Shown here piece by piece: positions 1 through 64,000 of a DNA stretch of 64,000 bases (the stretch's first letter is position 1; every line of letters starts with the position of its first letter). The notes under the pieces were generated by a model, which did not search any database, was not told the DNA's origin, and was given only the letters and a program-made list of their open reading frames with translations. The DNA is from Parasaccharibacter apium (GTDB taxonomy: Bacteria > Pseudomonadota > Alphaproteobacteria > Acetobacterales > Acetobacteraceae): the NCBI RefSeq assembly GCF_002592045.1, contig NZ_MEJG01000001.1, forward strand, positions 62,001-126,000. Reading direction: 5' to 3'. Both the position numbers and the translations under genes were made by a program.

Positions 1-334
1 CATGGATTGTCGTCAGCACAATGCGGCCTGTGGGCGGTGCGGGCTCCAATAAATGGCTTAAGGTTGCTGTACGCTCTGCAACGATGGACGGATTAGGCGA
101 GATACGATCATAAGGTAGGCAATCCCACGCAGGAAAGCGCAGCACCATTACCTCTGGCACAAGCCAACTCAGCATATCAGCCAGGGACGCTAAAGCGGCA
201 TCATCATGAGCGACGTGCACAATCGTCCCTTGATGCTCTGACAAACGCTGACGCAGCAAAAACGCCACCGCGCCATCTGGCACACCCCAGATAGTCGGAC
301 CAAAAGACGCCATGGCAGAATCTTCAGCGTGCAT
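1..334 (-). CDS. mfd: Transcription-repair coupling factor Mfd, N-terminal part (runs off window start)
   Basis: The reverse strand reads openly from ATG at 334 to the window edge (111 codons). It contains PAWDCLPYDR followed by SPN and an ivltT-type strand, which are diagnostic of the UvrB-like N-terminal module of Mfd. Mfd displaces RNA polymerase stalled at lesions and recruits UvrA; the helicase and RNAP-binding parts lie outside. An AGGGGAG stretch about 10 nt upstream supports this start; an in-frame ATG at 313 is an alternative. It diverges from recG, leaving roughly 45-110 bp for both promoters. Identification is firm, but completeness cannot be judged. Confidence 0.9.
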   Translation of the reverse strand, partial: MHAEDSAMASFGPTIWGVPDGAVAFLLRQRLSEHQGTIVHVAHDDAALASLADMLSWLVPEVMVLRFPAWDCLPYDRISPNPSIVAERTATLSHLLEPAPPTGRIVLTTIH

Positions 335-441
335 CAAAGCAGGCTCCCCTCATGAGATAAGAGTATTTTTATTATCTGATGGTTTTGCTACCCTATAACG
401 CTCCCTCGGCCCTCTGTCAGCACAAAAGCCGTTTACACGCT

Positions 442-2544
442 ATGCCCCTTGCCCCTCCCTCTTTGCGGATTACCCCGCTTTTGGCCCCGCTGACGAGCTT
501 GCCGGGACTCACAGCACGCCATGCCACATTATTAAACAAAATTAGCGGCGGCAAACGGGTGATTGACCTGCTCTTTACCCTGCCAGAAAAGCTCATTGAC
601 CGCCGAAAAATAATGACCCTTGCCGAAGGACGCGCCCTCCCAACGGGGGACGTACTCACAAGCCATGTCCGCGTCTTAGGCATCCGCCGTCCTGCACGGC
701 CTTCTCAACCAACCATCCTCACCGCCCATGATGAAACGGGCATGTTGGAGATTACCTTCTTCCAAAAAGGGCGACTGTTCCTCCCCCCTGAAGGCACGGA
801 GATTCTCGTCTCTGGTAAAGTAGGGCATTATCACGACCGCCTCACACTCTCCCGGCCAGACCATATCATCGCGTGGGAGAAGAGAGATAACTTCCCGTGG
901 TTAGAGCCTGTCTGGCCCTTAACGGCTGGATTATTCCCCTCCACCGTGCGCCGTGCCATGAAGGCCGCTTTGGCCCTCATCCCCGATGACCTCCCCGAAT
1001 GGTTAGATGCCCCCCTCCTGCAAAAACATCGCTGGCCGTCCTTCAAAACGGCATTAGAAACTTTACATCTGCCCGAAAGCCTCTCCCAACAAGGGGACCC
1101 CACCCCCTTTTTAGAGCGCGCACGCGCACGCCTTGCCGCTGATGAAGTCCTCGCCGACCAGCTTTGCTTAGGGATGGCCCGCCAACAAGCGCAAGCGCGC
1201 GAGGGGCGTGCCCTTATTGGAGATGGCACACTCCGCCAACAGCTTTTGGAGCGTTTTGGCCATCGCCCCACCGCAGCCCAAAGCCGTGTCATGGATGAAA
1301 TTGCCGCTGATATGAGCCAACCCACCCCGATGATGCGCCTTTTACAAGGTGATGTAGGGGCAGGGAAAACCCTTGTCGCGATGATGGCCATGCTCCATGC
1401 TGTAGAGGCCGGCACTCAAGCGGCCTTCATGGCCCCGACCGAAATCCTCGCTCAGCAACATGCCAGCACCTTTGAAGCCCTCTGCCCTGTACCCTTTGTC
1501 TTTTTAAGTGGCTCCATCAAAGGGCGTGCCCGGCGGATTGCCTTAGCCAAACTAGCCGATGGTCATGCTAAAATCGCCATCGGCACGCATGCACTCTTTC
1601 AAGATGGTGTCATCTTTGCTGACCTCGGGCTTGCTGTCATTGATGAACAGCATCGTTTTGGGGTGGAGCAGCGTATGAAGCTCGCCACAAAAGGCCCTGC
1701 AACTGATGTGCTGGTCATGACAGCCACCCCCATCCCCCGTACACTTCAACTCACAGAATGGGGCGAGATGGGCGTTAGCCGGCTGGATAGCAAACCCGCC
1801 GGACGCCAACCCATCCATACGACTGTTCATAATATGGGCCTATTGGATGATATTCTCGCAGGGATAAAGCGCGCCTTAGAGCAAGGAAAACAAATCTTTT
1901 GGGTCTGCCCTCTTATTGAGGAGAGTGAAAGCCAAAGTGCCGCCGCAGCGGAGGAACGCTGGGCCGCACTCACCAAACGATTCGGCTCCATCATCGGCCT
2001 TGCCCACGGCAAACAGGATATTGAGACACGCCAAAAGGCCCTCACCGCCTTTGAGCAAGGCAAAACACGCCTCCTTGTTGCCACAACGGTGATTGAAGTC
2101 GGCGTTGATATCCCCAATGCAACGATTATGGTCATTGAGCAAGCTGAGCGTTTCGGCCTTGCCCAGCTTCATCAACTCCGTGGCCGGGTGGGGCGTGGGG
2201 CACAACAATCTTACTGCCTCCTCCTCCATAGTGAGGAGAGCAGCTTCACCGCGAAAAAACGCCTCTCCCTCTTACGCGATACTGAGGATGGCTTCCTCAT
2301 CGCTGATGAGGATTTCCGCATCCGTGGTGGGGGCGACCTTGCAGGCAGCCGCCAATCCGGCTTACCGGGCTTTCGCCTTGCCGACCCCACACGCCTTGCT
2401 TTACTCCTCACCGCTATGCGCCATGATAGCCAGCGTGAGCTAACGCGTAACCCCACCTTACAAGGCCCACGCGGAGCCGCTTTGCAAGACCTCCTCCACC
2501 TGTTTGACCGCGCAACTCCCGGACGTTTATTGGCAGCTGGTTAA
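442..2544 (+). CDS. recG: ATP-dependent DNA helicase RecG
   Basis: RecG remodels stalled replication forks and branch-migrates Holliday junctions. The N-terminal OB-fold wedge region precedes a helicase core with Walker A GDVGAGKT, the RecG-type DEQHRFG box, MTATPIPRTL, TTVIEVGVDIPNAT and QLHQLRGRVGRG. The open frame extends upstream to ATG 379 (721 codons), but homologues normally begin close to the LLAPLTSLPGL segment, so ATG 442 (700 aa) is preferred. Neither start has a clear Shine-Dalgarno. It is divergent from mfd, pairing two repair translocases. The about 254 bp after the stop are A+T-rich leader sequence for the next gene. Confidence 0.96.
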   Translation: MPLAPPSLRITPLLAPLTSLPGLTARHATLLNKISGGKRVIDLLFTLPEKLIDRRKIMTLAEGRALPTGDVLTSHVRVLGIRRPARPSQPTILTAHDETGMLEITFFQKGRLFLPPEGTEILVSGKVGHYHDRLTLSRPDHIIAWEKRDNFPWLEPVWPLTAGLFPSTVRRAMKAALALIPDDLPEWLDAPLLQKHRWPSFKTALETLHLPESLSQQGDPTPFLERARARLAADEVLADQLCLGMARQQAQAREGRALIGDGTLRQQLLERFGHRPTAAQSRVMDEIAADMSQPTPMMRLLQGDVGAGKTLVAMMAMLHAVEAGTQAAFMAPTEILAQQHASTFEALCPVPFVFLSGSIKGRARRIALAKLADGHAKIAIGTHALFQDGVIFADLGLAVIDEQHRFGVEQRMKLATKGPATDVLVMTATPIPRTLQLTEWGEMGVSRLDSKPAGRQPIHTTVHNMGLLDDILAGIKRALEQGKQIFWVCPLIEESESQSAAAAEERWAALTKRFGSIIGLAHGKQDIETRQKALTAFEQGKTRLLVATTVIEVGVDIPNATIMVIEQAERFGLAQLHQLRGRVGRGAQQSYCLLLHSEESSFTAKKRLSLLRDTEDGFLIADEDFRIRGGGDLAGSRQSGLPGFRLADPTRLALLLTAMRHDSQRELTRNPTLQGPRGAALQDLLHLFDRATPGRLLAAG

Positions 2545-2769
2545 CGCACATTACGATAAATCAGTTTTATTTATAGAATACTGAATGATAACCATGCTTC
2601 ATTATAAAATCTGCCTTATCTTCCTTTTAAACAAGCGCGTTCATCAAAACACACAAAATAAAGAAATTGAAAAATCTTCACGGTTTTTTCTTTTTCGTAT
2701 GGCGTAAGTGAAAAAACATGCTACCGTCACATATGGAACGCACAAAAGCGGCTCCATTTTAAGACCCCT

Positions 2770-2794
2770 GAGGGCAGCAGAACACTGCTCCCTC
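2770..2794 (+). promoter_or_regulatory. Hairpin just upstream of the cold-shock gene start
   Basis: GAGGG (2770-2774) pairs with CCCTC (2790-2794) and AGCAG (2776-2780) with CTGCT (2785-2789), leaving one bulged C and an AACA loop. The hairpin ends 4 nt before the ATG at 2799 and contains the only purine-rich candidate ribosome-binding stretch. The upstream frame is closed by a stop at 2769, so no earlier start exists. A role in temperature-dependent translation is inferred only. Confidence 0.4.
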
Positions 2795-2798
2795 CCTG

Positions 2799-3524
2799 AT
2801 GACCCCCCAGTACGGGACGAGACCCTTGAGAAATAATAGATCCGACCGCAGCTCCTTTTCCTCTCGCCGCGGCGGCTTTGACCGCGATTTTATGACCCAG
2901 CCCTCTTATTTTGACGATCGTGGCAGTTACGATGCGCCGCGTGGTGGCTTTGGTGGTGGCCCCCGCCGTAGTGGCGGTGGCGGCCGTGGTGGCCCGCAAA
3001 TCACCCCCACAAGCCCCGAAATCACCGGGACAGTTAAATGGTTCAACTCCGAGCGTGGCTTCGGTTTTGTTGGGCTGAGCGATGGTAGCGGGGATGTTTT
3101 CCTCCACGCGAATACGCTAAATACTGTTGGCCATGGCGAGCCTGCACCGGGCACAACTGTTGTTGTACGCGTTGGCCAAGGCCCTAAAGGCCGCCAAGTC
3201 GCCGAGGTTCTCTCTGTTGATGCCAGCACTGCAACAGAGGAAGCCCCCCGCCACTCCGCACCGCCTATGCGGCAAGAGCGCGAGCGTTTCCACCCTGCAC
3301 CAGATCTCTCCCAAGCTGAAGAAATGCGCGGGATTGTAAAATGGTACAACACCACCAAGGGCTTTGGCTTCATCACACCAGAAGCTGGGGGTAAGGATGT
3401 ATTCGTCCACGCTTCTGCTTTGGAGCGGTCCGGCCTGCGTAGCTTAGCTGATGGTCAAGCTGTTGGGATGCATGTTGTCCAAGGCCATAAAGGCCCTGAG
3501 GCTGTACAGCTCTCCGCTGAATAA
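2799..3524 (+). CDS. Double cold-shock-domain RNA-binding protein with Arg/Gly-rich N-terminus
   Basis: The 241-aa protein has two cold-shock domains. The first, at about residues 75-137, has GTVKWFNSERGFGFV and DVFLH; the second, at about 177-240, has GIVKWYNTTKGFGFI and DVFVH. These are RNP1/RNP2 motifs for single-stranded nucleic acid binding. The first 70 residues are low complexity, rich in Arg, Gly, Ser and Asp (RRGGFD, GGFGGGPRRSGGGGRGG), resembling an RGG-type RNA-binding tail. Two-domain versions are typical of Alphaproteobacteria; the long RG-rich leader is less usual. A likely role is RNA chaperone or antiterminator. It is monocistronic, with a long A+T-rich leader and two hairpins after the stop. 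Confidence 0.9.
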   Translation: MTPQYGTRPLRNNRSDRSSFSSRRGGFDRDFMTQPSYFDDRGSYDAPRGGFGGGPRRSGGGGRGGPQITPTSPEITGTVKWFNSERGFGFVGLSDGSGDVFLHANTLNTVGHGEPAPGTTVVVRVGQGPKGRQVAEVLSVDASTATEEAPRHSAPPMRQERERFHPAPDLSQAEEMRGIVKWYNTTKGFGFITPEAGGKDVFVHASALERSGLRSLADGQAVGMHVVQGHKGPEAVQLSAE

Positions 3525-3537
3525 GCAAAGGAGAAAA

Positions 3538-3563
3538 GGGAGGTTGTGCCTTTACAACCTCCC
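3538..3563 (+). terminator. Perfect 10-bp hairpin after the cold-shock gene
   Basis: GGGAGGTTGT (3538-3547) is repeated inverted as ACAACCTCCC (3554-3563) around a 6-nt loop. No U-run follows directly. It sits just ahead of a second hairpin that does end in T residues, so it may protect the mRNA 3' end rather than terminate by itself. Confidence 0.5.
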
Positions 3564-3572
3564 CCACCTTAT

Positions 3573-3609
3573 AAAAAACCCCACGGCCTGCATGCTGTGG
3601 GGCTTTTTA
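3573..3609. terminator. Bidirectional terminator between cold-shock gene and smpB
   Basis: An A-run, CCCCAC, a loop, GTGGGG and a T-run form an intrinsic terminator readable on both strands. It separates the plus-strand cold-shock gene from convergent smpB, whose stop lies at 3612. Confidence 0.8.
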
Positions 3610-3611
3610 TA

Positions 3612-4115
3612 TCAATATTCACCACGTCCTTTATTACGCAGTAAGCGCGCTTTATCGCGCTGCCAGTCTCTATCAGCAATCGCGTGGCGTTTATCTTCTT
3701 TCTTCCGCCCTTTCCCAAGGCCAAGCGTTACTTTAGCCACACCGCGCGCGTTAAAATGAATATCTAACGGCACAAGAGACGCCCCAGCCTTTGTGACCTC
3801 CCCAATATATTTAGCTAATTGCTTACGGTGCAGCAGAAGCTTCCGTGGGGCCCGTGTATCAAAACGGGACAACACTCCGCCCTGATATTCTGGAATATAG
3901 GAGTTAATGAGCCAAAGCTCGCCCTCGCGCTCAACCGCATAAGATTCGGACAATGTAGCCCGCCCCATCCGCAAGCTTTTTACCTCTGGCCCTTTTAGCA
4001 CCAGTCCGGCTTCCACAGTCTCTATGATGGAGTAATTAAAACGGGCTTTACGATTCTGCGCGGCAATACCGTGCGAAATCAGCCCGCCTTTTGTCTTTTT
4101 CTTACTCGCTGCCAT
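3612..4115 (-). CDS. smpB: SsrA-binding protein SmpB
   Basis: SmpB delivers tmRNA to stalled ribosomes in trans-translation. The 167-aa sequence has the family landmarks: an N-terminal KGGLI...NRKARFNYSI strand, the GLVLKGPEVKSLR signature, LINSYIPEY, RKLLLHRKQ, and a basic C-terminal tail (KKEDKRHAIADRDWQRDKAR) that mimics mRNA in the decoding centre. It is the last gene of a minus-strand run, 9 nt after dapA, suggesting co-transcription. The tmRNA gene itself is not seen in this window. Confidence 0.97.
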   Translation of the reverse strand: MAASKKKTKGGLISHGIAAQNRKARFNYSIIETVEAGLVLKGPEVKSLRMGRATLSESYAVEREGELWLINSYIPEYQGGVLSRFDTRAPRKLLLHRKQLAKYIGEVTKAGASLVPLDIHFNARGVAKVTLGLGKGRKKEDKRHAIADRDWQRDKARLLRNKGRGEY

Positions 4116-4124
4116 ATTCGCGTC

Positions 4125-5024
4125 TTAGCCCAACAGCCCAAGCGAACGTAAAGCGTCATCAACCCGCTTCTTCGTCTCATCACGCGGCTCAACCATCGGC
4201 AAACGCAAGGTCGGAGTGCAAAGGCCTAAACGAGACAGCGCGTATTTTGCCGGGGCAGGGCTTGTCTCAGCAAAAAGAGCATCATGCAACGGCATAAGCT
4301 TATCTTGCAGCGCAATCGCCTCTTGCACCTTCCCTTCCTGCCAAAGCCGATGAAGTTGCGCACAAAGCTCCGGCACTACGTTAGAGGTCACACTAATGCA
4401 GCCATGCCCACCTGCCGCAAGGAAGGATAAAATCGTCCCATCCTCACCAGAAAGCTGATTAAACGCTGCCCCTGCAACACGCCGCACCGCAATCGGGCGT
4501 GTGAGATTCGCCGTGGCATCCTTTGTCCCCACAATATTAGGATGCTGAGCAAGGCGACCTACAGTCTCTGGCGTTAAATCCACAACCGAACGACCGGGGA
4601 TGCAATAAAGCCAAAGCGGCAAGGGGGTCGCATCTGCCACCGTCATAAAATGCCGATAAAGCCCTTCTTGCGTTGGTTTATTGTAATAAGGCACGACAAC
4701 CAACAACGCATCTGCCCCTACTTTATGGGCATGACGGGCCATCCCCACAGCCTCATGCGTACTGTTAGAGCCTGCACCCGCCATCACCAAGGCGCGCCCA
4801 TTAGTCACCTCGACACAATGTTCGATAACCCGGCCATGTTCAGCGTGGGATAATGTGGGGCTCTCCCCCGTTGTGCCTGATGGGATCAGCCCCGTGGTCC
4901 CCCCCTCAATCTGCCGCTCAATCAAACGAGCAGCCGTTTGCTCATCAAGCGTGCCATCCGCCTTCATCGGGGTGATAAGGGCGGTCAAAGAACCGCGATA
5001 GTGCTGATTAATCGTCTGCGCCAT
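4125..5024 (-). CDS. dapA: 4-hydroxy-tetrahydrodipicolinate synthase
   Basis: DapA condenses pyruvate with aspartate semialdehyde, the first committed step to diaminopimelate and lysine. Visible features are GTTGES, YYNKPTQEG, the catalytic Tyr in WLYCIPGRSVVD and the Schiff-base Lys in VGTKDAT. The Asn that usually follows the catalytic Tyr (YN.P) is Cys here. ATG 5024 is chosen because GGAG lies 8-10 nt upstream; an in-frame ATG at 5045 lacks this. The product is about 299 aa, normal for the family. lysA, the last step of the pathway, lies 30 kb away. Confidence 0.95.
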   Translation of the reverse strand: MAQTINQHYRGSLTALITPMKADGTLDEQTAARLIERQIEGGTTGLIPSGTTGESPTLSHAEHGRVIEHCVEVTNGRALVMAGAGSNSTHEAVGMARHAHKVGADALLVVVPYYNKPTQEGLYRHFMTVADATPLPLWLYCIPGRSVVDLTPETVGRLAQHPNIVGTKDATANLTRPIAVRRVAGAAFNQLSGEDGTILSFLAAGGHGCISVTSNVVPELCAQLHRLWQEGKVQEAIALQDKLMPLHDALFAETSPAPAKYALSRLGLCTPTLRLPMVEPRDETKKRVDDALRSLGLLG

Positions 5025-5106
5025 AATGATACTCTCCGCCCTCATCTCTCAATCATCACAACAAATAATGCCGCCATTATAAGCATCCTCCCCTCTGGGA
5101 GAAAGG

Positions 5107-5946
5107 TCACATCTCATCACGGAAGGGACTCCGTGGGTAACTCCCCAAAATATGATGGCCCTCGCTTACCTTTACCAACGCGGTGAGGGCATGGTGCACC
5201 TTTGGCTCCTCCACCGCACCTTCTATATCCATCAAAAAACGAGACGCCTCAAAAGAGCCCCCCAGCATATAGCTCTCAATCCGCGTCATGTTGACTCCAT
5301 AACGTGCAAAACACGCTAAGACATCACATAAAGCCCCCGGCACATGCCGAATATGGACAAGCAATGTCGTCATCATCGGTTGTCTAACCATAGCATCTGT
5401 AACAGAATCTGGCAGGGCAACACGGTAAAAGCGCGTTGTATTATGGGCAGCATCCTCAACATTGCGTTGCAGAATATTCAACCCATTCAGCTCCCCCGCT
5501 AGGGAGGACGCAATGGCTGCATCTTCCTTCCGCCCCCAGCCAGCTACAAGCTCCGCCGCGCCTGCTGTATCAAACTCCGTCACAGGCTCCAACGCATAAT
5601 GAGCAAGCAAGCCGCGTACCTGTGCCATCGCTACAGGGTGGGTATGAACACGCTTTATATCCTCAAGCCGTGCCCCCGGTACGGCTAATAGGCAATGCTC
5701 CACGCGCTGAAAATGTTCCCCAACAATTTTTAACCCCGCCTCTGGCAAGAGCGCATGAATCTCCGCCACACGCCCAGCAAGAGAGTTCTCACACGGTAAA
5801 AGCCCCTCATCTGCTTGCCCATCCCGCACGGCCTCAATCGTCTCGGCAAAGCTGCGGCATGGTAGGGTAACCCAGCCCGGCCGGGTTGCACGGCATGCAA
5901 GGTCGGAATACGCACCCGGTCGGCCCTGAAATGCAATTACCGGCAT
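5107..5946 (-). CDS. pheA: Prephenate dehydratase (monofunctional, with ACT domain)
   Basis: This enzyme converts prephenate to phenylpyruvate for phenylalanine synthesis. The N-terminal FQGRPGAYS and the NTTRF motif with the catalytic Thr mark the dehydratase domain (about residues 1-180). A C-terminal ACT domain carries PGALCDVL and the ESYMLGG variant of the Phe-binding ESRP loop, indicating feedback control. At 279 aa there is no fused chorismate mutase. Its start overlaps the end of kdsB by 10 nt, so the two are translationally linked. tyrA at 27.0 kb provides the competing branch. Confidence 0.95.
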   Translation of the reverse strand: MPVIAFQGRPGAYSDLACRATRPGWVTLPCRSFAETIEAVRDGQADEGLLPCENSLAGRVAEIHALLPEAGLKIVGEHFQRVEHCLLAVPGARLEDIKRVHTHPVAMAQVRGLLAHYALEPVTEFDTAGAAELVAGWGRKEDAAIASSLAGELNGLNILQRNVEDAAHNTTRFYRVALPDSVTDAMVRQPMMTTLLVHIRHVPGALCDVLACFARYGVNMTRIESYMLGGSFEASRFLMDIEGAVEEPKVHHALTALVKVSEGHHILGSYPRSPFRDEM

Positions 5947-6686
5947 GATGCTCTCTCCCTCAGATGCGCCCTGACCCGCGCTAAATCCTCGGCTGTATCC
6001 ACACCTAACGGAGCATGAGCCACCTGCACACAGCCGACCGCCATGCCAGCCTCTAAAGCACGTAATTGCTCCAAACGTTCGCGTTTTTCTAACAAGGAAG
6101 GCGACAATCTCACAAATTGCGCTAAAGCCTTACGCCGCCATGCATACACCCCTACATGATGCCATAGAGGCCCACCCCCCCACGGAATCACAGAGCGCGA
6201 AAAATATAAGGCCCGCGCTACAGCATCATCATGCTGAAACGCACAGGCTACCTTCACAACCGACTCGGCCTTAGCTTCAGCCTCGCTCTGCACAGGGGCC
6301 ACTAAGGTGCCAATTGCAAACTGCTCATCCTCTAAAGGGCGCAATGATTTTGCAATCATCTGAGGGTCTATCAAAGGGAGGTCCCCTTGGAGATTAACGA
6401 CAGAATCGTAATGTTCGTGAGGGTCATAAACAGCCAACGCCGCTTGCACACGGTCCGAGCCACTGGGCAAAGCGGGGTCTGTTAAAACCACCTCCACACC
6501 GGGAAGATGGGAGACAGCCGCGCTAATCTCATCATCGCCTGCAGCGACTAAAACCGGCCCCAACCCAGCCGCCACAGCCCGCCGGGCGACATGAACAATC
6601 ATCACCTCGCCATCAATTAAAGCCAAAGCCTTGCGTGGAAGCCGCGTAGAGGCAATTCTGGAGGGGATGACAATAATCGCTCGCAT
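5937..6686 (-). CDS. kdsB: 3-deoxy-manno-octulosonate cytidylyltransferase (CMP-KDO synthetase)
   Basis: KdsB activates KDO with CTP for the lipopolysaccharide inner core. Landmarks are the nucleotide-binding IVIPSRIASTRLPRK, LPSGSDRV, VVNLQGDLPLI, YFSRSVIPW, HVGVYAWRR and the C-terminal GVDTAEDLARVR. ATG 6686 gives 249 aa, the usual length; the open frame reaches further up only through a TTG. AAGGA lies immediately upstream. It heads the minus-strand kdsB-pheA-dapA-smpB run and shows that the organism makes LPS. Confidence 0.94.
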   Translation of the reverse strand: MRAIIVIPSRIASTRLPRKALALIDGEVMIVHVARRAVAAGLGPVLVAAGDDEISAAVSHLPGVEVVLTDPALPSGSDRVQAALAVYDPHEHYDSVVNLQGDLPLIDPQMIAKSLRPLEDEQFAIGTLVAPVQSEAEAKAESVVKVACAFQHDDAVARALYFSRSVIPWGGGPLWHHVGVYAWRRKALAQFVRLSPSLLEKRERLEQLRALEAGMAVGCVQVAHAPLGVDTAEDLARVRAHLRERASCR

Positions 6687-6754
6687 GAGTCCTTGATTGC
6701 CGCGCTCCCTGCGTCTCGTCAATTACTCCGTAAGAATAAAGGCATATCCGCCCT

Positions 6755-7549
6755 ATGTCCCACCCCGCTTTTTCTGACTATCTTCCCCTCGCCCAACAAT
6801 GCGCCGAGGCCGCGCGGCGGGTCATTCTTCCCTATTTTCGGCAGTCACTCGCTATTCATGCCAAAGAGGATGACAGTCCCGTTACCAAAGCTGACCAAGA
6901 GGCTGAGGCTGCTATGCGGGCCCTCCTCACCCAGCATGTGCCCCATCATGCCATCTTAGGGGAGGAAGCGGGACACTCTGGCCAGATAGATAATGAATGG
7001 CTCTGGGTCTTAGACCCTATAGACGGCACACGCGCCTTTGTGACAGGCCGCCCCAGCTTTACGAGTTTAATCTCCCTCTTTTACAAAGGCCGCCCTGTTT
7101 TAGGGCTCATCGACCAACCAATAACCAATGAACGCTGGATAGGGGTTGAAGGCGCACCCAGCCGTTATGACGCCCCTCACATGCCCGGCCATATCGGCAC
7201 ATGTCAGCACGTCCCCCTCCATGAGGCTGAACTCTCCTGCACCGCACCAGAAATCTTCCGCCCTGCGCAATATCAATGCTTCCAAAAACTCCAAAAACAA
7301 ACGCGCCGGACCTCATGGGGTGGTGATGCTTACGCTTACGGGCTGCTCTGTTTAGGTCATATCGACATCATCGCAGAAGATACACTCAAACCGTGGGATT
7401 GGGGGCCTCTTTTGCCCATCATCACGGGGGCCGGTGGCTGCGTAACAGATTGGGCAGGCAATGCTTTAACACTAGAAAGTGATGGCACTATCCTCGCTTG
7501 TGCCAACCCAACCCTCCATCAGGAGGCGATAGAAGCCCTTTCCTCTTAA
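6755..7549 (+). CDS. hisN: Inositol-monophosphatase-family phosphatase, probably histidinol-phosphatase HisN
   Basis: The 264-aa protein has the Mg-dependent phosphatase signatures GEEAG, WVLDPIDGTRAFVTGRPSF and KPWDWGPLLPIITGAGG. The combination of RAFVTGRPSF with WGGDAYAYGLLCLGHID resembles HisN-type histidinol-phosphatases more than SuhB or CysQ, so histidine synthesis is the favoured role. Substrate choice in this family cannot be settled by motif alone. It is divergent from kdsB, and serA follows within about 85 nt on the same strand. Confidence 0.82.
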   Translation: MSHPAFSDYLPLAQQCAEAARRVILPYFRQSLAIHAKEDDSPVTKADQEAEAAMRALLTQHVPHHAILGEEAGHSGQIDNEWLWVLDPIDGTRAFVTGRPSFTSLISLFYKGRPVLGLIDQPITNERWIGVEGAPSRYDAPHMPGHIGTCQHVPLHEAELSCTAPEIFRPAQYQCFQKLQKQTRRTSWGGDAYAYGLLCLGHIDIIAEDTLKPWDWGPLLPIITGAGGCVTDWAGNALTLESDGTILACANPTLHQEAIEALSS

Positions 7550-7632
7550 CGCGCTGTCCGTTACAGATAAAGAACGATTCCTTTCGTGCCGCGCTCATGT
7601 TGGCACCCGCCTTTATGATGAGGTTACCCGCT

Positions 7633-8895
7633 ATGACCCTCTCCCTCGCTAAAGACCGTATTAAAATCCTTCTGTTGGAAGGGATTCATGACAGTGCGGT
7701 TAATTACCTAGAACAACAAGGCTATGCCTCTGTTACCCGCTTAAAAGGAGCTTTGGAGGGTGATGCCCTTAAAGAGGCCCTTGATGGCGTCCATATGGTC
7801 GGCATCCGCAGTCGTACGCGCCTTACAGCCGAGATTATCCATTCTGCTAACCGCCTGATGGCGATTGGCTGCTTCTGCATTGGGACCAATCAGGTGGACC
7901 TGAATGCCGCGCGCATGGCCGGTATTCCTGTCTTTAACGCACCTTTTAGCAATACGCGCTCCGTTGCGGAGCTGGTCATGGGCGAGATTGTGATGCTCCT
8001 CCGCCGCATCCCCTCCCGCTCGGAAGCCTGCCATCAAGGTGGATGGGAGAAATCCGCCGCCAATGCATGGGAAGTACGCGGCAAGACAGTCGGCATTGTT
8101 GGCTATGGCTCCATCGGCTCTCAGCTTTCTGTTTTAGCGGAATCCTTCGGCCTGCGCGTACTTTACTACGATATTGCCCCGCGCCTGCCCCATGGGAACG
8201 CCATCGCCGTTGCCTCGCTGGAGGAATTGCTGAGCCAGTCCGATATTGTCACCCTGCATGTTCCTGAAACACCAGAGACAAAAGACATGATTGGCGAGGC
8301 AGAAATCCGTGCGATGAAGCCTAACTCCATCCTCCTCAATAATGCCCGTGGCACGGTTGTGGACCTTGAGGCCCTCGCCCGCGCGCTTAAAGATAAGCAT
8401 TTGATGGGGGCTGCGATTGATGTTTTCCCTGTCGAGCCAAAAAGCAGCCAAGAGCGTTTTACCACCCCGCTGCAAGGGCTAGAAAATGTGTTGCTCACCC
8501 CTCATATTGGTGGCTCCACGATGGAAGCACAAGAGCGCATCGGTGTGGAAGTCGCCCAAAAGCTGGTGGAATATTCCGATGTTGGCTCAACCATCGGGGC
8601 GGTCAATTTCCCGCAAGTACAGCTTGGCGAACGCCCCGGTGGGATGCGCTTTATGCACGTCCATGCCAATCAGCCGGGTATTTTAGGGCAAATCAACGAT
8701 ATTTTTGCGAAGTCGGCCTGCAACCTCACAGCGCAGTTCCTCCAAACAGATGGCGAGCTTGGCTATGTCGTCACCGAGGCTGAGGCTCAGCCGGGGCAGG
8801 ACATCCCCACATTGGAGAAAGCCCTGCTCGAGCAGCTTCGCGATTTGAAAGGGACGTTACGGGCCCGCTCTATCCGCCCGCTCATGAGCGCGTAA
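7633..8895 (+). CDS. serA: D-3-phosphoglycerate dehydrogenase
   Basis: SerA oxidises 3-phosphoglycerate to phosphohydroxypyruvate, opening serine synthesis. It is the E. coli-type short enzyme (420 aa). Features are GCFCIGTNQVDL, NAPFSNTRSVAELV, NAD-binding GIVGYGSIGSQLSVLAE, catalytic Arg in NNARGTVVD, Glu in FPVEP, His in LTPHIGGST, and a C-terminal ACT domain (MRFMHVHANQPGIL) for serine feedback. ATG 7633 is preferred: GAGG lies 9 nt upstream and the protein start matches homologues. The open frame extends to 7498, inside hisN. Confidence 0.96.
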   Translation: MTLSLAKDRIKILLLEGIHDSAVNYLEQQGYASVTRLKGALEGDALKEALDGVHMVGIRSRTRLTAEIIHSANRLMAIGCFCIGTNQVDLNAARMAGIPVFNAPFSNTRSVAELVMGEIVMLLRRIPSRSEACHQGGWEKSAANAWEVRGKTVGIVGYGSIGSQLSVLAESFGLRVLYYDIAPRLPHGNAIAVASLEELLSQSDIVTLHVPETPETKDMIGEAEIRAMKPNSILLNNARGTVVDLEALARALKDKHLMGAAIDVFPVEPKSSQERFTTPLQGLENVLLTPHIGGSTMEAQERIGVEVAQKLVEYSDVGSTIGAVNFPQVQLGERPGGMRFMHVHANQPGILGQINDIFAKSACNLTAQFLQTDGELGYVVTEAEAQPGQDIPTLEKALLEQLRDLKGTLRARSIRPLMSA

Positions 8896-8916
8896 AGGGG
8901 CCCCGCCTCTCTATCA

Positions 8917-8952
8917 GCCCCGCCCATCATGAATACGCCTATGATGGCGGGG
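8917..8952 (+). terminator. Imperfect GC-rich hairpin after serA
   Basis: CCCCGCCCATCAT pairs with ATGATGGCGGGG with one bulged C. No T-run follows, so termination would be weak or factor-dependent. It lies between serA and comM on the same strand. Confidence 0.4.
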
Positions 8953-8992
8953 TATCATCTCACAAGCCCCTATATGACGGAATCCTAGCGTT

Positions 8993-10489
8993 ATGGCGGT
9001 TACGCCTCCTTCCCTTGCCCGCATCCAAAGCTTCACTTTTATGGGGATTGATGCTTTGCCGGTCATGGTGGAGGTGCAAATCTCCAGCGGGTTACCGTCT
9101 TTCATCATCGTTGGTATGCCGGCCCGCGCTATTGCGGAATCACGCGAGCGTGTTCGGGCTGCCCTCTCCGCTATGGGACTTGCCCTCCCCCCTAAGCGCA
9201 TCCTTGTTAACCTCACACCAGCAGACCTCCCCAAAGAGGGCGCGCATTTCGACCTCCCTATTGCGCTAGGCGTCCTTGTCGCGATGGGCGTCATCCCACC
9301 AGAGGCCACAGCCCCGCTCACCGCCTTGGGGGAAGTCGCCTTAGATGGCACGATAAACCCTGTTAGGGGCGTTCTTTGTGCGGCATTAGCGGCTGTCAGC
9401 CAGGAGCGTGGCTTAATCTGCCCGGCCTCTCAAGGGGCAGAAGCCCGTTGGGGCCATCCAGAGCTTAACATTATTGCTGCCCCGACCCTTAAGGCACTCA
9501 TTGGCCATCTTCGCAAAGAACAACCCCTCCCGCCAGAGCCTCCACCCACGCCACAACCTCCCGATTACGGGCCGGACCTCAAAGATGTTAAGGGCATGAT
9601 GCAAGCACGCCGTGTGTTGGAGATTGCCGCAGCGGGGCGTCATTCCCTGCTGATGTCTGGCCCGCCGGGCTCTGGCAAATCTATGCTAGCAAGCCGCCTA
9701 CCGAGCATCCTGCCTGAGCTTACCCCTGCTGAAATGCTGGAGACAAGCCGCATCCATAGCATTAGCGGGCTATTACCGGCGGGTAGGCTCATCAACCGCC
9801 CGCCTTATCGCGCACCGCATCATAACACGACCCTCCCTGCCCTCGTTGGCGGCGGTCCTAAAGCTATGCCCGGCGATATTAGCCTCGCTCACAATGGCGT
9901 TCTTTTCCTTGATGAACTCCCCGAGTTCCCCCGTAATTGTCTGGAAGGCTTACGCCAACCTGTTGAAACAGGGGAAGTAACCATCTCCCGCGCGGCACGG
10001 CATACGCAATATCCAGCGCGTTTCCAACTCATCGCGGCGATGAATCCCTGCCGGTGCGGCTATGTCCATGATGCCGAACGTGCTTGTAAAAAAGCCCCTC
10101 GTTGTGCGCAAGAATACACTGCCCGCATCTCCGGCCCGATGATGGACCGCATGGATTTATGCGTCCATGTCCATTCCCTCTCCCCCTTAGAAATCAGCCG
10201 CGCCCCTACGGGTGAGAGCAGTGCAGAAGTACGCGCGCGTGTCCAACAAGCTTATGACCGCCAACTCGCCCGGCAAGGGGCGTGTAATGCTGCTATGCCA
10301 CCAGAAGGCTTCGCCTTTGAGGACGAAGCCCGTACCCTTGCCGAGCAAGCCGCCCTACGGATGAAACTCTCTCATCGTGGTATTACGCGCATGTTCCGCG
10401 TAGCCCGCACCATTGCAGATTTAGACGCAGCCACCACCGTACAAAAACAGCACGTGGCCGAGGCTCTCTCTTACCGTAATGCGCTTTAA
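8993..10489 (+). CDS. comM: YifB/ComM-family Mg-chelatase-like AAA+ ATPase
   Basis: The 498-aa protein has an N-terminal Lon-protease-like ChlI domain (SGLPSFIIVGMP, RILVNLTPADLPKEG), Walker A GPPGSGKS, Walker B VLFLDELPEF, and a Cys-containing stretch (MNPCRCGY, then CKKAPRC) before the C-terminal domain. ComM homologues are hexameric helicases that promote branch migration of incoming DNA during natural transformation, but the family also occurs in species not known to be competent. The gene ends 16 nt from convergent metC with no visible terminator between. Confidence 0.92.
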   Translation: MAVTPPSLARIQSFTFMGIDALPVMVEVQISSGLPSFIIVGMPARAIAESRERVRAALSAMGLALPPKRILVNLTPADLPKEGAHFDLPIALGVLVAMGVIPPEATAPLTALGEVALDGTINPVRGVLCAALAAVSQERGLICPASQGAEARWGHPELNIIAAPTLKALIGHLRKEQPLPPEPPPTPQPPDYGPDLKDVKGMMQARRVLEIAAAGRHSLLMSGPPGSGKSMLASRLPSILPELTPAEMLETSRIHSISGLLPAGRLINRPPYRAPHHNTTLPALVGGGPKAMPGDISLAHNGVLFLDELPEFPRNCLEGLRQPVETGEVTISRAARHTQYPARFQLIAAMNPCRCGYVHDAERACKKAPRCAQEYTARISGPMMDRMDLCVHVHSLSPLEISRAPTGESSAEVRARVQQAYDRQLARQGACNAAMPPEGFAFEDEARTLAEQAALRMKLSHRGITRMFRVARTIADLDAATTVQKQHVAEALSYRNAL

Positions 10490-10505
10490 CACCCGCCATA
10501 AAAGC

Positions 10506-11741
10506 CTATTTTACCGCCAATCCTGCAAGGCCACGAGCAAAGTCAGCTTGAAGGTCCTCCACAGCCTCCAACCCCACCTGGATACGAAAGGCCGCCCCGC
10601 TGGGGAAGCCCTCTTCATGATGGCGCGTTAAACCGCCTGAGGTAGGTAGAACGAGGCTCTCATACCCGCCCCAACTAGCACCAATGCTGAACAATTTTAG
10701 CCCATCCAGCATGGCAATCATCGCCTCTTGCGTGATGCCCGCTGCTAATTCCACACCAAATAGCCCACTTGCATCTTGGAAATCCCTCTTCCAAAACGCA
10801 TGACCGGGGCAAGAAGGCAGAGCAGGATGACGCACACAAGCCACCTCTGGTCGGCTCTCCAACCATTGCGCTAACGCGTAGGCGGAGCGGGCTTGTTGTG
10901 CCAAACGCACGGCCATCGTTTTTAAACCGCGTAACGTCAGCCAGCACTCATCTGGTGCGCCACAGGCCCCAAGCTCAATCGCTGCACGGCGCAAGGCCCG
11001 CCAATCCTCTGGTTTTTGAACCGTAATCGCCCCTAAAATCACATCGGCATGGCCTGCGGGGTATTTCGTCAAAGCTTGAATGGACACATCCACCCCATGG
11101 GTAAAAGGCTGAAACGCCCCAATCCCCCATGTATTATCCAGCAATAAGCGTGCCCCCACCCCATGTGCCATCCGCGCTAACAGGGGAATATCTTGGACCT
11201 CAAATGTATGGCTACCGGGGCTTTCTGCAAAGATGACCGCTGTATGAGGCTTCATATAAGCCCGCAATTCAGCCTCGTTCGCACGCGGAGGATAAAAGCT
11301 GGTTTCCACCCCAAAGCGGGCCAAAAAATTAACCGCAAAACGCCGTGTCGGCCCATAAACCGAATCGGGTAATAAGAGATGATCCCCGCCCTTTAAAAAA
11401 GCGAGCAAGGCTACTGTACAAGCAGCTAGGCCAGAATTAACAACCTGCGTATGCTGCCCGCCCTCTAGCGCGGCAATAACACGCTCTAACTCATGCTGAA
11501 CGGGGTTACCCATTGCCCCATAAACAAGCTCATGCTCATAAGCCTGCGCCCCTTGGGCCTCCATATCCGCCACAGTGGGGAACACTACAGTAGAGCCACG
11601 CTCGATAGGTGGATTCACAAAACTACCATCGCGCTCCGGCTTTTGCCGCCCTGCATGGGTTAAAAAGGTCGCTAATTTCTGCCAACCAGCCCCAATAATG
11701 CGCTCTGATGATTCAGATGATGGTGTCTTTTCCATACCCAC
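10506..11741 (-). CDS. metC: Cystathionine beta-lyase / trans-sulfuration PLP enzyme
   Basis: This Cys/Met-metabolism PLP-family enzyme of about 410 aa has the Schiff-base Lys in QALTKYPAGHADVILG, the PLP-phosphate strand NSGLAACTVALLAF, LLLDNTWG, and a C-terminal SIGASWGGYESL. The MetC-like WGGYESL favours cystathionine beta-lyase (homocysteine formation) over gamma-synthase. Start choice is open: GTG 11747 is only 2 nt from a GGGAG, GTG 11741 has ideal 8-nt spacing, and ATG 11735 is 14 nt away. It is divergent from the EEP hydrolase. Confidence 0.88.
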   Translation of the reverse strand: MGMEKTPSSESSERIIGAGWQKLATFLTHAGRQKPERDGSFVNPPIERGSTVVFPTVADMEAQGAQAYEHELVYGAMGNPVQHELERVIAALEGGQHTQVVNSGLAACTVALLAFLKGGDHLLLPDSVYGPTRRFAVNFLARFGVETSFYPPRANEAELRAYMKPHTAVIFAESPGSHTFEVQDIPLLARMAHGVGARLLLDNTWGIGAFQPFTHGVDVSIQALTKYPAGHADVILGAITVQKPEDWRALRRAAIELGACGAPDECWLTLRGLKTMAVRLAQQARSAYALAQWLESRPEVACVRHPALPSCPGHAFWKRDFQDASGLFGVELAAGITQEAMIAMLDGLKLFSIGASWGGYESLVLPTSGGLTRHHEEGFPSGAAFRIQVGLEAVEDLQADFARGLAGLAVK

Positions 11742-11848
11742 CGGCACAGCTCCCTTGCTGGATTCATGCCATCTCTTATAGCGTGCCGCCTAACCCTAAA
11801 CTACCCAACTCGGCTTCATGGTGTTTTTCCTCTTAAAAACGGTATAGA

Positions 11849-12628
11849 ATGGTGGTTCCCATTGCTAAGATTCAGGCCGTGTTCATGCAGAATTTGACAA
11901 TGTCCTCTTCCACACATCTTCGACTCGTTAGTTGGAACCTCTTCCATGAAGATGGAGCCACGCTAGAGGATATCCGCCTGCTACTGCGTACAACCAAGGC
12001 TGATATTTTACTGATGCAAGAATGTCGCCCTTTTACAAACCGCCTGCCGGACCTCGTTGGTGGCCATTATAGCCGCCTCGCACCAGAAGGACGCGTACAT
12101 GGAACAGCTTGTTGGAGTCGCTTCCCCTTCCAAACCCCGCCCCGGCTGCACATGCTCCAACCGGGGTTAGTCGCTCATCGCTCGGCGCAATTATTGGAGT
12201 TTGATATTGGCTTCGGCCCCTTTACAATCGCCAATGTGCATCTCTCCCACGGTCCTATCCTCAACCGCCGCCAGCTACGCCTTATCCGGCAAGAACTCTC
12301 AGAGCGCGCCATCATTATGGGGGATTTTAACCAAGTTGGGCCTGCTATGCTCCGTGGCTTTAAAGATGTCGGCCCGCGTGAACAAACACATCGGATGCTT
12401 GATAAAGTCCCCCTCCGGCTGGATCGCTGCCTAACACGTGGCTTCTCAGCCCTAAGCCATCGCGCTTATCCCCGTTTTGGCTCGGACCACCGGCCTATTG
12501 CCGTCACCCTTTACCCTCATGATGAAGTGGAAACCTTTCTCCCCCTTAAAGGTAAGGGAGAAAGAGCCGACATACCCCATTACGCAACCTTGTCACCAAC
12601 GGCCATACCTCAATATCCGACAAGGTAA
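11849..12628 (+). CDS. Endonuclease/exonuclease/phosphatase-fold hydrolase
   Basis: EEP-fold metal-dependent phosphoesterase (up to 259 aa) with the classic motif series: VSWNL near residue 28, the acidic metal ligand in LLMQECR, NVHLSHG, GDFNQ and the catalytic FGSDHRPI. The substrate is unknown; relatives cleave nucleic acids, phospholipids or inositol phosphates. Later in-frame ATGs (11885, 11900) could be the true start, since no SD precedes 11849. The last 83 bp overlap the 3' end of the convergent phospholipase-D gene, beyond the catalytic His. Confidence 0.85.
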   Translation: MVVPIAKIQAVFMQNLTMSSSTHLRLVSWNLFHEDGATLEDIRLLLRTTKADILLMQECRPFTNRLPDLVGGHYSRLAPEGRVHGTACWSRFPFQTPPRLHMLQPGLVAHRSAQLLEFDIGFGPFTIANVHLSHGPILNRRQLRLIRQELSERAIIMGDFNQVGPAMLRGFKDVGPREQTHRMLDKVPLRLDRCLTRGFSALSHRAYPRFGSDHRPIAVTLYPHDEVETFLPLKGKGERADIPHYATLSPTAIPQYPTR

Positions 12629-13967
12629 GCCTGTCGTTACAATGGGCTAGGATGAAGCCCTCCAAATGGGCGGCGGTTGCCTCATCATGCAATGTTATGT
12701 TGCTCTCAAAATTGAGCCGCAATGACCGCCTATCCAAATTCGCGCTACCGACAAAGCTCCACATCGTATCGACTGTCATTAATTTGGAATGATTAAAAGG
12801 CGGCGCACCTAACCAAACACGACAACCAGCCTGTACCAACTGCCGCAAACATGCATCACGCGCATAATCGGTGATGGGATGATTACTTCTATGCGGCACA
12901 ACAATATCAATCACCACACCACGCAATGCGGCTAATTCTAACGCTGTTGCAAAACGATCATCGGGGATGAAATAAGGCGTCATGAAACAAACATGATGCC
13001 GTGCCAAAATAATGGCTTGGAGGATGGTATATTCTATAAGCTCCACCTCCATATCCGGCCCAGATGTCACAACCCGTGCAGGAATATCCCCTGCTGCAAC
13101 GGGGTCTGGGAAGTAACGCTCGCCGTCCAGCTCCTCCCGCGTTGTAAACGCCCAATCTTTAATAAAGACTTCTGATAACTGCTGTACAACGGGGCCTTCT
13201 AGGCGGAAATGTGTATCTGCCACCGGCATACGGCGGTGGGTAGCGTTATTGAGGCAATTTTCATCCCCAATATTTAACCCGCCCATATAGCCAACACGGC
13301 CATCCACCACCAAAATCTTACGATGATCCCGCAAATTGACAAAAGGCATCCGCCACGGCCATAGCGAATGCATAAAACGCGCACAGCGTATATGACGTTG
13401 TCGCAACTGCTTGATAATGGGGCTATAGAGATAGCCACTGCCAATCCCATCCACCAACACACGCACCTCAACACCGCGCTGCTGCGCTGTGGCAAGGGCA
13501 TCTACAAATTGGCGACCAATTTTATCATACCGAAAAATGTAAGAGCATAAGAGGATGGACCGCTCCGCCTGATGAATACTCTCCAACATATACGGGTAGG
13601 CCTGGTCACCATTATGAAGGCACTCAACCTGATTCCCCTTCAATAAGGGTAAGCCCGTCAAGCCATCCAACATCTTAATCAACGGATTCATGAAACTATC
13701 TTGAGCATCATGCGTCCATTTAGCGAGGAAGGCGGTTTCCTCCGGGCTAGTATATTCCCGCAATTTTTGCGCGCGCCGCCGCACCCGATTAATACCGAGG
13801 CATAAATATAGGATAGGCCCCATATAGGGCATAAACCAGCAAATGCCGATCCACCCCGTCGCAGCGGCCGTGTCCCGTTTTGTCAGCAACACATGCGCTG
13901 TAATACCGAGCGAGAACGCAATATGCAGCGCACCAAGCCAAAAAGAGACTGAAAAGAACGATGCCAT
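12546..13967 (-). CDS. cls: Cardiolipin synthase (phospholipase D superfamily)
   Basis: Cls joins two phosphatidylglycerols into cardiolipin at the inner membrane. The N-terminus has two hydrophobic segments (LGALHIAFSLGITAHVLL; TGWIGICWFMPYMGPILYLCLG), followed by two HKD motifs: HRKILVVD at about residue 211 and HSKLMTVD at about 391. ATG 13967 is chosen: AGAGGGGGG lies upstream, and it starts 20 nt after the parC stop, giving 473 aa. The longer open frame overlaps parC. It is probably transcribed with parC, and its 3' end overlaps the EEP gene. Confidence 0.93.
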   Translation of the reverse strand: MASFFSVSFWLGALHIAFSLGITAHVLLTKRDTAAATGWIGICWFMPYMGPILYLCLGINRVRRRAQKLREYTSPEETAFLAKWTHDAQDSFMNPLIKMLDGLTGLPLLKGNQVECLHNGDQAYPYMLESIHQAERSILLCSYIFRYDKIGRQFVDALATAQQRGVEVRVLVDGIGSGYLYSPIIKQLRQRHIRCARFMHSLWPWRMPFVNLRDHRKILVVDGRVGYMGGLNIGDENCLNNATHRRMPVADTHFRLEGPVVQQLSEVFIKDWAFTTREELDGERYFPDPVAAGDIPARVVTSGPDMEVELIEYTILQAIILARHHVCFMTPYFIPDDRFATALELAALRGVVIDIVVPHRSNHPITDYARDACLRQLVQAGCRVWLGAPPFNHSKLMTVDTMWSFVGSANLDRRSLRLNFESNITLHDEATAAHLEGFILAHCNDRLTLSDIEVWPLVTRLRNGVCRLFLPYL

Positions 13968-13986
13968 ATAGGGCCGCCCCCCTCTC

Positions 13987-16197
13987 TTAACGCCGTAACA
14001 TCCATTGCGGTGCGACCCGGCCAGCACTCCCACGACGCCCCACAAGCGGTGATAAATCCTCTGGCGAGCGTGCCCGTTGGCCATCTTGCCATATCAGCCC
14101 TTCATCAAGGCAAAAGAGCCGGACTTGCTTTACACTTGCCCCGGCAGCCAGTTTTTGCAAACTCACTCCCCCGCCTTTTGCCACTTCGGCCACTTGCTCC
14201 AATGGGAAAATCAGCGCGCGCTTATTGGTTGTCAGGCATAAAACATGCGTTCCCTCCGCTGGGAGGACATACTGCACCACAGCCCCATCGCGCAGATTAA
14301 AGACCTGCCGCCCTGTCCGCTTCTCAGCTGCGAGATTCCCGGCTGAAACCTGCATCCCGCGCCCATCACTGCTTGTCAGCATATAGCGGCTCTCATCATC
14401 ACCTAATGCAAAAAGAGCCACCGGTTGGTCCTCTTGGGCAAGGTCTGCCAAAGTACGCACCGGCTGACCAAAACCACGACCACGCGGCAGGTCTGCCACT
14501 TTTAACGTAAAAGCGCGGCCTCCTGCTGCCATCATGCACAGGCGGTCCGTACTCTGACATTCCACAGCATAAGCCAGCCCATCGCCTTCCTTAAAACGAT
14601 GATTCGCTACATCATGCCCATGCCCCTTTACCGCACGGATCCACCCTTCTTGCGAGAGTAAAACCGTCACAGGCTCCCGCTCCACCGCAAGGGCGGCGGA
14701 CGTATCAATAGTTGCAGGGGCTTCCCCTATAATGGTGCGGCGAGCCCCATAAGCTCCCCCTTCAAAAAGAGCCTGCATTTTTTGGAGGTCTTTACCGATC
14801 CGGCTCCAACGGCGTTTTTCAGAGCCTAAAAGGGCCTCCAACGTGGCTTGTTCCTTCCCAAGGCCATCCCACTCTTTACGTATCTCCATTTCTTCCAAAC
14901 GCCGCAGAGACCGCAAACGCATATTCAACACATAATCGGCTTGCAATTCACTGAGGGAGAACGCCTTCATCAAAGCAGGTTTTGGCTCATCTTCCTCCCG
15001 AATGAGTCGGATAACCTCATCTAGATTTAGATAGACCTTTAAAAACCCTTCTAAGATCTCCAGCCGCTTCAATACCGCATCCAAACGGTGCTGCGTCCGG
15101 CGGATTAAAACCTCATGAACATGCTCTAACCATGCCTGCAATACCGCTTTTAGCGACAAGACCCCGGGGATTTTCCCTTGGCTCAGCACATTCATATTCA
15201 AGCTAAAACGGCTCTCCAACATCGTATATTTAAAGAGCGTCTCCATCAGCACTTCTGGGGCACAATTACGGGTTTTGGGCTCCAAAACCAATCTTATATC
15301 CGTTGTGCTTTCATCCCGCACATCTGCCAGAAGGGGCAGCTTACGCTCCTCCATCTTCTTGGCGATATCTTCGATCAACTTACCCTTTTGCACTTGATAA
15401 GGGATTTCCGAGACGATGATGCTCCATGCCCCAGCGCGGCCTTTCTCTACAGCCCAACGCGCCCGGATGCGGAAACTCCCCCGGCCTGTCTCATACGCTT
15501 GGATGAGCGTCTCCCGGTCCTCCACCAATAGCCCTCCCGTAGGGAAGTCCGGCCCTTGGACAAGCTCTAAAAGCTCCGCGATGGTACAATCTGGTTTTTC
15601 AATCAATAAACGTGCGGCTTGGTAAAGTTCCGCCGCGTTATGAGGGGGGATGCTTGTGGCCATCCCCACAGCAATCCCCGCCGCCCCATTAGCCAACAAA
15701 TTGGGGAACAACCCCGGCAAGACAACAGGCTCTTGGTCCTCATTATCGTAAGTCGGGCGGAAATCGACCGCATTATCGCCAATGCCTTCCAGCATGATGC
15801 GCGCGGTTTCTGTCATTCGGCTTTCTGTATAACGCATGGCTGCTGCACCATCGCCATCAATCGAGCCGAAATTGCCTTGCCCTTCCACCAAGGGATAACG
15901 CACAGCAAAATCCTGCGCTAGGCGGACTAACGCATCATAAACGGAAGCATCACCATGGGGGTGGAACTTACCAATCACATCCCCCACCACGCGGGCGCAT
16001 TTCTTAAAGCCAGAGCTTGGGTCTAGCTTGAGCTGCTGCATCGCATAGAGCAAACGCCGATGCACGGGCTTAAGACCATCGCGCACATCCGGCAGGGAAC
16101 GCGATGTGATAGTGGACATCGCATAGGCCAGATAACGCTCGCTCAACGCTTCTGCCAGCCGTGTATCTTCAATATGCCCGGCGTGGTCCCCCGTCAT
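13987..16197 (-). CDS. parC: DNA topoisomerase IV subunit A
   Basis: ParC is the cleavage subunit that decatenates chromosomes. The catalytic Tyr is in [11 protein letters not shown], and the quinolone pocket reads [18 protein letters not shown] tail of degenerate beta-pinwheel blades ([22 protein letters not shown]) follows, shorter than in GyrA, which together with the 736-aa length favours ParC. The residue equivalent to the quinolone-contact Ser80 of E. coli ParC is Ala. AGGAGA lies just upstream of the ATG. parE is not in the window. Confidence 0.93.
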
Positions 16198-16240
16198 AAA
16201 TTCTCCTGCTCGTTCTCATTCGCTATGATGGCACCCTAGG

Positions 16241-17011
16241 TTAGACACGCTCTTTGCCCTCATGTCCAGTGCTGCTAGCGGCAACAGCCCGCTGTAAAGC
16301 GGTCATTAATCTCTCCCGCGCGGCAGGAAGTGGACGGTGATGCGTCGCAAAAACAGCCCGTTGCAGAAAATAACCGCTCAGCTGGGCTCCTTCTAGCCAA
16401 TCTGCTGCGCGGCCTTCGGCCTCCTCGTCATATAAAAAGGACGGCAGAGGGAGAAGTCGATCCTTCCACTCCCCTGCACCCTCCTCACTCACAGCGCGCC
16501 CCGTACGGGGGGAGACATAAGCAAGCCCCTCACTCGCCCCCGTAACCGCGCAGCGATCCAGCGTTAAGCCATAGCCGAGCTCTTGCAGCAAAAGCAGCTC
16601 CCACCGCAAATAGAGCGCAACAGGCGGTTGAGCTGGGGAGACACTTAAAGCTCCTAAAAAATGCGTCAGAGAGGAAAAAAGAATCTCATGCGACTCACGT
16701 TCTGCAAGGGCCTCGCTACAAAGGCTACACGCACTGCTCAGCAAGGTTAGAGCGAGGGGATAATCCAACAGAAAAGACGCGCTGGGCCTAACAAGCTCTG
16801 CCGTCAAATAGCCTAGCTGCTCTGGCAGGCGGGCTTTCCAGCGGGCCATGATAAGGCTGCCCTCTTGCCACAAACCCGTTTGCCGGCGAGAGCGTCCCCC
16901 ATGCACCAACGCATGATACATGCCACGCTTTTGCGTCAATATCGTAGCGCGTAAGCTGCTCTCACCATGGAGGGACAACCGCAAAATAATCGCTGGCTCT
17001 TCCCACTCCAT
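16241..17011 (-). CDS. recO: DNA repair protein RecO
   Basis: RecO loads RecA onto SSB-coated DNA with RecR in the RecFOR pathway. The N-terminal OB-fold (EEPAIILRLSLHGESS, GMYHALVHGGRS) is followed by the helical region (ELLLLQELGYGL) and LDRCAVTGA...LAYVSPRTGRAVS. Only one Cys remains of the usual zinc-finger Cys set, as is common in alphaproteobacterial RecO. Its 256 aa is typical. AGGGAGGG precedes the ATG. It lies 43 nt upstream of parC on the same strand. Confidence 0.92.
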   Translation of the reverse strand: MEWEEPAIILRLSLHGESSLRATILTQKRGMYHALVHGGRSRRQTGLWQEGSLIMARWKARLPEQLGYLTAELVRPSASFLLDYPLALTLLSSACSLCSEALAERESHEILFSSLTHFLGALSVSPAQPPVALYLRWELLLLQELGYGLTLDRCAVTGASEGLAYVSPRTGRAVSEEGAGEWKDRLLPLPSFLYDEEAEGRAADWLEGAQLSGYFLQRAVFATHHRPLPAARERLMTALQRAVAASSTGHEGKERV

Positions 17012-17040
17012 ACGTCCCTCCCTTTTAGGGCCGTAACATG

Positions 17041-17075
17041 AAAAAAGCCCCCGCTATAGTAACGGAGGCCTTTTT
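17041..17075 (-). terminator. Terminator downstream of tsf
   Basis: On the minus strand an A-run, GCCTCCG, a loop, CGGGGGC and six T residues form a stem with one mismatch, between the tsf stop and recO. It ends the rpsB-tsf transcript. Confidence 0.75.
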
Positions 17076-17099
17076 CTCATCATAAACCCCTAATAAGGT

Positions 17100-18011
17100 T
17101 TATTTCTTTTGGCCAGAAGCCGCAGCGACCTCGGCCGCGAAGTCTGTCTCAGCCTTCTCAATGCCTTCACCGAGTTTAAAGCGGGTGAAGCCGACCAGCT
17201 TTGCCCCAGCCTTTTTGACAACTTCCTTCACGCGGCTCTCACCGTCATGCACCCAGACTTGCTCCAGAAGAACCACTTCCTCATAGAACTTACGGATACG
17301 CCCATCGACCATCTTCTCAATGATAGCTTCTGGCTTGCCAGAGTTACGGGCTTGCTCCTCCAGCACCTTACGCTCATGCGCCACAGCAGCAGCATCCACG
17401 CTATCAATATCCAGAGCGGTCGGGCTGGTGGCTGCAACATGCATACCAATCTGACGACCCAATGTGAGCAGAGCCTCACTCTCGGAAGGAGCCTCAATCG
17501 CAGCCAACACACCGATGCGGCCAACACCCGGACGCAGCGCACCATGGACATAGCTCGCCACAACGCCAGAAGGAACGCTCAGCACGCTCACGCGGCGGAG
17601 GGTCATATTCTCGCCGATTGTTGCGACAAGATGGGTCAACTCATCAGCCACTGTACGACCAGACGGCATTTTAGCAGCCTTAACAGCCTCTAAATCATCA
17701 CCGACCTTCAGCGCAACTTTGGCGATATCTTCCACAGCCTGCTGGAAGGCATCATTACGCGCAACGAAGTCCGTCTCCGCGTTCACCTCAACCAGAGCAG
17801 CCTTTTTGCCCTCAACCGCTACAGCAACGAGACCCTCAGCCGCCACACGGCCGGATTTCTTTGCGGCTTGGGAGAGGCCCTTCTTCCGCAACCAGTCAAT
17901 CGCGGCTTGCATGTCGCCCTTAGCTTCGGTCAGGGCTTTTTTACAATCCATCATGCCGGCACTTGTTGCATCGCGCAGCTCGCGCACCATTGCTGCTGTA
18001 ATCTCTGCCAT
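17100..18011 (-). CDS. tsf: Elongation factor Ts
   Basis: EF-Ts catalyses GDP release from EF-Tu. The N-terminal UBA-like domain ([19 protein letters not shown]) is followed by the conserved [10 protein letters not shown] loop that inserts into EF-Tu, then the dimerisation/core region (MHVAATSP) and a C-terminal segment. The 303 aa fit the family. It is the second gene of rpsB-tsf, 124 nt after rpsB with a long hairpin between. The next gene is recO rather than the pyrH-frr pair often found after tsf. Confidence 0.97.
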
Positions 18012-18032
18012 AGTCTCTAACCTCTAATAACA

Positions 18033-18068
18033 AGCGGCACAGCCACGGGGACCCCACGGCTGTGCGGC
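18033..18068 (-). promoter_or_regulatory. Long imperfect hairpin between rpsB and tsf
   Basis: GGCACAGCC...GGGG and CCCC...GGCTGTGC pair over about 15 positions with a short internal mismatch. No T-run follows, so it may be an attenuator, an RNase processing site or an mRNA-stability element tuning rpsB against tsf. The function is inferred. Confidence 0.4.
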
Positions 18069-18135
18069 TCTCTATACGCACATAGGCAGCGTAGCATCCC
18101 GCATAGGGCTAGATACTACGCTTACTTTATACAGC

Positions 18136-18924
18136 TCAGCCAGCTGTCGGAGCGGCAGCCTCGGCCTTCTCTACAGCGGCGGTCTCCTCCACTGGCAGCT
18201 CCGCAGAAGCCCCAATATCCTGGCCAGATGCTGCCAGCTCGGCAGAGATACCATCCAGCACAGCACCGGAAATCAGCTCGCAATAAGTTGCAATAGCGCG
18301 GATAGCATCATCGTTACCGGGGATGGGGAAGGTCACACCCTTAGGGTCGGAGTTGCTATCCAGCACAGCGATCACGGGGATGCCCAGCTTATTGGCTTCC
18401 TCAACAGCCAGCTTCTCTTTGTTTGTATCAATCACAAACAGAAGGTCCGGCAGGCCACCCATATCCTTAATCCCACCGAGGGAGCGTTCCAGCTTCTCAC
18501 GATCACGGGTGATGTCGAGGATTTCCTTCTTCGTCAGGCCCGTTGTATCGCCAGCGAGCATCTCATCAATGCCGCGCAGACGCTTAATGGAACCGGTGAT
18601 GGTCTTCCAGTTCGTCAACATACCACCGAGCCAACGGTGATTCACATAATACTGGCCGCAACGCTGTGCTGCCTCTGCCACGAGATCCGCTGCAGCGCGC
18701 TTTGTCCCCACAAATAGGACACGCCCACCAGAAGCAACCGTGTCACGCACTTGCTTCAAAGCGCGGTCCAACAGCGGTACAGTCTGCTGAAGGTCGATGA
18801 TATGAACCTGATTACGCACACCGAAAAGATACGGTGCCATAGCAGGGTTCCAACGGCGGGTATGGTGACCGAAATGAACACCAGCCTCAAGCAGTTGACG
18901 CATTGTGAATTGTGGCATTGCCAT
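18136..18924 (-). CDS. rpsB: 30S ribosomal protein S2 (uS2)
   Basis: The 262-aa protein has the S2 landmarks [32 protein letters not shown], the coiled-coil region, VDTNKE-like [15 protein letters not shown], and [13 protein letters not shown]. The acidic, Ala-rich C-terminal tail after GISAEL is normal in Alphaproteobacteria. GAGAGA lies upstream of the ATG. The preceding leader is structured (see 18957-19005), consistent with autoregulation known for S2 operons. Confidence 0.97.
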
Positions 18925-18956
18925 CGTAAAATCTCTCTAACTCTGGTTAAACCTCC

Positions 18957-19005
18957 GCATAGCAACGCTCCCTTAACGGGAACACCAGGTGATTGCGGGC
19001 TATGC
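18957..19005 (-). promoter_or_regulatory. Structured rpsB leader
   Basis: GCATAGC (18957-18963) and GCTATGC (18999-19005) are perfect inverted repeats enclosing two smaller hairpins (TCCC/GGGA and CACC/GGTG). The element lies 33 nt before the rpsB ATG on the transcribed strand and could be an S2 autoregulatory site. I do not recognise a named Rfam class. Confidence 0.4.
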
Positions 19006-19095
19006 GTGCGAAATACACCTCCCCTTACGAAGGAAGATAGCTCTCCTATAAGCGAGGGAAGGACAGAAAACAAGCCTCCCGCACTGCCGCTGAGG

Positions 19096-19725
19096 CTAGG
19101 ATGTTATTTTTTGTAAAAACTGCTCCATAACGCGCCGTGCATAAGCAGCATCGCGCCCTAAACTGATAAGCGCACTAATTTGCAGCGGATGGCGTATTAG
19201 GGACCCCATTAACGCAGGAATATCAATGCGCCCCTCACGCAGCCCATCGCGCGCTGCAGGAGGAAGGTCTCGCCCCGCATCATCACACACAACACGCAGC
19301 ACGGCAAAAGGCAGTCCCGCTTGTGCCACTAACCCGCTCTCCATATCCACTGTAGAACACTGGCTGCGCGTAAAGCAGGCGGCTTTTTCAGCCGCACGAT
19401 CGAGCATAATTGGGCTATGATACACCCCACCGCCGATGACCGCCTGCCCCGCCCCAAAACGCGCGTTTAAGGCTGGGGAGGTCGGGTATTTTTTCCCTTC
19501 AACAAAAACGTAATCGGCAAGCTGTATCGTCCCCGGCTTTAAGGCTCGGTCCAACCCACCCGCGCAACCAAAGGAGAGCAGCTCCGTCACCCCGGCTTCT
19601 TTTAGGGAGGCAACCGCCCGCTTCGCCCCTGCTTCATGCGCGTGGCTAAGGGCGATTTTCGCATGAGGGAAATAGCGTTCAGCCAAACGGGCCTCTTGCG
19701 CTAATCCCACAATAATGCCGAGCAT
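19096..19725 (-). CDS. hpnG: Hopanoid-associated phosphorylase / adenosylhopane nucleosidase HpnG
   Basis: HpnG removes adenine from adenosylhopane on the way to bacteriohopanetetrol. The 209-aa protein is a nucleoside-phosphorylase-like fold with LLSFGCAGGLD, a phosphate/ribose-binding segment and the base-contact motif TVDMESG. Its ATG overlaps the shc stop by one base, so it is translated from the hopanoid operon mRNA. HpnH, which makes adenosylhopane, is not in the window. Confidence 0.88.
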   Translation of the reverse strand: MLGIIVGLAQEARLAERYFPHAKIALSHAHEAGAKRAVASLKEAGVTELLSFGCAGGLDRALKPGTIQLADYVFVEGKKYPTSPALNARFGAGQAVIGGGVYHSPIMLDRAAEKAACFTRSQCSTVDMESGLVAQAGLPFAVLRVVCDDAGRDLPPAARDGLREGRIDIPALMGSLIRHPLQISALISLGRDAAYARRVMEQFLQKITS

Positions 19726-21680
19726 TAAAAGCCGTACTCCACCCGGCCCGAATTACTAGAGGCCAAATTGCGATAACGCGACAAAGCCATAAGCGGGAAG
19801 AATTGCTTATAGCCATGATAACGCAGGTAAAAGACCTTAGGAAAGCCAACAGCATTATAGGGGGCTTCGTGCCATTCCCCAGCCTCATCTTGCGCTTGGG
19901 TAAGATAAGCCATGCCGCGCTGCACAGCTTCGCTTTCCTGCCGCCCAACAGCCATAAGCCCAAGGGTAGCCCATGCTGTCTGGGTCGGTAGGCTCTCCTT
20001 ATACACCCCTTGCGGAGCCCCCTCATAACTGGCGCAATCCTCACCCCAGCCGCCATCATCATTCTGCACGCTTTCCAACCACGCAACAGCGCGTTGAATC
20101 ATCGGGTCATCATGGGGGACACCGGCAATATTCAAGGCACATAATACAGACCATGTCCCATAAATATAATTCGTTCCCCACCGGCCAAACCAGCTACCAG
20201 AGGCTTCCTGCTCTTTGCGAATATAGTCGATCCCCTTACGGATAACGTCCTTATCCTCTAGGTGCCCCAACTGCGCTAGGAAGGAGATACACCGTGCTGA
20301 GACATCTACCGTTGGCGGGTCCAACAACGCACCATGATCTGAGAACGGGATGTGATTGAGAGCTTCGAGGTCGTTATCAATATCAAATGCCCCCCAGCCG
20401 CCATTACTGCTTTGCATCCCAATAATCCATTCCCGCGCGCGCTCAATCGCAAAAGCGTTTTTCTCTGGGTCCATCCGATGGAGCAACATCCCGACAACGG
20501 CTGTATCATCAACATCAGGATAATAATCGTTTTTATATTGAAAGGCCCAGCCACCCGGACGCAGATGCGGCGTGTTAACCGCCCAGTCGCCTTTCACATC
20601 GAGAATCTGCCGTTCACGCAGCCATGACGCCGCCTTCTCCAAAGCGGCCATGGTCTCGGCATTCTGTACAGCCTTGGGGCCTGTCGCCGCCTCCATCATC
20701 GCAAGGCCAGAAAGCCCCGTATCCCACACAGGCGAGACACACGGTTGGCAATAAGCCTCATCGTCCTTCACAACCAGCAAATCTTGCACAGCTTGCCAAG
20801 CTTCTACAGCCCGTGGGTCATCATCAGGCACGCCCATAGTCCGATACATCATCACGACATTGGCCATGGCGGGGTAAATAGCCCCTAACCCACCCGCACT
20901 AAGCCGTTCTTCCACAAATTGGATAGTCGTCCGAATCGCTTTTGCATGGATAGAGCGTGGAATATGCGGCACAACAGGACGCAACGCTTTATCCAGATAG
21001 GTAAAGAGCCGCCCCCAGATGGAGCGATAAGGCCCGCGTATCCAATCCTTCACCTGTGCTGGGGGGGTTTTAAATAGCTCCTGCACATGCACACCACGCG
21101 GATTAATCGCTACTGGTTTACGCGTCACAAGAATCAAAAGCGGGGCAATGACCGTGCGAGACCAATAAGACATATTCCAGACGGAAAAGAAGGCCTTCCG
21201 CGGCAGTAACATCAGCTCTATCGGCATAACAGGGACGGCATGCCACGGCACTTCCCCATATAAAGCGAGTTGAATCCGCGTAAAGACGTTACTCCGCTCA
21301 GCCCCGCCATGTTGAAGGATGGCCGCACGCGCCCGGCGCATATGGGGGGCATTAATATCATCGCCAATCATCTTGAGGGCGAAATAGGCCTTCACGCTCG
21401 CTGAGAGGTCGAACTTCCCATCCGTATAAAGAGGCCAGCCCCCATGCACCCCTTGGATACGCCGGAGATACACGCCTATTTTTTGCTCAAGAGGCTCATC
21501 TATCCGGTCGAGAAAATGCCGCAGCAAGACATATTCAGCAGGAATAGTGGCATCAGCCTCTAGCTCAAAGACCCAATGACCATCTTCCTTTTGACGTTTG
21601 CCCAAAGCGGTGTGCGAGGCCTTAACCGCTTGCTCCACCGCTGTGGCATCAATTTTATGACGGGACAACGTCGCGCTCAC
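19725..21680 (-). CDS. shc: Squalene-hopene cyclase
   Basis: Shc (HpnF) cyclises squalene to hopene in one step at the inner membrane. The protonating DxDD motif DVDDTAVVG is at about residue 387, and several QW-type repeats are visible (SNGGWGAFD, NDDGGWGEDC, QTAWATLGLMA). At 651 aa it matches the family. The start is GTG with GGAGGAG upstream. It lies between hpnE and hpnG in the operon; hopanoids are prominent membrane lipids of acetic acid bacteria. Confidence 0.97.
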   Translation of the reverse strand: MSATLSRHKIDATAVEQAVKASHTALGKRQKEDGHWVFELEADATIPAEYVLLRHFLDRIDEPLEQKIGVYLRRIQGVHGGWPLYTDGKFDLSASVKAYFALKMIGDDINAPHMRRARAAILQHGGAERSNVFTRIQLALYGEVPWHAVPVMPIELMLLPRKAFFSVWNMSYWSRTVIAPLLILVTRKPVAINPRGVHVQELFKTPPAQVKDWIRGPYRSIWGRLFTYLDKALRPVVPHIPRSIHAKAIRTTIQFVEERLSAGGLGAIYPAMANVVMMYRTMGVPDDDPRAVEAWQAVQDLLVVKDDEAYCQPCVSPVWDTGLSGLAMMEAATGPKAVQNAETMAALEKAASWLRERQILDVKGDWAVNTPHLRPGGWAFQYKNDYYPDVDDTAVVGMLLHRMDPEKNAFAIERAREWIIGMQSSNGGWGAFDIDNDLEALNHIPFSDHGALLDPPTVDVSARCISFLAQLGHLEDKDVIRKGIDYIRKEQEASGSWFGRWGTNYIYGTWSVLCALNIAGVPHDDPMIQRAVAWLESVQNDDGGWGEDCASYEGAPQGVYKESLPTQTAWATLGLMAVGRQESEAVQRGMAYLTQAQDEAGEWHEAPYNAVGFPKVFYLRYHGYKQFFPLMALSRYRNLASSNSGRVEYGF

Positions 21681-21713
21681 TGAATCTCTCCTCCACTTTC
21701 CACAATATCGGCC

Positions 21714-23006
21714 TTATGCCACATCACTCACGGCCGAACGAAAACCCAACGCATCCACTGCAGCAAGACCAGATTTAATAGCCCCTTCAATCGTTGAAGG
21801 CAGGCCGGTATCCGTCCAATCGCCCGCAAGAGCAAGATTAGCGTATGAGGTTTTTGCCTCAGGCCGCTTCTTATCCTGTTCTGGCGTGGCTGCAAAGGTG
21901 GCCCGTTTTTCACGGATCAACCGTGCAGCGGGCATTACCTCTGGCAGAGGATGCTGTAAAGCAGGATTTAACGCTTGTTGAAGCTCCTGCCACATATGGG
22001 CTAACATCTCGTCATTCTGCCAGCTTGCATAACGGTTCGCCGCACTCACCGTGACAGACAAAACCTCATCATGCAGAAAGACCCATTCCGCCACACCGCC
22101 GACAAGCCCCATAAAGCCTGCCTCACGCAATGCCGCATGGGGCTTAAGCGGCTCTGCCAAGCGATAATGCGCATTAGCAATGCTCTCAAACGCATCAGGG
22201 CCAGTAATGGAGGGCATCAACCCCGTAGCCACAGGGGCCGGTACAGCGAGAATAACGACATCTTCAGCCCCCAGGGAAACCTCCCCGCCAGATGTCTCTA
22301 ACGCTGTAATGCGCCCTCCTTCTTCCCGCAAAGCGGATACGCGCGTCCCCGTTAATATTTGGGCATGAAAGCTCTCCAGATAAGCCATAGCCGGAGTGAC
22401 GAAACTTTCTGACAAACCACGCGCAGCCGTCCAAGGGCAACATGCCGCCCCTCCCTTAGCTAAGGTTTGCCGCACGATATTGCCCAGCAAGCGGGCACTT
22501 CCTTGCTCAATATCCGTATTCAACGCAGAGACCGCCAAAGGCTCCAACAGACGGCGCGACAATGCCCCTGGTGAGAGACATTCCCCCACACACATATCGT
22601 CATCAGCCTTCATCAAACGCGGAAGGGCCATCAAATCCCCCCATCTCATCCCCGGCACGCGATGCTCTTTACGGAATAACCAAAAGGGAATCCGCCCCTT
22701 AGAGAGCCGCAAGACCCAAGAGAGGTCCGCCTCTAAATCATACCACGGGAAAAGCGGCCTCCCCGGCCCTTTTAACGTACCGCGCGCCCCTAAAAGGTCC
22801 AAATAACGAAATGTATAGGGATTTGCTGAAAGAATGAGGTGATTGCCATTATCAATCACGCAATCCAACGCTTTATCATGGAAGGACCGTGCCCGCCCAC
22901 CACAGGCAGGGCCAGCCTCATAAAGTGTTACCTGCGCTTGGGGGGCAAGCTCCACTGCGGCAGAAAGGCCAGCAAGCCCCCCACCGATGATGTGAACATG
23001 GCTCAC
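21714..23006 (-). CDS. hpnE: Hydroxysqualene dehydroxylase HpnE (FAD-dependent)
   Basis: HpnE reduces hydroxysqualene to squalene, completing the HpnC-HpnD-HpnE route. The N-terminal Rossmann FAD motif HIIGGGLAGLSAAVEL, the GGRARSF substrate-side motif and the C-terminal ALAGDWTDTGLPSTIEGAI define the squalene-associated flavoprotein family. GTG 23006 overlaps the hpnD stop as GTGA, with GGGGT 6 nt upstream, giving about 430 aa. An ATG at 23051 would give 445 aa but overlaps hpnD by 49 nt. Confidence 0.92.
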   Translation of the reverse strand: MSHVHIIGGGLAGLSAAVELAPQAQVTLYEAGPACGGRARSFHDKALDCVIDNGNHLILSANPYTFRYLDLLGARGTLKGPGRPLFPWYDLEADLSWVLRLSKGRIPFWLFRKEHRVPGMRWGDLMALPRLMKADDDMCVGECLSPGALSRRLLEPLAVSALNTDIEQGSARLLGNIVRQTLAKGGAACCPWTAARGLSESFVTPAMAYLESFHAQILTGTRVSALREEGGRITALETSGGEVSLGAEDVVILAVPAPVATGLMPSITGPDAFESIANAHYRLAEPLKPHAALREAGFMGLVGGVAEWVFLHDEVLSVTVSAANRYASWQNDEMLAHMWQELQQALNPALQHPLPEVMPAARLIREKRATFAATPEQDKKRPEAKTSYANLALAGDWTDTGLPSTIEGAIKSGLAAVDALGFRSAVSDVA

Positions 23007-23887
23007 AGCGAGACCCCAAAGGCCGCTAAGAGCATGGAAAGCTTCTTCCATACCGAGCAGACCCGTAAAGGTGCCTCTGGGTTACTCCAACCACGCCGCT
23101 GGAGTGCGGCTAAGGTCACGCGGTATGAAGCTGCCATAATGCGCGCTGGCCGTACCGTTGCCGCAGGACAACGGGCCATCACCGCATAAGCTTTGCGGAA
23201 ATGGTCTTCCGCCCGCCCTGCGATAATCCGGCACAGCCCATCTAGCCCGACAGCATAAAGAGCCTCTGCTGGGTCAGCAGGAACGCCATAACGCTGCAAA
23301 AGCTCAGCAGGAAGATAAAGCCGCCCACGGGAAGCATCCTCTGCGACATCCCGCAAAATATTGGTAAGCTGCAACGCACGCCCCAGATGATAAGCCAGCT
23401 CATCCCCCTCTGGCTCTGGCGTGCCAAATATGCGAACAGAAAGCCGCCCCACAGCCGAGGCCACACGGTCGCAATATAAATCCAGCGTGGCTTCATCAGG
23501 CGCAATAATGGGCGCGCCGCAATCCATCTTCATCCCCTCAATCACGGCGATGAAATCATCTTGCTGCAAACCGAATTGCTCAATCGCAGCATGAAGGACA
23601 CGGTCCAACGCATCTTCTGTATGGCCTTGATACAAAGCAGCGATGCGCTCTTTCCACCCCTCCAAAACGAAGGCTGGGTCATCCAGAGGGATATCACCAT
23701 CGGCAATATCATCCACCAGCCGGCAGAAAGCGTAGATCGCATACATGCCATCGCGCTTTATAGGAGGTAGAATCTTCATCCCACGACCAAAGGATGTGCC
23801 AGAACGGTTAACGATCTCCTCCACATAATTTAGGTCCGATGGAGCACAAGGCAGACCTTGAGGCACGTTGTGATGAGTGGAGACCAT
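23003..23887 (-). CDS. hpnD: Presqualene diphosphate synthase HpnD
   Basis: HpnD condenses two farnesyl diphosphates to presqualene diphosphate. Two Asp-rich motifs bind the Mg-diphosphate: CRLVDDIAD near residue 57 and QLTNILRDVAED near residue 175, followed by GRLYLP. Its 294 aa is typical. AGGAAGG precedes the ATG. It is 87 nt after hpnC and overlaps hpnE by 4 nt. Confidence 0.93.
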   Translation of the reverse strand: MVSTHHNVPQGLPCAPSDLNYVEEIVNRSGTSFGRGMKILPPIKRDGMYAIYAFCRLVDDIADGDIPLDDPAFVLEGWKERIAALYQGHTEDALDRVLHAAIEQFGLQQDDFIAVIEGMKMDCGAPIIAPDEATLDLYCDRVASAVGRLSVRIFGTPEPEGDELAYHLGRALQLTNILRDVAEDASRGRLYLPAELLQRYGVPADPAEALYAVGLDGLCRIIAGRAEDHFRKAYAVMARCPAATVRPARIMAASYRVTLAALQRRGWSNPEAPLRVCSVWKKLSMLLAAFGVSL

Positions 23888-23974
23888 AACCTTCCTCTTA
23901 CTTTTCTAACATTAGCGTGAGTCTGTCTTACTCTTAAAGGCCATATTAGGCCAAGAGCTACACATTAAAAGAAC

Positions 23975-24844
23975 TCAACGGATATACTGCATCGCCCAGC
24001 TTAATGCGCGCAGGCCATCTAGTTTGGTGAGAGCTACACGCTCTGCTATCGGGTCTTGATGGCGTAAGCGTGCGCTCAAACGGCGGCATAAAGCAACAAT
24101 AACCGCAGCCTCTAAGCGCATCCGGCGATCCTTTACCAAAGCAGGCAGGCGGGCCGCTTCCTCATTTAACGCATCAACATGGGCGAGCATTTGGTCAAAC
24201 ACGCGCCGCACACCCGGCTTACTCCGCGCGAGGAGGAGGTCCTCTATCCCCACATTTTCTGCCGCCAACCAAGGCAAAGGCACATAACACCGATTCAGCG
24301 TTTTAAGGTCACCCTTAACATCCTGCATGTGATTGACAATTTGCAACGCCGTGCAAAGCGCATCGGAAGGGCCGAATGTCTCCTCACTCTCCTTATGCAG
24401 CATCAACAAAAACCGCCCCACAGGATTGGCGGAATAACGACAATAATGCAAAAGCTCCGACCAATGCTCGTAACGGGCTTTCTCAGCATCCATAATAAAA
24501 GCGGTGATTAAATCGCCCCCCACCTCCAAAGGTAGGCCATGCTCTTGCAGCACAGTGCGTAGCACAACGGCACTCCACCCATCAGCACGCCCAGCAGGCG
24601 GACGCCGCCGCCCGTAAAGGACATCCCGCAACGCTGTCAGCCGGTCCACCTTTTGCGTGGCAGAAAGTTCGGCATTATCCACCATATCATCAGCAATGCG
24701 CGCAAAACGATAATAAGCATGGACAGCCGGCCTCACGCGCGGGGCAATGAGGAATGACCCGACCGGGAAGTTCTCATCCTTCATCCCTTTTGCGGATGAA
24801 ACATCATGCGCCCCCCACAGGCGTGCCTCTTCTTGCTCTTGCAT
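23975..24844 (-). CDS. hpnC: Hydroxysqualene synthase HpnC
   Basis: HpnC converts presqualene diphosphate to hydroxysqualene. It is a squalene/phytoene-synthase fold with FARIADDMVDN as the first Asp-rich motif, and the HpnC-type second motif LQIVNHMQDVKGDL, where Asp residues are fewer than in HpnD. ATG 24844 is preferred because GGGGAGGG lies just upstream; ATG 24874 would overlap the hpnA stop as ATGA and give 299 aa. Confidence 0.92.
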   Translation of the reverse strand: MQEQEEARLWGAHDVSSAKGMKDENFPVGSFLIAPRVRPAVHAYYRFARIADDMVDNAELSATQKVDRLTALRDVLYGRRRPPAGRADGWSAVVLRTVLQEHGLPLEVGGDLITAFIMDAEKARYEHWSELLHYCRYSANPVGRFLLMLHKESEETFGPSDALCTALQIVNHMQDVKGDLKTLNRCYVPLPWLAAENVGIEDLLLARSKPGVRRVFDQMLAHVDALNEEAARLPALVKDRRMRLEAAVIVALCRRLSARLRHQDPIAERVALTKLDGLRALSWAMQYIR

Positions 24845-24870
24845 ATAACCCTCCCCGCCTGACTCCGTTA

Positions 24871-25878
24871 TCATGCTGAAAACTGCCCTGATTTATGGGC
24901 TTTAAACCACGCAATCGCATCCGTAAGGGCCTGACGCGCCGCACGGGGACGGTAGCCTAGCTCGCGCTCTGCTTTCTCTGAGGAGAAGAACATCAGCTTC
25001 TTAGACATCACCAGCATCTCCCGTGTTACGCGCGGCTCTATGCCACAACTGCGCGCTAATAGCTCCGACACACAGGCAACAGGATATAACCATGATTGCT
25101 TGAGCTGGATGCGCGGGGGCTTTCTATGCACAATCTCCGCTACCATGCCAAAGAGGTCCCCCAGCATGATATTCTCCCCGCCGAGAATATATTTCTCGCC
25201 AATCGTCCCACGCTCAAAAGCAAGGACGTGGCCTTCAGCAACATCATCCACATGGACGATATTCAACCCCGTCTCCACATAAGCGGGCATACGCCCTGTA
25301 GCAGCATCAAGAATCATCTGCCCTGTTGGAGTTGGCTTAATATCGCGTGGCCCGACAGGGGTGGAGGGATTTACAATCACCGCGGGCAGCCCTTCCTCCC
25401 GCACAAGGCGCAAGACCTCTTGCTCTGCACGATATTTAGAACGTTTATACGCCCCAACAATCTGATCCTCCGTCACAGGGGATGATTCCGTAGCCGGCAC
25501 CCCATTGCGAGCCGTGGCAAGAGCTGCAACGGAGGAACAATAAACAACCCGCTTTACACCTGCTTTTTTAGCCGCGAGCATTAACTGACGCGTACCCTCC
25601 ACATTCGCGCGCATCATCGCATCAGGATCAGGCACCCATAACCGATAATCCGCTGCGACATGAAAGAGATAGGATACCCCCTCCAACGCAGCCTCCATGC
25701 TCGCTTGGTCGGAAAGGTCCCCAACAGCGAACTCCACCGGTAGATCCGCTACATTGCTGCGGTCTGATGTATGGCGGACAAAAAGACGCAGCTTATGCCC
25801 GCGCTCTAGCAAAACGCGTGCCACAGCGGACCCTACAAAGCCGGTTGCACCGGTAATCAGGGTGATTTCTTCTGCCAT
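24871..25878 (-). CDS. hpnA: Hopanoid-associated sugar epimerase HpnA
   Basis: HpnA belongs to the extended short-chain dehydrogenase family: NAD-binding TGATGFVGSAVARVLLERG, the catalytic Tyr/Lys in GAYKRSKYRAEQEV, and PVGPRDIKPTP. It is linked to hopanoid side-chain sugar modification, though its exact substrate is unsettled. ATG 25878 has GGAAGGAAAGAG upstream and gives 335 aa; the frame is open to 26016 without homologous sequence. It heads the minus-strand operon hpnA-C-D-E-shc-G. hpnB, often next to hpnA, is absent. Confidence 0.9.
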   Translation of the reverse strand: MAEEITLITGATGFVGSAVARVLLERGHKLRLFVRHTSDRSNVADLPVEFAVGDLSDQASMEAALEGVSYLFHVAADYRLWVPDPDAMMRANVEGTRQLMLAAKKAGVKRVVYCSSVAALATARNGVPATESSPVTEDQIVGAYKRSKYRAEQEVLRLVREEGLPAVIVNPSTPVGPRDIKPTPTGQMILDAATGRMPAYVETGLNIVHVDDVAEGHVLAFERGTIGEKYILGGENIMLGDLFGMVAEIVHRKPPRIQLKQSWLYPVACVSELLARSCGIEPRVTREMLVMSKKLMFFSSEKAERELGYRPRAARQALTDAIAWFKAHKSGQFSA

Positions 25879-26017
25879 AACCGCTCTTTCCTTCCTACCA
25901 GCATTATCTTGAGGGATATAAGCCCCCACTGCATAGCCGGTAAAGCCCCCTCTGATTGGACCTTCCCCCCAGAGTAGCCTAGAAGGGGTCAAACTAAATT
26001 GACTTGCGGCGGCCATC

Positions 26018-27019
26018 TTGAAGAAAATGCTCCCCTACATCCTGTCTCTGGCAGGAATTACCCTCTTTTGCATCCTCACCTTGCGGGCTGGGATACATCC
26101 GATTCTCCTAAGTCTTGCTAAAATTGGCCTCTCGGGCTTTTTTCTGCTGCTTCTCTGCCAACTCGCTGTCAATTTTCTTCTCGGCTTCGCATGGAAGAGC
26201 AGCATCCCCGATATTAGTTTTACCCGGCTAACTGCCTCACGTTTTGTACGGGATGCCGCAGCGGCCTGCTTGCCCTTCTCACAACTTGGCGGGATGCTCC
26301 TTGGCATCCGTGCCACAACCGCTGGCCATGCCCGCCATACCACCAATGAGCAGCCCATTAGCTGGATGGAGGGCATTGCCGCAAATATTGTCGATATTAC
26401 AACCGAAGTTTTGGGCCAGATTGTCTTTATCATCATCGCCCTCCTATGCCTGATTGGCCAGGCCGATGCGGGGCGGTTTATGTGGCCGCTTGGTATTGGG
26501 ATGGTGTTTCTCACCTGCGGGGTGGCTGGTTTTATTTGGACACAGCAACGCAGCGGGAACGCCCTGCAAGCCCTTGCACGCTTTTTTGCCAAACATATCT
26601 CCGCAGAATGGCGCGATGTCCTTGCCGATAATACTGAGAACTTCCAATCCTATATGGAAGGCTTATGGGGTAACCCGGCACGCATCGGACTAGGCGCGGG
26701 GATGCACCTTCTCTGCTGGATGGGCAGTGCTTTTATGACGTGGCTCTCCATCATTCTCCTTGGCGCGCATTGCAGCTTTCTCAATGCGTTAGCGATTGAA
26801 GGTGTTGTCTGCGGGATTATGTCTGCTGGCTTTTTCATCCCCGGCTCTTTAGGTGTGCAAGAGGCTGGTTATGTTGCTTTAGGGCATCTCTTTGGTATTA
26901 ATGCCGACATCGCCATGAGCATTTCCCTACTACGCCGTGGGCGGGATATTGTCATCGGCATCCCTGTCCTACTCTTATGGCAGCTCTATGAGTTCCGGCA
27001 TTTAAAGCGGCGTTCCTAA
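26018..27019 (+). CDS. hpnL: HpnL-type lysylphosphatidylglycerol-synthase-TM family membrane protein
   Basis: This is a 333-aa polytopic protein with several strong hydrophobic segments, starting with ILSLAGITLFCILTL and FFLLLLCQLAVNFLLGFAW. The SRFVRDAAAACLPFSQLGG and FIPGSLGVQEAGYVALG motifs are typical of UPF0104/MprF-flippase-like proteins, and the position beside hpnA identifies the HpnL subfamily. A transport role is suggested, not shown here. The frame begins at TTG 26018; ATG 26027 is an alternative. Its stop TAA abuts the tyrA ATG directly. Confidence 0.8.
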   Translation: MKKMLPYILSLAGITLFCILTLRAGIHPILLSLAKIGLSGFFLLLLCQLAVNFLLGFAWKSSIPDISFTRLTASRFVRDAAAACLPFSQLGGMLLGIRATTAGHARHTTNEQPISWMEGIAANIVDITTEVLGQIVFIIIALLCLIGQADAGRFMWPLGIGMVFLTCGVAGFIWTQQRSGNALQALARFFAKHISAEWRDVLADNTENFQSYMEGLWGNPARIGLGAGMHLLCWMGSAFMTWLSIILLGAHCSFLNALAIEGVVCGIMSAGFFIPGSLGVQEAGYVALGHLFGINADIAMSISLLRRGRDIVIGIPVLLLWQLYEFRHLKRRS

Positions 27020-27913
27020 ATGGCTGATACCCCCCCTCTCTTTAAGACCATAACCATCATTGGGCCGGGATTAATTGGCTCCTCCATCCTCCGCCGCGCC
27101 CGACAAACAGGCACGCTCGCCCAAAAGCTCATCGCTGCGGACTGCCAAGAGGCTGTTCTCCACCGCGTAACCGCGCTGAACATCGCTGATGAAACCACAA
27201 CCGACCTCATCGCGGCAGCGGCGCAGTCTGACCTTGTGATTCTGTGCATCCCAACAGGGGCTATTAGAGCTGTTGCCGCCGCTATCCTCCCCCATATGAA
27301 GCCCGGTTCTATTCTAAGTGATGTCGCCTCTGTTCGCAGCAACTTAGGGCCAGAGATACACGCGCTCCTACCCGAGGGGGTAAGCTACATCCCTGCCCAC
27401 CCTATGGCGGGGACGGAATATTCCGGCCCGGATGCTGGCTTTGCCACCTTATTTGAGGACCGTTGGACGCTCCTCATCCCACCCCCCGGCACTGCACCGG
27501 AGGCCATTGCGCTTATGGAGGCCTTTTGGCACCGCTGTGGGGCACGCACACGGCAAATGACCGACCAATATCACGACCAAGTATGTGCCATTGTGAGCCA
27601 TTTGCCGCATTTACTGGCCTTTACCATCTGCAACACAGCAGACCGGCTTTCGGCTGACCTACAAACTGATGTGTTAGAATATGCGGCCTCTGGCTTTCGG
27701 GATTTTACACGCATTGCAGCATCCGACCCGATTATGTGGCGCGATATTTTCCTGACCAATAAAGATGTCCTCCTCGCCACATTTAAGCGGTTTGAGGAAG
27801 ATGCGCATCGCATGGTTAAAGCCATTCAAGAAGATGATAGCGAGGCCATAATGCAAAACCTCCAACGCGGGCGGCATATTCGGCGCGGCTTGATGTCAGA
27901 GCCCCAAAACTAA
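27020..27913 (+). CDS. tyrA: Prephenate/arogenate dehydrogenase
   Basis: This TyrA-family enzyme commits prephenate (or arogenate) to tyrosine. The NAD(P) motif IIGPGLIGSSILRRA is followed by ILCIPTGAI, SDVASVR, the substrate-site HPMAGTEYSGP and VSHLPHLLA. At 297 aa there is no chorismate mutase or ACT domain. The ATG follows the hpnL stop with zero spacing, so the two are translationally coupled. A strong bidirectional terminator follows. Confidence 0.93.
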   Translation: MADTPPLFKTITIIGPGLIGSSILRRARQTGTLAQKLIAADCQEAVLHRVTALNIADETTTDLIAAAAQSDLVILCIPTGAIRAVAAAILPHMKPGSILSDVASVRSNLGPEIHALLPEGVSYIPAHPMAGTEYSGPDAGFATLFEDRWTLLIPPPGTAPEAIALMEAFWHRCGARTRQMTDQYHDQVCAIVSHLPHLLAFTICNTADRLSADLQTDVLEYAASGFRDFTRIAASDPIMWRDIFLTNKDVLLATFKRFEEDAHRMVKAIQEDDSEAIMQNLQRGRHIRRGLMSEPQN

Positions 27914-27942
27914 CCGCCCCACGCTATAACGACCCCACTATT

Positions 27943-27985
27943 AAAAAAGCCCCCAGCAGAGGATGAACCCTGCCGGGGGCTTTTA
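27943..27985. terminator. Bidirectional terminator between tyrA and pyk
   Basis: An A-run plus GCCCCCAGCAG pairs with CTGCCGGGGGC plus a T-run (one mismatch). It serves tyrA on the plus strand and pyk on the minus strand. Confidence 0.8.
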
Positions 27986-27990
27986 GTCTC

Positions 27991-28024
27991 ATCACCTCTG
28001 ACGACTGAAACCATCAGAGGTGAT
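27991..28024 (-). terminator. Perfect 11-bp inverted repeat downstream of pyk
   Basis: ATCACCTCTGA and TCAGAGGTGAT flank a 12-nt spacer 19 nt beyond the pyk stop. No T-run follows on either strand, so it is more likely an mRNA 3'-stabilising hairpin ahead of the true terminator. Confidence 0.45.
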
Positions 28025-28043
28025 AACCTGCAATCCGTAGGGA

Positions 28044-29408
28044 TTAGACCTTAACAATACGCAGGTTCTTGGAGCTGTCGAGTAGAACAACATGCTCACC
28101 GCTCTTAGCGAACTCGCCAACTGCCTTCACATCATCCTTGCTGGAGACAACCTTCGGGAACACACCCCACACCACACAGAGACGACGTGATGTCTCCGCG
28201 TTGGTCAGAGCCACAACAGGCTCATGCGGGCGCTCACGAGAGACCAGCACAGCACTACGGCCATTCTCTGTATGCACAGCCAGAGCCTCCGCACGCGCAT
28301 TACGCGCTACATCAAAGGCAGACTTAGCCTGTGCCCCTTGGATGGTATGCTCAGCAACCGGGCGCATACGGTCCATACGGGCGCGCCATTCTGGGTCCTG
28401 CTCCACGCGGGAGGTGACACGCACCATCGTTGCCACAGCTTCCGGCCCGAAAGAGCCAGCCGCACTCTCAGCAGAGAGCATAACAGCATCGGCACCATCA
28501 TAAACGGCATTTGCAACGTCAGAAACTTCTGCGCGCGTTGCCACTGGGCTGGAGATCATGCTCTCCATCATCTGTGTTGCCACGATGACCGGGCGACCCT
28601 GACGGCGTGCCTCATTAATGGCGCGCTTCTGAATCACAGGCACATCCTCAGCAGGCAGCTCCACACCAAGGTCCCCACGAGCCACCATCAGACCATCAGA
28701 GAGACGGATGATTTCCTCAAGGCACTCAACAGCTTGTGGTTTTTCCAGCTTGGTGATGATCCAAGCGCGGCCCTTAACGATGTCGCGTGCTTCTTGAATA
28801 TCAGCCGGACGCTGCACGAAGGAGAGGGCAATCAAATCCACCCCGATGGAAAGGGCGAATTGAAGGTCCTTATGGTCCTTCTCTGTCAGAGCAGGGATTG
28901 GCAGAGCAACGTCAGGGACGTTCACGCCCTTACGCTCGGAAAGCTTCCCACCAACGAGGACCTCAGTCTCCAGCGAGTCTTTGTTCTTCTTGGTGACACG
29001 CAGAGCCAGCTTACCATCATCCAGCAACAGACGATGACCGACATCAATAGCAGAGATAATCTCTGGGTGTGGCAAGTTAACGCGATGAGCATCACCCGGA
29101 GCCTTATCAAGGTCTAGGTTAAACTTCTGCCCGACCTTCAGCTCAACCGGCCCGTCTTTAAACACGCCAACGCGCAATTTGGGGCCCTGGAAGTCCGCCA
29201 GAACAGCCAGAGGACGCCCCAGCTTGGCCTCAGCCTCGCGCACAGCTTTGTGGCGGGCGGCGTGCTCATCATGAGCACCGTGGGAGAAGTTCAGGCGGAA
29301 AACATTCACACCAGTCTTGGCAAGATTAAGAATCTGCTCAGCAGTCTGTGAAGCCGGCCCGAGGGTCGCAACAATCCGCGTGCGGCGATGATGGATGTTG
29401 GCTGTCAT
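28044..29408 (-). CDS. pyk: Pyruvate kinase
   Basis: Pyruvate kinase transfers phosphate from PEP to ADP. The (beta/alpha)8 core shows TRIVATLGPAS, NVFRLNFSHG, ADFQGPKLRVG, the active-site Lys in WIITKLEKPQAVE, and GLMVARGDLGVELP with metal ligands. A C-terminal domain with AVHTENGRSA follows. The 454-aa length is at the short end. GAGGA precedes the ATG. It is a key enzyme where phosphofructokinase is often missing, but that is outside this window. Confidence 0.96.
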   Translation of the reverse strand: MTANIHHRRTRIVATLGPASQTAEQILNLAKTGVNVFRLNFSHGAHDEHAARHKAVREAEAKLGRPLAVLADFQGPKLRVGVFKDGPVELKVGQKFNLDLDKAPGDAHRVNLPHPEIISAIDVGHRLLLDDGKLALRVTKKNKDSLETEVLVGGKLSERKGVNVPDVALPIPALTEKDHKDLQFALSIGVDLIALSFVQRPADIQEARDIVKGRAWIITKLEKPQAVECLEEIIRLSDGLMVARGDLGVELPAEDVPVIQKRAINEARRQGRPVIVATQMMESMISSPVATRAEVSDVANAVYDGADAVMLSAESAAGSFGPEAVATMVRVTSRVEQDPEWRARMDRMRPVAEHTIQGAQAKSAFDVARNARAEALAVHTENGRSAVLVSRERPHEPVVALTNAETSRRLCVVWGVFPKVVSSKDDVKAVGEFAKSGEHVVLLDSSKNLRIVKV

Positions 29409-29432
29409 AACATTCCTCGACTTTTCATTTGG

Positions 29433-30308
29433 TCAGTCAGGCTGAATGATTTCATCGGGTAGAAGCCCCCATAACAGGCGGCGTTCAACCCACCCGTCAT
29501 AGCCCCTGACTGTAACATGACACCATGATAAACCCTGTGGACAAGCCTTAATCTTTCCAACCGTGCCAGGCTCTAGCAAGGCAACAATCTTATGATCAGG
29601 CTTCTCCGAGCTCATCAGCGGGACGTCACGATTCTGACCCCGTGCTACCTCTCCCGCGGACCGATAGGCCACAATACGAGAATCAGCATGCCCCGTGATC
29701 GAAACTTTAGACGCATCCTCATCATAGGACGAGGAGCCAGGTATAAGGAAGGAACGGCTGCCATGCAGTGTGACCTGATGGACCCATCCCTTCTGGCCAT
29801 CTGAGTCCTCTACAAGACGCCAGACGCCAAATTCACGCTCAATTTTTACCGGATACCCACGACGATGATACACCCAATCAATCGGGTACCGCTCGCCTGG
29901 GCCACGCCGCATATACACACGGTCCGCCCGCATAGAGGCAAAACGTGGGAGCGGCAATTTCGTCTCCGTCCCTATATTATCGGGCACGGCTGGCGGAGCA
30001 GAATGAGCAGCTTTTGCAGCACTTGCCGCCGCTGCAGCAGCGGCCGCCTTACGCTCCAACGCACGATGATGGGCACTCCCATGCTTTGTTGCGCGGGTGT
30101 GCCCCTTACCAACGGCAACATCTCCCTTTGCATGAGCCTGCGCCCCTACATGATGTTTGCCATGGTGATGAACGCGATGGTTTTTTTGAGACTCGTCTTG
30201 CTCCTGCCCCACCCCATAAGCAGGCCCCCCAAGTGACAAGGCCACCACCGCAAAGGGCACAACCCCTTGCTTAAATAACTTGTGGGAAAAAGGAACAAAC
30301 ACTCTCAT
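29433..30308 (-). CDS. Secreted SH3-domain protein with His/Ala-rich linker
   Basis: The 291-aa product from ATG 30308 starts with a signal-peptide-like segment (KLFKQGVVPFAVVALSLGGPAYG). A low-complexity stretch rich in His and Ala follows (VHHHGKHHVGAQAHAKG, KAAAAAAAASAAKAAH). Then come bacterial SH3 folds: RVYMRRGPGERYPIDWVY...KGWVHQVTLHG at about 165-220, and a second around PGTVGKIKACPQGLSWCHVTVRGYDGWV. Such proteins act in the periplasm, often at peptidoglycan; no enzyme domain is present. The open frame continues to 30431 upstream, but the signal sequence favours 30308. Confidence 0.78.
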   Translation of the reverse strand: MRVFVPFSHKLFKQGVVPFAVVALSLGGPAYGVGQEQDESQKNHRVHHHGKHHVGAQAHAKGDVAVGKGHTRATKHGSAHHRALERKAAAAAAAASAAKAAHSAPPAVPDNIGTETKLPLPRFASMRADRVYMRRGPGERYPIDWVYHRRGYPVKIEREFGVWRLVEDSDGQKGWVHQVTLHGSRSFLIPGSSSYDEDASKVSITGHADSRIVAYRSAGEVARGQNRDVPLMSSEKPDHKIVALLEPGTVGKIKACPQGLSWCHVTVRGYDGWVERRLLWGLLPDEIIQPD

Positions 30309-30389
30309 CCCCTTATCCCTGCCAAGGGATGAGCATTTGGGCAAGCCGTATTCACCCTCATTCCCCCAAAAAATGCCCTTATAGAGAGC

Positions 30390-30422
30390 AACCCTGCCCT
30401 GCCAGAAAAGCGGGGCAGGGTT
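30390..30422 (-). terminator. Perfect 10-bp hairpin after guaA
   Basis: AACCCTGCCC (30390-30399) and GGGCAGGGTT (30413-30422) lie downstream of guaA on its strand. There is no T-run, so it is termed a terminator-like or mRNA-protecting stem. Confidence 0.4.
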
Positions 30423-30463
30423 GGAAGACATAAAACACCCCTCTGCACGGCGTTATGCCCCGC

Positions 30464-32098
30464 TCACTCCCACTCAATCGTGCCTGGGGGTTTGGAGGTG
30501 ATGTCGTAAGTTACGCGATTAATACCGCGGACTTCATTCACGATGCGCCCTGCAACACGGTTGAGGAACTCGAAGCTAAAAGGATAGACCTCCGCCGTCA
30601 TGCCATCCGTGCTAGTGACGGCACGCAAGGCGCAAGCTTGGTCATAAGTGCGGTCATCACCCATCACACCGACTGTACGCACAGGCAGCAGGACAGCAAA
30701 AGCCTGCCAAATCTCGTCATACAAGCCAGCCTTACGGATTTCCTCCAGATAGATGCTATCTACCTTGCGTAAAAGGTCCAACTTCTCCCGCGTGATATCC
30801 CCGGGGATGCGAATAGCCAGCCCCGGCCCGGGGAAGGGATGCCGCCCCACAATATGCTCTGGCACGCCAATCTCACGGCCTAAAGCACGTACCTCATCCT
30901 TAAAGAGTTCACGCAGCGGCTCAACTAACTCCATATTCATCCGCTCTGGCAAGCCACCCACATTATGATGGGACTTAATCGTCACAGATGGCCCACCATT
31001 AAAGCTGACACTCTCAATCACATCCGGGTACAATGTCCCTTGCGCGAGGAATTGTGCGCCCCCCAGCTTCGCTGCCTCTTGCTCAAACACCTCAATGAAC
31101 AAGCGGCCAATGGTCTTGCGCTTTACCTCCGGGTCCGTAACCCCTGCCAACTCACCGAGGAACAGGTCGGAAGCATCCCGATGAACGAGCTGAATGTTAA
31201 AGCGATCCCGAAAGGTCTTTACCACCTCATCCGCTTCTCCGGCCCGTAAAATACCGGGGTCCACGAAGATGCAGGTTAGCTGATCGCCAATCGCATCATG
31301 GATCAACTTCGCCGCAACAGAGCTATCCACCCCACCAGATAGGCCACAAATCACCTTGCCATCACCCACCTGCTTGCGGATGCGGGCAATCTCTAGGTCA
31401 CGAAAACCCGCCATTGTCCATGTGCCAGAACAGCCCGCCACATCATGCGTAAAGTTGCGAATCAGCTCCGCCCCGTGGGGGGTATGAACAACCTCCGGGT
31501 GGAATTGCACGCCATAGATTCGCCGTTCCTCATTAGCGATGATGGCAAATGGCGCACCTTCGGAATAAGCAACGGCCTTAAACCCGGGGGGGAGAGCCGT
31601 AACGCGGTCCCCATGGCTCATCCATACTTGCTCACGCCCACCTTGTGCCCACAGGCCATGAAAGAGCGCACATTCCTCCGCGACATCAATATAAGCGCGG
31701 CCAAACTCGCGATGATCATGCGTCTCCACACGCCCGCCAAGTGTGTGGCACAATACTTGCTGGCCGTAGCAGATTCCTAAAATAGGGCGGCCAAGCTCCA
31801 ACACACCATCTGGTAGGGTGGGCGCATTATCATCATGCACACTAGCGGGACTACCAGAGAGGATAATCCCACGCGGGTTAAAAGCGCGAATCTTCTCCAA
31901 TGTGGAGGTAAAAGGCCATATCTCGCAATAAACGCCACTTTCCCGCACGCGCCGGGCGATGAGCTGGGTCACTTGGCTACCGAAATCCAAAATCAGGATA
32001 CGGTCCTCATGGAGGGTTTCATCAAGATGGTGAAGAGTCTCTGCGCTTTTCTGCGTCACGGTCCGGGCCTCGCCTGCTGGATATGGCACAATAGTCAT
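30464..32098 (-). CDS. guaA: GMP synthase (glutamine-hydrolysing)
   Basis: GuaA aminates XMP to GMP. The class-I glutaminase domain has [17 protein letters not shown], the nucleophile Cys in [10 protein letters not shown] (about residue 110) and FHPEV. The PP-loop synthase has [14 protein letters not shown] (about 249), and the dimerisation domain ends [10 protein letters not shown], an intact C-terminus. It has about 30 extra N-terminal residues; GTG at 32059, with GAGG 8 nt upstream, would remove 13 of them. At 544 aa it is slightly longer than usual (about 525). Confidence 0.96.
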
Positions 32099-32188
32099 TT
32101 CGTGCTATCTCTATAGGACGACAGGCCGCCAAGGTCATCCTTATTTTCCAGCGGCTTTATCCTAAAAATGCAATTTCGAGTCTTGCCT

Positions 32189-32566
32189 ATGCGTCTTACT
32201 CCTCTCCCCTATCTCTTTGGCCTTCTTCTCCTTGGTGCTTGCTCCTCCCTGCCAGACCCTGCGCATGACCCATATGGCACATGGGTGGGTAAGCTTGTTA
32301 CGGATGAAGGAATCTGCCCTACAAAGAATGTCTCTTCTCTGCGCATCCGTGGGAAGGATATTGTCTTTAACCCCGGTATGACATCCTCCGTCCTGCGCGG
32401 CACGTATCAGCAAGGCCAACAAAGCTATCATGCAGAACTCGTTGACCAAGGGATGAACAACACACCCTATCGGCAGGTTTTTGAGGGTTACCCGGTCGGG
32501 ACAGCCATTGGCGGGAACTTTACAACCCCACGCTGCCACGCCCATATCACCTTAACGCGCCGCTAA
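32189..32566 (+). CDS. Small putative lipoprotein of unknown function
   Basis: The 125-aa product begins MRLTPLPYLFGLLLLGACSS, a type II signal peptide with the lipobox LGAC, followed by a short polar protein with GTWVGKLVTDEGICP and FEGYPVGTAIGG. I do not recognise a family. An upstream in-frame ATG at 32168 is possible, but the signal peptide begins more naturally at 32189. It diverges from guaA and is followed by a strong inverted repeat. Confidence 0.6.
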   Translation: MRLTPLPYLFGLLLLGACSSLPDPAHDPYGTWVGKLVTDEGICPTKNVSSLRIRGKDIVFNPGMTSSVLRGTYQQGQQSYHAELVDQGMNNTPYRQVFEGYPVGTAIGGNFTTPRCHAHITLTRR

Positions 32567-32577
32567 ATCCCACCACC

Positions 32578-32618
32578 AACCCTACTGAAAATATATAAAA
32601 AAGCCTTTCAGTAGGGTT
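32578..32618. repeat. Perfect 13-bp inverted repeat with A+T loop
   Basis: AACCCTACTGAAA (32578-32590) and TTTCAGTAGGGTT (32606-32618) flank a 15-nt A+T-rich spacer. It sits 12 nt after the lipoprotein stop and 42 nt before the first tRNA-Arg. There is no T-run downstream on the plus strand, so it is not a standard terminator. Confidence 0.6.
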
Positions 32619-32645
32619 GCACCTTCCTACAAGACCGGATAGAAG
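32617..32645 (+). promoter_or_regulatory. Possible promoter of the tRNA-Arg pair
   Basis: TTGCAC (32617-32622) and TAGAAG (32640-32645) are spaced by 17 nt and lie 15 nt ahead of the tRNA 5' end. The -10 match is weak. The -35 overlaps the inverted repeat by two bases. Confidence 0.25.
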
Positions 32646-32660
32646 CCTCCTCAACACAGC

Positions 32661-32737
32661 GCACCCGTAGCTCAATTGGATAGAGCACCAGACTACGAAT
32701 CTGGGGGTTGGAGGTTCGAGTCCTCCCGGGTGCACCA
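32661..32737 (+). tRNA. tRNA-Arg (ACG), copy 1
   Basis: This 77-nt cloverleaf has acceptor GCACCCG/CGGGTGC, D arm GCTC..GAGC, anticodon stem CCAGA/TCTGG, loop CTACGAA with anticodon ACG at 32695-32697, T arm with GGTTCGAGTCC, and encoded CCA. A34 would be converted to inosine to read CGU, CGC and CGA. Confidence 0.96.
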
Positions 32738-32767
32738 GTGGTTCATGCCCCGGTGTAATCGGGCATT

Positions 32768-32844
32768 GCACCCGTAGCTCAATTGGATAGAGCACCAGAC
32801 TACGAATCTGGGGGTTGGAGGTTCGAGTCCTCCCGGGTGCACCA
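32768..32844 (+). tRNA. tRNA-Arg (ACG), copy 2
   Basis: This is an identical 77-nt copy of the preceding tRNA, starting 107 bp after it. The 30-bp spacer holds a small ATGCCC/GGGCAT stem that may guide processing. No plus-strand terminator is visible after CCA, and the stop codon of the convergent glycosyltransferase-like gene lies only 6 nt away. Confidence 0.96.
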
Positions 32845-32850
32845 ATCTCC

Positions 32851-34086
32851 TTATGCAGTATCATACAGCTTGATGATTTCATCAGCTTTCACAGCGGCTT
32901 CTTGCGGGAAGAAGCTGAGATGACTGACCATAAAATCCGAGAAAATCGCCACCTTTTTACCAAGAAACCGTGGCAGAACAACGCTTAGCATATGCTCATC
33001 GTCATCTTGCGGCGTTATTTGCATATAACGCAACATCTCCCCCCGCCAACCGATGAAATTGATGGAAAGACGCGCCTCCACATCCATCAACGCTTCCCCT
33101 AACGGGAAGGCAGGCTTGCCTTGCGTTACAAAATAACGATGTACGTCATAAGCTTTTTGCCCGTCTTGCCATAAGGTCCCTCCGAAGCCCTCTTCAGGAT
33201 TTTCAAAAGCCCCAAGAGCCTGCGGCAAATGCCCAGCTTGTTGCTGAAGATAAGCACAGACACCATTATTCACGACATTGGCTGAGATGAGGAATTTATC
33301 GGTTCGCTCTTCAATACAGCGTATAAAGTCAGCCACCCGCTCTTCTTGCAGGTAAATAATATCATCATCACATTTTAAGAAAATGGCCTCTTTATACGCT
33401 TCATAACGCTCCACATAATATTGATAAGCCTGCCAATATGGCTTCTGGCACCCTTTATCCCCAATAAAGCGGCTCACTTTTTCTGATAGATTGAGACGTT
33501 CTATTGAGCTTCCGAACCCACCACGTAAAAAAATCTCTACCTTCCCAATATCACCCCGCAAGGGCAGTTCTGGGAATTTATAGCCAGAAACAGTGACACC
33601 AAGCTTACCCTCATCCGTCAGATAAACCCGCAGCTTATCTTTAAGCTGCCCACATAAAACAGACGGCGTACTAGCTTGATGCAGACATTGCCCCTCCCCC
33701 CGCTCATAAGTTGAGAAAGCCGCCTCATCTAACTGCCGAATCATCGAGCCACGATTCTGCCACCCCCCAATCACATATTCCAAAAATTGATCATGCCCGG
33801 CTGTTTTAATAGCGACATGCAGATCTGATGCCGCCATAAAAGAATAATCTCGCTCTGCACCACGCTCTATCATCCCAACAGAATGATACCCCGCTTCCGG
33901 CCTTAAAAAACGTACAGGACCATAATGTGATGAAATATAAGCACGGTCCTGTTCCGTCCTTGTAAAATCCCAAACATGCCATTCATCCAACAACCCCGCA
34001 TCCAATAAGGACGAAACATGCTTCTTTAAAAGTCCCATACGGTCCTTACGACCCGCAAATGTAACTAATATCTTTCTTTTATTCAT
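32851..34086 (-). CDS. Glycosyltransferase-like protein with apparent FAMeT-type insertion
   Basis: The 411-aa protein resembles a GT-A glycosyltransferase split in two. The first half is KRKILVTFAGRKDRMGLLKKH...EWHVWDFT (residues 1-55). The second carries a DxD-like KCDDDIIYL near residue 240 and later conserved acidic/His patches. Between them, at about 80-195, SDLHVAIKTAGHDQFLEYVIGGW, then QNRGSMIR and KLRVYLTDEGKLGV, resembles the beta-sandwich FAMeT domain (hallmark E.vIGGw.N..S.IR). Donor and acceptor are unknown. Sampled lines have about 33-52% G+C, below the neighbours, hinting at transfer. It ends 6 nt from a tRNA. Confidence 0.6.
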   Translation of the reverse strand: MNKRKILVTFAGRKDRMGLLKKHVSSLLDAGLLDEWHVWDFTRTEQDRAYISSHYGPVRFLRPEAGYHSVGMIERGAERDYSFMAASDLHVAIKTAGHDQFLEYVIGGWQNRGSMIRQLDEAAFSTYERGEGQCLHQASTPSVLCGQLKDKLRVYLTDEGKLGVTVSGYKFPELPLRGDIGKVEIFLRGGFGSSIERLNLSEKVSRFIGDKGCQKPYWQAYQYYVERYEAYKEAIFLKCDDDIIYLQEERVADFIRCIEERTDKFLISANVVNNGVCAYLQQQAGHLPQALGAFENPEEGFGGTLWQDGQKAYDVHRYFVTQGKPAFPLGEALMDVEARLSINFIGWRGEMLRYMQITPQDDDEHMLSVVLPRFLGKKVAIFSDFMVSHLSFFPQEAAVKADEIIKLYDTA

Positions 34087-34269
34087 AATATATTAATACC
34101 CTTCCTTTTTGAGAGGCTAACATCTCTGCATTTCCTAAAGACTAATCTCTTTTATTAAATAAATAATTTCAAAAACAGAGCATTCTCCCTGCTCTTTGCA
34201 CCAAAGATAAGGTCTTCCCCTACAAGAGACATCTTCCCATTTACGCTACTGGTCTGTAATCATGCAGGC

Positions 34270-35595
34270 ATGACGTCCACAGCTTCAGACCCGACCTTCC
34301 ATCGCCTCCTCGCGACTCATCCCAACCTGCATTATGACAACAAGCAGGGTTTAATGATGGATGGAACAGCCCTAGCCCCCCTTGCTGAGCGTTATGGTAC
34401 GCCAAGCTGGGTTATCAGTGCCGACACATTGCGCCAACGTGCGCATAACGTGCAGGCCGCTTTTAAAGAGCGCGGCCTATCTATGGGCTATCATTTCGCC
34501 GTAAAAGCGCAGGATCATCAGGCCTGCTTAAACGTCCTCGCACAATGTGGCTTTGGCGCGGATGTTGTCAGCGGGGGGGAGCTAAAGCGCGCCCTTACAG
34601 CGGGGATGAAAGCGCGCCATATCGTCTTTTCGGGAATCGGTAAAACTGATGACGAATTGACCTATGCCATCCAGCAGAACATAGGCCAAATCAATATCGA
34701 AAGTATTGAAGAACTAACCCGCATCAACCACCTTGCCGAGACCCTTCAACAACGTGTGCGCGTTGCCTTCCGCGTTAATCCCGATATTGATGCCCAAACC
34801 CATAGTAAAATCACAACCGGACGCGCTGAAGATAAGTTTGGCATCGCTTATAACCTCATCCCTGCCTTATATCGCCGCACACAGCAGGAGATGAAGGGGG
34901 TGGAACTTGTCGGTCTAGCGGTCCATCTCGGTAGCCAAATGCTGGCAGAAGCCCCCTTCCGCAAAGGGTATGAACGCATTGCAGAGCTCGTTAAGACCCT
35001 CCGCGCAGATGGCTTATCTGTCACCGGTATTGATTGCGGCGGCGGGCTTGGCATCGCCTATCGTGGTGAGGACGCTCCCCCGCCTGCGCTCTGGGCTAAG
35101 GTCATTGCCGAGACATTGGGGGGATTGGACGTTCATCTCCATATTGAGCCGGGCCGTTGGCTCGCAGCCCCGGCGGGGGTGCTGCTTACGCGCGTTATCG
35201 ACGTTAAAGAGGCAGCGCGCCGTTTTGTTATCATTGATGCCGGGATGAATGACCTTGTTCGCCCCGCTATGTATGATTCATGGCATGGTATCTTACCCTT
35301 ACACGCCCCACCTACAGACACGCTTGAAGAACGCGTTGATGTTGTTGGCCCGATTTGTGAAAGCAGCGATATTTTCGCCCGTCAACGTACCTTACCACCT
35401 CTTAAAAAAGGCGACCTTATTGCCCTTTTAGATGCAGGAGCTTATGGCACAGTGATGAGCTCGACCTATAATTCTCGTCCTTTTGCAGCACAAATCATGA
35501 TTAGTAATGGCCAAGAGGCCGTCATCCGTAAACGCCAAACGCTTGATGAGCTTCTCGCACAAGACGTTGTCCCTAGCTGGTTAGCCCGCCCTTAA
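34270..35595 (+). CDS. lysA: Diaminopimelate decarboxylase
   Basis: LysA decarboxylates meso-diaminopimelate to lysine. This PLP fold-type III enzyme has YHFAVKAQDH with the PLP Lys, GFGADVVSGGEL, VGLAVHLGSQ, GLGIAY, the PLP-phosphate region IEPGRWLAAPAG, VGPICESSDIFA with the catalytic Cys, and GAYGTVMSSTYNSRP. Its 441 aa is typical. The next gene starts 5 nt later. The 183 bp upstream are A+T-rich and hold the divergent promoters. Confidence 0.96.
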   Translation: MTSTASDPTFHRLLATHPNLHYDNKQGLMMDGTALAPLAERYGTPSWVISADTLRQRAHNVQAAFKERGLSMGYHFAVKAQDHQACLNVLAQCGFGADVVSGGELKRALTAGMKARHIVFSGIGKTDDELTYAIQQNIGQINIESIEELTRINHLAETLQQRVRVAFRVNPDIDAQTHSKITTGRAEDKFGIAYNLIPALYRRTQQEMKGVELVGLAVHLGSQMLAEAPFRKGYERIAELVKTLRADGLSVTGIDCGGGLGIAYRGEDAPPPALWAKVIAETLGGLDVHLHIEPGRWLAAPAGVLLTRVIDVKEAARRFVIIDAGMNDLVRPAMYDSWHGILPLHAPPTDTLEERVDVVGPICESSDIFARQRTLPPLKKGDLIALLDAGAYGTVMSSTYNSRPFAAQIMISNGQEAVIRKRQTLDELLAQDVVPSWLARP

Positions 35596-35600
35596 CGCTC

Positions 35601-38270
35601 GTGAAGGCCCAACTCCTCCCCCCCCAATTTGCGCGCCTCAAGCGGAAAGCCGCCCGCCGGTTGCAGGTGGAGCGTGTGTGGCACTATCTGCGCTGGCTTG
35701 TGCTGCTTATCGGGCTATGGGGGTGTGGTGCCTGCCTCCACCTTCCGCAATCCCTGCCGGATTATCTTCATTTTGTGCTAGAGTTCATCCTCTTTGGGGG
35801 GATGATTCTTTGGGTGGGATACGCCCTTCATCATGAGCCACCTCCCTCAATGGAGGCGATCGACCAACGCATTGCCCGCGATGCTGGGCTCGCCTTTCAT
35901 CCTCTCGCAGCTCTGACAGACCGACCCGCCCTTCTTGACACATTATCTGATGAGCAAAAGCATCATACAGGGTATGTATGGGCTCTCCACCGCCAAAGGC
36001 TGCTTACGGCATTAGAGACCATTTCCCTCCGTCCGCCGCGTTTCTTCCATCATTGGGGTGAGCGACTAACCGCTCTTTTGCTTCTTATCAGCCTTGCTAG
36101 CCTCGCAGCCCTAGCAGGGCCACAACTAGGCTTACGCCTAAAAGCAGGCTTCCTCCCCGGCCATGATGACGATGCTGCACCGCTCCCCTCCCTCCAAGCA
36201 TGGATCAATCAACCGCATTATGCGCCTGGGGCACCGGTTTTTCTTACCCCACACATGCCCCCACTCTCCCTACCAGAGGGTGCAATGCTGCATATCCTTG
36301 TAGGGGACGCAGCAAGTCGCCCTTCCTTACGCGGCAAAGTTCACGCCCATTATAGCCATCTTCCTTCTGGAGAATGGCAGGTTGAAGCCACCCTCCATAA
36401 CAGTCACACACTCATTTTAACCTATCGTGGCCGGATACTGAGCCGTTGGTCAGTACAAATTAGCCGCGATACCCCCCCTGACATACGCTGGGATGGCAAA
36501 GCTGGGACACAAGACAAAGATGATTGGCACACCAATATCCCTTGGGCTGTCTCCCAACCGCATGGCGTTATTGCCCTAAATGTACAGCTACATCCCATCA
36601 TCCCCCCTTCTCATGCCCCAGATAAAGCGCATGAAATACTTATTCCACTCCCTTTAAAACCTCATACCCTTAAAGCTAACACCACCACGCGGCTTGACCT
36701 CTCAAAAAGCCCCTTTGCAGGATTGCACGTCGTAGGCCGGCTCTGCGCACAAAGCAGTTCTGGCAAATGGGCTTGCTCCGCAACTCAGACATTTAAGCTA
36801 GGACATCGTCCCTTCCACAACCCCATTAGCCGCGCCCTGCTTGCTTTGCGGTTGCGCCTTGCCAGCGGGCAAGATGACCTTACCCAAACAGCCCATACGC
36901 TCCAGCTACTCACAGACCTCGCTTTACCTAACGATGTTGCATTCCCCCTCATCGCACTGCAAAACCAAATCCGCATAGGTCTCTCCACAGCAGATGTTAT
37001 TGAGCAGCTTTGGTTTGATGCACTATATAATGAGGATCGCCAGCATGATGGGCAAATGATTGCCCTCTCTATGCTCCATGTCCGCGCATTACAAAATGCG
37101 CTACAACTGCATTTACGCGCTTTGGCTCAGCAGCCTATCCCCCCCTCGCTGCATGAGCAAAACGCCTTACATGACGAGTTGGACCGCCTTAAAGACGCCC
37201 TAGACCAGCATCTTGCGTTTATCTTTCAAAAAGCGAACCGCAGCGGACTCATTATGCCTATGCCTGATGGAAACGGCATGCCTTGGACACGCCTTGCCGG
37301 GCAAGTGCAAGCTGACGCGCTAGCAGGGCATATCCCACAAGCTTTAGACCATCTCCAAGCTATGCTAGAGCCTGCTGAACAAATGCGCCAAGCAACGTTG
37401 CCAGACATGCAAACTCTCGCAGCCTCTATGCAGGCCCAAGCAGAAGCACGAAGCCAACGTATGGCCCTACGCGACCTCATCCGGGAAGAGACAAACCTGC
37501 TCAACCATGCCCAAAAACGCCTCGCTGCCGAGCAATCATCCCCGATGACAACGGAGCAACATAAGGACGTCTCTCAGATGTCCACGGCAGAATTACTCAA
37601 TCAATTAGGCATGGCCCCACGAGACGCGGCACCGCCTCCGACCACTCCGCTTGAGCACACAGCCCTTCTAAACCACGCTGATGACCGTAGGCAGGATCAT
37701 GCCACGCAATATGCCCTACGCCACCTTACCCATATCTTAAATAAACGCGGTGAAGCCTTAACAAAGAAGAAAATGCCTAATCTTGTAAAAGCCGAAGCAG
37801 ATATGGGGCCTGTACTACATAATTTGGCAAATCGGCAGGATGATATCAGTGTCAAAGCCATCCAAACTGTTTTGGATGATCTCTCCAAAGCACGTCATGA
37901 GATGAAGCATAATCAAACGGAAATGCAGAAGCAGGCCAAAGGTCATCTCGGCTTCATCCCCCCACCATCTTCTAACCCAACGGAGGACCCTAATGGCAGC
38001 GTAGGGACCTCCCCCACAGATGACCCTAATGGGGGGCAAGATCAGGATAATGACGAGCCAGAGGAGGAAAAACAACCTCAAAACCGAGACCCGCTCGGGC
38101 GGAAGCTAGATGATAGCCCTGACTCGGATGCGCATATACCTGACCATGAAAATAACCGTGCCCATGATATTGAACGTGAGCTCCAACGCCGCGCTTCAGA
38201 CCGCACACGCCCGCAAAGTGAGCTAGATTACCTCAACCGTCTGCTCGCCCCACTGCGCCAGCCGCATTAA
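35601..38270 (+). CDS. TIGR02302/DUF4175-family membrane protein
   Basis: This is an 889-aa protein starting at GTG. Three N-terminal hydrophobic segments (about 28-46, 55-76 and 156-176) are followed by a long extracytoplasmic region with LPSLQAWINQPHYAPGAPVFL. A helical, Gln-rich part follows, and a Pro/Asp/Asn-rich tail with the near-repeat TEDPNGSVGT, TDDPNGGQDQ and DNDEPEEE. The order lysA followed by such a gene is conserved in Alphaproteobacteria. Function is unknown; envelope association is inferred from topology. No good SD is visible, and the 5-nt gap suggests coupling to lysA. Confidence 0.82.
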   Translation: MKAQLLPPQFARLKRKAARRLQVERVWHYLRWLVLLIGLWGCGACLHLPQSLPDYLHFVLEFILFGGMILWVGYALHHEPPPSMEAIDQRIARDAGLAFHPLAALTDRPALLDTLSDEQKHHTGYVWALHRQRLLTALETISLRPPRFFHHWGERLTALLLLISLASLAALAGPQLGLRLKAGFLPGHDDDAAPLPSLQAWINQPHYAPGAPVFLTPHMPPLSLPEGAMLHILVGDAASRPSLRGKVHAHYSHLPSGEWQVEATLHNSHTLILTYRGRILSRWSVQISRDTPPDIRWDGKAGTQDKDDWHTNIPWAVSQPHGVIALNVQLHPIIPPSHAPDKAHEILIPLPLKPHTLKANTTTRLDLSKSPFAGLHVVGRLCAQSSSGKWACSATQTFKLGHRPFHNPISRALLALRLRLASGQDDLTQTAHTLQLLTDLALPNDVAFPLIALQNQIRIGLSTADVIEQLWFDALYNEDRQHDGQMIALSMLHVRALQNALQLHLRALAQQPIPPSLHEQNALHDELDRLKDALDQHLAFIFQKANRSGLIMPMPDGNGMPWTRLAGQVQADALAGHIPQALDHLQAMLEPAEQMRQATLPDMQTLAASMQAQAEARSQRMALRDLIREETNLLNHAQKRLAAEQSSPMTTEQHKDVSQMSTAELLNQLGMAPRDAAPPPTTPLEHTALLNHADDRRQDHATQYALRHLTHILNKRGEALTKKKMPNLVKAEADMGPVLHNLANRQDDISVKAIQTVLDDLSKARHEMKHNQTEMQKQAKGHLGFIPPPSSNPTEDPNGSVGTSPTDDPNGGQDQDNDEPEEEKQPQNRDPLGRKLDDSPDSDAHIPDHENNRAHDIERELQRRASDRTRPQSELDYLNRLLAPLRQPH

Positions 38271-38284
38271 ACCCTCTCAACCCG

Positions 38285-39013
38285 TTATGGGCGGCATTGA
38301 TGGTCCTGCAGCTCCTCAGCATACCCCCAGCCCATCCCTCCAGCACGATTACGGAGTAAGAGAAACGCCCCTTGCGAGGCAATAACTGCCACACCATACC
38401 GACCGCGCTCTCTTTCATCCGCGCCTTTTGGGAAAAAAGAAACCATTTGCAACGCAGGCGGCTCTAGGGTGGGGACACGCCACCACCGGTACATATGCCC
38501 CAAGAGACGCACCTCTCCCGCACGAGCCTCACGCGGTATGTGGGCCAGTATTTGCCGTACATCCTCCCTCATACAATCTATATGAATATGAAGCTGCTCT
38601 TGGCTTCGCGCCCAACGAGAGTTAATCGCTAATAAAAATCGTTCATCAGCTATGGGAATACCATAAGCATACGCAACAAAATGACGTTGCTCCCATGCCT
38701 GCTGCACATAAGGTGGCGTGTCGGCATGTAATAAAGGATCAGCCTCAATGCCGCGTATAGGTTGGGTCGGTAAAAGAAGATACTGCCCCTGTCCCTCCCG
38801 TGCTTTTAGCACGGCATAACCATCCTTCGCTTTGTATATAGTACAAGGACGATGCGCCGCATCCACCGCACAATGTTGGACAATACGCCACAAAGCTCCA
38901 CTTTGATAATGCCAATAAAAAAGACACAACATCACCCCACATAACAAAGCCGTGGCCCCTCCCATTAGAAGAACCACGGCCGAACGAGATGGCGTAACAT
39001 TCACCACTGGCAC
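38285..39013 (-). CDS. cdh: CDP-diacylglycerol diphosphatase
   Basis: Cdh hydrolyses CDP-diacylglycerol to phosphatidate and CMP. The 242-aa product has one N-terminal membrane helix (VVLLMGGATALLCGVMLCLFYW), a Cys-containing segment, GQYLLLPTQPIRGIEADPLL, LAINSRWARSQEQLHIHIDC with the histidine-triad-like catalytic H.H, and DVRQIL. These align by eye with E. coli Cdh (YLLMPTYRINGIES, SLAINSR, HIHISC). The start is GTG, overlapping the ppx stop by one base (TAGTG), so it is the distal gene of ppk-ppx-cdh. Confidence 0.85.
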   Translation of the reverse strand: MPVVNVTPSRSAVVLLMGGATALLCGVMLCLFYWHYQSGALWRIVQHCAVDAAHRPCTIYKAKDGYAVLKAREGQGQYLLLPTQPIRGIEADPLLHADTPPYVQQAWEQRHFVAYAYGIPIADERFLLAINSRWARSQEQLHIHIDCMREDVRQILAHIPREARAGEVRLLGHMYRWWRVPTLEPPALQMVSFFPKGADERERGRYGVAVIASQGAFLLLRNRAGGMGWGYAEELQDHQCRP

Positions 39014-40530
39014 TAACGCAAATCAGCCTCCACCCCTAGAGATTCAGCTAACCGGCTCAGCTGGCGCGATACAGCATTACCACCAGAGCGCAAACGGCTA
39101 CCATGTAGATTAAGAACCAGCTGATCCTCATCCTTTAAGGCTAGATGCGTCTCCTCCAGCAACACTTCCGTGCCTGCACAGAGCATATAAACAAGCCGGA
39201 ATGCCTGCCCTAACCGAATAGCCGCCTCATAATATTCCTTACTCAACAAACGACGCGACGGCTCTAGAACAGGGCTTTCCCGGTCCATGTCGTATCGTCC
39301 AGCTAACACGAGGGCAAGAAAGGCGCGCGATTCATGCGAAAAACCCACCCCGTGACAATATAAAAGCCGTCGATATGTTTGCTCCGCCCTATATTGCGGA
39401 TGGTCATAGGAGCCAATATCCGAGACCATACAAGCCAATCTAAATTGTAAGGAAAGGAAAGCGTCGTCCTTCCATCCCAACCCAGATAAAAAGACCGGTG
39501 CTAACCACGCATGTAATGGCCCAGCAAAGGATGCATTCCGCCCTAATCGCCCTGCCATCTCGCTTGCAAGAGCCTCCATCGGCTCTTCATCGGCTACACA
39601 AGCGGCAACCTCGCGCATGTACCACCCTTCACGCAGCCCTTCTGCACTGAAGATAACTTCTGGCGCATCCGTTTTATCAAGCAACGCTAACAGCACTTGT
39701 GCAGCAAAAGGAGCGTCCACCATCCGTTTGCGGGGGACATTCCCTATCTTTTCCATCTGCTTACGGCTGGCCCCTGTAATCCATTCAGCCATCTCGACAG
39801 CCTCTTGGCGGTTAAGACAGAAGAGATGGACCATATTCAATGGATAATCCGTCCGCGCCATATGCAAACGCGCTAAGGCACGAAACGCCCCACCGACTAA
39901 ATAAAGCGGCTTGCCCTTCGCATCCTCTAACCACGCGACATCGGCCAATGTTTTACGCGCAATCGCCGCGGCCTTCTCTAAATCATCCTCCGAGCGTTCT
40001 CTAAGACGAATCACCCCAAGAGGCGTTGTTCCAGCATCAAAATAGGCACCATCACGTACACGAATCAGCTCTAAAGAGCCTCCGCCAATATCAGCCACGA
40101 TACCATCTGCCGCCGGCAATGCGCACAAGACCCCCGTGGCAGAATAATCAGCTTCTTCTTCCCCATTTAGGACGCGAAAACGTGCCCCAGGCATCCGCAT
40201 CTGAGCCGCTCGGACAAACTCTGCCCCATTACGCGCATCCCGTACGGCCGCTGTTGCCAAGACATCAAAGGGCTGCACCCCCATCGCCTGGCCAATAACC
40301 TGATAACGAGCCAAAACCTCCAGCGCGCGCTCGATGCCTTCCTCACTCAGCAAGCCTGTTGCCTCTAATCCGGCACCAAGCCGCAATGTTGCTTTCTCGT
40401 TAAAAATGGGAACGGGGTTACGCGCGACCCCCTCATACACGACCATCCGTACCGAGTTAGAACCGAGGTCCACAATCGCCGCCCGGCGGGACTGACGAGC
40501 AGTCCCCCGTTGCGCTGTGTTTTCTACCAT
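39013..40530 (-). CDS. ppx: Exopolyphosphatase (Ppx/GppA family)
   Basis: Ppx removes terminal phosphates from polyphosphate; GppA relatives hydrolyse pppGpp. The actin-like ATPase fold shows AIVDLGSNSVRMVVYEG, ATAAVRDARNG, the catalytic-Glu region LNGEEEADYSATG and VADIGGGSLEL. A C-terminal helical HD-type region follows (YCHGVGFSHESRAF). Its 505 aa fits. It starts 2 nt after ppk, the classic ppk-ppx arrangement, which favours polyphosphate as substrate. Confidence 0.93.
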   Translation of the reverse strand: MVENTAQRGTARQSRRAAIVDLGSNSVRMVVYEGVARNPVPIFNEKATLRLGAGLEATGLLSEEGIERALEVLARYQVIGQAMGVQPFDVLATAAVRDARNGAEFVRAAQMRMPGARFRVLNGEEEADYSATGVLCALPAADGIVADIGGGSLELIRVRDGAYFDAGTTPLGVIRLRERSEDDLEKAAAIARKTLADVAWLEDAKGKPLYLVGGAFRALARLHMARTDYPLNMVHLFCLNRQEAVEMAEWITGASRKQMEKIGNVPRKRMVDAPFAAQVLLALLDKTDAPEVIFSAEGLREGWYMREVAACVADEEPMEALASEMAGRLGRNASFAGPLHAWLAPVFLSGLGWKDDAFLSLQFRLACMVSDIGSYDHPQYRAEQTYRRLLYCHGVGFSHESRAFLALVLAGRYDMDRESPVLEPSRRLLSKEYYEAAIRLGQAFRLVYMLCAGTEVLLEETHLALKDEDQLVLNLHGSRLRSGGNAVSRQLSRLAESLGVEADLR

Positions 40531-40532
40531 CC

Positions 40533-42695
40533 TTACGACTCCTGTACTGCTGCCCCAGCACGAGACCCAGGTGCTACAGGGGCACTCGCCGCCCCATAAG
40601 CAGGAGAGGGATGGGCCATGAAATAATCATGGGCACAAAGAGGCTCACTACCTGGAGCCATACGCTCCCACTTACCCTCTGGGGTCATCTTCCAACTCCG
40701 CAATGTATCACGCAAATTCACAACCATGATCTGATTGAGAATATGAGCATGGGCAGCAGGGTCAGTAATGGGAACCATCGCCTCAATCCGCCGATCCATA
40801 TTGCGCTTCATCCAGTCTGCCGAGGAGATATACAGCTTAGCGCTCTCTGAAGGAAGCGCCTGGCCATTCCCAAAGGCAAAGACACGTGCATGTTCCAGGT
40901 AACGCCCGACGATGGAATGGACCTCAATATTATCAGAAAGGCCCTTCACACCAGGACGCAAACAGCAAATACCCCGTACCACTGCCTTAATAGACACACC
41001 CGCTTGTGAGGCATCATAGAGCAGCTCGATCAATTGCGGGTCCACTAAGCTATTCATTTTCAGCCAAATCTGCGCTGGACGCCCTGCACGAGCATGCTCC
41101 ATCTCCGCATGGACTAACTCCTCCAATTTAGGACGAATCGTCAGAGGAGAGCAGCAAAGAGCTTGCAAATGAGGTTCCGCACAACCCGTTGTATAATTGA
41201 AAAGCCGGGCCGCATCCTCCACCAACACAGGATTACACGTAAAGAAGGAAATATCCGTGTAAATCTTCGCCGTGCTAGGATGATAATTCCCCGTCCCAAA
41301 ATGAGCGTAAGATTGCAGTCGTTCTCCCTCCCGCCGGACAACGAGAATCATCTTCGCATGGGTCTTATACGCAGCCAGACCATAAACAACCTGCACACCC
41401 CGTGTCTCCAGTGCACGCGCTAGACGGATATTGGCCTCCTCATCAAACCGAGCTCGCAATTCCACCACGGCCGTAACGGACTTACCTGCTTCAACAGCGG
41501 CAATCAACGCATGAACAATCGGGCTATCATGCGATGTCCGATAAATAGACTGCTTAATGGAAATAACATCCGGGTCTTGCGCCGCCTGTTGGAGGAAATG
41601 CACAACAACATCGTAACTCTCGTAAGGATGCTGAACCACCAAATCTTTTTCTTTGATAGTGGCAAAACAATCCCCGCCATGATCCACCACACGTTGGGGC
41701 ATAGCAGCATGAAAGGGGGGAAAAAGCAGCTCCGGCCGGTCAGACACAATAAGCTGTTTCACATCGCCCATACCAGCCATCTTGGGTAACAAGACGACTT
41801 CATCACGCTCTAACCCCAACTTACGGATGACATGCTTAGGGATAGTCCCTTCCACCTCTAAATGGATGCACGCACCACGTCGGCGCTCCTTTACCGCATT
41901 CTCAAAGTTATTGAGCAAATCCTCTGCATCTTCCTCAAGCTCAACGTCCAAATTCCGCACGATACGCATCATCCCTGTAGGGACACTATGCATCCCAGGA
42001 AAAAGCGACTTGGAGAAATGAGCAATCACATATTCCAATGCTATAAAACGGATGACCCCCTGCTTATCCGGCAAACGGATAAAACGCGGAAGCTGTGGCG
42101 GCATCACAACTAAACCATCTGCTTTGTGCTTGTGCGAATCAGTCTCCCTAAGACGCAGCACCAAAGCCTGCCCCCCACTTGGAATAAATGGCAGAGGATG
42201 TGTTGGATTTAAATCCACCGGCGTCAGGACAGGGTAAACCTGTCCCTCAAAATATTCCTTTAACCATGCTTTATCAAGATGATGCAGCTTATCGATCGAC
42301 TCGATGACAATATTTTCTTTGGCCAATTCCGCACGCAAGCCGTGCCAAATGCGCTGCTGCTCTTGTTGCATACACCATGCTTGATAACGCACCGTCTCTA
42401 GCTGCTGTGTCGGTGTCAGACCATCAACACTTTTTTTCGTAGCTCCATCATGGACCTGATCTATCAACCCAGCAACACGAACAGCATAAAATTCGTCCAT
42501 ATTCCCCGCACTAATGGAGAGGAAACGCACCCGCTCCAAAAGGGGATTGGACAGATCTTCCGCTTCTTCCAGAACACGCTGGTTAAAATCCAACCAGGAC
42601 AATTCCCTATTGATAAACGCTAAATGGTGATATTTATGCAGACCCTTCGCCGCTGCATATCCCTCATGATGTGTGGAATCGGCTCTGTCAGTCAC
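40533..42695 (-). CDS. ppk: Polyphosphate kinase 1
   Basis: PPK1 makes polyphosphate from ATP reversibly. Domains in order are N (FINRELSWLDFNQRVLEEA), H, C1 and C2. The autophosphorylated His is in YKTHAKMILVVRR and the second essential His in YAHFGTGNYHPSTAK; SIKQSIYRTS and YISSADWMKRNMDRR are also clear. Its 720 aa is typical. It is first in ppk-ppx-cdh. I see no convincing Pho box in the 152 bp upstream. Confidence 0.96.
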   Translation of the reverse strand: MTDRADSTHHEGYAAAKGLHKYHHLAFINRELSWLDFNQRVLEEAEDLSNPLLERVRFLSISAGNMDEFYAVRVAGLIDQVHDGATKKSVDGLTPTQQLETVRYQAWCMQQEQQRIWHGLRAELAKENIVIESIDKLHHLDKAWLKEYFEGQVYPVLTPVDLNPTHPLPFIPSGGQALVLRLRETDSHKHKADGLVVMPPQLPRFIRLPDKQGVIRFIALEYVIAHFSKSLFPGMHSVPTGMMRIVRNLDVELEEDAEDLLNNFENAVKERRRGACIHLEVEGTIPKHVIRKLGLERDEVVLLPKMAGMGDVKQLIVSDRPELLFPPFHAAMPQRVVDHGGDCFATIKEKDLVVQHPYESYDVVVHFLQQAAQDPDVISIKQSIYRTSHDSPIVHALIAAVEAGKSVTAVVELRARFDEEANIRLARALETRGVQVVYGLAAYKTHAKMILVVRREGERLQSYAHFGTGNYHPSTAKIYTDISFFTCNPVLVEDAARLFNYTTGCAEPHLQALCCSPLTIRPKLEELVHAEMEHARAGRPAQIWLKMNSLVDPQLIELLYDASQAGVSIKAVVRGICCLRPGVKGLSDNIEVHSIVGRYLEHARVFAFGNGQALPSESAKLYISSADWMKRNMDRRIEAMVPITDPAAHAHILNQIMVVNLRDTLRSWKMTPEGKWERMAPGSEPLCAHDYFMAHPSPAYGAASAPVAPGSRAGAAVQES

Positions 42696-42847
42696 GTCAG
42701 TTCTCCTCCAAACGTCTTAGCAGCATCCCGACGGGGACACCTGAACGTGAAAATCATTACAACAACCATTCTTCCAACATAGCAATCCTTCTGGAGGATT
42801 TTATTTACCTTCCATCAAACTAAATATAGCAGCATTGATCGTACCGA

Positions 42848-43579
42848 TTACTCCTCCTCTTTTAATAGGTCTTTAAGCACATCCACTGCCAACATCCGTG
42901 TAATCGCACTCCCTCGCGCCATCGCTGCTTTATCAAGACGTTGTACGGCTTGTACCAACGCACCCCCCGTCCGGGGGAGCCGCCGCCATAGCCAATCTGT
43001 CACCGATTGTGGGACAACAAGCTGACGCTCCGCTAATAGAGACAACAATAAGGTCGCCCGTACATCATCCTCTGGTTCCTCCAAACCCGCTGTAACAGTT
43101 GCGCGCAACCGGCTTGCAAGGTCAGGCAGGGCAAAATCACCCCGTGCAGGAGGATAACGCGAGGCCATCAACACACGCTGCCCTGCCGCATGAGCACGAT
43201 TAAGTACATGCAGCAAGGCAACTTCATCTTTTAAGTTTTCCAGATGATCAATGGCTAAAGGGGCAATGGCAGCCTCTAAAACACGCCCCTCAACACGCAA
43301 CGCACCCTCGTGATCGCATGACAGTGACGCTGCCTCAAACAGAATCGCTTCCTGTTCTGCCGCCCATATATGGAGCAAATGCGTCTTACCTGTACCCACA
43401 GGCCCCCATAGCCACAACCGCCCTTCTGGCCATTGAGGCCGTGCTAACCACGCCCGTGCTGAAGCGTTAGAGCCCCCCGCAATAAAACGCTCTGCTGAAA
43501 AATGCCGCCCTTGTTGCAAGTCCAACGCAAGTTGTGCCTGTACGCTAAGGGGCGTGTCCGGCTCTCTCTTTTCCCCCAT
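42848..43579 (-). CDS. hdaA: DnaA-related regulator HdaA
   Basis: HdaA with the loaded sliding clamp stimulates DnaA-ATP hydrolysis, limiting re-initiation. The 243-aa protein has an N-terminal clamp-binding motif QLALDL, AAA+ Walker A GPVGTGKT, Walker B APLAIDHLE and a sensor region SRYPP, but no DNA-binding domain IV. Position beside ppk and divergent from purM matches the conserved alphaproteobacterial arrangement. Confidence 0.88.
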   Translation of the reverse strand: MGEKREPDTPLSVQAQLALDLQQGRHFSAERFIAGGSNASARAWLARPQWPEGRLWLWGPVGTGKTHLLHIWAAEQEAILFEAASLSCDHEGALRVEGRVLEAAIAPLAIDHLENLKDEVALLHVLNRAHAAGQRVLMASRYPPARGDFALPDLASRLRATVTAGLEEPEDDVRATLLLSLLAERQLVVPQSVTDWLWRRLPRTGGALVQAVQRLDKAAMARGSAITRMLAVDVLKDLLKEEE

Positions 43580-43691
43580 ATCTGCCCTCTCAGCCTATTC
43601 GCTTAAATGATTTCATACGCCCTACATTCCGTCTTCGTGCAGGATGCTCTATAAAGAGGCCAGCATCAACCAGCAGGGATAGCCTCTCTCC

Positions 43692-44750
43692 ATGACCAAG
43701 ACCCCTCCCCCCTCCAGCGCAAGTTATGCAGCCGCCGGTGTTGATATTGAAGCCGGAGATGCTCTGGTTGACGCCATCAAGCCCGCGGCCAAGGCAACCA
43801 ATCGCCCCGGTGTTATGGGCGGGCTTGGTGGGTTTGGTGCCCTGTTTGACCCCAAAGCCGCTGGGTTAAAGGACCCTGTCCTCGTCAGCTGTACAGATGG
43901 CGTGGGCACAAAGCTCCTCCTCGCTATCGAGAGCGGCTTGCATGATGAAATCGGCATCGACTTAGTCGCTATGTGCGTTAATGACCTCATCGTCCAAGGG
44001 GCACAGCCGCTTTTCTTCCTTGATTATATGGCAACAGGTCATCTCTCCGTCTCCGTGGCAGAGCGGATTATTAAAGGGATTGCCGCAGCCTGTAAGGAAA
44101 GTGGCTGCGCCCTCGTTGGGGGGGAAACAGCGGAGATGCCGGGCCTTTACGGCAAAGGCCATTATGACCTCGCCGGCTTCAGCGTTGGGGCAGCAGAGCG
44201 TGACGCTATGTTACCTGCCACCATTCGCGAGGGCGATAGTCTCATCGCGCTGCCCTCCTCTGGGGTACATTCCAACGGGTTCTCTCTCGTTCGTCATATT
44301 GTGGAGTCCTCTGGTCTAAGCTGGAAGGACCCCGCCCCCTTCTCACCAAAGCAAACTTTGGCAGAAGCCTTCCTGACCCCCACACGGCTTTATGTCAAAA
44401 CCGTGCTTGCCTTACATGAGAAGAAGCTCCTCAATGGCTGCGCGCATATCACAGGCGGTGGCCTGCCGGGCAATCTGCCACGTGTCCTGCCAGAAGGACT
44501 CGGTGTGGAAGTAGATGGGCAAAGCTGGCCACTCCCCGGTGTATTCTCATGGCTTGCCGAGCAAGGCCCTGTATCTGAAGATGAAATGCTCAAAGTCTTT
44601 AATTGCGGGATTGGTATGGTTCTCATCACCAGCGAACCCGAAAAACTCATGACGGAATTGGAAAAGCTGGACGAAGAAGCCATGCTGATCGGCCGTGTTG
44701 TCCGCAGTACCACAGCTTTCCGCCTCACTGCGCCATTAAATCTAGGTTGA
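43692..44750 (+). CDS. purM: Phosphoribosylformylglycinamidine cyclo-ligase
   Basis: PurM closes FGAM to aminoimidazole ribotide with ATP. Landmarks are YAAAGVDIEAGD, SCTDGVGTKLLLA, GIDLVAMCVNDLIVQGAQPLFFLDY, ALVGGETAEMPGLY, and HITGGGLPGNLPRVLP. Its 352 aa is typical. AGGGATAG lies upstream. purN follows 8 nt after the stop, forming a purM-purN unit. Confidence 0.97.
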   Translation: MTKTPPPSSASYAAAGVDIEAGDALVDAIKPAAKATNRPGVMGGLGGFGALFDPKAAGLKDPVLVSCTDGVGTKLLLAIESGLHDEIGIDLVAMCVNDLIVQGAQPLFFLDYMATGHLSVSVAERIIKGIAAACKESGCALVGGETAEMPGLYGKGHYDLAGFSVGAAERDAMLPATIREGDSLIALPSSGVHSNGFSLVRHIVESSGLSWKDPAPFSPKQTLAEAFLTPTRLYVKTVLALHEKKLLNGCAHITGGGLPGNLPRVLPEGLGVEVDGQSWPLPGVFSWLAEQGPVSEDEMLKVFNCGIGMVLITSEPEKLMTELEKLDEEAMLIGRVVRSTTAFRLTAPLNLG

Positions 44751-44758
44751 GGCGCTTT

Positions 44759-45346
44759 ATGGTGATGAAAACCCCCATCGCTATCCTCATTAGCGGGCGC
44801 GGTAGTAATATGCTCGCTTTAATGGAGGCCTGCGCCCGCCCGGACTTCCCAGCTAAAATTGTCCTTGTTCTGAGCAATAAGGCCGATGCCGCTGGGTTAG
44901 ACACCGCTCGCAAGGCAGGGATTAAAACGCTCTGCATCCCCCATAAAGACTATGGGAAGGACCGTGAGGCGCATGAACGTGCCATAGATGAAGCCGTGCG
45001 GGCCTCTGGTGCGGAATTAATCTGCCTTGCAGGCTATATGCGCGTTCTCACCCCTTGGCTTGTCCAGCAATGGCAGGGGCGGATGATTAATATTCATCCC
45101 AGCTTGCTTCCTGCGTTCCCCGGCCTCCATACGCATGAAGCCGCCCTAAAAGCGGGTGCTAAAGAGCATGGTTGTACCATTCACCTCGTCACCGATGGGG
45201 TGGATGAAGGCCCCATCCTTGCCCAAGCGCGCGTCCCTGTCCTGCCCCATGATGATGCTGATGCCCTCGCCGCCCGAGTTTTGGAGCAAGAACACCGCCT
45301 CTATCCCGAAACGCTCAAGCACTTCATCACACAACGCCACACCTAA
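44759..45346 (+). CDS. purN: Phosphoribosylglycinamide formyltransferase
   Basis: PurN formylates GAR using 10-formyl-THF. The 195-aa protein has ILISGRGSNMLALMEA, the catalytic Asn/His in MINIHPSLLPAFPGLHTHEAA, and the Asp in HLVTDGVDEGPILAQ. ATG 44759 follows GAGG with 7-nt spacing; the open frame extends into purM but without homology. Confidence 0.96.
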   Translation: MVMKTPIAILISGRGSNMLALMEACARPDFPAKIVLVLSNKADAAGLDTARKAGIKTLCIPHKDYGKDREAHERAIDEAVRASGAELICLAGYMRVLTPWLVQQWQGRMINIHPSLLPAFPGLHTHEAALKAGAKEHGCTIHLVTDGVDEGPILAQARVPVLPHDDADALAARVLEQEHRLYPETLKHFITQRHT

Positions 45347-45358
45347 AAGCCAAGCATA

Positions 45359-45386
45359 AAAAAGGGGAGCCATAATGGCTCCCCTT
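45359..45386 (-). terminator. Terminator downstream of ndk
   Basis: AAGGGGAGCCA and TGGCTCCCCTT pair perfectly around TAA. On the minus strand the stem is followed by six T residues, so it ends the ndk transcript; purN on the plus strand gets the stem without a U-run. Confidence 0.8.
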
Positions 45387-45425
45387 CACAGCATGTCCAA
45401 ACATCATGCTAACGCCACTGCTTCA

Positions 45426-45848
45426 TCAGGGCAGGATTTCCGTCTCCGCAAAGAAGAAGCTAATCTCACGCTTAGCATTCTCAAGGCTATCAGAGCCATG
45501 AACGGAGTTCTCACCAATGCTTTGAGCATAAAGCTTACGCACAGTCCCTTCAGCCGCCTCAGCAGGGTTGGTCGCGCCCATCACCTCACGATGATGCGCC
45601 ACGGCGTTCTCGCCCTCTAGCACCTGCACAACAACCGGCGCGGAGCACATAAAAGACACAAGCTCCCCAAAGAAGGGGCGCTCCTTATGGACCTCATAAA
45701 AAGCCCCGGCTTGCTTCTCTGTCAGCTGAATACGCTTTTGGGCTACAATACGCAGGCCAGCTTCCTCAAAAACAGTATTCACCTTGCCTGTCAGGTTACG
45801 GCGTGTTGCATCCGGTTTGATGATGGATAATGTACGTTCCAGAGCCAT
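45426..45848 (-). CDS. ndk: Nucleoside diphosphate kinase
   Basis: Ndk equilibrates NTP and NDP pools through a phospho-His. The 140-aa sequence has [15 protein letters not shown], the nucleotide-binding region around [26 protein letters not shown], and [12 protein letters not shown] with the active His in NSVHGSD. It is complete, with GGAGGGAC upstream of the ATG, convergent with purN and monocistronic. Confidence 0.97.
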
Positions 45849-45950
45849 AAGTCCCTCCTTATAAAGAGCCCTCTATCTCCAACTTCCCCTAGAGGAAAAA
45901 AGCAGTTCCTGATAGGGTTAGAGCCATCTTTTTTCATCTTTCCCTGCTGA

Positions 45951-47873
45951 GTGTGTGCGTTGAGCCTGCTTTCCATCACCGACCTTACCTTACGCATCGC
46001 AGGCCGTACCCTGCTAGAGCAAGCCTCCCTCACTATTGAGCCGGGTAAACGCATCGGGCTCATCGGCCATAATGGAGCGGGGAAGTCCACGCTGCTGGCG
46101 GCCATCGCCGGGGACATCGCCCCAGATGGCGGCAGCATTACCCTCTCTGGCCGTGCCACGATGGGGCGGGTCAAGCAGGAAACACCTTCTGGCGAGCTGT
46201 CCTTATTAGAGACCGTTCTTAACAGCCATGAGGAACGCACCCGCCTCCTCACCGAGGCCGAAACCACAACTGACCCTACCCGCCTTGCTGATGTGCATGA
46301 GCGCTTACTCGCTATTGATGCCCATACTGCCCCAGCGCGTGCTAGTACAATCCTCGCCGGGTTAGGTTTTGACCAAGCGGCCCAACATCGCCCGGTCAAT
46401 GACTTCTCCGGTGGTTGGCGGATGCGCGTTGCCCTTGCCAGTGCCTTATTCCTCGCCCCTGACCTTCTGCTCCTTGATGAACCAACAAACCATCTGGATA
46501 TTGAAGCCACATTATGGCTGGAAAATTGGCTAAGCCGCTTCCCCGGTGCAGCGTTAATTGTCAGCCATGACCGTGCGTTACTAGATAACAGCGTGCAAGC
46601 CATTGCCCATTTAGAGCAAAAAAAGCTCTCCCTTACCCCCGGCGGCTATGAGCGTTTTGTCCAAATCCGCACCGAGCAGAAGCTCCAACAAAATCGCCAA
46701 GCGGAAAAACTGGCAGACCAACGTGCAAAGATGGAAGCCTTTGTGGCGCGCTTCCGTGCCAAAGCGACCAAAGCCAAACAAGCGCAATCTCGCTTAAAAG
46801 CCCTCGCCCGCTTGCCACAAATTGATTCAGTCGTGGAGGATACCCCTACCCATTTCACCTTCCCCGACCCCGGCCCGCTCCCACCCCCCATGCTCACATT
46901 AGAGGATGTCTCTGTCGGATATGGGGAGCGCACGATTCTTCACCATCTCTCTTTGCGGCTCGATAGTGAGGACCGCATCGCCCTACTGGGGCAAAATGGG
47001 CATGGCAAATCAACCTTCGCCAAATTACTCGCCGGTCAGCTCACCCCTATGGGAGGGATATTTCAGCCTTCATCACGCTTGCGGGTTGGTTATTTCGCCC
47101 AACATCAAACAGATGAGCTTATTGTGGATGAAACCCCCATCCAACATATGGCCCGCACATTAAAGGATGCCACACCCCCGCAAGTGCGTGCCCAACTAGC
47201 CCGTTTTGGGCTCGATGCTGAACGTGCCGAAACACCCGTCCGCAATCTCTCTGGTGGGGAGAAAGCCCGCCTCCTCCTCGCCCTTGCCACACGTCACGCC
47301 CCTCATCTACTCATATTAGATGAGCCAACCAACCATTTAGACCTCGATGCCCGCGATGCACTCATCCGCGCTCTCAGTGCTTTTGAAGGGGCCGTCATCC
47401 TCATCAGCCATGATAGTCATTTAGTCGAATCCGTAGCTGACCAGCTTTGGATCGCCGCAAACGGGACCATCACCCCTTTTGACGGGGATATGAATGATTA
47501 CCGCCTCTGGTTAGAGGCCCGCGCTAAACACGCTTTAGAGGCAACGCGACAAGCCTCCTCCCCCGCTGCACACGGCGCACAAGCTGCCACAACGCCTGAT
47601 AAAAACCAACAACGTGCCCAACGCAAAGAGCAAACCCGCCAGCTTGCCCCCCTCCGCCGTAAGATTCGGGAGCTGGAAACCCGCCTCTCCCGCTTGGAAA
47701 AAGCCAAAGAACAGCTTGAAGCGAAATTAGCAGACCCCGCCCTTTACCAAGCAAACCACGCTGGAGACATCGCCACATTAAATAGTGACCTCGCCCTTGT
47801 CCGCCAAAAACAAGAGGAGACCGAACTACAATGGCTAGAAGCCCAAGACGAATTAGAGCAAGCCACAAATTGA
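45951..47873 (+). CDS. ABC-F family ATPase
   Basis: This cytosolic protein with two ABC domains and no membrane segment belongs to the ABC-F translation-factor family. Walker A motifs are GHNGAGKST and GQNGHGKST; signatures are FSGGWRMRV and LSGGEKARL; each is followed by LLDEPTNHLD or ILDEPTNHLD. The inter-domain linker is rich in Lys and Gln. A C-terminal coiled coil (IRELETRLSRLEKAKEQLEAK) points to Uup/YheS-like members. The start is ambiguous: GTG 45951, or TTG 45960 with GAG 8 nt upstream. Confidence 0.9.
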   Translation: MCALSLLSITDLTLRIAGRTLLEQASLTIEPGKRIGLIGHNGAGKSTLLAAIAGDIAPDGGSITLSGRATMGRVKQETPSGELSLLETVLNSHEERTRLLTEAETTTDPTRLADVHERLLAIDAHTAPARASTILAGLGFDQAAQHRPVNDFSGGWRMRVALASALFLAPDLLLLDEPTNHLDIEATLWLENWLSRFPGAALIVSHDRALLDNSVQAIAHLEQKKLSLTPGGYERFVQIRTEQKLQQNRQAEKLADQRAKMEAFVARFRAKATKAKQAQSRLKALARLPQIDSVVEDTPTHFTFPDPGPLPPPMLTLEDVSVGYGERTILHHLSLRLDSEDRIALLGQNGHGKSTFAKLLAGQLTPMGGIFQPSSRLRVGYFAQHQTDELIVDETPIQHMARTLKDATPPQVRAQLARFGLDAERAETPVRNLSGGEKARLLLALATRHAPHLLILDEPTNHLDLDARDALIRALSAFEGAVILISHDSHLVESVADQLWIAANGTITPFDGDMNDYRLWLEARAKHALEATRQASSPAAHGAQAATTPDKNQQRAQRKEQTRQLAPLRRKIRELETRLSRLEKAKEQLEAKLADPALYQANHAGDIATLNSDLALVRQKQEETELQWLEAQDELEQATN

Positions 47874-47932
47874 CCCACCATTAAATAACCCACATTATAG
47901 CACACCAACTCACCGCCCGTTGCAGGACGCCT

Positions 47933-49156
47933 ATGCCCATGCCCTTCTTCTTCAACCGCCCGCCGACTCCCGCAGCCCAACAAACACCCACCACCGCGTT
48001 GGACCGCATTTATGGCATTATGCGTCTCACGCTTTGTCTTTCTCTCATTATGCTGGCTGTTTGGTTAATGGGAGAGGTCTTAGCGGTTCTCTTCGCAGCC
48101 GTATTAATGGCCATTGTTCTGCATGGGCTTGCACGTATCCTCCGCCGTCGCTTACCCTTCATCCCTTATACAATCGCAATTAGCATCGTGGCCTTTAGTA
48201 TCGTTGGGCTTTTTGCTGCTCTTGTTTGGAGCAGTGGCCCCTCTATGGGGGAGCAATTCATCAGCCTGAAGAATGCTCTTGTTGTGCAATCAAGCGATCT
48301 CCGCTCCCACCTCTCCCAAACCACGATTGGCCAGATGGTGCTCGACCATTTACCAGCCTCCTTCGGCGGGAACGACAAAACGGCCTCTCTCAGTAGTTTT
48401 GGCTTTGGGATTGCAGGCTCCGTGACCGGGTTGCTCGGCAGCGCGGTTGGCTTAATCGGTACGATTTTTGTTGTTTTAATCGCCGCCTTTTACTTTGCCG
48501 TCTCACCATCTCTTTACATCAACGGCTTCCTCCGTCTCATCCCCCCTTACCAACGCGAAGCCACACGCACGCTCCTCTATAGCGCAGGCAATACTTTATG
48601 GGCATGGACCGCAGGCCAAGCGTTGGACATGCTCGCCGTAGGGCTTTTCTCCGGTATTGGGCTATATCTCATCGGGATGCCCCTTGCCCTCGCTTTGGGC
48701 GTTGTCGCAGGGTTGTGCAACTTCATCCCCTATATCGGCGCGATTTTAGGGGCGGTGCCTGCCTTGCTCATCAGCCTCTCTCTTGGCACGCATGAAGTTT
48801 TATTCGTGGCCATCCTCTATAGCGTTATCCAATTTTGTGAAGGCAATATCCTCGCCCCGCTCATCCAACGGCGTGCAGTCCATATGCCCCCTGCACTAGC
48901 CATCCTCTCCCAAAGTGTTTTTGGCTCCATCCTTGGGGTGCCGGGGCTCGTGCTGGCTTCCCCCATCACCGCAGCCCTCCTCGCTGTTTTTGATAAAGCC
49001 ATGCCCCCGCTGGAAGATGCCACCAAAACCCAATTGGAGACAAACGAACTCACCCCCAAAGAGGCTGCCCAAAACGCTCAAGAAAAAGCAGCTGCTAACA
49101 AACAAGAGACCGAACAAAAGGAAAAAGATAAACCCACCCCGCCTCCCTCCACCTGA
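47933..49156 (+). CDS. AI-2E family transporter / PerM-like permease
   Basis: This 407-aa polytopic membrane protein has a first hydrophobic block LCLSLIMLAVWLMGEVLAVLFAAVLMAIVL, a periplasmic loop, and the characteristic GLCNFIPYIGAILGAVPALLISL and QFCEGNILAPLIQRRAVHMPPAL motifs. The C-terminal tail is charged (EKAAANKQETEQKEKDK). Members have been linked to AI-2 export or Na/H exchange, but most are uncharacterised. In many Alphaproteobacteria a perM gene lies next to hdaA/purM; here ndk and an ABC-F gene intervene. Confidence 0.85.
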   Translation: MPMPFFFNRPPTPAAQQTPTTALDRIYGIMRLTLCLSLIMLAVWLMGEVLAVLFAAVLMAIVLHGLARILRRRLPFIPYTIAISIVAFSIVGLFAALVWSSGPSMGEQFISLKNALVVQSSDLRSHLSQTTIGQMVLDHLPASFGGNDKTASLSSFGFGIAGSVTGLLGSAVGLIGTIFVVLIAAFYFAVSPSLYINGFLRLIPPYQREATRTLLYSAGNTLWAWTAGQALDMLAVGLFSGIGLYLIGMPLALALGVVAGLCNFIPYIGAILGAVPALLISLSLGTHEVLFVAILYSVIQFCEGNILAPLIQRRAVHMPPALAILSQSVFGSILGVPGLVLASPITAALLAVFDKAMPPLEDATKTQLETNELTPKEAAQNAQEKAAANKQETEQKEKDKPTPPPST

Positions 49157-49175
49157 GGAAAGCAAGGCCTCCTTT

Positions 49176-49592
49176 TTAAGGAAGGCCCGGCAAGTGGAGG
49201 GTCCCACGATCGAAGGAGCGCATCCTATATGCGCCCCCCGGTCGGGTTTGTATCCCCACAACATCATCCCCATGCTTAAAATGCCATGCGGAGAGAATGA
49301 CAAAGCGGCCCTCTGCACTGCTCATCTGATACACAGCGAGCGCGGGCACGTTCTTAGGGGGAACCTCACCTGAGACCCCCCAGCCTGTCTGATGCTGTTG
49401 CACCCAAAGATTCATCGCCTTCACTTCATCCTCAGTGAGGCTACGTTGCTGCTGAGCCTGCTCCACCGTGCCATGAACAACTGTTGGGAGGGACCACGGG
49501 CGCAAAATAGGCCACGCAAAATACCAAATCACCACAACAGGAATAATCACAACCGCCGCAAATATAAGAAGATATTCGTTATTCTGCTTCAT
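49176..49592 (-). CDS. Hypothetical single-pass membrane protein
   Basis: This is a 138-aa product of unknown family. One N-terminal membrane segment (YLLIFAAVVIIPVVVIWYFAW) is followed by a soluble domain with VEQAQQQRSLTEDEVKAMNLWVQQHQ and a small beta-rich end (RFVILSAWHFKHGDDVVG). Its start overlaps the end of the aminotransferase gene by 14 nt, so it is co-translated. It may be membrane-anchored with the domain outside. Confidence 0.6.
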   Translation of the reverse strand: MKQNNEYLLIFAAVVIIPVVVIWYFAWPILRPWSLPTVVHGTVEQAQQQRSLTEDEVKAMNLWVQQHQTGWGVSGEVPPKNVPALAVYQMSSAEGRFVILSAWHFKHGDDVVGIQTRPGGAYRMRSFDRGTLHLPGLP

Positions 49593-50727
49593 GCTGCTTT
49601 CTCGCCCATGTTTGACTCTCTTTTATCACATAATCTACGGCCTCATCGGTAAGGTCAGGATGGATTGGCAGGGCCAAGACGTACTCCCCTAACGATTCCG
49701 ACACAGGTAAAGGAACCCCATCATGGCACGCTTGATAGGCTGGCTGATGATGCAATGGTTTGGGATAATAAATAGCCGTTGCAATCTGCGCTTGTGTGAG
49801 ATGTTGCCTTAAAGACTCACGCAAAGATAGAGAGGGTAGCTTCACACAATAGACTGCCCATGCACTCTGGCTTTCTGCCACACGTGCAGGTGAGGTGATG
49901 AGAGAGGGCAAGCCTGCATCATAAGCGCGTGCCACAGCCTCACGCCGGTGCAGCTCCTCCTCAAACACGTCCAACTTGCTCAAGAGAACCGCCGCTTGCA
50001 GGCTATCTAACCGCGCATTAAGGCCAATGCGCTGCACCTCATAGCGTTGTTGCCCCTCCCCATGGCTGCGCAGGGAGCGGTAAAGAGCCGCCTTATCATC
50101 AGCATCAGTAAGGATAGCCCCGCCATCGCCATAACAACCTAGCGGCTTAGATGGGAAGAAAGACAGAGTCGTAGCCATGGCCTCATGCCCCAACTTCCGC
50201 CCCTTATAGGCCGCACCAAAGGATTGAGCGCAATCCGCAATGAGGGTTAGGCCCTCTTGTGTGGCAAAGCTCTTTAGCGCATCCCACGGGGCAGGTTGGC
50301 CAAATAAATCAACCCCGATAATCGCCTTTGGCACCACCTCTCCCGCTTGCTTTACCGCGGCAACACGCGCCTGCAAGGAGGCAAGAGAGAGTTGGAAGCT
50401 ATCCGCCTCCACATCCACAAAAACCGGCTTCGCGCCTAATAACAGAACAACCTCTGCCGTGGCCGTGTATGTAAAAGCAGGCAGGAACACCGCCATCCCC
50501 GGCCCAATTCCCTCCGCCATGAGGACGGTTAAAAGCGCATCTGTACCGGAGGAGACAGCCACAGCATGACGCGCCCCCCCATAAAGAGCCAAACGAGCCT
50601 CAAGCTCTGCAATCTCCGGCCCCATTACGAAGCGACAATGGGTTAAGACCCGCTCCATCCGCTCCCGTAACGCCGCACCAAGACGCCGCTGCTGGGCAGG
50701 AAGGTCCAAAAAGGGAACAGCCCCCAC
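49579..50727 (-). CDS. DegT/DnrJ/EryC1/StrS-family sugar aminotransferase
   Basis: This PLP enzyme (382 aa) transfers an amino group to a nucleotide-linked keto-sugar. The PLP Lys is in SFFPSKPLGCYGDGGAI, with SSGTDALL, FTYTATAEV, GVDLFGQPA, DCAQSFGA and GLNARLDSLQAAVL. The FGQPA and SKPLGCYGDGG wording resembles WbpE-type enzymes acting on UDP-sugars. No other nucleotide-sugar genes lie nearby, so the pathway is unknown. The start is GTG, 8 nt after the marR stop. Confidence 0.85.
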   Translation of the reverse strand: MGAVPFLDLPAQQRRLGAALRERMERVLTHCRFVMGPEIAELEARLALYGGARHAVAVSSGTDALLTVLMAEGIGPGMAVFLPAFTYTATAEVVLLLGAKPVFVDVEADSFQLSLASLQARVAAVKQAGEVVPKAIIGVDLFGQPAPWDALKSFATQEGLTLIADCAQSFGAAYKGRKLGHEAMATTLSFFPSKPLGCYGDGGAILTDADDKAALYRSLRSHGEGQQRYEVQRIGLNARLDSLQAAVLLSKLDVFEEELHRREAVARAYDAGLPSLITSPARVAESQSAWAVYCVKLPSLSLRESLRQHLTQAQIATAIYYPKPLHHQPAYQACHDGVPLPVSESLGEYVLALPIHPDLTDEAVDYVIKESQTWARKQHEAE

Positions 50728-50735
50728 CAGGATAC

Positions 50736-51137
50736 TTACCCAGCCCGACGCGCTTGGAAGGATGCTACAGCCGGACGAGCCGCTTTACGGAGGATAATCT
50801 CCTCCCCGCAGGCTTCCTCCATCACATCCCGCAACCCACGCAGATAGGCAGAGCCTTTCAACGTCCGTTGAACAAGAATGGAGCGGCGGTCCAACGGGTC
50901 CACCTTACGGCGTGCTAAATCAAGCTCGCTCAACCGGTCCAACGCACGGGTGATAGCGGGTTTAGAAACATTCAAAGACTGTGCTAAGCCCCGCACAGTA
51001 TGAGCCCCATCATCCAAATAACAGCTCAAAAACACAGATAATTGCCGCGCAGAAAGGTCCGGCCCATCACCGCGCACGGTGGACACAATCGTATCGCGCA
51101 AAAGCTGCAACATGCGGTTATCGCCATTTCGACTCAT
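50736..51137 (-). CDS. MarR-family transcriptional regulator
   Basis: The 133-aa product from ATG 51137 (AAGAGAG upstream) is a winged helix: LSARQLSVFLSCYLDD, the recognition region TVRGLAQSLNVSKPAITRALDRLSELDLA, and the wing RRKVDPLDRRSILVQRT. The protein ends with a short basic tail. The frame is open to 51227 without homology. It is first in a unit with the aminotransferase and the small membrane protein. A GTTATA-N5-TATAAC palindrome lies 215 bp upstream. Confidence 0.82.
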   Translation of the reverse strand: MSRNGDNRMLQLLRDTIVSTVRGDGPDLSARQLSVFLSCYLDDGAHTVRGLAQSLNVSKPAITRALDRLSELDLARRKVDPLDRRSILVQRTLKGSAYLRGLRDVMEEACGEEIILRKAARPAVASFQARRAG

Positions 51138-51351
51138 AAAAACTCTCTTTCGCCCTTTTACAACGCGACTTACCCTCTGCCAGTTAGCGCATATACGCCC
51201 TCCCCGCTGGCCGGTGGGATACATCATATTTGCGATTTCTACTTAGTCCTATTCTAATTTGTGACGCTTATGTATCGAAATAACAACCACGCCCAACGCA
51301 GGGCTGCTATTCCTAAAGACAAACCTCATTAAAAATGAATAAAAACAGCTA

Positions 51352-51368
51352 GTTATACACGCTATAAC
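51352..51368. promoter_or_regulatory. 17-bp palindrome, candidate operator
   Basis: GTTATA (51352-51357), CACGC, TATAAC (51363-51368). Size and symmetry suit a MarR-type operator, but it also lies only 14 bp past the pepB stop and is far from the marR start, so the link is conjectural. Confidence 0.25.
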
Positions 51369-51381
51369 GAATCATTACTTT

Positions 51382-52791
51382 TTAGAAACCTTCCGAAACC
51401 GCACGGAACAACGCCCTTAAAGCTAGCACCTCACCCCCCATAGGCCGGCCGGGGCGTGCGTTATCATTCCATCCATAAGTATCAATATGCGCCCATCTCT
51501 GCCCCTCTGGAACGAAGCGTTGGAGGAATAACGCCGCTGTAATCGCCCCGGCCATAGGCCGAGAGGAAAGATTGTTACAATCAGCAATGGGGCTGTCCAT
51601 CCATTCATCATAATCGGCCCATAATGGGAGCTGCCAAAGCGGGTCATGCGCATGACGCCCGGCGGCAAGAATATGTGCCGCTAATGCATCATCATTACTA
51701 AAAAGGGCGGGTAAATCTGGCCCCAAAGCCACACGCGCAGCCCCGGTAAGCGTTGCGGCATCTATGATGAGGTCCGGCTGGCTCTCTGCGGCCTCTGTCA
51801 AGAGGTCAGCTAGAACCAAACGCCCTTCTGCATCCGTATTGCCGACCTCTACCCGCAGCCCTTTCCGCGTGGTCAGCACATCCCCCGGCCGCATCGCATG
51901 GCCGGAGATACTGTTCTCCACACAACCAAGGCGAATCTCCAAAGCGACATCTAGCTCCGCCTCCATAATCGCGCAGGCCAGGGCGAGCATCAATGTCGCC
52001 CCACCCATATCCTTCTTCATCTTCGCCATGGAGGAGCCGGGCTTGAGGTCATAACCGCCTGTATCAAAACACACGCCTTTACCCACTAAAGAGAGGCGCG
52101 GGGCTGCTTTGCTCCGCCCGGGTTTTTGCCCGACCACCACAACAGCCTCCCGGTCCGAGCCCGCCCCCACAGCGGCAAGGCATGGGTACGCTTGTCTTAA
52201 TGCCTCCCCTTCTATCAGCTCAACACAGGCCCCACGTTCCTCCAGCATGTGACGGGCTGCCGCGGCTAATTCCGCAGGGCCCATCAGATTCGCCGGGCTA
52301 TTAATCAGGTCACGCCCCAGCCACGCCGCCCACGCAAGGAGACGCGCCTCGCGCCCATATTCTGCGGCGATGCATAATTTAGGCTGCGCTTTGGGGGTAT
52401 GTTGGGCAGCCCCCTTTAGATGATACTGATACGCCCCTAAGCAGAAGCCAAGAATGAGCTCCTCCAAAGCCGCCCTTGTGTCTTGCCCCTGAACCTGCAG
52501 ATGAAACTGCGGAACCCAACACCCCTCTGGCAATTTTGCTGACAAAGCCCCATAAGGCATAGGCCCTGCCGTAGGCTTGATGCAAAATACCGCTCCGGCA
52601 ATCCCCTCCTTACCCGGCAAAAGAGTAAAATCCCCCGCACGTCCTTCAAAGCCTTGCGCGCGCAAAAAAGGCTCATCACGCCCTAATAGAGCGGAAAGCG
52701 CAGCAGACTCCCCCGCTTCTACGATATGAAGCGGGTACGTCTCCTCCCCATCACAGGGGGCGCACAGGGGCAAAAAAGGGGCATTAGACAT
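51382..52791 (-). CDS. Leucyl aminopeptidase family protein (M17)
   Basis: This metallo-aminopeptidase is about 469 aa from ATG 52791. The C-terminal catalytic domain has SLVGKGVCFDTGGYDLKPGSSM (Lys and Asp metal/catalytic ligands), MKKDMGGA, and the family signature NTDAEGRLVLADLL. The N-terminal domain is divergent, as in PepB-like members. It hydrolyses N-terminal residues from peptides in the cytosol. It is divergent from the Suv3-type helicase gene, with about 75 bp between starts. Confidence 0.9.
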   Translation of the reverse strand: MSNAPFLPLCAPCDGEETYPLHIVEAGESAALSALLGRDEPFLRAQGFEGRAGDFTLLPGKEGIAGAVFCIKPTAGPMPYGALSAKLPEGCWVPQFHLQVQGQDTRAALEELILGFCLGAYQYHLKGAAQHTPKAQPKLCIAAEYGREARLLAWAAWLGRDLINSPANLMGPAELAAAARHMLEERGACVELIEGEALRQAYPCLAAVGAGSDREAVVVVGQKPGRSKAAPRLSLVGKGVCFDTGGYDLKPGSSMAKMKKDMGGATLMLALACAIMEAELDVALEIRLGCVENSISGHAMRPGDVLTTRKGLRVEVGNTDAEGRLVLADLLTEAAESQPDLIIDAATLTGAARVALGPDLPALFSNDDALAAHILAAGRHAHDPLWQLPLWADYDEWMDSPIADCNNLSSRPMAGAITAALFLQRFVPEGQRWAHIDTYGWNDNARPGRPMGGEVLALRALFRAVSEGF

Positions 52792-52866
52792 AAAAAACCA
52801 TTCCACCAAAAAACTCTTATAGAGAATGTCTTGCTTTTATCGCATTCACGCAAGATCATTCCACCC

Positions 52867-55422
52867 ATGACAGCACGTTCTTCCTCCTTTATGCCTGCGG
52901 CGGGCCAGCCCCCACGGCTTATTCATGCGATTTTAGGGCCGACCAATACCGGTAAGACCCATTACGCCCTCACCCGTATGATGGCGCATCAGAGTGGGAT
53001 TATCGGCTTCCCCCTCCGCCTGCTTGCGCGCGAAAATTACGAACGGCTCGTCAAACTAAAAGGCGAACGCCATGTCGCCCTCCTCACAGGGGAGGAAAAG
53101 ATTATCCCTCCCCATGCACGTTGGTTCTCCTGCACGGTGGAGGCAATGCCGCTGGACCGCAAAGTGGAGTTCATCGCTATTGATGAAATCCAGCTCGCTG
53201 CGGATCCTGATCGCGGGCATATTTTCACCGACCGCCTCCTCCATGCGCGTGGGACGGGGGAGACGCTCTTCCTCGGTGCGGAGACCATTCGCGGCTTGCT
53301 CAAGCAGCTTATCCCCTCCATTACGATTGAGACCCGCGCCCGTCTCTCCCACCTCACCAATATAGGGCCGGTGAATCTCACACGCTTACCTCCACGCTCT
53401 GCCATTGTAGCTTTCTCCGCCACGGAGGTTTACGCCATTGCCGAGGCCATCCGCCAAAAGCGCGGGGGCTGTGCGATTATTATGGGCCGCCTCAGCCCTA
53501 GAACACGCAATGCCCAAGTCGCCCTCTATCAAAATCGCGATGTTGATTATCTCGTAGCGACTGATGCCATCGGGATGGGGCTGAATATGGATGTGGACCA
53601 TGTTGCCCTTGCAGCCTTGCATAAGTTTGATGGCCTTGCCTCCCGTGCTCTAACCCCGCAAGAAGTGGCTCAAATCACCGGGCGAGCAGGCCGTGGAATG
53701 CGTGATGGCACCTTCGGCACCACAGGCTCTTGCCCCCCTATGAGCCAAGAGCTCATCAAGGCTGTGGAGGACCATAAGTTTGAACCATTACGCGCCCTTT
53801 ATTGGCGGCAAACGGCCCTAGATTATAGCTCTCCTGAAACGCTGTATCACAGCTTGATGCGTAAACCCCCACGCCCCGGCCTCATCACCGGGCGCACAGC
53901 TTCGGACCTTGATGTCCTCACCGGCTTGATGCAGATGGAGGATATTCGCGCTGCTGCACGCGGTACAAAGGCCACAACCCTCCTATGGGAAGTCTGCCAG
54001 ATACCAGACTTCCGCAAGCTTGGTGATGGTAGCCATACCCGCCTTTGTGGCCGTTTATTTCTCGACCTCTTAAAACATCACCGCATCCCCCCTGCGTGGA
54101 TGGAAGGCCAATTACGCGGGCTTGACCGGCTGGATGGCGATATGGATACGCTCATGCACAGGCTCTCTGGTGTGCGTGTCTGCGCTTACATCGCCGCTCG
54201 GACAGGCTGGATGCCCCAAAGCCGCCATTGGCAAGAACGCTGCCGCACAGTGGAGGACCGTCTCTCTGATACATTGCATGAGAGGCTGAAAGAACGTTTT
54301 GTCAATAAACGTGCCACGGCCCTGCTCCGCCGCTCGGACACCGGGCAACGTGTTGAGGCCCTCTATGCCATAACGCCCCAAAATCGCATCCTTGTGGAAG
54401 GCCATGAGATTGGTCGTATCACCGGTTTTGGTATGAATCTGGACGCCACGGCGGACCCTCAAGAGAGTGCATTGCTCCTCAAAGCAGGCAAACGTGCCCT
54501 CCACCACGCAATGCCCGCGCGGATACGCTACTTCCTCCAACAAGAGATGACCGCCCTGCACATCACGGAGGCTGGGCATATCCATTGGGAAGGCGCGCAT
54601 ATCGCCAGCCTGACCCGTGGCGAGGACCTCTTTAGCCCCCACAGCCAGCTTCTACCGGGGGAGTTTCGCGATACATATCAGAGCCGCCAAGTGCAGGAAC
54701 ATCTTCATACGCTCGTCAACGCACTGCTACGCAAAACACTTGCCCCCTTCTTTCAGATGGAAACGCACCTCCAAAAGACAGCCTCATTACGCGGTTTGGC
54801 GTATCGTTTACGTAAAGATGGCGGCACAACACCAACCTTGCCAGAGGACCGCGCAATCTCGCGCGAAGAAAAACGCTTCCTCCATCATCACGGTGTACAG
54901 ATTGGGGAGCAATTTATTTACTGCCCACGCCTGTTTAAACCAGCCTATCTCCCTATGATGAGCCTGCTTCATACCATCTGGCATGGGCGAGAATATCGCA
55001 CCCCTCATGCCGGGTCTATCTGCCTACCCAGCGCAGATTATCCCACCCCACCACCCGGATGGCAGAATGCCGGCCCTGTCCATATACGACTCGATAAATT
55101 AGACGCGCTCCTGCGTCTCCTTCGCCCTCATGGCAAGCCACCCCGCCATAACCAGCTCATTCCCCCCACGCTCGCCTCCTCCCTTGGGGTGAAAGCCGCC
55201 CTTCTCCCCGCCCTCCTAAAAGGACTTGGCATTGCCCACCATCCTCCACAAGCTTTAGAGGAAACACGCTATGGGCCTGCTGCGCCCCTCATTATTCTAG
55301 GACGCCCGCATAAACATAAAACAGCCCCAACGCGCACAAAAAAGGCCCGCAAGCCCCAACGCGCCGTGGCCGACTCCCCCTTTGCTGCCCTCCAAAACTG
55401 GGCTATGCGCCCCTCCTCATGA
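52867..55422 (+). CDS. Suv3-type ATP-dependent RNA/DNA helicase
   Basis: This Ski2-like/Suv3-type helicase is 851 aa. Walker A is ILGPTNTGKTHYAL; motif Ia is FPLRLLARE; motif II is AIDEIQL (DEIQ, the Suv3 variant); then come AFSATEVY, DAIGMGLNMD and QITGRAGRG. C-terminal helical regions and a basic tail (HKHKTAPTRTKKARKPQRA) follow. The family is the bacterial relative of the mitochondrial degradosome helicase. The open frame begins at 52726 but overlaps the divergent peptidase; homology begins at ATG 52867. It overlaps the S4 gene by ATGA. Confidence 0.9.
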   Translation: MTARSSSFMPAAGQPPRLIHAILGPTNTGKTHYALTRMMAHQSGIIGFPLRLLARENYERLVKLKGERHVALLTGEEKIIPPHARWFSCTVEAMPLDRKVEFIAIDEIQLAADPDRGHIFTDRLLHARGTGETLFLGAETIRGLLKQLIPSITIETRARLSHLTNIGPVNLTRLPPRSAIVAFSATEVYAIAEAIRQKRGGCAIIMGRLSPRTRNAQVALYQNRDVDYLVATDAIGMGLNMDVDHVALAALHKFDGLASRALTPQEVAQITGRAGRGMRDGTFGTTGSCPPMSQELIKAVEDHKFEPLRALYWRQTALDYSSPETLYHSLMRKPPRPGLITGRTASDLDVLTGLMQMEDIRAAARGTKATTLLWEVCQIPDFRKLGDGSHTRLCGRLFLDLLKHHRIPPAWMEGQLRGLDRLDGDMDTLMHRLSGVRVCAYIAARTGWMPQSRHWQERCRTVEDRLSDTLHERLKERFVNKRATALLRRSDTGQRVEALYAITPQNRILVEGHEIGRITGFGMNLDATADPQESALLLKAGKRALHHAMPARIRYFLQQEMTALHITEAGHIHWEGAHIASLTRGEDLFSPHSQLLPGEFRDTYQSRQVQEHLHTLVNALLRKTLAPFFQMETHLQKTASLRGLAYRLRKDGGTTPTLPEDRAISREEKRFLHHHGVQIGEQFIYCPRLFKPAYLPMMSLLHTIWHGREYRTPHAGSICLPSADYPTPPPGWQNAGPVHIRLDKLDALLRLLRPHGKPPRHNQLIPPTLASSLGVKAALLPALLKGLGIAHHPPQALEETRYGPAAPLIILGRPHKHKTAPTRTKKARKPQRAVADSPFAALQNWAMRPSS

Positions 55423-55712
55423 GTACAGAGCCACATCAACGGCTAGATCTCTGGCTTTATTACACGCGGCTTGCCAAAACGCGCGGCCTTTGTGCTGCCT
55501 TCATCCGCAAGGGGCGTGTCCGCATTAATGGCCAAAGAACGCACAAAACCCACGCACACCTCCATATTGGCGATATTGTGAGTTTTGCCTCCCCCCACCG
55601 GGACGAAAAGGTCTGTATTTGGCGCGTTATACAACTTGGCGAGCGGCGCGGCCCCGCTAAAGAAGCCGCCCTTCTCTATGAAGAACTTGAGGAAAAGAGC
55701 GGTAATTCCTGA
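55419..55712 (+). CDS. S4-domain RNA-binding protein (HslR-like)
   Basis: The 97-aa protein is almost entirely an S4 domain: QRLDLWLYYTRLAKTRGLCAAFIRKGRVRINGQ, followed by HIGDIVSF. HslR relatives bind stalled 50S subunits carrying nascent chains. Its ATG overlaps the helicase stop by 4 nt, implying coupled translation and a joint RNA-related role. Confidence 0.88.
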   Translation: MSTEPHQRLDLWLYYTRLAKTRGLCAAFIRKGRVRINGQRTHKTHAHLHIGDIVSFASPHRDEKVCIWRVIQLGERRGPAKEAALLYEELEEKSGNS

Positions 55713-55814
55713 CAATAGACTTGCAAAAGCCCCCCATCATTCGGCATATCTGTGCTGGAATATTTAAGAGGGGCCGTTCGGCTGGCCTGTAACACCAAAC
55801 CGGAGACGGCAATC

Positions 55815-56147
55815 ATGACCTATGTGGTCACAGAAAACTGCGTGCGCTGCAAGTTTATGGATTGTGTGGAAGTTTGCCCTGTTGACTGCTTCTACGCAGG
55901 TGAGAACTTCCTCGTTATCAATCCCGATGAATGTATTGATTGTGGCGTCTGCGAGCCTGAATGCCCCGCAGAAGCCATCTTCCCCGATAGTGATGAACGC
56001 TCTGCGGACTGGATGGAGATTAACGCCAAATATTCTTCCATTTGGCCTAACATAACCCAAAAAGGCACCCCTCCAGCCGATTGTGAAGAATGGAACGGCA
56101 AAGAAGGCAAGCGCGAGATGCTCTCTGAAGAGCCTCATAAAGACTAA
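55815..56147 (+). CDS. fdxA: 7Fe ferredoxin FdxA
   Basis: The 110-aa ferredoxin carries one [3Fe-4S] and one [4Fe-4S] cluster: [18 protein letters not shown], then [16 protein letters not shown], and the Azotobacter FdI-like C-terminal extension ([16 protein letters not shown]). ATG 55815 has GGAG 9 nt upstream; the open frame reaches 55752. The helicase-S4-fdxA order is common in Alphaproteobacteria, usually with carD next; carD is absent here. Confidence 0.95.
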
Positions 56148-56173
56148 CCCTTCTTTTTAAAGGTCGTCGTATA

Positions 56174-56212
56174 ATACCCTGAGAGGTCTCCTTCCTTTCA
56201 GGGTATTTTTTT
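56174..56212 (+). terminator. Terminator downstream of fdxA
   Basis: ATACCCTGA and TCAGGGTAT form a 9-bp stem followed by a T-run on the plus strand. Confidence 0.85.
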
Positions 56213-56236
56213 AATCGCCCTATAGAATATAGCCAT

Positions 56237-56270
56237 AAAAAAGCCGGTGGAGTTACCCCCACCGGCTTTT
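56237..56270 (-). terminator. Terminator of the cyoABCD operon
   Basis: A-run, GCCGGTGG, loop, CCACCGGC and T-run. On the minus strand the stem is followed by six T residues, 28 nt after the cyoD stop. Confidence 0.85.
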
Positions 56271-56298
56271 CTCATCTCAAAGAGATATAGCGCAGCTT

Positions 56299-56637
56299 TT
56301 AGCTGGGCATCATATTCATCTGGGCATCCCAGAGAACAAACAGATAACCAGCAATCACGATCAGCACCATCAAAGCAGTCACAATGAAAGCTGCCAGATT
56401 ATGCCGCTGCGACAAGCTCTTCACCCCCATATGGAGGAAGAAGATCAGATGAACAACCACCTGAATGGCAGCCAACACACCAAGGATGGCAATCGTCTGC
56501 CAGAAGGAGAAAGCCTTGCTCAAGACAGTGGCAAAAGAAGCCACTGTCAGGATAACAGCAAGAACAAACCCGACAATATAGGAGCCGTAAGAGCCGTGGC
56601 TCTCACCTTCGTGCGATGTCATATGATTTTCGCTCAT
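56299..56637 (-). CDS. cyoD: Cytochrome o ubiquinol oxidase subunit IV
   Basis: The 112-aa protein has three membrane helices (GSYIVGFVLAVILTVASFATVL; FWQTIAILGVLAAIQVVVHLIFFLHM; LAAFIVTALMVLIVIAGYLFVLW) and the SLSQRHN loop. It stabilises the oxidase and helps assembly. The start ATG 56637 overlaps the cyoC stop by one base. Confidence 0.94.
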   Translation of the reverse strand: MSENHMTSHEGESHGSYGSYIVGFVLAVILTVASFATVLSKAFSFWQTIAILGVLAAIQVVVHLIFFLHMGVKSLSQRHNLAAFIVTALMVLIVIAGYLFVLWDAQMNMMPS

Positions 56638-57251
56638 TAGACAACACTCCCCAGGTAGACGAAGGAAAAGACACAAATCCAAACGATATCAAGGAAATGC
56701 CAGAATAAGCTCAGGCATGTCAGTTTCGTTTGCATCCGGCTGCTAAGCCCCTGCTTGCCCATAATCTGGAAGAACAGAACGAACATCCAGATCAGGCCAA
56801 TTGTGACATGCAGCCCATGTGTCCCCACCAGCGTAAAGAAGGATGACAAGAACGCGGATTGATCCGGCCCTGCCCCACGAGCCACAAGCTCATGGAACTC
56901 TTTAATCTCAAGAGTGACAAAGGAAACACCAAGGATGAAGGTCAGCAATAGCCAAACCAACACGGCACCTTTGTTCTTCTTATGCGCATTGATGGACGCA
57001 AAGCCATAGGTGATGGAGGAAAGCAACAAGATGGCTGTTTCGATCTCAACATTCTTGATGTCGAACAGCTCTTTCCCTGTCGGTCCCCCAGCAAAGTGAT
57101 GGCAAAGTGTAGCAAAGACGGCAAATAACGTGCCGAAAATGATACAATCTGTCATCAAATAGACCCAGAAACCAAAAATTGTGGTTTCTTGCTGATGATG
57201 CTCATGCTCCTCGCTATGAGCAACGGGCGCGTGCATTGTGTCGTAAGACAT
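56637..57251 (-). CDS. cyoC: Cytochrome o ubiquinol oxidase subunit III
   Basis: The 204-aa protein has five membrane helices: FGFWVYLMTDCIIFGTLFAVFATL, ETAILLLSSITYGFA, AVLVWLLLTFILGVSFVTLE, SFFTLVGTHGLHVTIGLIWMFVL and SLFWHFLDIVWICVFSFVYL. These match E. coli CyoC. The soluble N-terminus is His-rich (HAPVAHSEEHEHHQQE). ATG 57251 is 11 nt from GGGAGG; ATG 57260 is only 2 nt away. Confidence 0.93.
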   Translation of the reverse strand: MSYDTMHAPVAHSEEHEHHQQETTIFGFWVYLMTDCIIFGTLFAVFATLCHHFAGGPTGKELFDIKNVEIETAILLLSSITYGFASINAHKKNKGAVLVWLLLTFILGVSFVTLEIKEFHELVARGAGPDQSAFLSSFFTLVGTHGLHVTIGLIWMFVLFFQIMGKQGLSSRMQTKLTCLSLFWHFLDIVWICVFSFVYLGSVV

Positions 57252-57269
57252 GGTTTTCATCGCCTCCCT

Positions 57270-57721
57270 TTACTCTGCCGCCTGAGCAGCAGCAAGCCGC
57301 TTGGCAAAAGCTTCTTCATCAGCGCGGATCTCCTCTACCGTTACGTAGAAGTCCACATCCAAATTCGCACTACGATGAACCAGCGCAAAGAAGGATACGA
57401 TCATCCCCGCAACAACGGCCCACCAGATATGCCAGACCAACGCAAAGCCAATAACCAGCGCACAGGCACCCAAAACAGGACCAATGGCAGAATATTTTGG
57501 CATATGGATCGGCTCCAGCTCAGCTAGTGGCGCTGGGCGTCCCAGTTCCTTCTCGATATGGAATGTATCCAAACCGCGAACGACTGGCAGACGAGCAAAG
57601 TTATAATGCGGTACAGGGGAAGGCAAAGACCATTCCAACGTACGGCCTGAGCCCCAGTTATCGCCTGTAAGGTCAAGTGCATCCGGCTTCTTATTCACAG
57701 CGTCAAACGCTGCAAAAACAA
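57270..57721 (-). pseudogene. cyoB: cyoB 3' portion, in a shifted frame
   Basis: Directly downstream of the T-rich site, the other frame reads [20 protein letters not shown]...RTLEWSLPSPVPHYNFARLP, matching the CyoB stretch [25 protein letters not shown]. It continues through EPIHMPKYS and two membrane helices to a natural stop. About 150 codons are open and conserved, so the loss of frame is recent, a base-calling error, or tolerated by recoding. It has no start of its own at the junction. Confidence 0.75.
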
Positions 57722-59268
57722 AATTGGATAACCTGACAAGCCACACCAGCAGCCAGAACGAACACACCAACACAAGCCACCAGCAGCCAAGGGTGCCAGT
57801 TCGGATTGTCATAATGGTTCATACGGCGGGTCATCCCCTCCAGACCAACAACATAGAGCGGCATAAAGGACAGATAGAAACCAACGAACCAAAAACGGAA
57901 CGCCCATTTGCCCCATACATCACGCATCTTGAAGCCGAAAGCCTTCGGGAACCAGTAGCTCAGACCAGCGACATAACCAAAGAACACACCACCGATAATC
58001 ACGTTATGGAAGTGCGCCACCAAGAAGAGGGAGTTATGAATCACCCAGTCCGCTGCAGGCATCGCCATCATCACACCAGTCATACCACCGATGGAGAAGG
58101 TGATCATGAAGCCGACAATCCAGTTCATTGGACCTTCGAAGCGTACACGCCCCTTATACATGGTGAAGAGCCAGTTGAAGATCTTCACACCTGTCGGCAC
58201 AGCGATGAACATCGTCATAATACCGAAGAAGGTGTTTACATCCGCACCAGAGCCCATCGTAAAGAAGTGATGCACCCATACAATGCTACCCAGGAAGGTA
58301 ATAATCCCCGTTGCGATAACCATCGTGGCATAACCAAAGAGAGGCTTGCCAGAGAAGGTCGCTGCAATTTCGGAAAATACACCAAAAGCAGGCAGAATAA
58401 GGATGTAAACTTCAGGATGGCCCCAAGACCAGATCAGGTTGAGGTAGAGCATAACACTACCACCACCATCATTGGTGAAGAAGTGCATCCCCAAATAACG
58501 ATCCAACGCCAGCAATGCCATGGAGACCGTCAAGACCGGGAAGGTCGTCAGGATCATGATGCACGCGAAGAAGGCTGTCCATGTAAAGACAGGGATGTGC
58601 ATCCACTTCATGCCGGGGGCGCGCAATTTAACAATAGTTGTTAGGAAGTTCATCCCTGTCAGCAGCGTCCCGATACCGGAAATCTGCACAGACCAGATGT
58701 AATAATCCACACCAACGCCAGGGTTAAACTGCAACTCGGAGATCGGCGGGTAGCCGAGCCAACCAACATTGGAGAACTCACCAATGAAGAGAGACACATT
58801 GATGAGAATGGCACTAACCAACGTCATATAAAAGCTGATTGAGTTAATCAGCGGGAATGCAACGTCGCGCGCACCAATTTGCAAAGGCACCACAAAATTG
58901 AACAAAGCCTGCATCATCACCATGGCCATGAAGAAAATCATGATCGTACCATGGGCAGAAAAGACCTGGTCGTAATGGTGCGGTGGTAGATAACCAGGGT
59001 TACCTGCGTAAGCAAGGGCAAGCTGTGTACGCATCATCAACGCATCGGCAAAGCCACGCACAAGCATGACAAGGCCAAGAATAACGTACATGATGGCGAG
59101 CTTCTTATGGTCAACGGTGGTTAACCACTCGCGCCACAGATAACCCCATTTTTTGAAGTAAGTGACTGCCGCAAGGACGGCAATCCCGATCACGGCCACA
59201 CCAATAAATGTACCAACTAGAATTGGCACATCATACGGTATGGCAGAAAGGGTAAGTTTTCCGAGCAT
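57703..59268 (-). CDS. cyoB: Cytochrome o ubiquinol oxidase subunit I (frame-interrupted)
   Basis: Subunit I carries the catalytic centre (low-spin heme, high-spin heme-CuB). Conserved landmarks are [21 protein letters not shown] with a heme His, [13 protein letters not shown] with the CuB His and cross-linked Tyr, VWVHHFFT with two CuB His, and [13 protein letters not shown] with the heme ligands. All 12 core helices lie in this frame. After VACQVIQF the frame hits TGA at 57703-57705, losing the C-terminal helices present in the +1 frame. Joined, the product would be about 665 aa (E. coli 663). ATG 59268 is preferred over GTG 59286. Confidence 0.9.
57714..57723 (-). other. Frameshift site in cyoB
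   Basis: The coding strand reads TTTT G TTTTT here. Removing one T from either run joins the two halves as QFVFAAFD or QFCFAAFD. A +1 shift (skipping one base) is therefore needed for full-length CyoB. Confidence 0.8.
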
Positions 59269-59282
59269 CTTTAGATCAGTCC

Positions 59283-60278
59283 TCACATGCCGGTATTAGA
59301 AGGCGCAGCCATATGGGAGTCAGAATGCATGTCCATAGGCATATTGCCCATAGGTTTGCTATCTTTCTCATGGGCTTTGCTGCCAACATTGTATTTTGCA
59401 ACAATGCTTTCAAACAACCCAGACTGCACGCTGGAGAAATACAGAACAGGAGCCGGTTTCGGTGCGACCTCGTTAGAGATAGCCGGCGGCGCCTGGTATT
59501 TCGGATAGCTTTGTGAGTCCAGTGCCTCTTTAGCTACGAACGGATTTTCACTGTTGTGGACGCTCTGCACCCATGCATCAAACTGCTCTTGGGGCATAGC
59601 AATCGTACGGAAGCGCATATCGGAGAAGCCTGGCCCTGTATATTGAGCAGCCTCACCCTGATAATTACCCGGACGGCTTGCAAGCAAGTGGAGCTGTGTC
59701 TCCATACCCGCCATGCTGTAGATCTGAGACCCAAGCTGGGGGATGAAGAAGGATGTCATCACACTGTCAGACGTAATCCGGAAATCCAGAGGTGTCTTTG
59801 TGGGGACATCAAGCTCATTGATGGTAGCAATCCCAAGGTCTGGGTAAATGAACAACCATTTCCAGTCCAGAGAGACCACTTCAACACGGAGCGGTTTCGC
59901 ATCAGGTGCCCCAACTTTAGCCAGCATCTCTTTAGAGATTGGCTTATATGGGTCGTAATAATGCGTACTCCAATAATTAAATCCACTCAAAACAAGAATA
60001 ATGAGAATGGGTACACCCCAAATAAACACTTCAATCTTGTTTGAGTGTGACCAGTTCCGTAAATATTCCGCCTTCTCATTAGATGCCCGATACTTCCAAG
60101 CAAATATAAGAGTCGCAATGATTACCGGAACCACAACGCACATCATGACGGCCCATTCAAGCACCATCATGTCGCGATTACCTTCCCCGATCGGACCTGC
60201 AGGTTGAAGCAGATCAACCGTACAGCCTGACAGCATTAATGCAGGCAACGCCGGGAAAAATCGCAAGAGTCTTTTCAT
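59283..60278 (-). CDS. cyoA: Cytochrome o ubiquinol oxidase subunit II
   Basis: The 331-aa lipoprotein subunit has signal and lipobox LMLSGC, two membrane helices ([45 protein letters not shown]) and a cupredoxin domain with [40 protein letters not shown]. The CuA Cys/His set is missing, as expected for a quinol oxidase. The C-terminal tail is Met/His-rich ([13 protein letters not shown]). It heads cyoABCD; upstream lie palindromes in a 433-bp gap. Confidence 0.94.
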
Positions 60279-60314
60279 GGATCCTGCCTCTATCTGTTAT
60301 TCTGCCACAAAGGG

Positions 60315-60340
60315 GTCAGAACACTTTCTGACACAGTCAG
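60315..60340. promoter_or_regulatory. Overlapping palindromes upstream of cyoA
   Basis: GTCAGAA-CACT-TTCTGAC (60315-60332) overlaps CTGAC-ACA-GTCAG (60328-60340), giving three alternating half-sites 37-62 bp before the cyoA start. The layout could form alternative hairpins or an operator. The rest of the 433-bp gap holds an A+T-rich hairpin (60519-60538) and the terminator at 60653-60680; no convincing promoter was identified. Confidence 0.35.
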
Positions 60341-60518
60341 GACGGCGCAAGCACCATCGAACGTTGTCATCTTATATGTGCCTTTCCCGTTCGTATCCTG
60401 ACAACAAGGGAGACCCCTCCCTCGTACTCAATGAAATATGGAACGTAAAAACGCCCCAGTGTCGCCACTTTTAATCAGCCGGAATGAACGAGATTACAAG
60501 GGGTCAATTTTAACAAAA

Positions 60519-60538
60519 AAAAGACTGTACCAGTCTTT
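60519..60538. repeat. Short hairpin AAAGACTG-TAC-CAGTCTTT in the cyoA upstream gap
   Basis: A perfect stem of eight or more bp with a 3-nt loop, preceded by an A-run and followed by T-rich sequence. It could act as a weak terminator in either direction. Confidence 0.4.
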
Positions 60539-60652
60539 CTTTGTAAAAAGACCGGTTATCCGCCATTTCTTATAATTCATCACAATGACATCATAAAATA
60601 GAGTCTGTGACTTTTAATTTCCCATTATCCTCCTAATCGCAAAAAATCGCAA

Positions 60653-60680
60653 CAAAAAAGGGGCAGCTCTGCCCCTTTCT
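60653..60680 (-). terminator. Terminator downstream of the BI-1 gene
   Basis: AAAGGGGCAG and CTGCCCCTTT pair around CT. On the minus strand the stem is followed by six T residues. Confidence 0.8.
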
Positions 60681-60711
60681 TATTTTATGCAATGTTCCGA
60701 CTCTTCTAAAG

Positions 60712-61479
60712 TCAGTCACGACCACCTGATCTCGTCCCAGTAAATTGAAGAAGAAACTGAAAAAGATTAACAAAGTTTAGGTACATAGAGAGCGCATCAT
60801 ACACGCTCATCTTCTCCAATGCTTCAGCTGGCCAAGCCGAGGCGTAACTCTGATAAGAGAGCTTAATACGCTGGGTGTCGTAAGCCGTAAAACCTACAAA
60901 AATCAGCACCCCGATGAAGGAGATCACCGTTGTCATCCCTTGTGAGGGGATAAACAGCGCCACAAGAGAGGCAATAATAAGGCCAATCAGGCCCATCATT
61001 AGGAAAGAACCCATCCCCGTTAGAGAGCGCTTCGTGACATAGCCCCATAGGGACATCACACCATAAAGCGATGCCGTAATGAAGAAGGTCCGCACAACAG
61101 AAGCCCCAGTATAGGCCATCAATATAGAGGCCATGCTAATGCCCATAGCAACACTATAGAGCACAAAAAGCATCTGCGCAGTTGAGCGAGAGAGACGATT
61201 AACCCCAAATGACAGCACAAGAACAAAAGCGAGCGGCGCGAAAACCCCCACCATACCTAAGCCCGTTGGGGCAAATACAAACTCGTCTCCCCGCTGCACC
61301 ACGTGGAAAAACAACGTCCGCAGAGAGGTATGAACCACGGCATAAGCCGTAACGGCTGTTAAAAACAGAGCGAATGCCATCCAGTTATAAACGCGCACCA
61401 TATAAGCGCGCAAACCAGCATCAAACGCTGCAGCGGCCGAGTATCCCTGTGAGGAGTCAGAATCGGAATGGAAAGCCAT
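60712..61479 (-). CDS. Bax inhibitor-1/YccA family membrane protein
   Basis: The 255-aa protein has about seven membrane helices, beginning VYNWMAFALFLTAVTAYAVV. The central TGASVVRTFFITASLYGVMSLWGY and the C-terminal FVGFTAYDTQRIKL plus ALSMYLNFVNLFQFLLQF are BI-1 signatures with the acidic pH-sensing residues (D in AYDTQ, D in YDAL). Relatives leak calcium or modulate FtsH. It is monocistronic and diverges from the ThpR-like gene. Confidence 0.9.
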   Translation of the reverse strand: MAFHSDSDSSQGYSAAAAFDAGLRAYMVRVYNWMAFALFLTAVTAYAVVHTSLRTLFFHVVQRGDEFVFAPTGLGMVGVFAPLAFVLVLSFGVNRLSRSTAQMLFVLYSVAMGISMASILMAYTGASVVRTFFITASLYGVMSLWGYVTKRSLTGMGSFLMMGLIGLIIASLVALFIPSQGMTTVISFIGVLIFVGFTAYDTQRIKLSYQSYASAWPAEALEKMSVYDALSMYLNFVNLFQFLLQFTGTRSGGRD

Positions 61480-61572
61480 GTTACCTACTGTTCCGGAATT
61501 AAACTATAAATCTAGGAGGATACATTATCCCCACCTTGTACAAGATGTGGGGTCCTTCCTGTTAAAGTCAAG

Positions 61573-62148
61573 ATGAACTACACTCCCCCTATGTCTTTCC
61601 TCCTCGCTCTCCCCCTCTCCGCTACCATGCAAGACGAACTTAACGTGCTGCGTGACAGCCTGGATGAGGTACGCTGGCTCCCGCCTGCACATTGTATGAT
61701 TCCTCTCTACACTTTGGGTCGAATCACCGCACGCCATGCTTTGGAAGAGCTAGATGCCACGCTCTCCCATCTCCACTGGGAGCCTTTTTCCATCACCTTG
61801 CAGGAAGTCGGTCATCATTTAGGGGATGTTGAAGATACGCTCAGCGTTGGGATAACGCCCAAGCAAGCACTAATTACCTTCCAAAAGAAGCTCTCAACCT
61901 TACTAAGACGCGCTGGTTTTGCACCATCGCGCCGCCCCTTCATCCCCGCAATGACCATTGCACGGCTCGACCCCGCCGCCCCAACCGACCTTATGACATG
62001 GGTGCAGCGTCATAACCTCTTCCGTAGCTCACCTATGATGGTTGATCGCCTCTATTTGATGGAACATCTCTTCTCTCAAGGAGAGGATCATTTCCAGCTT
62101 TTGGAGCAATATCCAGCCATCCCAGCTATGCTCGTTGGAGAGGTGTAG
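61573..62148 (+). CDS. 2H-phosphoesterase (ThpR/LigT-like) with altered catalytic motifs
   Basis: The length (191 aa) and pattern FLLALPLSATMQDEL...VRWLPPAHCMIPLYTLGRI...RRPFIPAMTIARL fit RNA 2',3'-cyclic phosphodiesterase / 2'-5' ligase proteins. The two catalytic H.T motifs are altered: the first reads HCM (Thr replaced) and the second, usually PH.T, reads PAMT (His replaced by Ala). Catalysis is therefore doubtful; RNA or nucleotide binding may remain. ATG 61591 is an alternative start. It converges on the flippase gene, 9 nt apart. Confidence 0.65.
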   Translation: MNYTPPMSFLLALPLSATMQDELNVLRDSLDEVRWLPPAHCMIPLYTLGRITARHALEELDATLSHLHWEPFSITLQEVGHHLGDVEDTLSVGITPKQALITFQKKLSTLLRRAGFAPSRRPFIPAMTIARLDPAAPTDLMTWVQRHNLFRSSPMMVDRLYLMEHLFSQGEDHFQLLEQYPAIPAMLVGEV

Positions 62149-62157
62149 GAGGCGAGT

Positions 62158-64000
62158 TTAAAACCCTATGACTTTTCGTAAGGCTAGATAATCTTCTACA
62201 TGGCAAAGGAGAAACCAGCCTTCTTCCCCCTCCAGGGAGAACGCCTCTAAGCCAATAGAGCGGTAAATATCTGCCTGCCTTGCACCATGTTGAAGAATCG
62301 CCAAACGACACCCTTCTTGCACCGCATAATCGCGTAATCGCCAAATCGCCCCAGCCCGTTGTTTAGGGGCCCCCACAGCGCCTCCCAGACATAACAAAAT
62401 AGGCTCTGACAATAAGAAAAGCTGCAATTGAGTCATCGCACACGCAGCTTTACCCATTGCATCAAATATAATGCCATCTGGCGATAACCCACGCGCCAAA
62501 GGGACAGACAAAGCCGCACGTGCATCTTGCAAACAGGCATAACGAATCCTCATCGTCAAAGTCCATGGTTGCACATGCAAACGTGCCCGCCGGAGGGCTA
62601 GGCCGAACCCTAATAAACAACATAAAGCCGAGCCACCCAAAACCCAGCGGCCTATGGCTGTATGGGCATCATAAACCATCGCCCGCCACCAAATCGGCCC
62701 TAAATGATGTTGGCGTGCAATCCACCTCACCCCTGCCAAACCACAAAGCCATAAGGATAAAGGGGCAAGAATAAAGGGGGAAAATGGCTCTACCCGCCAA
62801 TAAGCCTGCCGGTAATAAGCGTTCCGAAACGGGATTAACGTTACTAACACAGCCATCACCACAACAAACACGGCCCAATGGGCTTGCCGTAGCATTAAAA
62901 TCCCCACCGTGCCGCTCAACACAATCACCGAGAGCCGCCATGCCAGTGCAACCCGGCGCGAAAGCCCTGTGGAGAGGGCGATCAACACCACCCCAGCGAC
63001 TACCAGAAGAAAGGCCGCACCTTGCATAAGCCCGCCTTCTAGAGAGGAACGAAACGCAGGGAGAGGTGTAAGCAGCCCATACAGCACCAATGCTACGCCT
63101 AATACAGCCTGACTGCCCGTTGCCACGATGGTAGAGAAGTCCCCCTCCGACGTACGCAACGCTTGGCTTGCCTCAACAACACGCCCAAAGCGCGCTAGGA
63201 AGGGAGCCCCGCGTACCATTAGCTCATGCCCTGCGAACATCAGCCCAGCCACAAGTAGGGGGATAATGTAGTAAAATAGGCGAAAAACGAGGATGCCGCT
63301 CATAATATGGGGGATGGAAAACCACGGGGAGAGAGCCAGCATCATGGTGCTATCAAACACACCGAGGCCCCCGGGAACATTGGCCAAAAGCCCCGCTGTA
63401 TAAGCCCCGATATAAATCGCGAGGAACCCGCCAAAGGTTAGGTTACATCCCGCAGGCAAAGGACCCATCACGCACCAGGCGATCAAAGCCGTGGCAGACA
63501 TATCGGCCATACTCGCAAGAATCTGCCCCAGCCCGATACGCCATGTGGGGAGCGGCAAAGTCCATTTATAAAGCGTTATCTCACGCTTCCAACATGGGAT
63601 GAGTACATAAGCCAGCAAAACAGCAAAGCAACCACCCCCGGCAAGCTTAGGCACCCAAAGCGGCATCGTGCGAATATAAGGGATAATGCCCGGCTGAGTG
63701 AGCAAAATAACCCCAACTAAGCCAATCATCCCCAGCCAATATGTAATTGAACAAAACGCGACGATGGAGGCAATCTTCCGCCCCGAGACGCCCCAATTTC
63801 GGTACAGCCTATAGCGCACCGCCGTGCCTGATATCGCAGCGCAGCCTAAATTATGAGACAACACATAGGAGCAAAACGCCACAAAGGCCGAACGCCCCCA
63901 CGAGACACCCGCCCCCACATGGCGACATGCAAGACCATCGTAAAACGATAAAATCCCATAAGAGAGCAAAGTAGCCCCCGCCCCCTCCCACAAACTCAGA
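62158..64000 (-). CDS. mprF: MprF-like flippase with a truncated synthase domain (5' end outside window)
   Basis: The frame is open to the window edge, so the N-terminus is missing. A run of about a dozen membrane helices includes the MprF/UPF0104 motifs LSHNLGCAAISGTAVRYRLY, LANVPGGLGVFDSTMML and FRLFYYIIPLL. After the last helix (about 150 codons from the stop) the DUF2156 synthase domain begins (LFLLSEPILLCLGGAVGA..AIWRLRDYAVQEGCRLAI) but stops at EDYLALRKVIGF. Full MprF proteins carry roughly 180 more residues. Convergent thpR-like sequence follows at once, so no lost 3' half is nearby. Confidence 0.75.
   Translation of the reverse strand, partial: LSLWEGAGATLLSYGILSFYDGLACRHVGAGVSWGRSAFVAFCSYVLSHNLGCAAISGTAVRYRLYRNWGVSGRKIASIVAFCSITYWLGMIGLVGVILLTQPGIIPYIRTMPLWVPKLAGGGCFAVLLAYVLIPCWKREITLYKWTLPLPTWRIGLGQILASMADMSATALIAWCVMGPLPAGCNLTFGGFLAIYIGAYTAGLLANVPGGLGVFDSTMMLALSPWFSIPHIMSGILVFRLFYYIIPLLVAGLMFAGHELMVRGAPFLARFGRVVEASQALRTSEGDFSTIVATGSQAVLGVALVLYGLLTPLPAFRSSLEGGLMQGAAFLLVVAGVVLIALSTGLSRRVALAWRLSVIVLSGTVGILMLRQAHWAVFVVVMAVLVTLIPFRNAYYRQAYWRVEPFSPFILAPLSLWLCGLAGVRWIARQHHLGPIWWRAMVYDAHTAIGRWVLGGSALCCLLGFGLALRRARLHVQPWTLTMRIRYACLQDARAALSVPLARGLSPDGIIFDAMGKAACAMTQLQLFLLSEPILLCLGGAVGAPKQRAGAIWRLRDYAVQEGCRLAILQHGARQADIYRSIGLEAFSLEGEEGWFLLCHVEDYLALRKVIGF

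Follow-up and report, generated by a model that had tools for sequence, protein, structure and literature searches.

In the structure of the E. coli cytochrome bo3 quinol oxidase, the tail helices of CyoB stand in for the two N-terminal COX3 helices of cytochrome c oxidase. Programmed +1 frameshifting is described for prfB and for the mitochondrial genes cox1 and nad3, and transcriptional slippage is usually reported at homopolymers of about 9 bases or more. Replication slippage is uncommon in runs shorter than four bases, and stretches in which a T run, a G and another T run follow each other are misread by some sequencing chemistries. Here, we analysed a window of 64,000 nucleotides from the draft assembly (1,850,363 bases in 13 contigs) of a bee-associated acetic acid bacterium of the genus Bombella, in which cyoB is split at a stretch of this kind. 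A literature search, judged by its listings, returned no published report of this frameshift. In the main text of PMC9147383, the word 'frameshift' is absent, and the single use of 'frame shift' concerns an alcohol dehydrogenase that belongs to a different strain.

The window locus has the order cyoABCD on the minus strand, with the Pfam domains COX2/COX_ARM, COX1, COX3 and COX4_pro in succession. The gene cyoA (59283..60278) is open and codes for 331 aa with PF00116 and PF06481; cyoC (56637..57260) is open with 207 aa and matches PF00510 (COX3) at profile positions 65-255 of 258 only; cyoD (56299..56682) is open and matches PF03626, its start being called at a TTG at 56682 with an in-frame ATG 15 codons in. 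The 5' part of cyoB, referred to as frame 0, spans 57703..59268 on the same strand and codes for 521 aa from the ATG at 59268 or 527 aa from a GTG at 59286. Its product matches all 436 of the 436 profile positions of PF00115 (COX1) and aligns to subunit I of cytochrome bo3 (1fft_A) with an E-value of 8e-228, ending where E. coli residue 516 aligns, whereas the intact CyoB of a conspecific genome (G040) aligns with its residues 7-657 to residues 1-647 of the 663 of 1fft_A (E 4.9e-262). The histidines H112, H290, H339, H340, H425 and H427, whose roles as haem and CuB ligands we assume from E. coli CyoB, all precede the break and are invariant in 18 aligned sequences, from which L074, with three codons from match start to stop, had been excluded. 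The statement of the sequence-only reading that the first frame holds all haem and CuB ligands and stops at 57703 is thus borne out. By its COX1 domain, these histidines and the operon context, the gene codes for subunit I of a cytochrome bo3 quinol oxidase. In the window as a whole, the only matches to Rfam at gathering thresholds were two tRNA genes of identical sequence on the plus strand (32661-32734 and 32768-32841), 33 bases apart.

The change of frame was placed by reading the sequence and by comparison with relatives at a T4-G-T5 stretch at 57714..57723 on the minus strand. The coding-strand sequence is CAA TTTT G TTTTT GCA, with T4 at 57723-57720, the G at 57719 and T5 at 57718-57714, and frame 0 ends just past this stretch in a TGA at 57705-57703, the final five residues of its product (CFCSV) being foreign to CyoB. 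The 3' part of cyoB lies in the +1 frame at 57270..57719 (minus strand; 150 codons including the stop, 149 residues) and encodes the end of helix XII, a loop and helices XIII-XIV. Its translation is 97% identical to residues 518-664 of the intact G040 CyoB, so the match beyond the break is not a chance one, and the two parts add up to the normal length of CyoB, which in G040 is 671 aa when counted from the GTG. Re-reading of the minus-strand frames confirmed the +1 split and its coordinates as first described, and the claims that about 150 codons are intact in the +1 frame and that the sum equals the normal length held as well.

The locus resembles that of E. coli CyoB (1FFT chain A) in gene order and metal-ligand histidines and differs from it in that helices XIII-XIV are out of frame past the equivalent of residue 516: instead of sharing the frame of the COX1 core, they are found in the +1 frame only. 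For the limits of the helices, and for these only, we used an AlphaFold model of the intact ESL0385 CyoB (18 sequences; mean pLDDT of 67, i.e. moderate confidence). The model predicts a helix at residues 498-530 followed by helices at 601-617 and 621-640, and by these limits the break comes after residue 522, in the terminal part of the first of these helices, and if the base is real, the two that follow are lost.

The break lies close to where helix XII ends, with the COX1 core on one side and helices XIII-XIV on the other. This is a natural module boundary, and the match of CyoC to COX3 only from position 65 is consistent with the CyoB tail standing in for COX3 helices. Both features would suit an enzyme in which the core encoded by frame 0 and the last two helices are made separately and assemble into a working complex. 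The candidate restart for the latter piece (142 aa) would be a GTG in the +1 frame at 57696..57698 on the minus strand, four bases past the TGA of frame 0; inspection by eye revealed no Shine-Dalgarno sequence upstream of it. Against such a split enzyme, core and tail form one frame in 80 of 80 loci examined (the best 80 of at least 593), where 138-158 codons follow the match, and also in the 10 other copies of the genus, and the change is at most as old as the strain. We therefore regard a working enzyme split in this way as highly improbable. That bo3 is caught here in the act of gene fission, with the tail supplied by restart at the GTG at 57698 or by leaky +1 slippage on TTT-T and a working complex of five polypeptides as the outcome, is likewise a very unlikely proposition.

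The comparison of the T run with that of close relatives, which the sequence-only reading had asked for, was carried out on 11 Bombella genomes including the source assembly. In one set of 17 rows, three (L005, L007 and L013) turned out to be wrong-strand frames and were set aside. In all 10 other genomes, cyoB is one uninterrupted frame of 674-690 codons from stop to stop. Counted from the same Cys codon, the stop follows after 155 codons in nine of these 10 genomes as opposed to 11 codons in the source assembly; the tenth genome, G003, has a 690-codon open frame that is unmatched by the local pattern. Over 2,017 bases, cyoB of G040 has a single synonymous substitution relative to that of the source, and its T run is one base shorter (T3 instead of T4). 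A 28-base string spanning the site occurs once in the source assembly and is absent from G040 and from G009, another genome of the comparison. The extra T is private to the source assembly among the genomes compared, and a species-wide or genus-wide trait is ruled out by the open cyoB in the conspecific G040 and nine other members of the genus. Since G040 differs by only one synonymous base, any change is too young for decay of the codons after the break to inform on error, lesion or recoding. The rest of the gene has barely diverged from the intact conspecific copy, as is expected of a young pseudogene, and this fits an error equally well.

The sequence-only reading had offered a recent lesion, a base-calling error and recoding as explanations, of which the first two survive and the third is disfavoured. 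Recoding would mean that slippage of ribosomes or RNA polymerase on the T runs yields some full-length CyoB. Judging from the codons, there are two sites (TTT TGT and TTT TGC) where a T follows TTT and tRNA-Phe could re-pair in the +1 frame, and a +1 shift would join the two cyoB frames as in the programmed cases. In addition, a 10-bp hairpin lies 3' of the T runs, with z-scores in two window folds of -3.0 (1 of 200 shuffles as stable) and -1.3 (22 of 200). However, the same hairpin is also present in G040, whose cyoB requires no shift (z -1.3 in that fold), and the codons in the A-site are sense codons and not stops. The runs of 4 and 5 bases fall short of the length of about 9 for transcriptional slippage, which was rejected as a candidate on this count. 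In contrast to programmed +1 frameshifting, there is no stop in the A-site, no conserved stimulator and no conservation of the break, which is found in one assembly only while 10 of 10 other genus genomes are open, so that nothing has been selected and the break cannot be an evolved recoding programme. Given an unconserved break, short T runs and relatives that can all do without a shift, we consider recoding very doubtful. Accidental leakage to full-length CyoB would be possible.

The reading that we favour, with a probability of roughly 0.6, is a one-base consensus error in the draft assembly. The extra T would be a product of the sequencing or assembly step rather than of the cell, and the true cyoB of the strain would be a normal gene of 671 codons like that of the conspecific G040. 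This reading was weighed by counting one-base breaks in the source assembly (G000) and in G040, using G009 as neutral reference. Sequence divergence between the two assemblies is about 0.9-1% (measured over 64 and 224 kb), although cyoB itself shows only the one synonymous substitution and the extra T. Length differences that change the frame number 26 in the 224 kb and five in a further 60 kb. Of 236 ORFs with coverage in both strains (181 + 55; 284 kb sampled), three were frame-broken in G000 only and none had a clearly internal break in G040 only. The three are cyoB (T3 to T4), an mltA-type lytic transglycosylase (A7 to A6) and a DUF815 ATPase (A2 to A1), each by a run-length change of one base. 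The mltA-type gene (PF03562 and 3D domain) is broken at G000:C1:141276 (L140:15276) and the DUF815 gene (PF05673) near codons 44-51 at G000:C1:222256 (L144:16256), and both are one frame in G040 and in G009.

Several entries were set aside in this count. Five of eight first listed as coding (29659, 301121, 357852, 114797 and 219828) lie within the first 2-15 residues and were not counted, and one ORF of 584 codons that is interrupted by a stop in G000 alone was left out as a probable artefact, as it looks antisense by eye and 309 residues of its G040 copy match no Pfam family. Weak short ORFs of 60-70% identity were likewise set aside. Looser candidates in G040 are an 898-codon frame with stops among its first 23 residues and an indel assigned to this strain at C1:81025, which may break a 104-codon ORF near its end; on such looser terms, the count of G000 versus G040 is three against one or two. 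Three versus none would arise by chance about 1 in 8 times at equal rates, so the excess of private breaks in G000 is suggestive, not significant. The ORFs that separate inside from outside had been taken from G040, which hides breaks in that strain, and the recount used G009. Outside conserved ORFs, nine frame-changing differences were assigned to G000 and seven to G040, with seven more without assignment. As these are about even, the excess of G000 is one of coding sequence, the very place where real differences should be rarest under selection. Two further length differences between the two assemblies were noted: a 30-base in-frame repeat difference at G000:C2:313876 (L146:13876), with a frame of 316 codons versus 306 in G040, and overlapping frames of 368 and 320 codons at G000:C1:244864 (L145:18864) versus one 630-codon frame in G040, for which no counterpart was found in the stretch of G009 compared.

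Two of the three changes affect runs of fewer than four bases, in which slippage during replication is uncommon, and this counts for a consensus error. The break is private to one assembly that carries other private one-base run-length breaks, as expected of errors, and real mutations would fit this pattern also. Against an error stand the small counts of three versus none and the possibility of real losses, as cyoB, mltA and DUF815 may each be dispensable here. An error in a run of three or four T would furthermore be unlikely with high-coverage Illumina reads; searches of the literature did not reveal how the assembly had been sequenced. No sign of a mutator was seen in the source genome, judged on mutS and mutL, whose frames are open (899 and 645 codons).

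The alternative to a consensus error that deserves most weight is a real, recent frameshift private to the strain, giving a 521-aa CyoB without helices XIII-XIV and a lost or impaired bo3, with cytochrome bd as fallback. This is how the deposited sequence reads, the change is confined to one strain, and a second quinol oxidase is open in the genome: cydA and cydB are adjacent open frames on contig C2, coding for a CydA of 471 aa (PF01654) and a CydB of 339 aa (PF02322). In Gluconobacter oxydans, the absence of the bo3 genes leads to a severe growth defect according to PMC4869267, which cites Richhardt 2013 for this, a phenotype that implies viability and to this extent speaks for a real mutation. 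On the other hand, none of the 10 relatives has lost the open frame of cyo, two of 11 genus genomes are without a CydA match and retain cyoB, and the breaks in mltA and DUF815 are equally well covered by errors. We regard a real mutation as possible, though we would not favour it. The description of Cyo as the sole visible terminal oxidase holds within the window and fails for the genome, where open cydA and cydB on another contig rule it out. Similarly, the warning that the C-terminal helices would be lost is right in that helices XIII-XIV are out of frame, but the stake is smaller than had been feared, as bd is open and the COX1 core is complete. If the base is real, the truncated protein would keep the whole COX1 core, which might fold, and would lack the last two helices.

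Taken as biology, the split of cyoB is ordinary. It shares with strain-private frameshift pseudogenes and draft-assembly indels that one base is concerned in one assembly, that the relatives are open and that two similar breaks are present, and we saw no feature that sets the window cyoB apart from them; an error is the most likely cause, followed by a young truncating mutation of one strain. The finding is mainly a caution, as cyoB would pass as the pseudogene of a proton-pumping oxidase, yet it is whole in a conspecific genome. If the base is real, the strain would represent a naturally occurring bo3 truncation that relies on cytochrome bd, and would be useful for studying the role of helices XIII-XIV of CyoB.
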